64,000 bases of DNA. It comes from Lutjanus erythropterus. Lineage: Eukaryota; Chordata; Actinopteri; Lutjaniformes; Lutjanidae. Both the position numbers and the translations under genes were made by a program. The stretch is from NCBI GenBank assembly GCA_020091685.1, contig CM034597.1, positions 29,066,388-29,130,387 on the forward strand. Reading direction: 5' to 3'. Below the pieces are notes generated by a model. It worked only from the letters and a program-made list of their open reading frames with translations, made no database searches and was not told where the DNA came from. Below, one piece after another: positions 1-64,000 of the stretch. How positions within the stretch are numbered: position 1 is the stretch's first letter; each line of letters begins with the position of its first letter.

Positions 1-826
1 TAGAAACGGGGGTAAAGATATTATTTCTTCAGTTGTTTCAGTCATTTAAGTGTACTGAATAAAGCTGCATGTGTGTGTTGAATCCGGCAGATTGGTGTGG
101 CGACTGCAATGACCTTGGCAGAGTTTATAATGAGGGTTTCCCTCTTGCTCTCTGTGGGTAAACAAGCCTGTGGTTGAAGAGACAGAAATGCCACAAATGA
201 GCAGGAAGTCTGTTCACTAGCTCTCCAGAGCGGGGGGCTTAAATGCCTGCAGCTATCTACGGATGCTACGAGCAGCCAATTTAGCAGGAGAGGAGGAAGA
301 GAGGAGGGATGACCTCTGCCTTCATTTACTCCTTCAGAGAGATGAAGAGAGGGAGTGAGGGATCAGATGGGAGGAGGAAGAAGAAAAGGCGAGGGCTGAG
401 TAATGGGGAAGACACTTCCAATACTTCAAAGAAAGGGGAGAGACAGAGGTGGGGGGAGCAGAGAGGGAGTCTGTACATGTTCTGTTGTCAATGTGTCTTG
501 TAAACTTAGGCAGGAATGCATAATGGAGGTTTAAATGAGAGTGAACTGTCAGCTTGAAAGGCAAAAAGAAGATACAGAGGGGCAGAGAGGTCAGGGTAGA
601 GGAGAGGACAAGGAATATTGTTTCTACGAGCTGACAGGTAATGGTGAATTTTGAGATATTTTGAGGGATGATCATATAGAAATATCGGGTTGAGCCACCT
701 TTGTTTTAGTCTGGTGAGGGCCAAAGGGTTACTGTTGAATCATGGTTGTGTAACATATATAAACTTTGTAAATCTGACTGGGAGACATTGGTTAGAAGCA
801 TTAGGCTTTTTGTTTAAACTTCGAAA
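1..826. other. ELAVL4 intron, no gene seen
   Basis: By position this is deep in the first intron of the minus-strand ELAVL4 gene, whose first exons lie near 20-22 kb. A purine-rich (GA) stretch spans about 285-460, and the short open frames there reflect composition. I see no splice-flanked exon or RNA gene. Confidence 0.5.
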
Positions 827-830
827 TATA

Positions 831-1100
831 CACTCAACAAAAACAGAAACTCAATGCTTGTTTTTGCTCCATATTTTTCTTGACTTGAAGTAGAAAATCT
901 AAGGCTTATTTGATGCACGTGACAGGTTTATTTCTCCCAAATTTAGTCCACAGATTTGAGCACTTCCCCTTTGAAAAGATATTCCATCCACCCGATAAGG
1001 CATATAGAGATGCTGATTTAACAGCATAATAATTGCAGAGGTGTGTCTTGGACTGGTCACAGTAAAAGGACACTCTATAATGTGCAGGTTTATCTTGAAA
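831..1100 (+). mobile_element. Tc1-like element, 5' end fragment
   Basis: The stretch starts after a TA dinucleotide with CACTCAACAAAAACAGAAAC. It continues with the non-coding leader typical of a common fish Tc1/IS630-type transposon: a 'tgctgatt..acagcat' block, then 'ttgcagaggtgtgtcttggac', 'cacagtaaaaggacactct' and 'aatgtgcag'. The homology stops before the transposase start, so this is a terminal fragment with no coding capacity. Two more fragments of the same family lie at 1973-2127 and 6535-7165 in the opposite orientation. Confidence 0.65.
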
Positions 1101-1149
1101 AAAAGACATTTATTAGGAACTGAACTGAACTATCTGACATATACCAATT

Positions 1150-1336
1150 TTTTCCTAGGAGGCAAAAGTCGTGATCTGCCCTTCTCTACCACTGATTGGC
1201 TTACCGTGATATTTTTACTCCAGCCTGAAGCAATCGCACCTCATGCCTAAACAAACCAACCAACAAAGGCAATGAGTACTAGCCAATCAGATGAAGAGTA
1301 GGGCAGATCATGACTTTCCCCTCCTGGGAAATAAAA
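1150..1336. repeat. Fold-back (inverted-repeat) MITE-like element
   Basis: Two arms of about 53 bp (about 1150-1202 and 1281-1336) are reverse complements at roughly 80% identity, separated by a spacer of about 80 bp. Each arm contains a 'gggcagatca' block next to an 'agccaatca' block. A third diverged arm copy lies near 1494-1545. The layout suggests a small non-autonomous DNA transposon or palindromic MITE. There is no coding capacity. Confidence 0.55.
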
Positions 1337-1972
1337 TTCATATCTGTAGCCTTTTGTGAAATAGTCATAGTTCAGTAGTTTCAAGATGAAATTGCATATT
1401 TTAGAACTACGACTATTTGAAATAGAGCTACAAATGTTAATTTTTAAGGCATGAGGAGTGATTGGTGAGGGTTAGGGTAAGAGTATCAGGGTAAGCCAGT
1501 CAGATGCAGAGTAGGCAGGGCCATGACTTTGCCATCCTGGGGGGAAAAAAAAGGTTAGCTTTGGTTTTGTATCTGTAGTTCTGTGACATAGCCATAGTTG
1601 AGTATGGTTGGGCGAAGTTTTAAAAACTCTTTTTATGTTTGTGTCTAAATTAAAACATGCTTTTACTGGGAAATAAATAGTGTCATGAAATAAACAGTTT
1701 TTACTTTAGTAAATCAGGCACAAGAAGCTTTAATAATAATTTGAATAATAAATCAGTCCTTTATTTTTGGGCTATCTGTCTGACCCTTCTTATTCATCGG
1801 TTTTAAGGTGCTAAAGTTTTGGAAAAATTACTCCTTTTGGCTTTTTTCTTGCAAGTTTATTCTTTCTTTCAGTATCAAGATTTTACTCGGCAAAAGGGAA
1901 ATCTACCCGTCTCTTGTCAGGTCTTAATTTCAGACCCTGTCTGTCTGTGGTAGTGTGTGTGTGAACCAGGGT

Positions 1973-2127
1973 GGCATTTACTGTGATCAATCCAAGGCAC
2001 GTCTGTGCAAAAAAAAAAAGATGTTTCATCTCTACATTTTTTCTGAGTAGGAGAAGTCTTAGATTTTGTACTTCAACTCATGAAAAATAGAAGCAAAAAC
2101 AAAAGTGTTATATTTTTGTTGAGTATC
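1973..2127 (-). mobile_element. Tc1-like element, internally deleted terminal fragment
   Basis: In reverse orientation this matches the family at 831-1100. One block holds the 'ttgcacagacgtgccttgga' part of the leader (1973-2003). A second block (2049-2127) ends in 'acaaaagtgttatatttttg' and 'ttgttgagta', the reverse complement of the transposon terminus. The sequence between the blocks is replaced by an A-rich stretch, so only the end survives. Confidence 0.55.
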
Positions 2128-2763
2128 CAATATATTAAAGTTTTCAAGATTTTAGCTGTGTCAGGTCAACCTCATACAGGTGTGCCAAAGCCAGTGAGGT
2201 GTATCTATAACAATTCAAAGACCCAAGAGTGGACAGTGCCAGGGATAGCTACACCCCTGGGGCTAAAGTGCCAATGCTAACTACTGTTTGCAGCCACCAC
2301 ACACAGTATAGTGGACAGACATTCATCTCATCAAGAGGGCAGAGGACAACATACTGTACAGCCTGCTGTTAAATATAAAGTTGAAAAGCTACCCTGAAAA
2401 AAGAAAACGTTAGGCAGAGGTGAAACATCAAAAGCATTTTTCACCAATTCTGCAAAGCCGTCATTTTCATACTATGTCAGAGGGGAAGGGAATGGCGTGT
2501 CGCAGCAGGCAGACAGTGCAGTGTTATCATCGTAGCATGTACAAATGTGGTGATAAAAATGTAAGAAGCAGCAAGCAGATGTATATGAGTCTCCATTTCA
2601 ACAGCCAACGTATAGTGCAAGAGAGCATAATGTCGGCAAAAAGGAATATTACATTTCTCAGAAGTGCGTTTAAGTCTCTGCATCCCATTTTCAAAACACT
2701 ACTCAGTGCTCAATATTCAATGCTCAACCATTCGATAAAACAAACACAGTCTCAGGCGTAACG

Positions 2764-2770
2764 CACTCAC

Positions 2771-2809
<39 letters not shown>
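2764..2809. repeat. (CA)n microsatellite
   Basis: A nearly pure CA dinucleotide array of about 45 bp. The short flank before it has one GC interruption. Confidence 0.95.
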
Positions 2810-2811
<2 letters not shown>

Positions 2812-5800
2812 TTCATCTTTCTTCATATTCTCGCTGTCCTCGCGTTTATCACATGAACACACACATGTGCGTCTTCTGATAAAATCTCAAATAACACTGG
2901 AATAAGGGTGCAATGCAATTACATTCACCAACCATTGAGATGAAAAACCGCTCATGGATACATTTTCAATTATTCAGGGAATACATTTCAGTTGGTGCTC
3001 AGATGCTGGGAAAACTTATTATATAATCAATACACTCTATAACGCCATTAATATTTGATGCCACAAAAGTGCTTCCTGTCTCCTTGGGCTCCCGGCCAAT
3101 GGTGTCTGGGTACTGCAGTCAAATAGGACGAGCCTTATCTGCCTACAGCAAGGAAGAGGAGTAAACATTTGTTTTCCTCTAACAGTCAAAAATGCCAAAG
3201 GCAACTTTCTTTTGGATTTACTGTATATGAATAAATTTTTTCCAAATCTTTCTTCCACAATTTGCACTAAGATGATCTGTCTCTTTTAGATGACCAAAGA
3301 GTTTCTGCCTTCCTTTTCCCGTCCTTTTCACCTTCGTCACTCCTCCTCTGCTGCTTTTACACCATAAAACCACTACTTTATATTGCTGGCCTGGTGCAAG
3401 CTTCCCTCCCCCTTCTTTTACAGAGCTTAGACAATCAATTTACCCTGACTTGGCCAGGATAGATGGAGGCTGTAGAGACTGCGGAGTAGACAGTATGCTG
3501 CAGGATCTCTCCACTGATAGACACACTGCCTGGCAGCTACAAAATGGAGCCAGCATGCAACCATCTGACTTGTTAGACTTTGCCTCACCATCTTGCTTCA
3601 GATATGATTTGTGATTTCCTTATGTCTTATGCATCTCATTTTGTTCTATCTGAACATTATTTAGCTTGTTAAAATGAGAAAATAGGATGATATAAAAACA
3701 TCTGACAGAAAACACCTTATTCTAATTTATTTTCAGATGCAGACATAAAAGTTAGTCAATGAGACGAGTGTTAGTCGACCAAGCTCCCTTTGGTTGGTTC
3801 GTCACAGAAAAAAAAGCCCCTCAAACTCCATTCAGGAGCTGCAGCTTATCTTTACAGATGTGATGAAAGGAAGTCAGGAACATGCCATCTGAGCCACACG
3901 AAATACAAGAAGTCAGTATTTCTGAAAATCAGTCTGATCTGATCAGTTTTGAGTTGAAGCGAAGAGCTAATTTATTGTCCAGCTCATCTTTGGTGATAGC
4001 CAGAGTTAAGTTGATGGTAGTTTCACTATACCAGACAGTAAGAGATCTCTCCACCTACTGATCGTTTGGGGATGTCTAAATGCAAAATAGTTGCTTAAAT
4101 GGCGGCAAGAATGGGCTCTAACAAACCTACACCCCTTACATTTTTTTTCAAGAACACGCCATACCAGACACGACGGTCTCTCCCTGTTCTCCTCAGTGGT
4201 GTGCACATGACTTCTGCATGTCATCGCCCCAATATGAGGAGCCATCCTAAACACTTTGAATTGTTTTTGCAATGCGGGTTTTATTTAAACTCTCTACTTG
4301 TTTCCACCCAGTTTCAGCAACAAATGCTGGCAGATTGTCCTCAGTCTCAAGTGAAGTGTTTAGAGACTCATGATGGAAATGGGGCAGGATGAAGTTACAA
4401 TATGTTGAAATTAATTAAAATATTCAATCTCCTTACTGGTTGTTACGACACATTCAAAATCATTAACGCTTTTTCTGTTAAGCATTATCGTTAAACAAGT
4501 GACTCGCTTTGTGTGTGTGCTTGTAAAATTTATTTTAAAGGCTCATTATTATGATTTTGTATTTTCTCTGTAGTGTAGCATTCTTTGTCAGCATTGGAAC
4601 GCTTTTCTGTTCCAAAGTTTTAGATTTAAAAAGCAATAATATTTAACATTTCCACATTAAAATGTCTAAAAATGCTCAATATGTTAGATATTTGCTATAT
4701 CCCAGATGTTTCCAACACAGAGAAATCTGTAATTTACTCAAGGCAATGCAGCGTTTCCGGTTAGCCACTGATAGCTAGTTGCTAGTTGCTGTAATTGCCG
4801 GGAAAACATGGGATACATCAGATTTGTTACTCTGCTTCACAATATCATCAAACTACATCTTTTGTTATCGTTTTTTTTTACCCCCAACAGCAGAATTTAC
4901 ATATTGTGCATTCAAATTAATATCACAGACATGCAAAGACTAGCTGACTAATGGCTGAAACTAGCAACTACTTGGGAAATGTTTGGTCGAGGCGGCCCTA
5001 TTTAACACACATATACATCAAAATATTCTGACAATTTGTTCCATGTGTCCCCTTTTTGCTACCATAAAGCAGCCCCACCTGATCCTGCTAAACTCACACT
5101 GAGACTCCCTCTCAGTCCCCCAAAGTGATACTGAATTGGAGTTAGTGATACTGAATTGGAGTTCCTATCAAACTGACTGAGACACAAAGAGATTAATACG
5201 ACTTTACTATCTCAGCTTCTCGGCCAGTCAAGTTCCCTGTAATGCTCTCTGCGCTATTGATTTTTATTTTTCTCTCTCCTCTCCCTTTCTTCCTGGCCGT
5301 CTCTCCCTCGCCATCTCTCCACCTCCACCAGCATCTGCCGAGCTCTGAAATGTCCTGCAGGTCAGACGGATGCTGGGCCGGATCAATCAGGGAAAGTAAT
5401 CTGGGACGCCTCATGCACGCAAGCACACACACACAAAGACACAGACACATCACAGATACTCACGACACACACCCCTCCTCTGTTGCACTCTGGCCTGCCT
5501 GCCTCCACTCTCATCGATCTGCATCTACTTTACCAAATGGATTCTTCTCTTCTTCTTTCCTCCTCCACCTCTTTTCTCTCTGTGTGACTCAGAATAATAA
5601 ATGTTCCAGACCGAGTGCAAGACGTGTACGTAAGCAATTTTTCATTTAACTTTGGCTTGACTCCCCCCCTTTCTTCTTTCTCTTTTGTGATGTTTCAGTC
5701 TTTCAGCGAGATCGATGCAGTTTTCCCACACACTCCCTCACAGCCCCCGGGTAATCGGCACACACTTGCGTAAGGTCAGAGGTCGGGAGATGACAGGATT

Positions 5801-6152
5801 CGGCCTGTTGCAGAGGGATATGTCAGACAGGATTTAAGTAATGATCCCAAAATTTATATTTCACAGACAATTAGAGGATGAATCTTGGCAAAGATTATCC
5901 TTTAAACTGTTAAATATCTGATGTATTGTTCAGTTTCACTTGTTTCTGAAGGCTGGCAGCGTCTGGCACAACAAAGGTTTTCCCACATTTTGCATTTAAA
6001 TGCTCATAACTGAAGTGATGTAACTTGCTCTACTCTATTCAGATTTACTTGGCTATTATTATTATTGTTATTTCATCTGAAAACTTTTCTCAAAAGCTAT
6101 TTTGTGATGCATTGTGAGGCAGTGAAAAGAAAACATCATTCAAGGACAATGA
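2810..6152. other. ELAVL4 intron, no gene seen
   Basis: This is intron sequence with no recognisable exon. About 4936-5002 resembles 7197-7268 and is probably a degraded DNA-transposon end. A perfect 20-bp tandem duplication is at 5124-5163. The stretch 5240-5560 is C/T-rich and gives a long open frame, but there is no codon bias or splice context, so I do not call it coding. Confidence 0.45.
5124..5163. repeat. Perfect 20-bp tandem duplication
   Basis: The unit AGTGATACTGAATTGGAGTT occurs twice with no spacer (5124-5143 and 5144-5163) and no mismatch. A perfect duplication of this size in non-coding DNA indicates a recent replication slip or an assembly duplication. Confidence 0.9.
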
Positions 6153-6287
6153 CTGAGGACCAGCGTTTTTATAGTCTTGTATTTTTCATGATTTTTATGT
6201 TTTGTTTCATTTTTTTTTTTGTGTTTTCAATTCAGTTAAGTTTCAGTTAGTTTCCAAAGTGAGTTTACCTTCTTTGTTTTCCAGTTT

Positions 6288-6393
6288 AGTTTTTATCAGT
6301 TTCAGTATTAGTTGTAGTGTATTTCCACCTGTTTCGGTTTAGTTTTTTTTATCAGTTTCGATATTAGTTTTAGTGTGTTTCCACCTGTTTCAG
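6288..6393. repeat. Two-copy tandem repeat of about 53 bp inside the hAT-like element
   Basis: The unit containing 'atcagtttcagtattagt' and 'tttccacctgtttc' appears twice in tandem (about 6288-6340 and 6341-6393) with a few substitutions. Confidence 0.75.
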
Positions 6394-6534
6394 GTGGAAC
6401 CATTGTAATCCAGGGTGCGTCATCAACAGAGCATGGTACACAGCACACACAATAACCAGAACAATGTAACACACCCACTTCAGTTCTCACTTCAGGTCAA
6501 GGAAAACCTGCTTTTTTTTCTTTTGCACAGTTTC

Positions 6535-7165
6535 AAGTGTCCTTTTATTGTGATCAGTTCAAGGCACACTTGTGCAATAATCATACTGTTTATAATCAGC
6601 ATCTCTCTACGCTCCATCTGTCAGGTAGATGGAGTATCTTGGCATGGGAGAAACGCTCACTAATGTAGATTTTAACAAATTTGTGAACAAAATTTCAGGG
6701 TTCAACTTTTATTTATTTGCTTTTTTTTCACTTGCACAGTCAGGCAGTTGGATCAGAAATCACTGTTTACTTGTCCCTGTACAAAGTGGCTTATTTATTA
6801 GCAGTTATCAAATAACAACAAATACTAAAGTTAATTGTTAAGTTTAATCTACGGCTGTAATGTCTGTAAATAGTGAAAAATGTCCATCCCGGTTTTTCAA
6901 AGTCCAATGTGATGTCTTTAAATGATATTCAATTTAATTTGATAAACAATGAAATGTGGGAAATCTCCACATTTGATGGGCTGAACAGCATTTTCCGTCA
7001 TTTTCAATGAAAAAACACTTTAACAATAAATCTAATATGAAAGAAGTTTTATAGTTTATTTTTTTAGCACTTGCCCTTTCGAGGTAAGTGAGATGCCAGA
7101 CATGCTAGATTCTTTAATTGAATTCATGAAAAACTGGGGGCAAAAACAAAAGTGTTAAAATATAT
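6535..7165 (-). mobile_element. Tc1-like fragment nested in the hAT-like element
   Basis: In reverse orientation, 6535-6735 matches the Tc1-like leader: 'cttttattgtgatcag', 'aaggcacacttgtgcaataa', 'aatcagcatct', and 'gagaaacgctcact'. The distal end of the same leader resumes at about 7095-7165 with 'gcaaaaacaaaagtgtt'. The middle is diverged or replaced. No transposase frame remains. Confidence 0.55.
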
Positions 7166-7602
7166 TTTAAGAATTAAATTCAATCATAAATGTGCAACAA
7201 CTAGTTGACTGTTGGTTTGAACTAATGACTAAAAGTCAACGAGGAAAATCTTTGGTTGAGGACACCTCATTTATAAGACATTTTTGGTTTCAGCTGGGTA
7301 CCAACTTTTAGGTATTAAACCAATTTATTTTTGGTGGAAAAGGCTTAAAAAGGTTCAAAATGCATGTGAATCAGAACAGAACTCAATACATGTTGGTGGA
7401 GAAGGGTTATATGTAAAAGCAACTGACTCACTGTCATGTAGGAATCCCAGGCTCATTAAATATACACCAATGTCATCTCACCAATTTCAATCTCATGCTT
7501 GTTGTGTTGACAAATTTTAGTTTTTATTTTATTTGAGTCAACTGAAATGATTGATTAAAAATTAATTTAGTTTTAGTTAACTATAATAACCTTGCTGAGG
7601 AC

Positions 7603-8519
7603 CTGCAGTGCTCCATACATATGCAGTCATGTTCTCTCACACACATACACACACACACACACACACCCCAGTCTCCTTTGCTGAGCCAAACTGTAGGCGG
7701 AACTGGAGCCATTTGTCCACTGGCTGAATCCCAACTCTGCACCAACGCATGCAGAAAATTGGTGAGCATCTTGACTCTGGAGATGACACTTCAATTTGTG
7801 CAGCTCCAGTGACTGGTGCTCTGCAGTTCCTCCCTTGTGGGGGTGTGAGATCAGCTGGACACCTGCCTAGCTGTTTGGCTGAAGCCTGGAGCACAGGGAC
7901 TGGGCCTTGGAATTGAAGGCCTGGCCTCGCCTGTCAGCCCAAGTCCCTGTCCCTCAGCCCTAGCCCTAGCCTGGCCTCTCAGGTCCTCATCACAGTTCCC
8001 CTAGTTTCACTCCTGTGCCAGAACAGTCCCTCGCTCGATGCCCCTGACCCCTATTTCTCTATCCAATCCTCAGCTGCAAGTCAGTGCAGCCGCAGCACCA
8101 TCATCCCAACAGCAGTCTTTCCTTCCCTTGAACAACATCAAATCCTCATCAACAGCTTGCCAGCCTTTGCTCCAGTTCTCGCTGCTGCAGCCAGCATCTC
8201 TGCTCCCCAGCTCAGTCAAATCAGCAAGATGTCTCCGCCGTGCATCGCTGTCTGTCCTGCTGTAATCCCTGGGTGTGACGGATGGGAGTGATCACTGTCA
8301 AGGCCCTCAGCTAGGACATTTTGGTGGATTAAAGAGGCTAAATCATCGTCTCATCCCCTACATGGGATTCTATCCTTAATTAAATGTCATTAATGTGGTT
8401 AAAGGTTTTAGTGGAGATGATATCTATCTAACATGTAGGGCCTATTCAGTGAGTATTAACACTAAGCACAAAAGAGATGGTGAAAAAGAGAAAGGGGTAA
8501 AAACAATGCAGGAGAAACA
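7603..8519. other. GC-richer intron island, function unknown
   Basis: The right flank of the hAT-like element holds a (CA)n run (7637-7667) and a GC-richer stretch at about 7680-8280. Within it, 8038-8265 is open on the plus strand for 76 codons and is rich in Ser, Gln, Leu and Ala. An acceptor-like 'tctctatccaatcctcag' precedes codons reading LQVSAAAAPSSQQQSFLP. There is no donor and no match to a family I recognise. It could be a conserved non-coding element, an untranslated exon or chance. Confidence 0.25.
7637..7667. repeat. (CA)n microsatellite
   Basis: A CA array of about 30 bp with one TA interruption. Confidence 0.9.
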
Positions 8520-8527
8520 GGAAGACC

Positions 8528-8879
8528 TAGAGCTACAACAATTATTTGATTGAAAGAAAATTAGTTACCAACTATTTTGACAATCAATTAATAATTTCTG
8601 TCATTTTTCAAGCAAAAACTATTTCCCCCAAAATTTGCTGGTTGCAGATTCTTAAATGTGAGGATTTACTGCTTTTTTTTGTCATTTCTGATGGTACATT
8701 AAGAGTCTTTGGGTTTTGGACTGTTGGTTGGACAAAAAAGCCATTTGAAGATGTCACTTCGGGCTCTGAGTATATTTCACTATTTACTTGACTTTTCATA
8801 GACTAAACGATTGATCTTGAAAATTACCAGTATATTAATCTATATCCAGTCAGTAGGAAAATCATTAGATGTAGTCCTA
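8528..8879. mobile_element. hAT-like element, '(T)AATCGATTAAT' fish family, copy 1
   Basis: The element starts TAGAGCTACAACAATTA and ends with the approximate reverse complement ('atcattagatgtagtccta'). Its interior carries the signature blocks of this family: 'ggatttactgctttt', 'gggttttggactgttggttgg' and 'gatgtcact'. The flanking 8-mers GGAAGACC and GGAAGGAC match at 6 of 8 positions, consistent with a decayed hAT target-site duplication. It is non-coding and non-autonomous. Confidence 0.65.
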
Positions 8880-8887
8880 GGAAGGAC

Positions 8888-9609
8888 ACTGTCCGCCTAC
8901 AGAAGGCCGACATCACGCCTGTCATTTAACATGACATAAAAGGTTGATCCTTCCCAATAGGGCCCATCCTTTTTTTCTCTGCGTCTTCCTTTTTCATAAC
9001 ACTAAAATCACATTTGCCATGACTATGTTATGATCTAACCTGGTTACTTGTACCCACTGTGACTGTTCTCTGAATAAGTATAAGTGACAGTGCAACAGAG
9101 TCTACAAAACCTGCACTCCCCTGGATTGCATTTCAGGGAGTAGCTTGTGTTTCCATGCAGTGCTCATTTCTGTGCTGAGCTGAAGTTGCTTTTAGCTGGG
9201 CTGCCTGGGACAGAGGATAGAGGACGCAGAAACAGACAGTGAGGCAGGGAGAGCAGGCAGGCTGATCCATCTGAGTCAGCACCATGTGTCATGAGCGAGG
9301 ACACCACCTCCACAAGTAGCTGGCAGGTGAATGCGGCCACGCACCTGTGCAGGCAGCCAGCCATTTTAGTGAATCTGCCTTCTATCTTTAGCAAAATGCA
9401 CTGAAATACACCAGCGTGTACATAAACAAACACATGCAAACATGCACAAATGCACACAGATTCACTCAACTACCAAGCTATACAGAGTTCCTGTGCCCAC
9501 CTGCATGTTTCAGGTCAGAAATAAGCAATTCAGCAGTGTCATGGTATTGCAACCAACTAGAAAATAACTGTACATCCCTCACTTGCTCAAGCATATAGTC
9601 ATGCTTGTT
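8888..9609. other. ELAVL4 intron, no gene seen
   Basis: Unique-looking intron sequence. A short GC-richer block at about 9180-9370 contains 'gtcagcaccatgtg', which resembles one half of an RE1/NRSF site but lacks a convincing second half. No exon was identified. Confidence 0.35.
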
Positions 9610-9617
9610 GTGTGTAT

Positions 9618-10447
9618 TAGGGCCCAACGGATACTGGATTTTTGGGGGTGATACTAGTGGTGGAACAATACATACATACATACATCCAATACAATTGATG
9701 CAAAAGTAAAAATATTGATTTATATTGTTACACCTGTATTTTTAAATTCCTATGGCACATCTGTGTCACAAATGGAAGAGTTCAGTCATAAAATTGTTAT
9801 TAGTTGTCATTTAAATTTAGTTGCTTTTAACATAAACGTAACACAATGTGTGAAATGGACATATGATATTGTCTGATATCAGTCACAGGCCCCTTAACTG
9901 CAACAAATCAGAGCTGTACTGTGGCAGACTTTCTGACAGCAGCAAATATTGCATCATTGTTCAAAGAAAGAATACTGATTTACACCCCTGCCAAATAAGG
10001 ATATTAGACAGTAAAAAAAAAGTCTGACATCAATATATATGCCAATATTCTTTATGCAGAATATAACAATGATCCCTCAAAACACTTGTGACAAAGATAT
10101 GTAATGGAGGGAGGATATTTTTATAGTTTAACGACAAACTTTATTGTTCAAAATTATATTGAGGCACTAAAACGGTAAACTTTCGCCAGTATTTTTAGTA
10201 ATTATGAATAACTACAGGCAAAATAAAAAAAAATTCAAACAGAGCAAAGTATACGTACGTATATATTTAAACCTGGAATAAGACTGATCAAATATACACA
10301 GAATGCTGCCTATAAAGCTAACAAATAAAGACTGTCCTATTAAAAAAAGGCAACATATATTCAACATATATTCTGATACCGATATATCTGTGATAAGCCA
10401 ATGTTGGGCTGATAATACCAGTTGACCGATATATCAGTTGAGCTCTA
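9618..10447. mobile_element. hAT-like element with 7/8 TSD (gatatatcgg family)
   Basis: The element begins TAGGGCCCAACGGATACTGG and the reverse complement of its end reads TAGAGCTCAACTGATATATC. The flanking 8-mers are GTGTGTAT (9610-9617) and GTGTATAT (10448-10455), matching at 7 of 8. It is 830 bp long with AT-rich non-coding contents and a small (ATAC)n run near 9666-9685. A shorter relative is at 49778-50173. A diverged relative of its interior is at about 52080-52330. Confidence 0.7.
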
Positions 10448-10455
10448 GTGTATAT

Positions 10456-13115
10456 AAAAAAAGGCCTTGAAGAACAAGATAACTGGCTCAAGCAAATTTT
10501 CCAAAAGGGGTCTCTAATAATATTGTCCCTGAGCAAAAGAATAAGAAACTTGTAAACTCGTCTGACTGAACTCAATTTTCAGTATAATTCACAGTAGGAG
10601 TTCTAATTAAAACTGGTTTGAGGCTGGAAGTGGTAATATTGGCTTTGTTGAACAGGTATTTAAAAAGCTATAAACAGCCTGGAGGTATACGATAAGAACA
10701 AAACCTACAGCGCAGCACTTACACCGAGAACAAGGCAGAGAGAAGAAGCAGCAAAGGCAGAGCTCTTCCTAATCTAATCACTGTTTCCCCCATCAGCTGC
10801 ATCTCAGACACAGCCGGCTTGTGTGTGTGCGCGTGCTGTGTTGTGTGTCTGCCTTGCAGCAAAAGGCATAGAGCTAAATCACACAGACACCAACCGACCG
10901 TTGTACTGTAGAATTCATTCCAAAGCCTTGGGTACTGCGTGAGGGTGTGGCTGAGTGTGTGTATGTGTGTGTGTGTATGTGCGTGCGGAGCTAATCTGGT
11001 TATTGATTCGGCTCTGAACCGGAGCTCATATAATCAAATAGCTGCGAGGGAAAAGGACAGCCGTCCGTCATCTGTCTTAATGAGTAAACAGTTTGATGGA
11101 GGCGATGAATAACTGGGAACTACATGTAGATGTAGAGGAAGTTACTACACCGCTGATAGACAGACAAGCTGAAATGTTTATACCTACTGTATCCTCTGGC
11201 AAATCTCTTGGCAACCTTCTTCCTATGCTGAGTGACACCATGAAATATCAAACTGTTTCATTTGTAATTTCATACAACTGGTGTCCTGCACTTTTTGGTC
11301 CTTGTTATAGCTATTAGCCTGGTGTAATTTGAATATTCAGCTACATTTATCACAATTATTTTGACAGATGCTGTAATTGTGATATGATTCACAATTAGTT
11401 GAAATTATCACTTTTGCCTCACAATTTTCACTGAAAAAAAAATCATGATGTGACATTTCTTGTGGTCTGTACCTAATTGCACCTGTAATCTGTGAGATTT
11501 CTGCACTCTTATGAGCCACGCTGATCTAGTAAACTTGGGTACGAGATCAAGCTTGATGTAAACTGTTATGATGATCACACCTACTGAATCATAGGCTATG
11601 ACACAAGTCGTGGGATGCCAATTTTGCAAAGACAGCTCAAGTTAATGCTAAGTATTTGCAGCATGCTATGTATGCTAAAATAGGACACATAACTGTGGGT
11701 CATTTAGGTTGTAGCAGTAGTCACATTGTGAGCTGGTTATCCTGAATTTCTGATAGTTGCAGAATTTGTCCCAGCCTATCTTTGATGGCAAGACCTTGAC
11801 ATCGGCCGTCTATGAACCTCTCTCAAAGTGTAGCGCAGGGCCACCATTTTAGAGCCACAAAGGTATCGCCACGTTTCTTTCACTTTAGTCATCTTTCATC
11901 TGGGACAGATCACACGGTGTATATCCAGCCTAAGAAACTTTTTTTTTTTAATATCTGAACAACAAGATTTGTAGGCCAGGGGATCTGTGCAGCACTACAG
12001 GAGGTCATTATAATTCTGTTTTGTCACACATTTTACCTTTATAAAAAAAAATTACAGCTTCTGCAATTTGGATATTGTACTTGACCATATGGTTGCAAAA
12101 CATATAATATTTTGATTAACTGTGCAGCACAGTTGGAAACATTCACTTTTGCTGACATTGCAACAGCCAAATTATTTCAGTCACTTTCTTAATGCTATAA
12201 AGTTGCTTTGCACAAGTCATTAAACAATCAATTTGGAGTTTGACTTGAGAATTTATAGTGAGCCCATCATCTGTGACAATCTAATCTCAGTGTAACTTGA
12301 TGTGAGAGTGGTGCAATTTAGAAATGGCTTCTACTGCGGCAGGAAGGAAGGAAGAGTGGAGACTGGTGAGACACAAAAGCCTAAATGTATACCAGCACAG
12401 CAAACAGACGAGGCCCGCGGCACACCAGCTAAACCATTAAGTGTGGCGTGCATTCAAACGAGCAGATTAATCCCCCCTACTGCCGTACAGTGCAGAGTAA
12501 TTGAAAATGCCCACATGAGACTATCTCTCCTCCTATACTGTGTGCGCGTGTGCCAGGGAGGCAACATATAGAAGGCAATGGCTGATTGCCATAGAAAATT
12601 CTGCAACAGCGTTTACTTTGACAGCATGTGCCGGAGAGCCGTGCAGCCGTCATATAGCACACATTCATCTCGACACAGTTCCCATTTTCTCTTCTCTTTC
12701 TGACTTTTTCTCTCTCAGCCTCCCAGTATCAACGTGACAGGTGTGGGTCATGTCTGCTGCTGATGTTTATCAGTCTTGAGAAGCGATCAGATATCACTTT
12801 CCCTCCATATGCTGCGTAGGAAGGACAGCATTCCTGTGGAATGGAAGGAATATGCATTGATCGCGAGAACCCATATTCCTCTTAGACAAACCCCCTTCAT
12901 TATCAGAATTACTATCTCAAACCCTGGTTTGATAACTGCTAGCGTTTCTCGCTGGTTGGCTATCTCTGGTCCTATATTGTACTACGTTTAAAAGGCAAAC
13001 CAAACCTCTGACTGACAAGAGAAAATAGTCGGGTATTATCTACCTCCTCGCCTGCATTTTCTTTAATAATTCACAAGGAGATAGCTTTTCCTTTTAGATG
13101 GAGTCTAAAAGAGTC
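10456..13115. other. ELAVL4 intron, no gene seen
   Basis: AT-rich intron sequence with a GT-rich run at about 10950-10986. The stretch 12300-13000 has fewer obvious repeats but no credible exon. None of the open frames here shows codon bias or splice signals. Confidence 0.4.
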
Positions 13116-13123
13116 TCTCCAGT

Positions 13124-14164
13124 CAGAGATGGGCAGCATTTCAATTAAATCTATTTAAAATACGTATTCAATTACATCTCAGTATTATGTAATGTGTATT
13201 TTTCCTGGCAGAAAATTGTAAATTGTAAGAAATACTGTAAGAGCTTGTAGAACTTAAACACATGACTAAATATGTCATGTTATTCTTAAATAACACACAG
13301 TTTTATTTTTACATTTAGTTTTATTTTTTATTTAGAAAAAAGTGCACCAATTAGCCTGACTGGGTTTGTTGTGATTGCTTGAGGAAAGTTGCTTTGGTGT
13401 TTGGTGCAAATTTACCCAAAGATAAAGTTATGCAATCATTATATGATCCGATATTGCAACTGAGGCAAACTTATTGAATGACGTTAAAATACAACAGAAG
13501 AAAAGAGCAATTAGCAAACTCATGTGATCTATAAATGGCACATATATTGTACTTGCTAACTAGAAACCAACAACACGTCGTTGTACTAAACACACAATAG
13601 TTTCATTTCAAATGACTCCCAAAACAAGAACGGAGTGTACCAGCGATGTAAGTAACATCACATTTAACATGTGGTTGACATTGTGAAACGGTCGTAGTGC
13701 CAAAATTACCTGGTTAGGTTTAGGAACAGACTTGTGTCATGTACGAAACATAACTTAAGTATCTTAAAACTTTAAATAAGCCAACCTTGATGTTTGGTTT
13801 CACACGAGACACAAACTCATGCTCACGTTTTCTCACGCTAAATAGTTCTCATGATTACTACAGCCACTGGAGGTTGCCACCTAACAATAAATGTAAAAAC
13901 GCTGCTTACACGGTCAGCCTATATGACCATTTCATGACGAGGGCGGGCTGAAACCACCCAGCATGCACCTCTGAATTTGAAGTCTCTCACCACTGAGATA
14001 TTCTGATTGGCTACTTGAATTCTATGATTTTGGGGAGCTCATCATTTTGGTTTTAATAAACTTAATTCTCCTTGCTACAATTTTGTATTTTATTTACATA
14101 TTTGATGAGAAAGTATTTGTAATTTGTAACAAGATACTTTTTGATGTATTTGTGCCCATCTGTG
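13124..14164. mobile_element. hAT-like non-autonomous element
   Basis: The element begins CAGAGATGGGCAGCATTTCA and the reverse complement of its end reads CACAGATGGGCACAAATACA. The flanking 8-mers TCTCCAGT and GCTCCAGC match at 6 of 8, sharing the CTCCAG core. It is about 1.04 kb long. The interior is AT-rich and non-coding. Confidence 0.55.
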
Positions 14165-14612
14165 GCTCCAGCCTTATGATCTCCATGTACAGCGGCCCTG
14201 ATCATTATGAGTCACTGACCGCAACTGACTTGCAGATGGACCTTCTGTATTCCCCTTTCCTGCTGCTGCGGGATTTTCCAGCGTCTTGGCGTATTGTGTA
14301 GAGCGAGATCAGCCTTTTTTGTCCCTGTGTTGGTGCTGCTATTGATGAGATAAGGCAGGCTGGAGGCTGTCGTGTGGGATGTTGTGTTTGTAGGCCCTAA
14401 TGTGTCTATTACCAACCACAATGGTGCTATTTTGTAGCATGTTCAGTTGCATGCTCAATCTATAATTCATCCGGCTACAGAAATACATAAATGTTTAATA
14501 TGTCAGAGGCGGTGAGGCCTGTCGAAAGAATGACCTTGAAATGTCCTTTAAACATCACACAGCAACAGCACTGGGGCCAGTTAAGCTGCCAAAGCCAAAC
14601 AACAGGCAACGT

Positions 14613-14613
<1 letters not shown>

Positions 14614-14667
<54 letters not shown>
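14614..14667. repeat. (CA)27 microsatellite
   Basis: A pure CA array of 54 bp, one of the longest in the window. Confidence 0.97.
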
Positions 14668-14668
<1 letters not shown>

Positions 14669-17224
14669 CCTGTCTGCCTGCTGATGCTTTCCGCTGCTTT
14701 CTGTTCCCTTTTTTCTTGGGATGCAAAATGCAGATGAGACGAGTCAGCCGCTTGTGCACAGTCTCAGGAGAAACTGCCACTCAAATCCAAACATCTGTAT
14801 GAATACCAAAACACACAGGGTACAGTGGAGGATGAGAGGAAGAAGGGAAAGAGGGGAGAGGATCGAGAAAGAATGAGCTGTAAAGTAGCTAAGAAAGCCA
14901 GTGTTCCTCTCTCCTTCTGTATCTTTGACTGAACAAAGAGCTATATACACATGAATACCTCTTTCCTCCCACTGTATTTTCCATCGGGATATTTATTCTG
15001 AAAAGCAGCGATGCACAACAAGGGCTCGGTCCTGTGTTTGCTAGTGGGCTGAGGCGCTAACACTCCCCAGCTGATTATGTGTCTGTCTGTAGCAGTTTGA
15101 GCTGCTGCCAAAGGAATTAGGTCTAGTATTTGTGAATGCTGCTCCCCTCACAGCAGAATGCCTTGCCATGCCTCTCAGATTTCTAGCTTTTTAAAAAGAG
15201 AGGGAAAAAAAAACATTTTAAATAAATGAAGGAAATCGCTGTGGAAGCCTATTAAATTTTCAACGTGACCGTTTTGTGAGTCTTCATGTGTGTTTAGGCT
15301 TCACACAAAAGGAATATTTAAAAACCAAAGCGTGCTAATTGGGACAGAGATTGTTACAGCAGCTTCTTATTCAAACAGGCTTTTGGCTCATTAACTGCTT
15401 CCATCCAGCTTTTGTTTAAAGGAAAGTGGAAAAGACATTTACAGACAATAAAATATTTTGCGATATTTGTACAGTCACTGTACCACCAAAATACTGATAG
15501 ACTGCATAATGTGCTACTCACACAAAACATGCCAGAGCAGTGGCAAAACCTCTTACCTCAAGTGTAAGGGCAAAAAATAAATGACTTAGTGGTGTCATGT
15601 CACACACAAATCAAATCTTGACTTTGTAGCAGCAGTTATATTTTTAACCACCAATAGACCCCATCTATTTCATTATAGATAGAGTTTAACATATTAGTAT
15701 TTTGGAGTATATTCATGTTTTGCATTAGAATAAATCTACAATTATTATTTTTCTTAAAACTGAGTATTACTACTGTACTTCTGCAGGTGTAATTATCTCT
15801 GCCACATTTTAGCCTGGGAGAGATCACACAAGCAGTTGCGTGTGAGAGCGTGTGCACGAGTGACCAACAGGGCTGGACCTTTTCTGCAGTTATTCTTGCA
15901 TACAGCAGGCAAAAAATGTTTGTGCTCATTTATGATTGTGTACTCAAAGACCTCTCTAATTCACAACTTTTGAACAACCTTGAAAAACTTGTTATAAAAC
16001 CTATGTATAAACCAATACCGACTGCTTGTTGTCACTTGTCTTAACCAGTGGGGGCTGCCAGTCATCAACAGCTGTTAAACAAGGTTAACCTACTAGCACT
16101 GTGGGGAGTAACTAGTTACATGTGATTAAACAACAAAATAAATGTAACTGTAATCTGCACTCTTCTAGTCATAGCATCAATTTAGAAACCATTTTAAACA
16201 CTACATTCTTGTGAATCGGGGGAAATTAAATTTTTTGTTGTATGAGAGTTTTCACATATCCCAATAAAAAAAATAGTCCTGCAGGAATTCCCTGGAATCA
16301 TGACTGATATCTCTGGCTAACACGTCACTATGACCTCTGTCTAAAGAACCCCACTCTAAACCTCATCACAATCTGGGGTCAAAGTTAATACAGTAAACAT
16401 GTAATTACAGCTAACTGACTAGTGTCTTTGTGTCTAAGCTCCAACCGACTCCTTTTGTACATGCCTGACTGGCGTTGGCCACGTATCTACAGCTAAAGAG
16501 GCGACATGTACAGTATGACACACAGGCACATACAGTAGCTATTTACTGTATATGTACTCACATGCTTATTAATTAACAACTACATACGTGAAGTATACTA
16601 CAAATATGGGAACACAAACACACAACATGACCATTTGACATTAAACCATTCTGTAGCTAATTACTGTGGATGTGATGAACTGCAGCACAGCCACTTGAAT
16701 GTGAAAAAGCAGCAGCACAGCCATGCCTACTAAAGCACAACAATGTTAAAGGTCTTCTGCTTATCTAGTGTTTACCTCTTGTCCCTCTACAAAGTCTATT
16801 TTATGAAAGTCAATATAAGAATTTTTTTTATAATACATGCTGAGAAACAGCAGAACTAGCCACAAACAGCAAGTCAAACCCACAACATTAACCACTTCCA
16901 CCAAAATGTGCCCTATGTTTTTCTGCTGCTCAGTAAAACAGTCACAAACTATCAGATTAGCCGTGCGCCATTTTTAAAACTCTTTCTACAAGCAAATAAG
17001 CACACTGGGCCCAGGAGGAGAGTACAGAAGAGGTAAAAACAGGATGCTTAGATTTAGTTTTTCTGTGATTGATATCTCAACAGAGCTCTGGTCTGGGTGG
17101 TCGGCCTTAGTTTGTTCAATGTGAGGTCTCAGACTTTCATAAAATAGTGTTTTGAGCAATTATTTCACAGCAGCTATGTGTTACAATTTTAGAGTATAAG
17201 TTAGAGATCAGGAGAAAACAGGTA

Positions 17225-17470
17225 CAGAGCAGCAACAATTTTCTGACTGCAGCCAATATTTTCTGGTTTCTTTACTGCTCTGTGACAGTAAACTGATTAT
17301 CTTTGGGTTGTGGACAACAAGACATTTGTTGATGTAATTTTGGGAACTGGAAAAAAAACAATATTTTTCACCCTTTTCTGACATGTTGTAGACCAAACAC
17401 CTAATCGATTAATCAAGAAAATAATCAACAGGTTAATCATCTATGAAAATAATCGTTAGTTGCAGCTCTG
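17225..17470 (-). mobile_element. hAT-like element, AATCGATTAAT family, truncated copy
   Basis: In reverse orientation it contains the family blocks 'gggttgtggacaac', 'acatgttgtagacca', 'aatcgattaatcaag' and the terminal 'aataatcgttagttgcag'. The distal end is missing. Confidence 0.65.
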
Positions 17471-18638
17471 TGTGGTACATCTTTCTTTCTGGTTCTTTTT
17501 TCCCCCAATTTTAAGTTTTTGATAGTCAAAGCTGTGGATAATCAGAAACATAAAATATCTGTGGACTTCGTTCCAGGTTAAGCATAAATTCCTTTATCAT
17601 GAGAACACTATGAATAGTCCAATTATAAATTAAAGGTTAAATTTCATATCATGGGAACCAGAAATTATCATAGTTATCAGTATTATTGTGGTTTTGTTAA
17701 AATTAGTAAATATAAACACACTGAAATCATTTTACCAAGATTTATATTGAAAATCTGCAAATGTTCTAAATCGGCATCATGTCCTTTAGTTGTCAGTGTT
17801 TTAATTGACGCAAAACAAACACACATTGCATGTTGTGTTTGCGTCTTAAAGACTGTTGCTAACTTTGGTTTAATGCTGGACAGTATTTACCATGGGTGTC
17901 ATAATCAAACACTGTTTTAATAATAATTAAAATTTGAAATGGTAATATTAATTGTTGGGAAATTTATTATGAATAATCATTTTATGCCTCCGATATTTCT
18001 GCTAGCACCATGCAAAACAATTCCAAGTCTGTTTATCTGCATGTATGATGTGACACACCCACCTACAGTAAACCCTAGAGAGATGATGTCTGAGCACAGG
18101 AACGCATGAAAAGAAGATTAAGAGGCAATTGTTCCTGTGTCTGAACCACTTCTCCGTCTCCTTTCCCTTGCTTACTCTATCTATTTGCTTGGTGTTTAAT
18201 CAGGCTCTAGTTAACCATGTCACTCTGCATCTGGACACACGTCAGTCGCCCCTCTGACACACAAACACACACACACACACAGCGAACTGAAAACACAGAC
18301 ATACAAAACACAGCACAGGCCATCATGTAACTGAAGTGACAAAGTATTACTGTCCTGTTATTTTTTTTTCTTTCGCTCATCATTGATCACATCTAACTTG
18401 ATATCTGCAAATCACCTTGATTGTTCCTCAGACCTATAATCACCCACCCTCAGCTACACATCTGAGCGAGCACCCGTCCTTATCTTATGTTTCTCTGATC
18501 TTCAGTTACATTAAAATCATTGAGCACACACTCGGTCGGTGCGCTGTAGCTAATAAATTCCTCACACACCCCACCCTATTAGCATTGATGTGTAACCTTG
18601 GAGCTCATGGTGTTCTGCCTGAGGGTAATAGAGCCACT

Positions 18639-18655
18639 GTGTGTTTGTGTGTGTA

Positions 18656-18690
<35 letters not shown>
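18639..18690. repeat. (GT)n microsatellite
   Basis: A GT array with a few A and T interruptions in its first 20 bp, then pure GT. Confidence 0.93.
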
Positions 18691-18692
<2 letters not shown>

Positions 18693-20178
18693 CAAGCCAT
18701 GGCCTGTCTCCCGCCCAGGTCCCCCACTGGTTCCCATCAGGAGGCTTCATGGTGCACACTCATATCTAATACCTCCAAAACTGATGAACATTCGACTTCT
18801 TCCTTCTGACTGTCACTCCTTTTCATTCTCCATTTCTTTCACACTTGGTACATGATAATACTCGCCCTATCTTTATATACAGATAATCGATATACACTCT
18901 TTCTGTGCGTTAACGCCCCTGCTAGGCCCCTCCATCCATGCACATGCATTAGTCTGCTAGCTGTGAGCGTCCAGGGAGACAGCATACCATCCAGCGTCAC
19001 TAGCCTATAGTCACCAAACAGGGGAGTCGCCTTTGTTTCAATTAGCATTTTGATTGCATCCAATGGAAAGAAGCCAGCACGCAAACAATCAAACATTTAC
19101 TCGCCGACAAATGAATAATGCCTCCACTGTTCTTCATGCAAATACAAAAGTGAGTCAGTCCACTTTGCGGATGGTAAGAGAACCATTTTGAAAGCAGATG
19201 GATGCACCGAGAATGCAAAATAATGGTATTGATTGGTGACGCAGTATCGGCAATGAAATAAAACTCAATAAAATGACAGGAGGGAAAAAAAAATGGCCAC
19301 TCTGTCGCTTGGACGTGACGGATGAATGGATTAATGAATGCAAAGTTAAAGTGAGTCTGAGCAAAGCAGATGCCTTAGGTAGCTTATTACAATTTCTCTC
19401 ATACCAACACCCATTCACCAAAACACATAATTATTTTACATTCCCACACACTCCTATGAACAATGGGCTTAAAACTTGGAGAATGCACACAGCATTACAA
19501 TCAATCGTAATCCGGGCATGCGTGTAACTCCAACGCACCTACTCCATCTTTCTCCGGCTCTGGCACAACACATGGACAACACAAACTTGCACTGTGTACA
19601 CAAGCAGCATGACGGATAACATGTCTACTCATATTATTAACAAGGACTGCTTTGCATACATGAATATAAAATCCACAAAGGTCTGGCTACCATCTTACAG
19701 TACATTCAGCATCAACAATGTGCATGCCATCTCTGCTGCAGTACTATACGCAGGTAAATATTTCAGAGTGGTGCAAAGGCAAGGAAAAGGGGGGGACACC
19801 TACAGCCCTGGCTTCAACATAAAATGGGTGCTGTTCCCCTGATTTAACCCTTCCCTCCCTCTGTTCCTCTCTCCCATCCTTCCTTACCTCAACTCCTGCC
19901 TCCACACCTCTCTCCTATTAGCATCATATCTGGCTCCGTCCCTCCGTTTCTTAGTCAAACCCCCTGCTGCATCCTTCTCCCCCTGTATGAACGAACTTCA
20001 CATTCTGCACAACAAATACTTCAATAGTAGCACTGCATTGCCGGTGCTTTAAGAGTATAATACATGCTGACTGTGGGTGATTGTCTATCTACAACCTGCT
20101 CTAGCTGCTGTACGCTGCCCAAAATGAAACCATGGTTAACAACGTAGAGAGGATAGTGCCTGTAGCTTTCTTCCTTAC

Positions 20179-20202
20179 CATCTTAAACCCATTCCACTCC
20201 AT
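20179..20202 (-). CDS. elavl4: ELAVL4 (HuD) alternative first coding exon, MEWNGFKM
   Basis: Read on the minus strand from 20202, the exon encodes M-E-W-N-G-F-K-M and stops at a strong donor (ATG|GTAAGG, donor at 20178-20177) in phase 0. Vertebrate HuD has a known alternative N-terminus MEWNGLKM that replaces MVM before IISTMEPQ; here one residue differs (Phe for Leu). An in-frame TGA lies 14 codons upstream, so this ATG starts the frame. HuD is a neuronal RRM protein that binds AU-rich 3' UTRs and stabilises mRNAs; none of its RRMs is in this window. The next exon must lie beyond position 1, giving an intron of at least 20 kb. The identification rests on eight codons, exact phase, promoter context, the MVM exon 1.7 kb upstream and the divergent AGBL4 neighbour. 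Confidence 0.85.
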
Positions 20203-20600
20203 TTGGGAGACGCCGGCCGTTGTCTCACGCTGTCTCTCTCCTCACACAACAGCTACAGCAACGCCTCAGCAAAGAGAATCCCCTACTCTAGTCTCCTCTG
20301 ACACTGTCTCCTTATTTTCCTCTCTTCTTCTCTTCCTGTTTCTGCCTGTGAGTCTTAGCGGCGAGCAGAGAGCAGCAGCATACTAGAGACGTACGGAGCA
20401 AGCATCGCCGTCTTCCACAGATGCTGAGAGGAGAATGGTGAGGCTGGATGAGAGAGTGCTGGCTGCAGCAAGCCCTCCTCCTCCCTCCTTCCCTCCCCTC
20501 CTTCCGCCACCCGCCCAGTCGCCTGCTCAGCTGGAAGGTCAGACGCCCACTCCCCCCCCACCCACCTCCCTTCCAGAGGCTGTGATTGGCTTCTTGGCTT
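20203..20600 (-). promoter_or_regulatory. elavl4: 5' UTR and proximal promoter of the ELAVL4 MEWNGFKM exon
   Basis: Upstream on the minus strand the sequence becomes G-rich and CpG-containing. It holds an inverted CCAAT box (ATTGG at about 20584-20588 on the plus strand) and a GC box near 20514 (GGGCGGG on the minus strand), without a TATA box in this interval. I place the transcription start roughly at 20450-20500, which is an inference. A TATA-like 'gtatataaat' lies further away at about 20861-20870. Confidence 0.5.
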
Positions 20601-21136
20601 GCCCGTCAGCCCCTGGCCTCACCTCCCCCTCCCTCAGTGTTAACACCTTCGCTCTCTGGCTGGCTCCAAGCCCTTGTCGGCACACGCCAGCCTCAGCCTG
20701 GTTTGGCAGAGAAAAGGCTCTCTGAATCCCAGCAAAGCAATCAATCGCTGCTGAGGTCTGTGCTTGAGTGAGCCGGGCAGAGCAGCACGGAGCAGAGCTC
20801 TAGGAGAGTGATTGCAGCCTCAGGCACTATGGTAATAGGATGCCTGCGCAGCACTGTGTATATAAATTAGCTATTACTGGGTGCATGTTAAAATCCCCTG
20901 TACATTTACATGACTCAGTCTCATCTCTGTCTCTTACACGCAAAACAAACAGACACACTTTTATACATACATGCAGAACTGATTACAGATTTTGTCCTAT
21001 AAAATAATGATTGAGGCCATTTAGGAATTGTAAATCACTTTTTTGATTGTTTTTTTTCTCTCTAAAACTACAAACACTACATCTTTTCAAAAGTAAAAAT
21101 TTGACAAAAAGCTAAATTGCCTGCTATGTTGATAAA

Positions 21137-21452
21137 TAGGGCAGCAACTAACAATTATTTTCATTGTTGATTAATCTGACCATTAATTTGTTGATTAATT
21201 AATTAGCAGTTTAGTCCAATAAATATCAGAACAGGGTGAAAAATGTTGCTCAGAGCATAAGGTCATGTCCTGAACTGTCTTGTTTGTCCACAACCCAAAG
21301 ATATTCAGTTAACTGTCATACAGGAGTAAAGAAAACAGGAGATATGAACATCTGAGAAGCTGAAGGTGGAGAATTTGACTTTATTTTTTTAATTGACTCT
21401 ATCAAAATAGTTGGATTAATTTAATAGTCGATTATTAATCGTTTCGGCTCTA
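21137..21452 (+). mobile_element. hAT-like element, AATCGATTAAT family, intact copy with perfect TSD
   Basis: The 316-bp element starts TAGGGCAGCAACTAACAATT and ends with 'taatcgtttcggctcta', near-complementary termini. It is flanked by the perfect 8-bp duplication TTGATAAA (21129-21136 and 21453-21460), which places the family in hAT. The interior carries 'ccacaacccaaagatattcagtt' and 'aggagtaaag', shared with the other copies. It lies in the ELAVL4 interval between the two first exons. Confidence 0.8.
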
Positions 21453-21570
21453 TTGATAAATCGTGCATTTATTGGGGTTTAAATTTAATATCAGACGGAT
21501 GCAGGCGCACATTCGCTTGTACAATCCGGACACACCTGTCCGTACAGGTGTTTCCAGTTTGATTCTATAC

Positions 21571-21733
21571 AAGGCAGAATCAGTAGGATTTGTCCGAGAT
21601 GTTTGTAAACGCTCTTTCTCCGGACGTCAAATACCGACGGTTTTGATTGGTAAAGGGTCCAGAGCACGGCAAAATGAGGGTCTCACACTTCTTGTGGGTC
21701 ACTATTGTAGAAAATGTGACATATAATGCCTTA
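21571..21733 (+). mobile_element. MITE-like family 'AAAGGTAGAATCAG', short copy
   Basis: A 163-bp copy with 'ggcagaatcagtaggattt', 'gtttgtaaac', 'gacgtcaaataccgac', 'cttgtgggtcac' and the terminal 'atgcctta'. Five other copies are in the window. The ends are short imperfect inverted repeats (TAAAGGTA against TTAAAGGCA). The family has no coding frame. It is the copy closest to the ELAVL4 MVM exon. Confidence 0.65.
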
Positions 21734-21920
21734 ATCTGTTTTTTTGAATCTGTAGTAAATCCAAAGAAAGGTAATGGAAAAGACAAATCAGTACGGCGCT
21801 ACCTGTCTGCCTGCCGCGGCACGCTGCATGCTCACATTAAAATAAAGTGCGGGGGGTTGCAGCACAATAAAGCAACAAACAGGTGACATAAATATCCCGG
21901 GCTCTGTGATATCCACTCAC

Positions 21921-21929
21921 CATGACCAT
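21921..21929 (-). CDS. elavl4: ELAVL4 (HuD) canonical first coding exon, M-V-M
   Basis: On the minus strand the exon ends ATG GTC ATG followed by a consensus donor GTGAGT (21920-21915). Vertebrate HuD isoform 1 begins MVM-IISTMEPQ, with the first three codons on their own exon, so the codons, phase 0 and promoter context all fit. The ATG has A at -3 and G at +4. The frame upstream is open for about 70 codons but holds no ATG. A CpG-rich 5' UTR and promoter follow upstream (21930-22320). The product stabilises ARE-containing mRNAs in neurons. The rest of the protein is outside the window. Nine coding bases alone would be weak; the MEWNGFKM exon and the AGBL4 neighbour make the call strong. Confidence 0.82.
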
Positions 21930-22320
21930 TCTTGTGTCAGGCTGTCGGTGTTGCGGACGGTAACGGCAGACAAACTGTAAAAAGCCGGCGAAGTCAGCGA
22001 GGAGAGTCGGATGGAGTAGCGGCAGCAGCAGCGTGCAGGAGAGGATGAATGAACCGACGGAGCCAAAAACTAAACAGAGCGAAGCCGTGGGTGTAGAAGA
22101 CCTGCAGCCCTGTCCCGTTAAAGACGAAGAAAAACACACCCTCGCTCTCTACAAATAAAAAACTAAGACAAAAACAACGCGACGAGAAGGGAGAATCCAC
22201 TCAAAGAAAACACCCCTCTACCTTTCCCAAAAGAAAAAAAAAAGCCATTTATGGAGCGTCCAGTCACCTCCCGCGCCGCCTCCCATTGGCTGGGAGGGGC
22301 CGACGGGGCGGTGCTGAGTG
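21930..22320 (-). promoter_or_regulatory. elavl4: CpG-rich 5' UTR and core promoter of ELAVL4
   Basis: In minus-strand order there is a GC box (plus-strand GGGGCGG, 22305-22311), a CCAAT box (plus-strand ATTGG, 22285-22289) and a CArG or TATA-like box (22245-22254). A start at about 22215-22225 would give a 5' UTR of about 290 nt, which is inferred. CpG density is well above that of the neighbouring introns. No in-frame ATG precedes the M-V-M start. Confidence 0.6.
22245..22254 (-). promoter_or_regulatory. Perfect CArG box at TATA position
   Basis: CCATTTATGG matches the SRF consensus CC(A/T)6GG exactly. Its core read on the minus strand (CATAAATG) is TATA-like and lies about 40 bp downstream of the CCAAT box, so it could be bound by SRF, by TBP or by both in competition. 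Confidence 0.5.
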
Positions 22321-22884
22321 GAGGAGGCAGCAGGCTGGTGTGGTCCACGCCGTGGGGAGTGGAGAAGCATCATGCGGAGATGCTGAAGCAGTTAAGGTGA
22401 CTTTATGTTCGTGACTGCAAATAATTGTCTCTCATCTGACTGTCTCTGCATTCCGCATACAATCAGTATAAGCTTTAAAACGTGCATGTAGGCTGGTAGC
22501 TTTCATAGACGTGCCTTCTTTTGTCATTAAGCTCGTATAGAAAATAGGGTAATCTGCATTGTTACTGCAGTGTTTCAGTGTTTCTTGTTAAGCCATGTGT
22601 GGACCTCTCCCACTCTGGTGAAAAGAGCAGCTGAATATCCCTAACTGTAGTACACACCCTGTGTTTCGTGCTTGTTTTTCCTCCTGCTGTTTCCAGGATT
22701 TTAGAAATGCTCCACCATACTGCAGAAAAAAATGACCTTTGGTCAAACCAGGTCTCAATTCTTTGATTCTTTTTTTTTTTAGATTCTTAGAAAATATATT
22801 ATTTTATTCCTATTACAGTCCAGTCCAGTCTAGTTTTATTTTCTGTACATTATATGTCTCAAACAACAGATATTTCCCAAACAA

Positions 22885-23148
22885 TAAAGGTATAATATGC
22901 AACAGTTTCCTAAACAAAAGTTTAGCTTCATATAAACAGAATCTCTCACTTATGACCCACTAGCATTGTGCAGCAGTGTCTGTATCTGCAGAGACCCTGC
23001 CCTCTGCCTGTATATATTTATTTTTTTATTGTTTTGTTGCACTGTGGATGCTTTACTGACCCCAAACGTTGGTATTTGATGTCCTGGGAATGAGACTCAA
23101 CAATCAATTGTTCTTCTGATTAGACAAATCCTACTGATTCTACCTTTA
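22885..23148 (-). mobile_element. MITE-like family 'AAAGGTAGAATCAG', minus-strand copy
   Basis: It begins with the family 3' end in reverse (taaaggtataatatgcaaca) and finishes with 'caaatcctactgattctacc', the reverse of the family 5' end. Internal blocks such as 'gacccactag', 'ctgcagagaccctgccctctgcc' and 'gatgtcctgggaatgagactc' match the copies at 40201 and 45394. It is about 264 bp long, close to the longest copies. Confidence 0.7.
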
Positions 23149-24611
23149 ACTTTAATCAGCAAAGGAAAATTATTTTTCAGCACGCTAACAATGTTGCACT
23201 TTTCAGAGAAAGAAGTAGGTTTTTCAGCTGATTATTCAGACAAAGACATAGGAAAACTTTCTCAACCAATAAATAAAGATAATGGACACAAACTCTGCAT
23301 TTTCCAGGAATAATATTATGATTGGGAAATTATCAATTCTTAATTTGTTTTATTTATTGGGATTTATTGGAACACAAACTCCCTCACAGTTCATAGAACA
23401 CCTGACTTCCCAGAGAGAATTACAGAGGTAGTTACAGCCCTGCTGCTGTGTTGTGGTTCATTCAACCAGTGTTTTTCATTAGTTAGTGATAAGATAAAAT
23501 CTCACGTGAAATAAGTTTTACGAATGACAAAAAATGGTTTTGGCTATACTTCACTGACGTCAATGTTCTGAGTCTGATGACTAAAAAAGACTAAAATTTC
23601 AACAGTTTTCATCAACTAAAATTAGTCTAAAATAATTATAGGTTACTCCAAGAAGACTGAAGTGCTTTGGTGAACTTGACTATGAAGACAGGATGAGGTT
23701 GACTAAATAATGCTGACAAAAGTTTCTTAGACTACATAAAATAAACACTGTATAAACCATGTGTAACAAGGCACAACATGGTCTATGGTTTTGAGGTGTA
23801 ATCATACACTATTTAATTAAATGCTGCTATCAAATTAGGACTTATATATTCCTTATTATATTATAATTGTCACCACACAGTTTATAAACAATAAATATTT
23901 ATGAAAAAGCTAATTCTCTGTGTATAGCAGCAAACCTGCCTCAGGTAGATTTTGTCCAGCTGTCCCCTGTCTCTGGCAGACAAGAAGAGGGAGCTCTTGC
24001 TTCCTTTAACACAGTTACCTGGCAGGCAGGAGGACTTGGCTCTATCTATGTATTTATACACACACGCATGCACAATCAGAATGCACATACTGACACGTAT
24101 GGTAGCCGGCAACATACTCGATCTGCACACATAAGCATATGCATGTGCACGCACAAAATATACACGCGTCCACACTGTTTCACACATTCAAACACCTCAT
24201 GCTGTAGATATAAACATATATTTAGGTAACTGAGGTAACGGATGCTCTTAGACTGCTAATATCTTAATGTGGACAAGAGATCAAAACATCACCAGGTTTC
24301 TGTCACATGATCACACCGTTTCCTTTGTGTCCAACACAGCAACAAGATGCAGTCAGCAAGTCAAGTCTCATTCACATGCTGGTTTGTTTCAATTAGCATT
24401 CAGCTGTGTGAGGCCTGGCAGAGCTAATGCTTTCCTTCTCTGCTCCAACCACCCCAAGACCTGTCCTGACACAGCCTCACACATTATTTAGATTATCCAA
24501 CTGACTTTGTGTCACTAAAATGTTTTACACAATATTTATAAAAGTGTGAAAGATAGAGATATTAAATTCCTGGTTAAAGTCATGTTTTGGATTGTGTATA
24601 TTATTAAAAAT

Positions 24612-24822
24612 AAAATGATAGTTAATTGACAACAATTAGTTGAAGTTGGTCAGAAAATTTATTTGCAACAATTTTGATAAATTGCTTAAGTCAACAATCA
24701 AGTTAAAATGTCGACTATTCTCTGGTTTCAGCTTCTGAAATGTGTTTTTGGATTGTCAGTCAGACAAAACAATTTACACATTTAAAGGTATAATTTTTTT
24801 GACATTCTGTAGATTAAACCGG
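24612..24822. mobile_element. Degraded hAT-like copy, AATCGATTAAT family
   Basis: It keeps the layout 'ttgacaacaattagttg', 'gattgtcagtcagacaaa' and 'gacattctgtagattaaac' but has lost the termini and target duplication. Confidence 0.4.
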
Positions 24823-25276
24823 TGTTTCTCAAACACCACGTACCTCTTCGGAAAATATTAGACTCTCCATGTACTTTATGACTGACATTAAAGTACGGTG
24901 TTGCAGGTCTACCCTACTGAGCTACAGACAGTTGATGCAAGAGGAGGGAAATTCCTAATAAGATCATTTATTGTTGACTTGTCAGCCATATGAGCCACGC
25001 TGCCTTCACAGTAAGGCAGTGGCTTACTGCCATCGCAGTTTAGCTCATAACTAATCATGGAAATGATCAATGACATAGCTTTCGTGATGTGCATAAATGT
25101 GACGACATATCAGTATGAATCATATTTCAGCAATCTGAAATTTTATAGTATTTTACTTATATGATGTCAAATTTATTAATTGCATTTTTAAAAAAATGGG
25201 AGATTCCTCAGTTTACCACTAGAGGGATCTCAAGTACCACCAGTGGTACAGATACCACAGTTTGAGAATCTGCGGA
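24823..25276. mobile_element. DNA-transposon relic with 'ggtttctcaaac' termini
   Basis: The left end reads CGGTGTTTCTCAAACACCACGTACC. The right end, reversed, reads CCGCAGATTCTCAAACTGTGG, forming imperfect inverted repeats as in fish hAT-like families whose ends resemble 'cagtggttctcaaactgtgg'. In reverse orientation about 24900-24925 includes a tRNA A-box-like 'tagctcagtagggtaga', perhaps a nested SINE head. Confidence 0.45.
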
Positions 25277-26164
25277 CTGAACGAGTAATCAAATAATAAT
25301 GGTAAAAGACATATTAATCAATAATGTCATTAATGTTCTGGTACTTTTTGTCACCCCATACAGTTGAGTATAGCGCCAAACTGACAATCAGGTCTCCTGC
25401 AAACCATCTAAAGCAAATAATGACCAGTATGAATTGTTAGTGTTGAGCTAAATGATGCCCTCTATAACTCAGTGAAAGCCCTGCTTGTACCAATGTTTGA
25501 AATAATAGTTTGGCCAATAGCCGTTGCTGATACATTTGTTTTTTATTTTGTTTTTGTCATTATTTATGCCCCCCTAGCTACTGCTGTCCCAGTTCAACAG
25601 CAAATAACCAACACTTAGCCAGCACAGAACTGATGTGGCACAACAGATAAACATCGGCCACTGCCATTGGTGAATGTTGTCTTATTTCCAAATAGGCAAA
25701 CAACTACATATATATATGTGGTGCTCTCTATCCCTGCTGTGTACACATAATCCTCTGTAAACCCACATTGTAAACAGTGTATCATAAACTATTCAGCATG
25801 TTCTACATACGTACAGTTGTACCCTGCACTTATATTCACACTATTTATATTTATAGGAGTCATAAATTTCAACCACACAAACTCAACTAACTACACAAAT
25901 GAGCTCCCAAATGAACACACTGAGAAAATGCTGTTATTAAGGAGGAAAAACAGGAAGAGTACAAAGTGTTAGGAATGATAAGGACAGTTCTGGCAAACAA
26001 AAAGGGAGCAGAGAACTAAAGCTCCCCAGTCTCTCCACTCCACCTCTGACCTCTCCACCTGTCTGGTTAGCTACAGCTAGCCAGCTAGCCTAGCAGAACC
26101 ATGTGCCTGACATACTAATGAGGATCCTCACCACGCCTTCAATTAGGCCTGAGCAGTACATGTG

Positions 26165-26166
<2 letters not shown>

Positions 26167-26222
<56 letters not shown>
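26167..26222. repeat. (CA)n microsatellite
   Basis: A pure CA array of about 55 bp. Confidence 0.97.
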
Positions 26223-26223
<1 letters not shown>

Positions 26224-28298
26224 CCACAACAAGCTCACCATTGTTTCAGATAGAATAGAATATGCAGGCACTGGCAGTCTGGAGATTTGTACCGATCATA
26301 CTGTATATAACACAACAGAGGGAGAGTAATGTGGAAAGAAACACAAAGAAAATGGATTAAAATAGAAGTGCATCTTTGTCTATTTTCCTTTTATGCGCCT
26401 CCGTATCTTATCCACCAAAGAGCAGAAAGAGGCAGAATTTGCAGCTGAATAGCGCAGGCAACAAACCCACAGTTTCCTGTCCATCCTTTATCCTCCTGCT
26501 CTGACCTTTTGAATTTAATAAAGGCTTTGGGTTTGGAAAAAAAAAACGTCCTCCACATTACTGCGTCTATTTTCCTCCCAACCATGTTTTTATTGTTGCT
26601 TTTTAATTCCCTATACTGTAAAGGATGGAACGTCAGCTTCACTGAAGCACAAATCACTTCTCTGTTTTTTTTTTTGTCTTTGTATGCAGTCAACTTTTAA
26701 CTGATGTGTAGAGGCAGTAAAATGTGGGGTGGAAAATAGAGGGTGATCATTTTCTTATTTCATAAAGGACAGTGTTTTGAGGTTGTTTTCTCCCTTTGTA
26801 ATATGATCCAAATAACCTTTTCTCTAAATGAGAATATGATTTGAAAGTGAAAATAGTCTCTCACAGTTGACTTGCTCGGCGTGTCATTTCACCAAATTGC
26901 TCTACAGGACCGTGGTTTTTATAAAGCAATGAAAGTGACTGCCACTACTCAGTAAATTAGCTATAAACACAATCTGCTCTTTGCAGTGTGTTGTCTTATT
27001 GAGTGTGTGTTGTTATGATATACAGACACAAAGCAAAGATGGAACCGTGTTGTCACCATGTCCTAGTTAAGGGTACACACTGTGCATTATAATATTGTGT
27101 ATGGACAGATGGAGGGAGTGGTTGAGATATTCTATCAAGGGCATCCATGGTGAGATACTTTACAGTCTGGATTTTAGAGATATTGCAGTGTAGCTCATTA
27201 TCTTGTGGATTTTTGCCCTTCCTCTCTTAGAGATTATGCCTGTGAATAAAATGCAACACAGCACTGAATAAATGTAAAAATGTCAAAAAAGTAATTAAGG
27301 GTAATGACTGAAAAAAAACTACTCTTTCTTAATGATGTTCCCAGTTTGTCAGACTGTGCACAAAAAAGTGCACATCGCTGATTGGATGCATTATTTGGCC
27401 TTTTAGATGATGACTGATGCTAAATAGTTTTTGAGGAGCTAAATGATATTTCTTTCCTCTGGTAAAGTTTTGAAAGTTAAAAAGCTTTTGTGGCTTTAAC
27501 CCAGCAGGCCCAGCCGTACTGTCAGCAATGTGAAACCCCATCATGCTGATTGGCTCTGGCTCACATCCATAAACACACACACAGACACACACACACACAC
27601 TCAAACACTTCCAGGCACAGGCATAAAAACGCGCAACGCTTCGGTTCATGGAGTGCGTCGCAGTCTGACACTGCGACTGCCGTGGAACTGCCGGACCCCA
27701 GAAGTGTGCTTCAGTCTGCGCTTGCAGCCTGCTAATTCGGAAAGCAGAGAGCTGGCTAATTGTCATGAACTCCTCCTGCCCTCCACTCTGCCCTGCTCCT
27801 CCACCCTAAGCCCCTCCTAGTCACAGACCTTAATGGATTAACTGCAGGCTGGTGTTGTCTCTCTTTTACTCTCTCCTGCTCATTCTGCTTCTCTCACATA
27901 CAGTCACGATTCTTTATTTCCGCCACGCCCTGGAGGGTGAAAAAATGTTTGGTTTTGAACAAATATCCCAGTTTGAACGAATGTAGGGCTGCATGTAACG
28001 ATTATTTTCATTCATCTCTGCCAGGCATAAGATTGCAGGGGATCATGTGATTGCTTGCGTGTGTGTGTGTCTGCATGACCAACGGGCCGGAAGCTTGTCT
28101 GTAGCTAATCTTGCATACTACCGGACTGATCAGCCTGATATTTATAGTGCACATGTATGTCTATATGCTAGAGGACGGCTGTGATTCACAAGTTTTGAAA
28201 AACCTTGAAAATTCCATCATATAGGCATTTTGGAGTCATCCCATTTGTTTATACGTAATATTTCAACAGTGGAATTTCTTCAAATTTGGCACAAATGA
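26223..28298. other. Intergenic, no gene seen
   Basis: Holds one (CA)n run with an AGA interruption (27572-27602) and otherwise unique AT-rich sequence. A GC-richer block at about 27640-27790 yields open frames on both strands but lacks paired splice sites. Confidence 0.4.
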
Positions 28299-28427
28299 CC
28301 ACTTGGACTCAAGGATGATTTGATTTTGGAGATCAAAGATCACTGTGACCTCAAATTCATCAAACACCCACTTAAACTCAAGGGTGAACTGCTTAGATTT
28401 TGGAGGTCAAAGGTCACTGTGACCTCA
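28299..28427. repeat. Two-unit repeat carrying DR1 and oestrogen-response-element motifs
   Basis: Two related units (about 28299-28353 and 28368-28427) share 'ccactt..actcaagg', 'gattttgga' and 'cactgtgacctca'. The second unit contains AGGTCAAAGGTCA (28404-28416), a perfect DR1 nuclear-receptor site. It overlaps AGGTCACTGTGACCT (28411-28425), a perfect palindromic ERE. The first unit has decayed half-sites (gatcaaagatcactgtgacct). The unit belongs to a dispersed repeat type I associate with fish introns, so the motif may be incidental to repeat ancestry. Confidence 0.6.
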
Positions 28428-28792
28428 CAAAACACACTTTTGTCCGTAACTCAAAAAATCACGCACTAATTCTGACAAAATTTCACTCAAATGATACTAG
28501 CAATGCCGGAGAGTACCTACTTACATGTAGCTGCATATAATTGAATGAAAGCATGAATGTAATTGCAATCTGTTACAGTTACTGGAAAAAAAAATCTAAT
28601 GAAATTACTTGCTTGTTCCTGATGTTAAACATCTTTAAGGGGCTAACGTCACTGAGACCTGCTTCCTAGCATTCATTCTGTGCTGTTTGCCATAATATGC
28701 TATTTTATTTTAACGTCCACTACCTGGCAACCCCCAGAAATTATCTTGTAACCCCCTTGGGCGTCCTGATCCCCAGGTTGAGAACCACTGGT

Positions 28793-29061
28793 CTATAAAA
28801 TCAGAAAAAGTCAGTCAGAAAAGGGTGAAAAATGTCAAACAGTGTTTCCTAAAGCCAGAGATGATGTCCTCAAATGTCTTCTTCCGTCCACAACCCAAAC
28901 ATATTCAGTTTACTGTCATAGATGAGTAAAGAAACCCGAAAATATTCACAACTAAGAGGCTTTTAAGAGGAATTTTTCTTTAAAAATGACTCAAACTGAC
29001 TAATCCATTGGTCACATTAGTTTAATAGTTGACTACTAATAGATTAATTGTTGGAGCTCTA
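28793..29061 (+). mobile_element. hAT-like element, AATCGATTAAT family, 5'-truncated
   Basis: Contains 'gtgttt', 'gatgatgtcctcaaatgtctt', 'ccacaacccaaacatattcagtttactgtcat' and the end 'tagattaattgttggagctcta', matching the family 3' half. The left end is replaced by another transposon end ('ccaggttgagaaccactgg', about 28774-28792). Confidence 0.65.
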
Positions 29062-30655
29062 AACAAAAGAATATACTGGTGGCACAGGACTGTACACTCA
29101 CAGTAAACTCTGGTAGCAGCCAACACATAGTATTCTGATAACAAGTGTGAAGGAGCAGGCAAAGAATAGCGTACACGGTATAGCAAGTTTGAATATGCAG
29201 CGTGCAGACGGTGATAATTGTGGGCGCTCTCGGTTTGAGTCTTGTTAACTGTCAGACGCAGCGTTTCAACACCTGTCTTATGTTTCACTCTGCATAATAA
29301 GACTTCTATTTAAAGGAGGAGAAGTGAAGATGCCAGCAGAGGTGTTACCTCAAAGTGCAGCAAGAAAATACCTTGATTATTAACACAAGAGAGGGGAAAA
29401 CTTGTGTTTTTCTGCAAAACTGATCTTTGCAATTGCGAGTCAGGTTCAGAGCGAATTAATGCAACCGAGGACATAAGACAGAAACTGAATTACCCCTCTT
29501 ACTCTGTGTGGAAACAACACTGTTGACGATAAAAATGCCGATGAGAACAACTTGTCAGGCCCGGTTGCTTTCAATTCAAAATATCCCAGCAGTCTATGCA
29601 GTAAAACAGCCTAATACATTTAATAGCCCAGAACACACTCCTCCTCAGTATGCTGCGGCTTACTTAGGCTCCTTTTGATTTGCCCTTGAAGGATAGATTT
29701 AGTTGCTCTATTGAAGTTCTGGCAGTAGTAGCATCTTGCTGTGCTACTCAGACTGATGATCGCCTCTTTCCTGGCAGGTGTCCACCCTCTGCCGGTAACA
29801 ATCAACAAATGCGAATCACAGCCTTCAACTTGCCTGTCTCCCTGCCCAGCGACAAACCCAGCATCACCAGACAGCTATTAACACACTGCGGCTGTATCCG
29901 GACAACAATGGGCAGCTTGGATTCAGTTGACTTTAGTTGTTTGTGCTCAGTGTTAAGACCAGGGGCTTTATTTTCATAAATCAATGGCGCACACGGTGTG
30001 GACGCTGATTTTTGGTCATTTTTTGGTCAGAGGCACGCAGTGCACCTGCATTGCTGTTGTACGTTCAATCAAATCACCTCTATTCTTTGTCTTCAAAAGC
30101 AGGGCGCTCTGTGCTCTGACAATTTAGTAATAGAGGAGAGCAGTTGGGAGTCGTTCTGCCACAAAAGCTTCTCCAAAGAGGAAACTGATAAGCGGGAGGA
30201 GCAGAATCACCACAACGGCACCTTATTTAAACCACTGAGCGAAAATGATGTGAAATTATCTTGGGAGGACAGTCAAGTTCAGAGCCAGCCGGTGAAAAAA
30301 AGTCTGTGTATGCTGAAAGAAAATCTCAATTCACCAGGTCAAAGACTTGCAAACACAGAGCCCTAGAAGGCATTTAGAGTGCAGAGAGCATAAACCGTCG
30401 CCTACGATGATAAATTTCTCCAACTTGCAAACAAACAAAGACATCAACAGGAATATTTCTTGCATTTTAACTTCAACTCATATCCTGACTCTGAAGATGT
30501 GTCTTGTCTGTCTGCATTGTTTTCACAGTCATGGTCAAATCCTGATTATCTAAAGCCTGAGGGGATTCCTTAAGACAACATCCTCTGAATTTGGGTTTCC
30601 ATGGTCCAATGTACATCCATTGGGTCCTTAACATGAAAACACTGGGAACCCCGGT
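29062..30655. other. Repeat-poor intergenic stretch, possible conserved non-coding DNA
   Basis: About 29290-30420 lacks recognisable repeats. It contains a 122-codon plus-strand frame (29998-30366) with no family resemblance, no acceptor or donor of quality, and unbiased codons, so I do not call it a gene. The low repeat content makes it a candidate for a regulatory element. Confidence 0.3.
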
Positions 30656-30800
30656 TTAGTCTATAAATGTCTTTTGTCCAATCAATAGTCCAAAACCCAA
30701 AGACTCTTGATTTACTATCATAAATGATGAGGAGACTTTTGCTTAAAAAATGAAACGATTAATTGATTATCAAAATAACTGGTTGATTTAAACACATTTC
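30656..30800 (+). mobile_element. hAT-like 3' fragment, AATCGATTAAT family
   Basis: Contains 'ttgtccaatcaatagtccaaaacccaaagactcttgattt', 'actatcat' and 'aaacgattaattgattatcaaaat', the 3' half of the family. Confidence 0.5.
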
Positions 30801-31486
30801 TGAAACATCCTGCCGACAAATTGACTAAATTTGGTGAAAACATGTTGAGATTATGACTGATAACGCAATGTAACTGAGTAATTGCTGATGTACAGCTCAG
30901 TGCTTTGAGTTCAGTGTTCTGGTCTTGACTGAACAAAGAAATTGGCATTTGCTTTGTAAAAAAAAATCAACTCTGCCCATTTCAGGGAGAGTGGATCTCC
31001 TAAATGGCACGTTGCTTAAAAATGCACAATATTAAATACATGTATTTTGGTCAAATTGAGCTAATCTAGTTGATGCCTTCCTCCTACATCCTCTTCCCCC
31101 CGTGTCAGCGGGCATGATACACAGTCAGCTTAACCCCTGCCTGTGTCACTCTCCCTGGTAGAGACTCCTCAGATCAGAAATGAATTCTTCATGCTGATCC
31201 CGGAACAAGGCTGTGCTGCATTTGTCACAGCCACTTTCTTCCACTTTAACTCAAAGCTGTTTGGTATGGCTGGAGCTTTGCACACTGCAGAGATGTGACA
31301 GGGGGCTGTTTGAAAGCTCAGGCTCAACGCTCTGTCTCTATCTGTGGAAGAGGGAGTGAACTGCTAGTTCAGTCCCTATGTAAACTCTGCAGAAATGGAC
31401 TGCTCGTTTCTCGATTTAATTCAAAATAATACTTAAACAACTGTCTTTTCTGTATTTTCATTAACTGGTGTTTCGTCTAGAGAAAA

Positions 31487-32446
31487 CTAGAGATGGCTCC
31501 ATACCACGTTTTCATGACCAATACCAATACTGTAGCCTTGAGTACATGATGATATTTATCCAATATCATTTTTTCTCCCCTCTTAAACAAGCAAGCTGTT
31601 AATAATACATATATATAAACATAGCCATCTAAAAAACATCATGCTCAAACAACAAAACAAGTAATCTGCTTCCTTAAAGGAAGAAATGTATAGACACACT
31701 ATAACTCAGTCATGTGTTCTTCTTTTTCTTTAAAGCTACTACAAGTAGCTTTCATATTTTGTTAATTTTGGAGGCCCCTGTAGACAAAAGAAGCAGTGTT
31801 TCCACCATAATAAAACCAACATATAGTGTCAAAAAGTGCCTCCTGCTTCCTTGTAACTGGCTAACCTACTATTCACTGTAAATGAGACTGGGAAAAAAAT
31901 AAACACAGACTTGTTTCATCTGATTTTCATCCGACTCGGTGGCAGCCATTCAGAATAACTATATAGAAATAGCCAATCACTTTCATGGTCATATAGAGGG
32001 CGTCAGTATTATATTGAGAACGTTTCGTGAACGGTTAAAAACTCCTTATAGTAGCTTTAAACCTTTTTTTTTTACTCACAGAACTATTAGGAGCATGTTT
32101 TGTTAGTTAGCACAATTTAAATATTCAAAATGAAATTTAGATAAATACATAAATTGCACTCTGATATTTTTATCTTTTCTTCCTTTATCTTAAAATAACT
32201 CCACACAGCTAATACACAGACAGGGCTGCTGTTTAGTTTAGCATTAGTTTAGGCTGCATGAGTCAAACCCAAGGCCGACGGGCCGAATCCAGCCCAGTAC
32301 CTCATTTTATGTGGCCTGAAAAAGGCTTGCACAGAATGTAAGTCGTGCAGTACAATACTATGCTGCCCCCTCAAAGTATCCGATCCAGTGATTTTGGCCA
32401 GTATCGGACCCGATACCATTACTGAGTAGCAGATTAGCCCATCCCT
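31487..32446. mobile_element. hAT-like element with perfect 8-bp TSD and nested insertion
   Basis: It begins CTAGAGATGGCTCCATACCA. The reverse complement of its end is AGGGATGGGCTAATCTGCTA, with 'tatcggacccgatacc' just inside. It is flanked by the perfect 8-bp repeat AGAGAAAA (31479-31486 and 32447-32454). It is 960 bp long, inflated by the nested element at 31729-32061 and a further repeat-like block at about 32250-32370. No coding frame is present. Confidence 0.6.
31729..32061. mobile_element. Nested MITE with TTTAAAGCTACTA termini
   Basis: The ends are TTTAAAGCTACTACAAGTAG and, in reverse, TTTAAAGCTACTATAAGGAG: a terminal inverted repeat that is perfect for 13 bp. It is about 333 bp long and non-coding. 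It lies wholly inside the element at 31487-32446 and is therefore younger. Confidence 0.65.
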
Positions 32447-32454
32447 AGAGAAAA

Positions 32455-33920
32455 TGACAGAGAACATTAAAGAAAACACACTCAATCCACATACTAAAAT
32501 TAATAAATTTAAGATGTAAACCAGAATATATAAGATTATTGCTCTCCTTTTGGTTAAAAAAAAACAAATTGATGATTTTTTTTTCTTTTTAAAGGAAGAG
32601 ATAATGGTGGGTCTTTGAGGCTATAGCCTGACACAAATGAGAGGTTTGTGGAGGTGCCCAGAGAGGCTTAGCTATGCATTGGCTGTTGAGTCTGGCATGT
32701 GTTCTGGCACTGAGAGTGTATTCTCAACAGGACTCTGGTGGATTAGTGTCCATTTGGACAACAGAGTGGTCCGCAGCTTGGGGTGACATTCAACTTCAGC
32801 GGGCCAGCAGCTCACACACTGATCATGAAGTTTAGTCTCGCTGTTAATTGTCACTGATGTATGGTATACGTAATCAAATTGTTAAATCTAATCGTTGGGG
32901 TCTCGAAGATGACGAGGACTGCAAAACGTGTTTTACTTTCTGTTGTTCTCTTGTTGTTTCATCTGAACCGGATGACTCTGTACGTGTGAAATGAAGCGGT
33001 GGCCGCTCTGCAGTGTGGTGGGTCAGTGGATCATGGGGTATGGTGGTGGGCTTTCGGGCTGCGGGGACGGCAGCCCTTTTTGCGTTTGATCCCGGTCGGG
33101 GTACATCCATGCTCACAGGGCGACTGCTGTGGTCCATCTGGTGGAGGCTTTAATCACAACCCCCCCATATACACACACACTTGCACACACACACACACAC
33201 ATTTGCACACACACACACACACACACACACTACAGCAACGCAAAGCCCCCAGAGCTTCCCACTTGAGATTCTTTAGACTGCTGCTCAGTTTCAGACCTTT
33301 TTATTCTCATTATTTATTTCTGCAGTCATTTATCTCCCAGCAGAAATAAGTCTTGTTTTCTTCTTTTACAGAATCTCCTACTCAGACCTTGAGTGGAAAA
33401 AATGTGAGTCGCTGAAACACCAATCTGCCATCTATAATGACGTTTAAAACCTCATCAAAAAAACCCACACTATCAGATCTCCATAAACGGCTGCACTACT
33501 GGCTTTTGATGAGGAATAACCTTTTAGAAATGAGACGCATCCCGAGTTTTTCACAGGGCTGGCCTGCGGTACTGTGGACCAAAACATGCCCGAGCCGCAC
33601 AAATCCAGCTCTCCAAATGTCACTTCATGCTTAACCGCCCTTTCTCATGCTTGAAGAAAAGCAAGTGGGCAATGCACAACAAGAAAAACTCCACCGGGTC
33701 TCAGTTTAAATGCCTACACGCTTAGAGACATGTTTCAATAATTTTGTGTTGCTGAAACATTTAGTCGATTGAAGAGAAGAAGAAATTCCTTGGCAACAAC
33801 TCTAGAAATAATTTTCCACTGTGAAAATAATAAGATAGAAAAATGATATTATACAAACAGACAAAAAAAAGCTAAATTTTCTCCTACAGAAGTTAATTAT
33901 TTACAAAATATGTATGAAAT
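32455..33920. other. Intergenic, no gene seen
   Basis: Contains a CA array at 33169-33230. GC-richer sequence at about 32950-33140 shows no convincing exon. I see no RNA gene. Confidence 0.4.
33169..33230. repeat. Interrupted (CA)n microsatellite
   Basis: Three CA blocks are separated by 'ttg' and 'tttg' interruptions. Confidence 0.93.
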
Positions 33921-34145
33921 CTGCTGCAACGATTAGATGATTTGATCAATTAGTTGTCAACTATTAATTAATTGTCAACTACTTTGATAATCAATTAATC
34001 AACCTGAGTCATTTTTTAAACAAAAATAGCAAACTTTACCCTGATCCAGTGTCTGAAGTGTAAGGGTTTACTGCTTTTCTTTGTCATTTATAACAGTAAT
34101 AGTTTCATTTGGTTTTAGACTGTTGGTTGGGCGAAAGGAAAAAAA

Positions 34146-34212
<67 letters not shown>

Positions 34213-34284
34213 TTTAGGATGTCACTTTGGGCTCTGGACAATTGTGATTTGACAATGAGGCAAATAATCCTTAGTTGCAGTCCT
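33921..34284. mobile_element. hAT-like element interrupted by an A/TA microsatellite
   Basis: The copy begins CTGCTGCAACGATTAGATGA and ends 'ccttagttgcagtcctac', with the family blocks 'gggtttactgctttt' and 'ttttagactgttggttgg'. The A-run plus TA array at 34139-34212 sits exactly where the copy at 8528 has 'gacaaaaaagcc', so the microsatellite grew inside the element. Confidence 0.65.
34139..34212. repeat. Poly(A)-(TA)n compound microsatellite
   Basis: About 25 A residues run into about 24 TA units with a single C interruption near 34192. Confidence 0.95.
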
Positions 34285-34316
34285 ACTGACTTGCAACAAT
34301 GTATGCAATGTCCAAC

Positions 34317-34562
34317 AAAAAGAAAAAAAATATCCAAATGTGAATATTTCCTGGATTGCTTTGTCTTCTGTGACAGTGAATGGAATATCATTGGGTTGTG
34401 GGCAAAACGAGACATTTGAGGACGCCATCTTGGACTTTGGGAATCACTGTTGGATATTTTTGATCACTTTCTGGCATTTTATGAACCAAATAACAAATCG
34501 ATCAATTGAGAAAATAAATGACAGATTAATCGACCATGAAAATGATCGTTAGTTGCACCCCT
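34317..34562 (-). mobile_element. hAT-like element, AATCGATTAAT family, minus-strand copy
   Basis: In reverse orientation it carries 'gggttgtgggcaaaacgagacatttgaggacg', 'caaatcgatcaattgag' and the terminal 'aaaatgatcgttagttgca'. It lies immediately beside the copy at 33921-34284, so two elements of one family sit in tandem in opposite orientation. Confidence 0.65.
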
Positions 34563-35037
34563 ACAAAAATGCTCACTCTCACTAACTGTAAATCATATTG
34601 TAACTGCAATATCTATCAAAATAATTGCAATATGATTTTTTTTTCACCATATCTTGCAGTCCTATTCTTTAGCAACAATACTAGGAATCATTTCCCGCTA
34701 TGAAAATAACAAGACTTCTGAATCTAATAATAGAAACAAAGAGGTAAATTACATAATTTCTGCTGGAAAATTCTTAACAAATTATGTATGAAATACTGTA
34801 AATCAGCTCTTTTTGCAGTGACTAAATAACAGCTCAAGATACATTTATTATTAAAGGGACTATAAGGGCTAGTAGATAATGATGATGCTGCTGTTGCAGG
34901 AATGACTTACTGTTAGCCTCTTCTTGGACAATATTCATATTTTTATCAATTTCCAACATTTTATCTTGATTTAGCTTGCCCTTCATGAACGGCCTCCTTA
35001 CTTAAGCTAATCAATTAAAACAATCTATCACACATTT

Positions 35038-35247
35038 AAAGGTAGAATCAGTAGGCTTTGTCCAATCTGTTTGTAAACGCACCAGAAAGATAATTCTTTA
35101 GTTTCATTCCTAAATCTAATTTCCAGGACGTCAAACACTGACATTTTGGGTTGGTACAGCATCCTGAGCCGCCACCACACACTTCTAGTCTACATGTGTC
35201 AATACATTGTTTTTTTTAAAAAGAAAATTTAACATGTTATGCTTTTA
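35038..35247 (+). mobile_element. MITE-like family 'AAAGGTAGAATCAG', copy
   Basis: Starts AAAGGTAGAATCAGTAGGCT and ends 'aacatgttatgctttta'. Internal blocks 'gtttgtaaacgca', 'gacgtcaaacactgacattttgg' and 'cacacttct' match the other copies. Confidence 0.65.
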
Positions 35248-37852
35248 AAACTACGTATTTTCTGCACATACAGAATACACAGACCCCAGCTTATAGCCGG
35301 CTACTGTAAGTAGAATGGTCACTCTTCCTCGGCACTAATGCACAGGTCAGCCATACATCATTTATTCATGGTGACAGCAGATACTTTGCCTCATCCCCGG
35401 CAATTAGCGAATCAATAAAAAGGCACTGGCTTTGAAACTATCAATTCTGAGAGGACAAAAAATAGTGTTGTTCATCAACATGCCAGGATCCCAGACGCGG
35501 ACAATCACTCAAGTATCGGCTGCGTTTGTCAGCTCAGCATCAACAGGCGCTGAGCTGTCAGCAATAAAAAGCACATTTCCTCACATTGCTGCTCTTAAAA
35601 TGACTGCCAGATATGTGTGTGGTCAGGAGTCCTCACCTGCAAAATGGGCGTCTGTGCCATGTAATATCTCAAATTGGGGTCTACCCAGAGTGTAATCTAT
35701 AAATGTCATTCCTGAAAACAGATGATTTAATGTGCTTTTAGACACAAGAATTTGTGCATTTGTGTCTATTGTGAAGGAGATGACTGAGCTGAGATTAGCA
35801 CAGAAGTAGACAGGTCAGAGAAGGGCTTGCACTGGCTAATACCTCTTTTGTCAAAGTTTATAAGGCTGACATATCTATGGTACAATCAGTTATCACTGTC
35901 ATTTTGTAATTAATTCGGTAAAATTGCATGATCTGACACACACCTTAGGCAGCTTTTTAAATGGAACATTATGTTGCCCTAAAATGACTTTAGATTTTGT
36001 CAAAAAAAAAAAAAAACTCCAATTTTGACTTGTCAAACAGCAGCTGGGGCATTTTTCTGTTTTTCCACAGTAACTGTTAATGTCGGTTTGCAAATAACAA
36101 AATGGGAAAAACTGAAAACACAATACTGCTTTTCTCTGCAGCCTTGTCTGTTTCATTATTCTCTCTCTATTTATCCTTTTAAGCCGAATGAAATAACCAC
36201 AACTGGATGTGAAAACATTGTCCAAGTGAGGCAACAAATTTGTCTCTGAAATTAAATGCTTTCCTCCACCAAGCAAAAGAGCAAGCAGCCCTGGGATTTT
36301 TTTTTTTTTTTGCATTAAAGAAGAATAACGAACAGGAGGAAGTGAGATTATTTTGTTTATTCAACCTATTGAACTGCACAAATGCAGCCACTGACTTGAG
36401 GTAAATCCCCACAAGAATTCACAGGCCCACCACGGAGATATAATCCACTGCTATAAACTGTGATAATTATGTGTGCATGCATGCTTTTGCATTATGGCCG
36501 ACGTTTACGCAATTCTATTTTACCAATTTTATTACCCCAGTGCCCTGGTCTGTATATTCTAGCACACACACAAATATTATTATTTTTTCCCATATATCAC
36601 TGGAGACCAGGGAGACCAGATGAGAATGGTTCGGGGAAGTAAGTTGGGTGTTGGTGTGTCATGTTAGAAGAATTAAAATACATTAAATTAGAGTAACATT
36701 ATTTGTTATTAATATTGTAAATATCAGTTACAGATTCTGGGGATCATATGAAGCACAGTGTCCTGGCACAGGTCACAGGTACGTTACAGTCATTTTAAAT
36801 GCATCTTTGGCAGGTTAGACTGTTATTAAGATGTAGGATCTTAAAACTATATTTTCTAGATATTTTCCATCACAAATTCCTCCCACACTCTCTGTCATCT
36901 GGGTTAAAACTGGTCAAATGACCTCAACAGTCTGTTATTTATGATCAGTGCAAAAAGCAAATGAAAACACATCAGTAATACATATTTTACAAAAACAAGC
37001 ATGATTTTTTTAAATAACTAAAAACAGGAATTCTAGCCTATATGTGTGATTTGATCAGAAAATTTTGATCAATGAATTCATGTTTTTGATTATTAATTAG
37101 AAAAAGGACGGGATTCGGAACAACTGTTTGTGATTCGGGACTGTCCCTGGAGACTGTGACTCCACAGAAACCTCTATTTTGTTTATTTCTTGACAGAAAA
37201 TATCCGCCCGTTTTATTGCTGCAATTACAATCATTATCAGTATCCGAAAACTTGAATTGCTCAGATGTAGTTATGCTAATCCGTGTATTAAAAGACCTGT
37301 CAATCAGTGTGGGAATAATAGCAGGTTCAAATCTTCTGCTTTGTTTTTTGATGGCTGTGGCGACCCTTTTGTTTACATCTGGATTATGGGGTTGTGCTCT
37401 GCGCCCACCCCTCTAATAATTACTCAGTGTTTATTATACGTTGAAGTAAAACGTGATCAGTTTGTTACTAGACACAGACTCGACTCAGAAGCCCTGAGCC
37501 CTGTCACTGCCATTATATAGGTGAAATTACAGGTCATTACTTCCAGGCCAAAGTACCTGAACGCACAGAAAGGTGACCTTTGCTTGGGCGTGGGCGCTCG
37601 TGTCGCTGCAGCAGCCTGTTCTGTTGTTAGACTATTCTTTATAGATCACATCCACATCTTCATCTTCACCTTTTTTATGTCTCATGTATAGGACAGAGTC
37701 GATGCGTATGAAAAATAGGCAGTGATGAAAAACACGGAAATACACACTTAAAGGCATCCTGTGGACACGCTAAATTGCCGGGTTGGGTGTGCACAAAAAA
37801 GAGACAGAAAAAGAGAGACAGTGAAGAGAAAGAGAGAGTTCACTTAGCGTTA

Positions 37853-37854
<2 letters not shown>

Positions 37855-37895
<41 letters not shown>
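37855..37895. repeat. (GT)n microsatellite
   Basis: A pure GT array of about 40 bp. A (CA)-rich block with GC interruptions follows about 100 bp later (37997-38058), in opposite polarity. Confidence 0.95.
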
Positions 37896-37896
<1 letters not shown>

Positions 37897-39966
37897 ATGA
37901 GCCTGCAGACACCTGCTCCATTCTGCAGTGATGGCTCCCAGCGGGACACAGGCTCAGCTGCTGATCTCTAGGCCCTCCCTGCAGCACTGGTGGCCAGCAC
38001 ACGCACACACTCCAACACACACACACGCACGCGCACACACACAACGCACACGCACACGACTCAGCTCTTCCAACAAATCTGAACCCTTCAGGCCCCCCTC
38101 GCAGTGTCTCTCAGCTTCTCTGTGTTCCCCCGTAACTGACACACCACATGTGCTCATATCAAGTGCAAACATGACATGATGTATACACACACACACGCAC
38201 AAAGCTGCACAGTCTGTGTTCGTGTGATGTTGCATGTAAATTCTATGACACGGTGCGGCAATAACCCGCTCCAGTCTGATATTACGCTATAGGGATGATA
38301 TGGCTGACTAGCATGTCTTTTTTCTACTACCCTATAGCTGAAAAATCTTTTCTGAACACGACACAACATCATACCTCCATGTTATGAGCTGCTGTCTCTG
38401 CAGTTAAAAAGGAAAATGATAAAATTATTTCAAGTATATATTCTGGCTTTTTCTGGTTTGCACTTTTGAATCCGTAAGAGTTATTTTTTTAATCGTTTAT
38501 CTGTTGGTAAAATACATTACAACAGTCACATTTGTTTTTGTCAGTTCTGCATTAATCAGCCACCATTGTACCTGAGGCATGATTTTATTTGTTGACGCTC
38601 TATCTCCATCTCTCTGTTTCTCTGACTATGAGCATCTTTTTTCCCCTCTGTGGCGTCGTTCAGAGCATAAATGAACTAATTTCCTGGATATAGAGAACAC
38701 TGCAATCAAGGAAAGGGGAAGTGCAGCGAGCGGCAGATGGAAGGAGCTAATCATTGTTATGAAATAGAGATGACCTCTAACTATCTCCTGGCTGGTGCTG
38801 ATGTACCGTAGCTGCACACGTTTGACAGCTTCTGAGCCTTCTTCCTCCTCCTCTGTCTGTTTGTTGTTGTGCTGACGATGAACCTCTTCACACAGGTCTG
38901 AAATGCAACCCTCTGTTTTTTTTGCTTTTTTTTTTTTTTTTAATGTTGAAACAGAAAAGATTGGAGTTGTCAAACAAAGCCTAGTGTCACATAGAGAACG
39001 GCAGCTGCCTGCAGTGGGTAATCAGTGGAGCTTTCTACAAATTAACAGCATTCAGCTCTGAAGCACGGCGCACTGCAGGTTTTTAGATGTGGGCTTTTGA
39101 AAATTAGATCTCAGCGACTGAAATACGGAATAATTTGTGATTCAGTTTTTGCTTACATGTTGTTGTTTTTTTTTTTTTCTAATTTGAACCGCTTTGTGTG
39201 AGGTGACATGACTGAGATTGCCAGGTCATCTTAAATGCTGAAAAGTGATATCGCAGATGCTCATTTTTTTAACAGAAGAAAATCAGTCGAAATGTCATTA
39301 ATTGCACGCTGAATCTCTCCTCCATGTGCCTGGGCTCTGATGGGCTCACAGTTTAATTCTTTAAATGCTCTTTTAAACACACAACTGATGCAAGACTGTG
39401 AACATGCACACGCACACACAAACAGACAAGACATGTAGCACAAACACACACACTAATGCTCTAAACAAACTGAACATAGTGTTGCCAAGGGGAAGTAATG
39501 GTAAACTTTGCTGCAGGCATTTAGTATATTGGAGGACGAAACCATTAAGCTTTTTATTAATTTATCAAAGCACTCATTTAATGCAATGGAAATAAACTGT
39601 AGTGTCTCAGTTTTTAATGGCAATATTATATAAATCAGTGGTTAATAGATAAATTAACTATATTTCCTAAAACAATGAATTTTCTCCATTTTCTCTTAAC
39701 AAAGCAATATTCTGCTGCCAGTCTAGAATTGTATTTCTGTTTGATATCACCGCAAGTCAAAAACGCGATGCTGCTTTTGAAGCTTTACACACCAAAGCCA
39801 CCAGAATCTTCCAGCACATTTATCTAATGTATGCAAATGATCTCGCTGTGCTTAATGAAGGCACCATTAATCACTATAACGATGGTCTTTTTTAACCAGG
39901 GTAATCATGCACACGCACACACGCACACATTTTCAACACATGTGCGCTCATACACACGCTCACTCG

Positions 39967-39968
<2 letters not shown>

Positions 39969-40020
<52 letters not shown>
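39969..40020. repeat. (CA)26 microsatellite
   Basis: A pure CA array of about 52 bp, preceded by looser CA/CG-rich sequence from about 39908. Confidence 0.97.
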
Positions 40021-40022
<2 letters not shown>

Positions 40023-40200
40023 AATATGCCTCATCACCAGAAACACACTGATGACAAATGTGCAAAAATCACAAAAATAAACCATTTCCAAACCATTTTA
40101 CCAGAAATATAACTATGTATGACGAGGACCTAATAGTCACTCAGTTATTAATAAAAATGTTTTTAATTCATTTTGACCCTGTACTTTTTTTGTTGTTGTT

Positions 40201-40444
40201 AAAGGTAGAATCAGTAGGATTTGTCTGAGCTGTTCATAAACAAACTAGAAAGATAGTTGATTTTTGAGTCTCATTCCCAGGATGTCAAATACTGATGTTT
40301 TGCGTTGGTAAATACAGGCAGAAGGCAGAGTGTCTGCAGATACAGACACCATCACACACTTCTGGTGGGTCATATGTGATGATTGAGAAGGATTCTGTAT
40401 GAGTCTATAAATTGTTTTGTTTGAAAATGCTGCCTTGAAATTTA
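40201..40444 (+). mobile_element. MITE-like family 'AAAGGTAGAATCAG', long copy
   Basis: Starts AAAGGTAGAATCAGTAGGAT. It contains 'gagctgttcataaac', 'agatagttgatttttgagtctcattcccaggatgtcaaatactga', 'ctgcagatacagac' and 'ggtgggtcatatgtgatgattga', aligning along its length with the copies at 45394 and 22885 (reverse). Confidence 0.7.
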
Positions 40445-41793
40445 ACAGAATTTTCAACTAGTAATCTGGCATCAAGCTGGTAAAGTAATTACCTCAGTTT
40501 CTGTTATTCCACCTAATAAGATGCCGATAAGATGCATCAAAACATGTTAACACGTCAATCATATTTATATAATAAATTCAGCTAATTAGTTCCACTAGTT
40601 TCAACAAATAATTTATGGTCCAGCAGCTTTATGCAAACAGCAGATAACACTGTTGTGAGTCTGAACGGGCAGTGGGAAACACAGCAATTCTGTGTGCTGT
40701 ATAATAACAACAAAACACTGGACAGGCGTCTTTGAACTCGTGTAAGAATTCAAAGCAAAAAAAAAACAAAAACTGAAAAACATTTTCGAAGCCCAACTCC
40801 TAACGGACGTATTTCACCGCTTATCCTCGCCGTGCATTTGCATACAGTTGACGGAAACCCCTGGGTACAGTCAGCAGCATGACAGTGGGTTATGAAGGCT
40901 TCCGGGAGGCTCTGGGGTGTGGATCTGAGCCAGTTTGAAGGGGAGCCGAACCAATGAAGAGCCCACAGCGGATTAGACACCCACAGCTTCATGTCGCTTT
41001 AATGCGGCGAGTCAGGGATTTTCTTACAACGGTTTTGCCTAAACGCTCAGGGTTTTCTCATGCCCCTTTTTTCTCTCTCATTCACTTCCCCTTGAAGTAA
41101 TCTTTTTCTATGGAAATGGCAAAGTAATGTTGACTCCAGTGCAGAATATCACATCTATCTACAGCGTCCCTACTTCCTCTGTTAATGTGACTTGTCAGAT
41201 GTTTATCGAAATTGAATTGGATTGATAGTTGTGATCAAATGACATTTGAAATCTGTCATCTTACATAACTGCACAGTGCATTTCCTAAGGCTGTTGAGAA
41301 AATAATCTTTGCTTTGCAGGGATGTTATATAAAGTTTAAAATGCTAATTGTAGGTGTGCTGCTAATTCCTATTTATTAATTCACTATTAAAGTTAATTCA
41401 TCATCAAACGTTAAATGCAAATACCTCAGAATTCACAAAATACAACAAACGTAAAATATATTACCCACACTCACACATGCATGCACACACACAAACACCT
41501 CAAATTCCCTTGATAACAGTCTGACTGGCAGAGGCTAAAGACAGAGTAGGCGTCCGTAATTGAACAAACATACCAATGTAAATATTTACTAATACTATCC
41601 ATTGGGGATACAGGCAGAATCCCACAATTGATTTGCTCTCTTTCTGCCCTTTCGCTCTTTTCCTCACACACACACACACAGATTTATACACACTAACTAC
41701 CACTCTCTTCTTTTTTCCGTTTCTTTTCTCACTATTATGCTCGCCCGTGTTCATTAAAGAGATGGAGATACATTGGTCTGTCTATCCTCTTAC
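40445..41793. other. Intergenic, no gene seen
   Basis: Unique AT-rich sequence with a GC-richer block at about 40790-40990. CA-rich runs occur at about 41467-41495 and 41665-41683. No exon with splice sites was found. Confidence 0.4.
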
Positions 41794-41934
41794 CAGGGGT
41801 GACCTGTAGCCCATCTGGGCTGGCGATGACGGGAGATCCCTGGGAAATAGCGGCGAGCGCGTCTCGGGGACGGAGCCCACGCCACTGGCTGCTAGTCCCG
41901 AGAGCTGCCCGTACCTCGCCATCATCTTGAGATG
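41794..41934 (-). CDS. Unassigned candidate coding exon
   Basis: On the minus strand this 141-nt segment is bounded by an acceptor-like 'gtgtgttctgtgagcag' and a strong donor CTG|GTAAGA (41793-41788). The acceptor lies downstream of a 200-bp CT-rich tract. In phase 0 it reads 47 codons, beginning HLKMMARYGQLSGLAASG and ending SPAQMGYRSPL, with mostly G or C at third positions and raised CpG. A second frame (phase 1, ending ASPDGLQVTP) is also open, so the reading frame is not certain. I do not recognise the peptide. A phase-0 donor would fit the ELAVL4 second exon, so an upstream alternative ELAVL4 exon starting at the internal M-M is possible. An exon of another gene, a non-coding exon or a conserved element are alternatives. 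Confidence 0.35.
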
Positions 41935-41960
41935 CTGCTCACAGAACACACACACTCACA

Positions 41961-42175
41961 CACGGACACAGGAGGAGGAGGAGAAGAGAGGGGAGGAGAG
42001 AAAAGAGAAAAAAGAGAGAAGGGAAGGGGTGTGAGAGAAGGGAAGGAGAACAGATAACAGCAGGTAGGAAGGACGGTGAGAATGGTAAAGGACAGAAGAG
42101 GGAGTGGGGGGGTGAGGTGAGGAGGAGGGGGCGGGGGTGGGGGGGGGACACATGAAGAAAGAGAGGAGGTAGAGG
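41961..42175. repeat. Purine-rich (GA/GGA) low-complexity tract
   Basis: About 200 bp is almost entirely A and G on the plus strand, with GGAGGAGG, GAGAAAAG and poly-G runs. On the minus strand it is a long pyrimidine tract directly upstream of the candidate exon at 41794-41934. Confidence 0.9.
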
Positions 42176-43210
42176 GGGATTACAGAACACTTTGCTCTCA
42201 CACAAATGCATGTGTGAACACGCAGGCACACACACTCACACTTGCAGACATACTGTACGTGCACATGAAGGCACACATACAATTTTAGCCCCAGGTGGGC
42301 AATTTCACAAGCAAGCCTATGGATTTGATATATACCTTGGTATTGTTACAATAGAGCGATATAAAGTCTAGGCACTAGCTCTCCATTTATTATTACAAGC
42401 CAGGTTGAGTGTGAGAAGCGTAGCAGTCCCCTTTTCCTCCGTTCCGACTATCAAACCCAGGAAATATAATAGCTGCTGTTATCAATCATCCCCTCTGTCT
42501 TCTGGCTACAAGCATACACAAGTGTACAGACACATGCACAGACACACAGGAACACACATGACAGAATGGTTGGCAGCAGACATACACAGGTGAGGTGTGG
42601 AGAAAAGAAACAAATCCAAATCTCTTTACCTCATTGCTCAACAAAGCAGCGTTGAGTGTTCGGCTTATTTCGAACATGTTCAGGTTCGGTGCTTTTTATT
42701 TTCGTTCTGTCCTTTTTATTTTCAGATTCTCTTCAGTTCTTTGCTCCCCCTTTTTTGTCGTCTTACGTTGTTGGGAGTCAGTCCCGGGAAAAAACACAAA
42801 AAAGAAAGAAAGAAAAAATGAAATCAGTTGGAAAAAAGAGGGGGATAAAAAATCCTCTATAATTTTCAGATTTTTTTTGGAGTTGTGATATTTTCAAGCG
42901 CTCTGTTTCTGTCTTGCTGATGCACCTCTCTTGCTGGCTGTGGCTGTAGTAGTGGTGGTGGCGTTTGTGCCCAGGGTCTCCGCACACACGTCTAAGGAGT
43001 CAATATGCTGTTTCTCTTTTTTTTTTTAAATCTCCCCAGAGTCAGCACATTAAAACAGGCAGTCAGGCGGTCGGTGGGTCGGTGGGTCGGGCTGGCGGGC
43101 TGGCTGGCTCCCTTATCTGTCCCCCGCACACTGGCTCACACAATACGCTCCGATCCTCACACTGCTCGCTAGCAGATTAGCCTGTCCCACAACATAGCAC
43201 TTAGTTTAAA

Positions 43211-43345
43211 CTCCCCTCCCTTTTGCTCTCTCACCACTCTCTCTCTCTCTCTGTGTATCACTCCCTCTGGCTCTCTCCTTCGCTCTCCCTCCTCCCTCCC
43301 TCTTTATCTCTCTCACTCCATCTCTCTCTGCATCACTCTCTCTCC
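43211..43345. repeat. Pyrimidine-rich (CT)n low-complexity tract
   Basis: Built on CTCTCT and CCTCCC units, it lies in a locally GC-richer interval (about 42900-43520) that also contains GGCTGGC and GGTCGGTG tandem motifs at 43069-43110. The interval has some CpG character and could be a promoter, but no exon was assigned to it. Confidence 0.85.
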
Positions 43346-43580
43346 CTCTCCCCATTGCTCACGCATTGATGCAGCTACAGTTCGCCGTGCTACCACAAGG
43401 TGGGAAGACTGTTCTAGCAGCAGCGACACCATCGCCGCCACATCCCTTCCTCTCTGTGCCACTCCTATCTTCCACATTTTCCTCTCTTCTCCTCTTTTCC
43501 TGCTAGAGATGGTGAAGGAACGTTTGCACTCATATTAGCTCTCACTCCCGTCCAGATCAAACATAACAACCAGGGGTGAA

Positions 43581-43630
43581 TTGATCGGTTAGGGGGTGTG
43601 GAGGCTTGATCGGTTAGGAGGTGCGGGGGC
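43581..43630. repeat. Two-copy 25-bp tandem repeat
   Basis: The units at 43581-43605 and 43606-43630 share TTGATCGGTTAGG and GGTG..GG.GGC, with three differences. Confidence 0.85.
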
Positions 43631-44537
43631 TAATATTGTTCGGTCCTGTTATCTAATTATGGCTCTTTCCAAAACAGGATTCAAGTGTTGAAAAGCATCA
43701 TCAACTCGACTTTTTGGGAGGGAAATAATTCTTCCTTGGCGGTGTTTTTGAGACAGTTACGTGTAAAGTAATGGAAGGTAATAAAAGCTGTATCCTATCA
43801 GAGACCTCGAGAGAGTGGAAATGAATGGTACCTCTTAGTAATAGGCAGCAGCAGTAGGGGAAAAGTGAGGGCTGGGCTGATGTGAGCATCAAGGTCAGGT
43901 GGTTGTCCTTTTCCTCAGCAGGGTGTGGCACAGAGATGACGAAGCAGCCAGTCACAGGCATGGCAGGAGATCCCAACTACGGAACAAATAAACAAGGCAA
44001 AAAGAAAGAAAGAAAAAAAAAAAACAGATTAGAGAGACTTGTGCCAAGGATATGATTCACTACATTCTTGGTTTCAGTCGATAACACCTGAGAGATTTCG
44101 GAGTATGACTCACTGTGTACTGTAGCTGCATCTAGAGGCTGTAAAAAAGGCAAAATGTTTATGAAATTTAAGCCTCAGGTTTTGGAGAAAATATATTTTA
44201 TTGGGACTGCAGTGTTCCTTTTTGCAGGTCACACTGTAAAAAATCATAGACGAATTAGTGGAATCAACTAATCTTTTCTCATTAACTTAATGATAATATA
44301 CTAGTTTTATATATTCAAGTTAATTAAACTTAAAATCTCAATTAATTTTCAGAACACTAGAGTTCAATCACCTCATTAAATCAAGTTTTGAGAGAAACAT
44401 AATCAGCATATTAGCAGACCTCCCAACATTCATTTATAGTTTGCAAAAAACATATATGCTGAAAACTTGCTGTGTCTCTAATACACTTCAAGAAAAGTCA
44501 TGTTTGCTTGTTTTCACAATAATGAAAATGCTGTAAA

Positions 44538-44806
44538 CTAGGGATGAACAATTAATCAATGATCGATTAATCAGTTATTAAGAATTTGATTGATCATGCA
44601 AAATTAATCATTCTGCTATGAAATTTAAAATCTGAAGTATACAGCAGAGTTTGTTTCTATTAGTGGCTTTTGCTTTTGGAAATAAAGCTTTGATTGAGTG
44701 GGAAAAATACAATGGTATTTTTGGTCTACGCAAAATGTTTAAGTTTTGTTTTAATTATGATGAATTGATTAATCAATTAATCAATTAATCAACGGTTATA
44801 AAGAAG
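44538..44806. mobile_element. hAT-like element with GATTAATC-rich termini
   Basis: Begins CTAGGGATGAACAATTAATC with 'gatcgattaatcag', and ends in a run of 'aattgattaatcaattaatc' and 'aacggttataaag'. The termini are complementary and resemble, but are not the same as, the main AATCGATTAAT family. Non-coding. Confidence 0.5.
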
Positions 44807-45393
44807 GTACTTGATAATAAGATTCCATTTAGGTTTGATGTACGATATTTTATTACCTGAAAACATGACTGTAGGAAGACACCTGGTGTTTATATAAAAT
44901 GATTTTGGCAGCAAGTAAGAAAGCCGTAACTAGAAAATGGTTACAGCCTGAACCACCTTTATTACAAGACTTTATTGAAATCATCAAGGATATATGGCAA
45001 AGTGACGTTTTTTTAAAAGCTGCAAGTATGCAGCTTCCAGTCATATTGGGCTAAATGAATACAATAATGTAATACCATACAATCTTTTCCCTCCTTCTTT
45101 CTTTCTTTTTTTTTTTTTTTTTAACTTTTTTGGGTCTAAGCAATGGGCAAAATACCACTAAAATACCATTATCACCTAAAGTAAATCTGCTTCCAATGTC
45201 TCCCCACCTGTTTTTTTGTTTTGTTTTATATGTCTTTTGTATAATTTGCTTGATTTGGATGTGGCTGATTCTCTTATTTTGTTTTGTACTTGTCTTTTTT
45301 TTCATAGTTTATCCAAAAGTATGAGCGCAACAATAAGAAAGGCCTACGGTATAAAACAGAAGGACTTATTAAATTCTCTCAAGAAAAACCATG

Positions 45394-45677
45394 AAAGGTA
45401 GAATCAGTAGGATTTGTCTGAGCTGTTTGTAAATGCAAAAGGAAGATAGTTGATTGTTGAGTCTCATTCTCAGGATGTCAAATACCAACATTTTGGATTG
45501 GCAAAGCATCTTGTGCACAGCAAAAAAAAAAGAAAATAAGGAAAGAGGAAACAGAGGGCAGGATCTCTGCAGGTACAGACCCCAACACACGCTACTAGTG
45601 GGTCATAAGTGATAACTGAAACAGATTATGTTTATATCTTTTTTTTTTTAGGAAAATGTTGCATATCATGCCTTTAA
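45394..45677 (+). mobile_element. MITE-like family 'AAAGGTAGAATCAG', longest copy
   Basis: Starts AAAGGTAGAATCAGTAGGAT and ends 'gttgcatatcatgcctttaa'. It is about 284 bp long and keeps both termini, so it is a good reference copy. An A-rich run (about 45521-45560) and a T-run near 45640 account for its extra length. Confidence 0.72.
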
Positions 45678-47752
45678 TTGGAAAAAATGATGCTGACGGA
45701 GTGATTGGTATTCCCTTTATTTTTACTAATGCTAATCTTAGTGTTGTCTTATTCGTGGCTCCATCAGGATTTATTCCCAGTGCTTTGAATGTGCTTTTTG
45801 CTGTCTTGGATCAGAGCGGGGAGAGCGGCCAGTTAATAGCAGCCTATTGACACTGGACCATCTGTTTAGGTGGACGCTGTCCAGTGTAGCAGAGAGGGAG
45901 GGAGAAAGGGACAGAGAGAGACGGAGGAAGTGACAGATAAAGAGAGAGGAGAGGGTGACGATTAATGGGGTAACGGCGAGGTACAAAGCAGAGGAAGTGT
46001 TAGCAGACTGTTAGATTTAACGGTTTATGTAAAACATGACAACAAAAAAATATGTAGAGAAGCTCACACTTGGATGTGGCATATCATATTGTTTACATGT
46101 TTTAAATTAGCACATTTTCTCTTTACGTTTTCATCAGCAGGATATGTGTAAGTATCGTCAACAACATCGCTGTGTTATGGCACTGTTGTACCGTCTTGGC
46201 TTCAATTCCAATTTTTTTTTCTCCCTCGGAAAAGGGCTGCTAGCCACATCCCTGTTCTGTAAAGCCCGCGGTCTCTGGGGATGGCTGGTCCGGCAGAGCC
46301 TGAGGGGGGGGGGGCTGTCAGTTGAATCATCCAGAGTGAGGGCTGATTCCTCAGTCAGCTGCCTCTCAAGCCTTCCTCTCTGACCAAGCCTCAGTCCCCT
46401 GAGCCCCCTGATTGCTGTCACCATAGTGATTCTCTGTGTACCGCCGGCTGGTCTCTGCAACCCCCCCCCCCCCCGCGCCTCTCACAAACCACCCGTCACC
46501 AACTCACCGCCACTTGTGTTTTGATTTTTGCATGACTTCCTCCTTCATTGATGATGAACTTTATGTGTCGAAGTCCTTAGATGGCCAGAGTAAAAAGGGT
46601 TTCCCTGTACTTGCTTGAATACAAATACAAAAACATAGATTTGCTCCCTCAGCACACACACACACACACACGCGCACACACACATGGCGCTTCAGGCTGG
46701 AAACATAAACATGTCTTTTTTTCCTCTTTCAGTTATGGTAGGGAGCTACAAGCGCAGACTTATTTGATCATTTTACACTTTAGAAGAAAAAGTATCTTTC
46801 CCAGAGAAGGCTTAAAAACACCTTTGTTTCCCCACGGGGTTTGTAATAAGTTCTACACAGGATTGTGTCCTCCACTCACTTCCCACCCATGCTTAAAATA
46901 GACACATATTCTTAATGTTATTGTAGATTCTGTACTAAACCATGACGGAGATGTCTACATGTGAAGAACATTCATATGTTGAGAAATCGTGAGAGGTCAA
47001 AACTGTTTTGATAAGCATGTAGAAATGCATTCTCCTGAGAGATAATTAAAATTTGAGAGACTCTGGTGTGGACCGTACTTCTCTTTCATGTTATTCTGTT
47101 TTACAGTGATGGATGTATTCATTAAATCATCGCTGCACTTTGCAAACATCATGATAAGAAACACACTGCATACATGTGGAGTGGTTACTTGGACAGAAAG
47201 AACAGGGGTTATTGTTGAAAGCGTTGCTATTTTTTCTCTTCCTTCAGACGTGTTTTAAAGGAGGACACACCTATATAGAATGTGAAGCTTTAAAAGAAAA
47301 GGAAAGCCATCACGAAAAAAAGACTTCATGTGACTAAAAGCTTTGCTATAATAAAGTCTTATGCTTTTTTAACATCATTAAGGCACCACAGACTCTTGAG
47401 GTGTGAAATTCAAGTCTGACATTTTCCCAATATGGGACACCAGGTATTATTTAGCACAGTAATTAATTATTATTGTTTTAATTTACCAATATCCCCATTG
47501 TCTGTATATTTTTCTGACCATATTTGACAAGTGAGTACAAATAGAGGTTTATTACATGAATAAATGTTATTTTTATTTCCATCTGTTAACATCCTTAGCC
47601 AACCAGGCTTTATATTGGGGATTGTCAAGCCACCCCTGGGAAAACTGGCATTTATGCATTGTGCCTGCTCAGCTGTCAAACATCACCGTCCAAAGAAGTA
47701 GAAGTAAGTAAGAAGTAAATTAATTGGTGCTACATATACTTGTTACCTATAC
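45678..47752. other. Intergenic, GC-richer block, no assigned gene
   Basis: About 46180-46510 is GC-richer and contains poly-G (about 46306-46316), poly-C (about 46459-46475) and a minus-strand open frame of about 100 codons. The frame has no splice evidence or family match. A (CA)n run lies at about 46652-46684. The rest is AT-rich unique sequence. Confidence 0.35.
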
Positions 47753-47912
47753 TAGTTGAGTCTCATTTCAAGGACATCAAATACCGATGTGGGTCGGTAA
47801 ACAGTTCTTAGTAAAGCAACTTAATGAGAAAATGGGAAGGTACAGGTGGATGGCGAGGTCTCTGTGAATGTAGAGGGCACTACACACCGCTGCTGGGTTG
47901 TGGGCAATTATA
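47753..47912 (+). mobile_element. MITE-like family 'AAAGGTAGAATCAG', degraded copy
   Basis: Retains 'tagttgagtctcatttcaaggacatcaaataccgatg', 'ggtctctgtgaatgtagag', and 'ctgctgggttgtggg'. The termini are lost. Confidence 0.5.
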
Positions 47913-47919
47913 TATAATG

Positions 47920-48215
47920 TATACTTATATTTACACTGTGAAATTATCATGTGCAATAACATCTATTCACATTGTGCAACTGTCCCGTGCAACATAATCT
48001 CTGTACCTCTGTGCAATTATTCATTTTACAAAGCAATATAGCATATACTATATATAATTTTTAATTTCATATTTTAGATTTTTATTCTGTAATATTTTAT
48101 TCTATTTTTATTTTTTGTATTCACTTTATCATTCACTCTGTTTTCTACTTATACTTTCAATCTTTGAGCTGCCGTAACAAGTGAATTTACCTGGTGTGGG
48201 ATCAAGTAAGTTTGT
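47920..48215 (+). mobile_element. LINE 3'-end fragment
   Basis: The AT-rich 3' tail is followed by 'gagctgccgtaacaagtgaatttacctggtgtgggatcaa', the standard closing sequence of many fish non-LTR elements ('gagctgctgtaa..ttcccc.gtgggatcaa'). No reverse-transcriptase coding remains. Confidence 0.5.
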
Positions 48216-49769
48216 GTTGTCTTATTGAGAGGCACCATTTTGTATGAGTCTCTGCATTGTTTTTTTTTTAGTTTACCTCTAACATATTGAATAAATAACA
48301 GGGTATTATTTTCCTCTCATAGTTTTAAGCTCTTTTATAAGAACTGAAAATTTGAAAAGAAGTTTAATTTTCACGCCGTCTGTGCAACAATGACCGCAAC
48401 CATTTAGGTTTGGTTTCTTTTTGTAAAAAGTCTGTTTCCTTTTTTGATGACAACTAGATCACTGTATCACTCATAAATGTTCAGACACGTTTCATATTTG
48501 GTTATTTGTGATGTATATATGCAATTCAATTTCTGTCGAACTAATTTGGTCATAGATTTGATGTATTTGTAAGGCACTTAGGGCAGGGCTGTGTTACAGT
48601 GTGGTGTAAAGGTGTAGATGCAGCTCTGACTGAACTCTGCTGTGTGTTCAGTTGTACACCACACTTCTAGCCTAGCTTTTGACAACATTAAGCTCACTTT
48701 CACAGTGATAAATGTTCAATGATGAATTTAGTTTTAGAAATTCTCAATTGTATATTTCAGAAAACAGAATAGGGGCAATAGTCATACTGTCTTTTCTTTT
48801 TTCATTCTTATCCACACCTAGAAATGACTAAAAATCAAATCCCATACTTTTCTGTACAACATATAGGAACCCTGGTAATAATATTGCAAATAATGCTCTT
48901 ACTCAGTTTCTTTCACAAGTCAACAACCAAGCGTGAGTTTCGGTCAATAGATCAGGTTACAAACAGTATCTCGAGTGCAACTGTGACAGTCAGGGTCTTG
49001 CGGTAAATTCAACGACTCCTATGCAGTCTCTTTATTTGATAAGAGCTGAGAAACAAGGGAAACATGTAGCGTATCTAATTCATTCTTCTCATGCGCCATA
49101 ATTCAATTTCAATCTCCCTCTTGAAAATGAATGATTGTACCACCATAGAGCTCTTTAATTGGCATAGTGTTAAAGGAATGACATAGCATGGAGGACAGCT
49201 ATTCAATTTTCAATTTTAACGAAATATTGCACAGCAGCTCTGTATTCTCTTCCTGTCATCTGAGAAATAATCAGTCCGACCTATCTACTCAGCGGCCTGT
49301 TGATGCTCGCCATCAAATACAGATCACACACAGAGAGAAAAATCATTGCCCTCTCCCTGGTCTTATTCATTTGGTCCTGTTACACACAGCTTATAACCTG
49401 AAAATTAGCAGCAGCCTGTATGCCTCTTGCTCCAGGAGTTGTGCGGCTGCTCATTTGATGTACTTAATCAGGTGCAGCCTTTGTAATGGGAAAGGAATAG
49501 GGCCAGGCTTGATTGGCCTTGATGACATCTATGCTCCAATTGTCTAGAAAACCTCCAGCTTTAATCAATCTACAGGATAATTCAGAATCTCTGGCTGCTG
49601 CCTGCAATGATTGGCTTTCTTCTCTGAAAATACCATTAAAAATGCAGGTATGGCTGCAATAAAGCTCAGCCGTGTACAATATACTGATTACAGTTTACAG
49701 GCAGTGTAATGGGAATCATTTCTAGTTTAGTGTTGCCTGCAGAATGTGAATGTTAAAGCATGCACTATG
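48216..49769. other. Intergenic; repeat-poor candidate conserved stretch
   Basis: About 49060-49680 shows no repeat family and is rich in homeodomain-type cores (TTAAT, CAATTG, CAATCA). Its 119-codon plus-strand frame lacks splice sites and family matches. It lies 1.5-2 kb upstream of the AGBL4 start region. Confidence 0.35.
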
Positions 49770-49777
49770 TTTCAAAC

Positions 49778-50173
49778 TGGAGCCAAACAGATATATCAGT
49801 CGACCGATACTGGTCTGATTTTGGCCTCACATTACCATATTGGTCTATATCAGTATCAGTGTATATGTTGTCTTATTTCTATATTATTATTTTTTACATA
49901 ACATAATGCAGATTGTTTCATTTTTTAGTTTTATAGGTTGGATTCTGATTTGATAACTTTTCTCAATTCCAGTTGTTCTATTTATGTTTTTTAATAGTTA
50001 TTTATAGTTATGAGTAATACTGCTGAAAGTCCGCTGTTTCAGAACGCTGATGTCATTTTGGATTTAATATATAGATAAAAAGAGAATCATGGCAATACTG
50101 AAATAGCAATTTTTAACTTTCTAATATTGTACTGGCAGCGACATCAGACACAAAAATCCAGTATCAGGCTCTG
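49778..50173. mobile_element. hAT-like element (gatatatcgg family) with perfect TSD
   Basis: Starts TGGAGCCAAACAGATATATC and, in reverse from the other end, CAGAGCCTGATACTGGATTT. It is flanked by the perfect 8-bp repeat TTTCAAAC (49770-49777 and 50174-50181). It is 396 bp long, an internally shorter relative of the 830-bp element at 9618-10447. Confidence 0.75.
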
Positions 50174-50237
50174 TTTCAAACTGAACAGAAAGTTTTCCCT
50201 GGTTATGATAATAATATTATTATAAGTATTAATTCAG

Positions 50238-50750
50238 CACATTTTCAGAAACAGCTTCTTCCCTCAAGCTGTTAGCCATCTGAACCTGGCTGCTGAACTT
50301 CATTAATGACTGTACTTTTGCACTGTTGCCATATTCATGCCTTTTGTACATTTCAGTACAGCTCTCTCTTTGCGCTACTGACGCTTCTACAGTGTCTTTT
50401 GCGCAGTTCAATACAGCTCTCTTTGCACTCTTGTCATATTTAAATGCCGCTTGCAGCTCCATGCAGCTCACTTTTTCTCACTATTATGTTGACAATGCTG
50501 TTTGCACAGCTATATTACATGACACAGACATGTACTACCTGGTTCCATACGAGCTTGTACATATGTACATACAGTATGTCACTTCTTTGCACATTTGTTC
50601 CTATTCTTGTCTTTATCTGTATTTTATTGTAGTTTTATTGCATGTATGTCCCTGTGTTTCCCCCTCACACTTAGTGACACACTAGCCTTCCTGTTCATTA
50701 AGGCTACAAGTACTTGCATATTGTGTTAGTGACAATACAGTTGGATTAAA
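50238..50750 (+). mobile_element. LINE 3'-terminal relic (C-terminus and 3' UTR)
   Basis: Codons at 50247-50306 read RNSFFPQAVSHLNLAAELH followed by TAA. This matches the 'NSFFP.A...LN' C-terminal signature of fish non-LTR reverse transcriptases. The remaining 450 bp is T-rich 3' UTR. Tandem-like segments with 'cagttcaatacagctctcttt' recur within it. It is a 5'-truncated copy. Confidence 0.6.
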
Positions 50751-51000
50751 TTTTGGAAATGTTGGTGAAATTTAGTTTTCAAACGGAGGGAAATTCGGAA
50801 CTAGCTCTACATATTCTTAAGTTTTCCTGAGCTACATGGACAGCCTGAGACTAAGAATTAGCAATAGTAGAAAATGACTTTGCTTGCTGTTTTTAATGAT
50901 TTCTGCACTTAAATCTTAGCGCACAGGTCCGTATCAGCGTCTGTTGTTACTCTGGTACTTTAGCACACATACTTAAAGAAATTAATTTATCTCAGTTTAC

Positions 51001-51137
51001 CTACACGAACTGTAAACCGTTGTCCTGAGGGTCTGCAGCAGCCGGGTACTGGTGGAGTTGACGGCAGCGCCTCTCCCGCTTCCTCCTTCTCCGTTGCCTT
51101 GGCAACACACAGAGAGCGTCGGCTCCTGTGTAACAGA
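51001..51137 (+). promoter_or_regulatory. agbl4: CpG-rich promoter / 5' UTR of AGBL4
   Basis: The region just upstream of the AGBL4 start codon has many CpGs, C/T-rich stretches and a perfect X-box, and no TATA box. CpG enrichment continues to about 51450. The frame upstream of the ATG is open without another ATG back to about 51003, so a longer N-terminus is not supported by an alternative start. The exact transcription start cannot be read from the sequence. Confidence 0.6.
51093..51106. promoter_or_regulatory. RFX X-box motif
   Basis: GTTGCCTTGGCAAC is two perfect inverted RFX half-sites (GTTGCC and GGCAAC) with a 2-bp spacer, fitting the X-box consensus RYYNYY(N)1-3RRNRAC. It ends 31 bp before the AGBL4 ATG. 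RFX factors drive ciliary genes, and the encoded tubulin deglutamylase works on microtubules of cilia and neurons, so the site is plausible biologically. Confidence 0.75.
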
Positions 51138-51183
51138 ATGGAGAGGAAGATGGAGGAAAACACTGTTAGAGACGTCGAGACTG
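51138..51183 (+). CDS. agbl4: AGBL4 (cytosolic carboxypeptidase 6) exon 1
   Basis: The ATG at 51138 has A at -3 and G at +4. It opens MERKMEENTVRDVET plus one base, then a GT donor (G|GTGTGT, 51184). The exon ends in phase 1, exactly what exon 2 (53080) needs; the joined codon is GGC (Gly). The short acidic leader has the same position and length class as the 15-residue N-terminus of human CCP6, which is not conserved in sequence, so the exon is called from phase, start context, CpG island and X-box. The protein is a zinc M14-family carboxypeptidase that trims glutamates from tubulin and other proteins; its catalytic exons are downstream of the window. A second in-frame ATG is codon 5. Confidence 0.7.
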
Positions 51184-53079
51184 GTGTGTAAATATGAGCT
51201 TTACCGGGCTTCCCCTTCGTTGCTTTACAAGCAAAGGAAGCGGGTGATGCTCCGTTATCTGGCAAACAATGGCTGCATGTTTCGGGCTTGCTGCGTGTCT
51301 TTATATTGACGCTAACGGCGAGTCTGCTAACCTCCTAGCTAGCAGGTGCAGGGATGTAAACAAGAGGCATGTCACCAGCTTGTTATGAGCTAGCCCTGCT
51401 GCCACAGACGTTAGCCAGACATATAACTAACCGTACGCGGGTAATGGTCCTCATGGAAAGACTTGCGTAAGCTGCTAACATGTTAATGTTGACCACTTCG
51501 CTTTCAGGACGAGCAGTAGTGCAAGTGTATGGCTATGAGTGTGTGCTAGCTAGCTGTGTTACCTGGATTAGTGAGGGACAGCTCCTCCACTCAACTGCTG
51601 TGTTGCTAATTAGCTAACCGTGCTGCTGTTTGAAGTATTTGGTCTTTGTCTTTGTCCGTTACTCTCCCACATTAAAGCCATAATCCGCGAACAAAGTTAT
51701 TAGCGTCACCGTATTCAAAATATATAATCAGAAATGAATGGACAGATCTTTAATTATAAGAATTAGCGACAGTACTAGATAAAATGATGCTGCAGAGTCC
51801 ATCATGCTTGTAAAATGATTTACATTTTGAATAGGTTAAGGAATTCACAAAACATTTTTTTCCATTTAGTTGTTAGTATAATCTCAACTCTCTTGTGGTT
51901 ATTCTTCCAATGTTGTTAAACTGAGTATTTTAAAATGAATATACTCACAGGTACACGTGATGAAGGTGCAGGTAACCTATTATATTGCTTTGCAATCAGT
52001 TTGAAGTATACCCGGACTGGTGATTGGGGATTATACTGATAATAGGTAGTAAAGCATTTCTGAAAAATTACATCAGCACACTGAAACAATAAACTTTAAC
52101 TGGAATTCAGATGATTATAAATAACTCTAAATAAAAAAAAAAAAGGCAGAAATAGAACAATGTGAATTAAGAGAAAATGCAAACTAAATTACAATTAGTT
52201 TTTTTAATTAGTAAATTACAATTAAATCAGATTGTTCTTATTTTACTATAGTAAAATAAAAACAATCTATTATTTTTAGTAAAAAAAATATTGGCCAATG
52301 TACACCAATACTGGTATAGAGAAATACGGCCGTGCTAGGCCAATTTTGGGCCTTTGCCACAGAATTACAGTGAGTGTGGATATTACAAAGTGACCAAATA
52401 AAATAAACATTTTGGAATTGAAGTCTTTAATAACTTTTCTTATAAATACCAAAAAAAAATGCACAAATAGACAAAAAATAATAATGAAAAAGCATAAAAT
52501 TGTAGACATAATTAAATAAATAACACATACCAATCAAAATGACAGTATCATCTCATTAACGTAGGTAAATGACGTTAGCAACCACTAGTTCAGGGCTGAT
52601 ATAATATACAGGGTGTCCACAAAGTCTCTTTACAATTTAAAAAAATTATTACAAAAGCAATTGATGAGATATGTTAATCAGATTTGTTTTATGTACTCAG
52701 TGGTTATCAAAGTTTTTAATCATATTCATGCTTCACACATGAAGCAAAAGATCACTGATGCCATTGCCACCATTGATGAAGCTGTGTTACAGCGAACATG
52801 GCAAGAAATCGAGTACCGTCTTGATGTGCTATGTGCAACTAATGGTGCCCATATAGAGGTGTATTAAATGCGGTAAATTTAAGTTACAATAATTTGTCTT
52901 TTTTATTTTTTTATTTTTACCCATAATTTAATTTAGTGGTGCCATAAGGTCCTGCATGTTTTTATGTTCAGGGTCAACAATCTAGGCCTTTGTTATTGTG
53001 TATGAGAGACTTATTTATGGATTATCTTCAGACTAAGAGAACACTCATTTTATTACTTCATATTGTGCATGTTTTACAG
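51184..53079 (+). other. agbl4: AGBL4 intron 1
   Basis: About 1.9 kb bounded by GT (51184) and AG (53078-53079). The first 450 bp are CpG-rich. About 51950-52330 contains relics related to the gatatatcgg hAT-like elements, and 52608-52867 holds a mariner-like transposase remnant. No further exon is seen. Confidence 0.65.
52608..52867 (+). pseudogene. Mariner/IS630-like element, internal deletion derivative with transposase C-terminus
   Basis: The 5' end reads ACAGGGTGTCCACAAAGTC, a terminal-repeat type I associate with a mariner/IS630-like group. About 130 bp later the sequence encodes the C-terminal tail of its DDE transposase, KQKITDAIATIDEAVLQR then TWQEIEYRLDVLCATNGA and HIEVY, ending at TAA (52865-52867). 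The frame is open from the terminal repeat to the stop, but the DNA-binding and catalytic parts are absent, so an internal deletion joined the left end to the extreme 3' coding region. No right terminal repeat was found. It lies in AGBL4 intron 1 and is not part of that gene. Confidence 0.65.
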
Positions 53080-53202
53080 GCAGTGAAACTGGAGGAGAGG
53101 ATGCCTTGGTAGGGAATGTGAACAAACTGATGGTGAGCCCACCAGGTTACTCAGGAGCTCCACGGAAAGGACATCTGGTTTTTGATGCTTGCTTTGAGAG
53201 TG
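53080..53202 (+). CDS. agbl4: AGBL4 (cytosolic carboxypeptidase 6) exon 2
   Basis: The 123-nt exon sits between 'tgttttacag' and the donor GTGAGT (53203). It completes a Gly codon from exon 1 and then reads SETGGEDALVGNVNKLMVSP and continues PGYSGAPRKGHLVFDACFES, ending with the first base of a Gly codon. Human CCP6 has GNVSKYIVLPTGYCGQPKKG followed by HLIFDACFESG in the same place, so the match is clear. This is the start of the N-terminal domain of the M14 carboxypeptidase that shortens polyglutamate tails on tubulin. The HxxE and His zinc ligands come from later exons, not in this window. The next exon (expected NLGRVDQ-like) was not found before 64000, so intron 2 exceeds 10.8 kb. Confidence 0.93.
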
Positions 53203-53419
53203 GTGAGTAGTCAACTTAAAAAACACCATATCAGTAAAATAAGGTGGGAGTTAAAGTGATCCATGACACCTTTTTATATACTGTTCTCTTCATGTTGGTA
53301 ACATATGGAGTGTTACTGCTATGGTCAGTAGTGGCTGCAAATCATTATCATTGCAAGATTTCATTTGGGCCCTCCCTCACGCTGAGACAAACACACATGC
53401 TAAAGAGGTGGATGTGATG

Positions 53420-53585
53420 CACCCTGGTAGCTCAGTTGGTAAAGCATGTACCCCATGTACCAAGGCTGTGAGTCCTCTGCAGCAGTCATTGGTTCTACTC
53501 TTGCATCCCTTTGCTGCATGCCTTTTCCCCACTCTCTCTTCCCTGTGCCTGTCATCACTATCAATTAAAGGCAGAAGAGCCCAAA
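53420..53585 (+). mobile_element. tRNA-derived SINE
   Basis: Contains an A-box 'tggtagctcagttggtaaagc', a 'ccccatgtaccaaggctg' block and a degenerate B-box 'ggttctactcttg'. It closes with 'tttgctgcatgcc', 'tctctcttcc' and 'tcaattaaaggcagaagagccc'. This is a common fish SINE layout with a tRNA-related head. A long open frame across it is accidental. Confidence 0.7.
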
Positions 53586-53939
53586 ATCTGCTTATGTATA
53601 AAAAGGTGCATATAATCAGTTTGTCATTTAAAGCATATATTGTGACGTATGTGATCCAATTGCTAGTAGACCAAAAAAGAACTTCCATGTCCATTTTCCT
53701 TTCAACACAAAGAAGGCTGGTTCTCTATTTGTTCCTTCAGTCAGACATACTTATTTTCACGTTACCCTTAATTTTGAATGCTATTCAATTTTGTAGCAGC
53801 TGTTTTCTCCTTGTTTTGCATCTCAGATGACAAAAACTGCACTCTTAACTACAGTATAAATCCACCCCATCCAACTGGTAGCTGATTCTGAGAAATCTGA
53901 CACTCTCCTTTGTTTCAGTAAAACTCGATTATTTTAATG

Positions 53940-54330
53940 CCACTGACTTCAGCCTGAACTTTCCACCGTACACCTCCACTTTGTTCAAAATACCACAGCT
54001 AGAATTCTTGTTACAGGTAGATCTAATAAACTTGACTGCAGTACACAGATTCAAGCATCATTGCGTTGACTGCCTATTCAAACTAGAGCTGACATCAAAG
54101 TCTTTTTCTTAAATTTCAAATCTTTGCATGGATCTACACCATTTTATTTTTCCAACCTTATTAGTCTATATGTTCCAGTCCATAGTCTCTGTTCTTTTGA
54201 TGTGGCATATTTTTTTAGTCTGAGAATAAACAAGCAATCAGTGGGAAATAGGCTACAACTTTCTCATACCAGGATTTGTATTTTTGACATGCTTTCCCAC
54301 TTTCTCCAGCCATCAGAAGTGTGATCCCAC
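53940..54330 (+). mobile_element. LINE relic (L2/CR1-like), C-terminal reverse-transcriptase region
   Basis: The broken frame reads NTTARILVTG (typically QNAAARLLTG), then LR*LPIQTRADIKVFFLN (typically LHWLPI...I.FK), then FKSLHGSTPFYFSNLISLYV. It continues to the LRINKQSVGNRLQLSHTR region and a final SHFLQP. The Trp of the LHWLP motif is a stop, and frames shift between blocks, so the copy is dead. It lies in AGBL4 intron 2, 0.7 kb after exon 2. Confidence 0.7.
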
Positions 54331-54459
54331 TAAGATTTTGAATATACTAATAGTTTTATTTACACTCTGTATTATCTTTAATAGAAGATCAGGTTTTACA
54401 GAATTTTCCTGAAATTCCCTTTCAGGTTTTGGGTACAAAAGCAGATGGCATCTTAAACA

Positions 54460-54824
54460 TAGGGCTGGACATAGGAATATCATATTGATATTGTGATATG
54501 AGACTAGATATCATCTTTGATTTTGGATATTATTAGATCGTGATATGGCATAAGTGTTGTCCGTGTCTGGTTTTAAAGACTGCATTTTACAGTAAAGCGA
54601 TACAATTTTCTGCACTCACCAACCTGTTCTAGCTAATCTATTAATCAGTTTGACCCACTTAGTCATTGTATCCACATTACTGGTGATTATTTATCAAAAA
54701 TCTCATCCTGTTAATATTTTGTGAAAGCACCAATAGTCATCTCTACAATATTGTTGCAATATAGATAGAGGTCTTTAGTCAAAAATGTTGTGATATTTGA
54801 TTTTGTATATATCAACCAGCCCTA
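54460..54824. mobile_element. DNA transposon relic with TAGGGCTGG termini
   Basis: Starts TAGGGCTGGACATAGGAATA and ends 'atatatcaaccagcccta', giving about 9 bp of perfect terminal inverted repeat and 'gatattgtgatat' just inside. This resembles the widespread fish 'agggctgggcgatat' family. No clear target duplication was found. Confidence 0.6.
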
Positions 54825-57800
54825 CATTATATACCGTTTGGTAGTTGTTTAATCTATGTACATATGTATTGTGACCCAATGTGTATATCAAGATATATAG
54901 AGAGACAAGATGTATATCAAGATTATATATCATTCATCATGGCATTACCTAAAAAATATCAAGGTATTATTTATAAACAATGTCACCCAGGCAAATATTA
55001 GCATATGTAATTGTCTACGTTTTTGGCTATAGCATCCAACTGTACGTTTGTGGTTCTGAAAACTTTATTAAGACCATGACATAGTTTGGCAACAGTATTT
55101 AAAGTCTTGATTATTGTGTCAGTGACTGGAAGTCAGTGCAGGGGCTTATGAGCAGGTGTTGTTTGAGCCAATTTCTTGTAGCAGCTTGCTACCTACAGTC
55201 TCTTTGTACCGTGGCATGATCTTCTGGTTCCATTTTTCTTTTCTAGCAGGTCCCCAGAAGGCAAAAAAGTTCATGCCCCATACCCCACAATAATCAATAA
55301 TTAACAATAATCGGAGAAGCAGCTAATAAAAAAGGACTGAAGCTGAATTTCAGTGGAAGAAAGTGCTGCATGATAGTATCAGCAAACTCTTGTTTATTCC
55401 CCTGTCATAAATCGTATTCATTCAGCTTTGTTTCACTCTGTATTTCTCCTTCAGTGTACTTCACTTTCAGTGGTTCTAGCAGGACCACTTTTTGCACAGA
55501 GATGAAGTGCATTTTCCCTGTAGTGATTACCAACCAACTTTGCCATCCCTACAGCCACATCATCAGCATGACTAAAAGAGAAATATAAGTGTTCTTGAAA
55601 AGATGGTCATCCTGTTACCTTGTCCATGTATTTTGTTGGAATAGAAGTTAATATGCTCCAGTGTTATTTGTTAATGGCCTTTGTTTGACAGCTGAATAGC
55701 ACGACAATGAAAATAAAGTACTTTCTTACCACTGACAAGGTCAGTTGGTTAGACCCACACACAGGCACGCACTCATGCACACAAGTAGGCAGAGTAAATC
55801 AGGGAGTCAGTGGGTCTCTCTGGGACTGAATCTCTGTGTGGAGATTAGGTTCAGATGGCACTCAGATTTCATATTTCCACAGACAAGACCATTTTTCCCC
55901 TGCGGAGTGAGATGAGCTTTAACTTCGCCCCGTTTACTTTCTGATGTCTGGTCTTGGTGTCATTGTCAATGTTGTTCTCCGAAGTTGATTTTTATTATTA
56001 TTCTGTCGTCGATACACTTGATTTTCAGAGAGTTAGAGGTCAGCCGATCATGTGCATATAAGTTCTTGTCGTATGTTCCAGGCTTATTATTAATTAATTC
56101 ACAAGAGGAAAACTGGTCTTGAGTGGGAATAAGGATAAATAAGGAAATAGAGAACCTATTCCACAGTTTTGTAGACGAGAGGCATGTGAAGGTGACTGTA
56201 TATGTTGTACTTATGCATATAAATCTAAACATAACACATTAGGAGGATTGTGCTGAGATATCAGTGTGTTGATTGCCCTTTTTATAAATTTGCCTTTTTT
56301 CCCAGATGACATGGCCAGAGGAGCTCAGACATTGATTAATGGGCCCTGAGCTCCCACACTGAGATCAGCTAACATACCAGTGTCTCTGGCTCCGGATGTA
56401 TCTCCTGAATGATTTATGGAATTGATATTAATCTCTTTCCAGTAAATGCATTACTAAAGTTAGAATGGGGGATGAATTGATGTTTGCCAGCTAATGTCAA
56501 ATTAATGCCCTGTTGCCGTTTCATTTAAACATCACTGATTTTGTCCGCCTTGCTTTAGAGTGAGCCTTGATATTAGTTTATAATAGCTCTTTCACAGTAT
56601 ACTCTGTGTATGCCTGCTAAACTTGTCCCAAGCAGTTATAATCCACTGATAGTTTTCTAATTATTGCAAACCTGTTTATTGATCTTTCTAAGTGATACTC
56701 CTCCTAAAATCTATTTAAAACTGTCCAACCTCAGTGACTTTTAAAATGTTTGTAAAAAAGTTGCTGGTTTTCTTCTGGTAGTTGTGGCAAGCAAAAACAA
56801 AAAATATTAAAAAGTACGTACAAGCTACTGCAACTACTCCTTCTGTACATTTAATCAAGTCATTTATCCACAGTATGATTAGACTGAAAAGTGTTTTTTC
56901 GGCACATCATCAGTCCGAAAGTCAGCCATGTTGGCATGTCCTAAACATAAAGAACACAACTGAACTCACAACTGTGCGTGAGGTTTGCTGCCTTCAGATG
57001 GGGTTGTGTTTACTGTCCTCATGAGAAGAGTTCATATGACCGCCCTACTCTTGTGATATGCACAACCTTGTAAGTGAAAATTGTCTGATGTCTGCATATA
57101 TATTTTCTGATTATTGGTGTCGTTGATTAAAACTTGAACAACATAAGATTTCTATGTTCATTTAATCAGGTGCAGACAGTATTGTTTTTGTTTTTTTTTT
57201 AAGTAGATTTAGTGCCCATATTCACACTTGATAAGACAGTGTGCATACCTAAAGTATCAGTAAGGCTAATAAAATGAGCTGCTGTTTCTCATGCATTCAG
57301 TCTGGTATCTGTGATAGCAATGACAGGAATGAAATTGGAGACCAGTGTGTAAGCTCCTGCCACATGTATTGAATGCTGGAGAGGCATGTATATTTCTCAA
57401 AGCTATTGAAATGGTCTTTGATGACAGCCTATGTCTCTTTTAGTCCTCTCAAACTGGACTGAGTGGCCGAAACACGGTATTTCAAGTGGACGTTTTAATT
57501 TGAAATTTATACAGGCCTATAACTCACCGAAGCTTTGTGCACCCCTTTTTTTTTTTCCTTTGGTCGACAGCGATCTGCATCCCATGTACAATTTCATAAA
57601 GCACAGATTTTATTTTGTTGCGTTAGTATAGCACAGAATAAAATCTAATTGGTTTATTAAAATAGACACTGGTTATGTAAGCTGTTTGCCAAAGGTATAA
57701 AACCTCATTTACATTTAGATGAGGCTTAATTCACTTTGTTGTCAGCCCTATGCTGATCAAGTCAGTGATGGCCTACAGATTTACATACAGTAGGTGTCTC

Positions 57801-59070
57801 AGCCAACAGGTCCTCTGACACTGAGTTATTCTAAACCATTAAAAGCCTTTTTCTGTTTCTGCTTAAAGATAACATAGAGTATGTGATGACCCTGAGTATG
57901 TTTTGTACAGTACAACTTAATCATTGACTATTTTCTGAAGAAAACATTGCAAACCTTACTGATTACTTTAGTTTACTATGTAAAGTGCAATATGCAAATT
58001 TTCATTAAACCCCATATGCAAATACTCGTTGAGATCATCTTTTTATGCTCCTTAGGACAATGCAAAATCATGGTAGAGAATAGAAGATTTTGTTAATCTG
58101 TAAACATTAAGTCTTGGCCTATTGTTGTGTATTGTGTCAAGAGGCAGAGATTCATGAGCGTGATAAGAGAAGCCTAATTGTTTTTTAGAGTGAAATCCAA
58201 ATGACATTCTTATCTTGTCTTGTCACATTTGTTTCGTCACACACTCCAACTGTTGACATTTTCAGCTAAGTCCCAAATTCTTTTGTGAGTGCATCCTCAC
58301 AATGTCGCTGACTAAAGTACCATCTGTCTCTACAAAGGATGACACTGACAGTGCGGGCATATTGTTTTACTGCACCTTTGGACCGTGCACCAGATGTAAT
58401 TAAGCACTCATTGATTAGTCGGACTGCTGTCTGCTGACAATGACTTGCATGGTCAAAGAAATTCCCCAGGGGTGACAAGTGTTTAATGGGGTCCATTGAT
58501 AAGCACAACTCATAGACTCATCTGGCTTTACAATCAATTCACTCGATACAGTCCAACTCATATGGCAGACTGGAGCACAGATATGCACATACCAGTATTT
58601 CTGTCAGTCAGGACCCAAACAGTTAAGGCCTTTTGAGACTTATATTTGTTTCTCTGAGGTGCTAACCTGAATTGTGTGTCTTGTCACAGCTTGTTAAACT
58701 GAGAAAATCGGGCATTAAATAATTGATTGTACAGTATGACAATAAATCTGAGTGAACAATATTCATAAATGCACAGCTTATGAATGTCTTATCTAACATA
58801 ATCGTGTCAACATAACAGCTGCGGGAACATGGCAGTCTTCTCTCACACTTCATCAGATGTCTTAAGTAATTTAAATAGTTTTGTATTGCATTTGTCTGTC
58901 ACATTTTTCACTGTTTTCATTTCAACATCTTTCAGTCAGTAACATCTTCACATTGTATTTTGATTTAACAAAATACAAGGTTAAGTTGTCTGTTCAGAGA
59001 TTATCCTGTTCAGACACTGTTCATTGTTGTTAGTGTCAGCATGGCTAATAATGCAGTACAATATCTGATA
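54825..59070 (+). other. agbl4: AGBL4 intron 2, no further exon seen
   Basis: AT-rich intron sequence, comparatively poor in recognisable repeats between about 55700 and 59000. Nothing matches the expected third CCP6 exon. Open frames of 60-90 codons occur on both strands without splice signals. Confidence 0.45.
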
Positions 59071-59078
59071 CACTATTA

Positions 59079-59911
59079 AAGGGTAATGTTGGTATTTTTC
59101 AGCCTGGGCACTATTTTCCTGTTTTGTGTCTATATGAGTAATGGGGACAAGAATTTTTGAAATTGGTCCAGTATTGAGCGAGAATGCTGTAAAAAGCTGA
59201 CAAAAGCAAAACTGAGCTGTAACGAAATCCCTCCAAGCAACTGTGTCTTCAAATTCAGTCTACTAAAAGTGCTCCTTTTTTACCACTGATGGGCTCAAAT
59301 TGTTATTATAAGCACTGACAACATTATGGAAAGGATCCCTACAGAGATGGACCCTTTTCTAAAGAGTAAGATTCTTGTTGTTCAACCAGAAACAGCCACT
59401 ATATCACTCTGTTCAAAGCTACCAGACTCCACTGACAAAACAGTAATTTTACATCTCTGGTCTATTGCTACCTTGATCATTTTTAACCCTTTAATACCCC
59501 AAAAGTCACACAATAACACAAACTAATCGACTGATGCAGCTGTCGATTGGAGACATAAAATTACTGTTTTTGTCAGTGGAGTCTGATCCTTTTAAATAAA
59601 GTGATACAGCAGCTGTCTCTGGTTAAACTACCAGCACTATTAAACTAAGCAGTCCTTTCCATAATGTTGTCAGACACTTAGAACAACAATCTAAGCCAGT
59701 CATTGACAAAAACAAGCACTTTTAGCACTTTGTACTAATGTACTGTTGACTAGATGTACTTTGATGGTGCAGTTGCCCACAGTTGCGTGTTGCTCAGTTT
59801 CGCTTATCCAGATGCAGCGATTTTCCTCAATGCTTGTCCAATTTCAAAAATTGGTTGCCCTCATACAAAAAAAGGAAAAGTCCAGTCTGAAAAATACAGA
59901 ATTTACCCTTT
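59079..59911. mobile_element. Large fold-back transposon with perfect 8-bp TSD
   Basis: The termini AAGGGTAATGTTGGTATTTT and, in reverse, AAAGGGTAAATTCTGTATTT form inverted repeats. Inside, two arms of about 190 bp (about 59262-59458 and 59543-59735) are reverse complements at roughly 75%, sharing 'gacaacattatggaaagga' and 'cagactccactgacaaaa'. The element is flanked by CACTATTA on both sides (59071-59078 and 59912-59919). The perfect TSD suggests a hAT-type enzyme. It has no coding capacity. Confidence 0.7.
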
Positions 59912-59919
59912 CACTATTA

Positions 59920-61913
59920 AGTCAGAGGAGTGAACGCTTGTCACTGGCCAGATGATTAACAGATACGTCAAAAGTCAGGAAAAGCCTATGTTTATACTTT
60001 ATGACAACACTTTCTCTAAATTAGGGTTTCCACCTCTGAAGTTATACAATTTATAGAAACTCTCAAGCACTTCATGGATCTGCTCTGCAGATTTTAAATC
60101 ACCCCTCAGTAATGATAATTGATGAAGAAATATTTTCTCCGTTGTCGAGATGAAGAAAAAACAAAACAAAAAAAGGCTGCCAGGAGATAAGTAATGAGGA
60201 CAAATGTTGAAGAAAATATTTCCACTGTTCACTAATGATGAAGGCTTCATTGTTTTCCCCTTATTTCTATAATTTCCTTTTTCCTTTCTTCCGACACTGA
60301 ACAGTGTATTTAATCTGTCCACTCTTATCTTCTCCCAGAAATTGTCATGTTGCAGTTGCAGAGTCCCTCTATAAAGAATGACTGATTAGAGTCATAGCTA
60401 GAGCTGAATTTATAGAGCAAGGACAGAGGTAGAAAGCAGACAGCAAGAATGAGATGGTGGGGAAGAGGAAGGGAAATAAGGAAGTGCAGAAGAAAAGAAT
60501 AATATGAACACTGGGGGGGCTGGTGGCTGGTGTTCTGTTGCTGGTGGGGGGAGAACGCAGTCAAGCTTGTCAGAAGATATTTATATACTCCAGAGTGCCC
60601 CATGAATCAGGATAGTGAGTTACCATTGATTAAAGAAGAGGGAAACGTTTTTACAATCAAGCTAGATGCTCAGAATGAGTGGCTTGGAGAGGCCTGAGCT
60701 TGCCGCAGTATACAGCAATCTACCTCGCCTCGCCTCGCCTCCCTCTCTGATGAAACAACCCAGAACGAGAGGCAGCCCAAGGATGGAAATACATTTTTTT
60801 CCAGTGTCATTTTTTCTTTGATTCAACATGAACATAAATTAGACAGTTTTGTGACATGTATCCCCCTACGCAAGAAATGTTACTTGGTATTATGCATTGT
60901 GCAGTCTCATGGCCTTTTGGTTGTTCGATTTTTGGCTTTTACAGTATTTTTTGTATAGCTCACCAACCTTAGATTGCTCTAACTCTTATGGGCTTTCCAA
61001 AAGAAGATCCATTCGTCTGAGTGGGAGGGAGCACTCCTGACATCTGATGTATTGAGAGGCACTCCCAGTCTCTCTGTCTCTCTTACATGTCCTTGGCAGC
61101 GGAGAAGCTTCACTGCTCAAATCACTAAATGGCCTCTCCAGTTTCCCTTTTAGCAGTTTTCTCTCCTCTCTCTTTCTTTTAAGTCAGGAGTAGAGTATGG
61201 AGATAAATTTGAGTTGTCTGGGGACTGTTGGCAAGACCATTGCTTTTGATTTATGCTATTTATTGGCCATTTGTATCCATAAGAGATTACTCTTTATTAT
61301 TATTGTGTTTTTTATTATCGTCATGTCCTATCTCTGGCATTCTTCAGGCATATTTTGTCAGTTTTATTTCCCTTTTTGTGCCATATTACGCCATGTGAGT
61401 TGGGATGTGTTATATTGGCTTGACCCTGAGGGAATCTTCCATACAGGGGTGTTGCCAAGCACACAAATTTATATGCAGTGCCTTTAAAGGACTATATATT
61501 TTTATAGAAATATATGTTTTTAATCTAATAGCATGTTTGCAATAAGGAAACAAAGGATTACATGATTGCTTGTATGTGAAAGGGGTTGCTCATACCGAAT
61601 TATCACTAAACTGCTCTGAAGTGTACTTAGTGTCTTAGAGTGTCCGATGCTGGTATCAGTATCGGTGCATCCCTAATTGTGACCAGGTGGCTGCCATTTT
61701 GGCAGAGATTATGTTGCCTATTTCTGTATAAAATGTATTCAGAAACTTGTTTTAATGAACTGTTTAGCTGTAATATTATGAAGTTACTCACCAGGCCCCC
61801 ATGTTGAAAACAGATGCGAGGAGGTCAGAGATTGATTTGCATGTGCACATATATACAAGATATGTGCGACTGGTTGCTTGTATTTTGGCTCGTTTCCAAC
61901 AAAAAACATTTCC
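59920..61913 (+). other. agbl4: AGBL4 intron 2, little seen
   Basis: Unique intron sequence with a short (CTCGC)n run at about 60725-60741 and an isolated transposon end at 61640-61678. No exon found. Confidence 0.4.
61640..61678. mobile_element. Solitary transposon end, 'cggtgcatcccta' type
   Basis: The reverse reading TTAGGGATGCACCGATACTG followed by 'ataccagcatcgg' matches ends of the same broad hAT-like group as 31487-32446 (AGGGATGGGC..., with a 'gtatcgg' palindrome). No partner end was found. Confidence 0.4.
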
Positions 61914-61946
61914 AAAAAAAAAAAAAAAAAAAAAAAGAAATATATA

Positions 61947-61981
<35 letters not shown>

Positions 61982-62021
61982 TGTCTCTTATACACATCTA
62001 TATATATATATATATATATAT
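61914..62021. repeat. Poly(A)-(TA)n microsatellite, interrupted by adapter sequence
   Basis: An A-run of about 23 is followed by TA units to 61980, then 19 foreign bases (61981-61999), then TA units again to about 62021. Without the interruption it would be a single long TA array. Confidence 0.95.
61981..61999. other. Tn5 mosaic-end / Nextera adapter contamination
   Basis: CTGTCTCTTATACACATCT is an exact 19-of-19 match to the Tn5 mosaic end used as the transposase adapter in Nextera libraries (reverse complement AGATGTGTATAAGAGACAG). It sits in the middle of a TA microsatellite, where assemblers commonly collapse or gap-fill. A chance exact 19-mer is very unlikely, so this is an assembly artefact, not fish DNA. 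Confidence 0.95.
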
Positions 62022-64000
62022 GGAAATAGTTTTTCTGTAATTCTGCTGACAGACAAACAAACAAACCGACAAACAAACCAAACTTAGCGGAGGTAATGAA
62101 TGCTATGTTACACTGTATCTTCTGTATGAAATGGTAACAGTTTGCGTAGTCATATAAAGTTAAAAGGTCATGTCAGTGTTGTGTTTACAGCTTGTTTTTG
62201 CTACTCCCCGGTGGCCAAAGTATCAGTTATTGCTGGTTTAATGAATTGATAAAACAATTTCTAGTTTATTTCTTCTCTGTCTTGTCTGAGCAGAACAAAG
62301 ATGGTCAACCTGAGAATCATAATAACTACAGACAACAACTATTTGCCTTCATCACATGGCTTCACGTGGGCTTGACAGAGTGTTTTTTCCATGGCAAGTG
62401 TGAAGTGATATCAGTAGTGTTACATAAAATGCTGAGCAAATAAAACAGAGTGATAATCCTGTCTGACATTTGGGCCTGTTGCATATGGTCACGTCTAATC
62501 ACTGAGTGAACACATTGGCTCAGTTGCGCTGGTCGGAAATGCCTCCTCTGCCAGGAAGTAGTACATTCAACCTCAGTGTTTTGTAAGTTAATTGTTGATG
62601 GCTCTGATATGAACTATACATAGGAGGCCCAGCCAGCACCTCATCTTCTCAAAATGTCACCAAATGCTAGCAGCAGCAAGCTGTTTTGTAAATTTTAAGT
62701 AATGAAAGGATTTGATTATCAACTGTATACACAGTGTGGCTGTGAGATTTGGAAAGGTTGAGAGGAGGAATATTCACATACTGGATATTATAAGAAATAG
62801 CCTATTTGTAACATGAAAATTGGCATTGCTGTTACTTCATCCATACTGAAGGATGTGGTTTGACACAAACAGGTTTAACTTTGTTGTTGTTTTTAAATTC
62901 CAGCTCTAGGCTATTTTGTGTTCTAAATGTACTTTGAAACATCACTATTCATTGGCTCAGGGCCTGCCTCTAGCATCGTGATACAAGTGTGTCGTAAGTG
63001 AAAATTACTGCAACTAGATTTCTGCATTGCACAAGTGGTGCTCGCGCACAAGGCTCCAGTGATTCATCCAGTAATTCATTTCCAAGCAATTCCTGACGCC
63101 ATAAACACAGTTTCAGAACAGACGTCTCATTTTTCATCCCAGGCAAGACTGTACGGGTTGGGAAAATGGTGAGGATTTGTAATGCTTTACTAGTTCATGT
63201 TTTTCAAGCTGCCTGTGTTTATTCTGCTGATTTATTTAGAAAACCTCTCAGTGAGATGAGCTTCATTGATGTGCCAGGGTTTGTTTGATAACACAAATTC
63301 ATGTACAGAATATGCTTATACAGTGAAGGGTGAAATACTGACAGGAGCAGAATTTTGATAGAATACATTTTGGTCTGAATCCAGGCAGCTATCTTGTAGG
63401 TCTACTGCTCAAAGTAAACAGTATTGAAATTCACTCCTCGGGGGCAAATGCTGTTATCAGGATTTTTTTCCGTGGACATTTCAAACAGCTTTTAATAGTG
63501 AACATATTGGAAGGTACTCTAGTTTTTACAGAGACTAAAAGAGTATATATTCTAGTTTTTAGAGATCATCAGATGATGCCTCATTTCTAAATATGTATTT
63601 TTTAGTATATTTAAAAGCTTAAGCATGCACTTGTAATGGTTATGAAAACAAATTTGAATGACAAAAGTTCATTGGCAAGTGTTAATACAAAACTAGTTGA
63701 TTTTGTAAGCAAACTGTTGACATTATAATATAGTGAAAAAGTGCTCAACCGGAGAGAATCTATGGGAATATTTACAAATAGTTTACAGGCGCATTAAGAA
63801 ATATGTTTCTTGAAAAACCAAAAAAGATACAAGCTTATGTAGATGAAAAACCATTGACATATATAAAGATTTGAAACATGACTGCTCCCCAGAAGTGAAG
63901 CCAAACATCTCAATTGCCCCATGGTGTCCAGCTGCAGTACAGGTCATAAACCCAGCATCCAGGTTTCATGTCATTTGGAGATAAGTCTGCTATACAGTTT
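62022..64000 (+). other. agbl4: AGBL4 intron 2, no gene seen
   Basis: Intron sequence up to the window edge. A 26-nt segment at 63143-63168 has AG and GT at its borders but encodes nothing like CCP6. Otherwise AT-rich sequence with no obvious repeat family. Confidence 0.4.

Follow-up and report, generated by a model that had tools for sequence, protein, structure and literature searches.

A Tn5 mosaic end inside a TA microsatellite of a Lutjanus erythropterus assembly is an artefact, most probably the start of an stLFR adapter

The adapters of Illumina Nextera libraries carry the 19-bp mosaic end (ME) of Tn5 and continue from it into CCGAGCC or GACGCTG, continuations that are also present in the prokaryote and viral contigs compared below, and libraries for single-tube long fragment reads (stLFR, BGI/MGI) have a barcode block with a 10-6-10-6-10 layout, that is, three 10-mers with two 6-base linkers. 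The ME itself was derived in the laboratory and took the place of the natural ends (PMC4248319). For stLFR, the MetaTrass paper prints the adaptor filters, a forward one that starts with the ME followed by TAGGAAGACAAGCACTGACGACATGA... and a reverse sequence, so that nt 1-45 of the stLFR adapter and the reverse adapter are both available in print (PMC10989976).

Our locus lies in a window of 64,000 nucleotides, by which we mean the whole stretch of DNA that was analysed (C7:29066388-29130387), within an assembly of 937,629,617 bases (937.6 Mb) in 444 contigs. Here CTGTCTCTTATACACATCT, the synthetic 19-bp ME, stands at 61981-61999 on the + strand with 19 of 19 letters exact, interrupting a TA repeat just as a sequence-only reading of this DNA had claimed. 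It is the sole match in the window even when up to three mismatches are allowed, for which chance gives a mean of 0.06 (at least one match in 5 of 100 shuffles), and exact copies are expected at 0.02-0.07 per Gb under Markov models (orders 1 to 4) fitted to the remainder of the window. The sequence around it is A/T only, from 61938 to 61980 on the left and from 62000 to 62021 on the right:

61914..61936, no strand: poly(A) run immediately preceding the A/T tract, ordinary genomic sequence judging by its letters and the repeat listing
61938..61980, no strand: left A/T-only tract, mostly (AT)n, the genomic side from which the scar would have been entered
61981..61999, + strand: 19-bp mosaic end of Tn5, most probably representing nt 1-19 of the stLFR adapter, an artefact
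62000..62021, no strand: right (AT)n tract, abutting the ME without adapter bases, the join not trustworthy

The ME passes directly into ATATAT; the stLFR adapter beyond the ME is absent at this copy, which carries no kit-specific base of its own. The window is free of Ns and, apart from the ME, shares no exact stretch of 13 bases or longer with the Nextera, TruSeq, P5/P7, SMRTbell and stLFR oligos tried, and Rfam and tRNA scans of it returned nothing. Elsewhere in the window, the other poly(A) and (AT)n tract (34139-34212) has no ME and only a single C as interruption, and a four-copy interspersed repeat (21568-21627, 35036-35095, 40199-40258 and 45392-45451; 68-83% identical over 60 nt) is probably a short transposable element.

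Across the whole assembly, where counts of repeated sequence can be lower bounds, the exact ME occurs 141 times (58 + 83) and the same letters read backwards not once; with up to one mismatch the count becomes 149 (63 + 86, reversed control 0), and since only 8 copies are thereby added to the exact ones, these are not surrounded by diverged relatives, and no decayed family is present. We read 117 of the 141 at 88 places, namely the first 100 by contig order plus 17 from further match lists, and because 100 of the 117 were taken by contig order the last contigs are under-represented. At 64 of the 88 places at least half of the 30 nt to the left of the ME is microsatellite, a test passed by 1.1% of random positions in the window (n = 19,920) and by 2.9% of positions in the retrieved flanks (n = 7,400); the left flank falls below this threshold at the other 24, which counts against the explanation that we favour. 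The sequence-only reading had proposed that other TA tracts of the assembly may carry the same scar and that 19-mer hits inside simple repeats be counted, and many simple-repeat tracts do carry the ME: under a looser limit, which 68 of the first 79 places pass, the repeat units of the left flank are AT (44), AG (9), AAT (8), AGG (4) and others (3). The adapter side has a run of 10 or more Ns no farther than 250 nt away at 24 of the 88 places, the microsatellite side at none; similarly, a single N follows the last ME within 60 nt at 4 of 79 places, and the opposite side has one within 250 nt at 0 of 79. Beyond the adapter comes either genomic-looking sequence or a gap. At 64 of the 88 places, however, there is no long N run nearby, so that most places show no visible gap, and this too counts against our explanation.

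What follows the ME tells the kits apart. In 119 of the 141 copies it is TAGGAAG, as in the stLFR adapter, and for 102 copies the match to this adapter, taken from the ME start, extends over at least 73 nt in 31, 42 nt in 11, 33 nt in 9, 32 nt in 11, 30 nt in 9 and 19 nt in 6, with the others in between. The genome contains the last 22 nt of the reverse adapter, as reverse complement, at five positions, all of them adjoining an ME, and the reversed control gives 0. Two places, one on C6 (L280) and one on C7 (L287), hold the construct whole, running from (AAT)n through the ME, the adapter, a 10-mer, GGAAGG, a second 10-mer, CGCAGA and a third 10-mer into the full reverse adapter in reverse-complement form, and at a further place (L271) this layout is repeated with different 10-mers and a truncated reverse adapter. 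We take these 10-mers to be stLFR bead barcodes. The three of them are identical between the C6 and C7 places, and the same barcode on two chromosomes indicates that both were supplied by one library molecule or one bead. In addition, a 176-base concatemer of stLFR adapter pieces recurs without change at six places on several chromosomes (L245, L256, L304, L321, L328 and L329).

The assembly thus contains the ME with TAGGAAGACAAGCACTGACGACATGA, and the barcode block with the reverse adapter, neither of which is found at the window copy; the kit at the window is therefore read from the siblings in the same assembly. Stopping directly after the ME is not unique to this copy. In ten copies of the genome the letter after the ME is not T but A, C or G. 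The reverse adapter comes next in three of them (L323, L324, L325), another ME in one (L291), GTGTGT in one (L249) and unclear sequence in one (L326); the remaining four, which include the window copy, have an (AT)n left flank and pass directly into ATATATAT. The ME stands alone between two (AT)n tracts at four sites, namely in the window and at L250, L252 and L253.

We put the probability at roughly 95% that the 19 bases in the window are the start of the stLFR adapter, brought there by untrimmed reads that served to extend the sequence into microsatellite gaps. If the adapter was left on part of the reads, short-insert read-through reads would end in the microsatellite and then run into the ME and the adapter, and at microsatellite gaps, where genuine reads would be few or ambiguous, gap closing could let such untrimmed reads carry the left flank into the adapter; the extension would then be connected to the right flank or end in front of Ns, and in the window the join would have come right after the ME, onto the right (AT)n flank. 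That stLFR oligos are present in the assembly, mostly at microsatellites and with gaps on the adapter side only, is an observation; we infer that the window copy arose in the same way as the other copies and that the join is the work of a gap closer. Gap filling had been offered as a route by the sequence-only reading, and it is the likely one. A published fish pipeline prepares a Supernova draft and then fills gaps using GapCloser with stLFR reads (PMC9632004), and another published pipeline filters adaptors from its stLFR reads (PMC9650296), which means that such contamination is not inevitable. Such filtering speaks against our explanation, as does the absence of adapter bases beyond the ME in the window.

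The main rival keeps the stLFR oligos but places the joining step in the tube instead of in software, as a chimera that arose during PCR or ligation with the TA repeat as priming site. The bottom ME oligo, printed in PMC3046479, stops at the ME end and would provide a possible 3' end exactly there, and an ME alone joined to (AT)n recurs at four sites; but the N gaps and the single Ns fall on the adapter side only, and one identical concatemer is shared by six unrelated places, so that software joins fit better and we consider a tube chimera unlikely. Far less probable still is read-through into an Illumina Nextera paired-end adapter: the 19-mer is the same in Nextera, and most of the ME copies listed from prokaryote and viral contigs do continue that way, but in the present genome the ME is followed by CCGAGCC or GACGCTG in no case, as against 119 of 141 continuations into the stLFR adapter, and the kit named by the sequence-only reading has to be replaced accordingly. 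Its other suggestion, a Nextera mate-pair junction left in the assembly, fares even worse. NextClip searches for one or two 19-bp adaptors (PMC3928519), and a solitary ME flanked by genomic sequence left and right might represent one half of a junction, but a junction consists of the ME plus its reverse complement, and the two orientations occur together neither in the window nor at any of the 88 places, each of which has the ME in one orientation only; moreover, the stLFR adapter, the barcodes and the reverse adapter have no place in a mate-pair protocol.

It is just as hard to believe that the 19 bases are real genomic sequence, be it by chance, as a natural transposon end or as part of a repeat family. 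The nine letters on the two sides of the ME are identical at the four ME-only sites, as a 9-bp target duplication would give, but a nine-letter match inside an (AT)n tract is worth one bit, and among six copies followed by six A/T letters two resume with TATAT, not ATATAT; a target-site duplication in the window was rejected on these two grounds. Clusters of MEs with conserved spacings (42/34/52) resemble a dispersed repeat family, but they are stLFR adapter concatemers, and the copies are undiverged, 141 exact against only 8 with one mismatch. A natural Tn5/IS50 end was likewise rejected, the window letters being those of the synthetic ME, a laboratory product.

The ME in the window is an assembly artefact without biological reality. 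As the sequence-only reading had stated, adapter sequence makes the assembly erroneous at this point, with 141 exact copies against none reversed and with siblings that run into adapter; its warning about the TA repeat also stands, in that neither TA length nor continuity is reliable at 61938-62021. We lean, without great assurance, towards a systematic error of stLFR assembly, in which adapter, barcodes and a fixed concatemer are written into microsatellite gaps and become false interspersed repeats, and which would extend to other genomes from the same pipeline. A listing-level search of the open-licence literature found no description of stLFR adapters at microsatellites. Synthetic DNA with bead barcodes at 88 or more places in one chromosome-scale assembly is a practical warning: microsatellite lengths at the scars cannot be taken as measured and the joins across them are unproven, the 176-base concatemer could pass for a transposon or a repeat family in repeat finders, and translated frames gain a foreign peptide, which at the window site is DVYKRQ. 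An open frame over the scar (61825-62172, - strand) reads IYIYIDVYKRQYIYIY, in which DVYKRQ is the translated ME, and this peptide may act as a tell-tale in predicted proteins. A one-line search for the ME followed by TAGGAAG would reveal such scars in any assembly.

How these scars relate to known adapter contamination can be judged from prokaryote and viral contigs, where the matches listed comprise at least 260 ME copies in at least 239 loci. Among these at least 260 copies, 215 run into the Nextera adapter (some of them judged on fewer than six letters), 30 end at the ME and 15 do otherwise, and 246 lie no more than 80 nt from where the retrieved stretch ends. Internal copies among those listed number 14, of which 7 have Ns no farther than four letters away, 6 run on into a Nextera adapter and 1 does neither; the last (L192:3073-3091) is the only internal ME of the 14 that has neither Nextera adapter nor Ns next to it. 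In the viral contigs the reversed ME and TATATA plus ME have one match each, while ME plus ATAT and ME plus TAGGAAGAC have none, and the 73-nt stLFR adapter has no match in phages, plasmids and E. coli genomes. The ME is Nextera in the prokaryote and viral contigs and stLFR in our assembly. Illumina Nextera adapters share the same 19-bp ME, but their continuation appears nowhere in this genome, whereas the stLFR adapter has its first 19 nt identical to the ME of the window, with the difference that the window copy stops after it. Ordinary adapter contamination of draft contigs is alike in that adapter was left in the assembly, but it sits almost entirely at the ends of stretches, unlike the scars described here, which lie inside chromosome-scale contigs.
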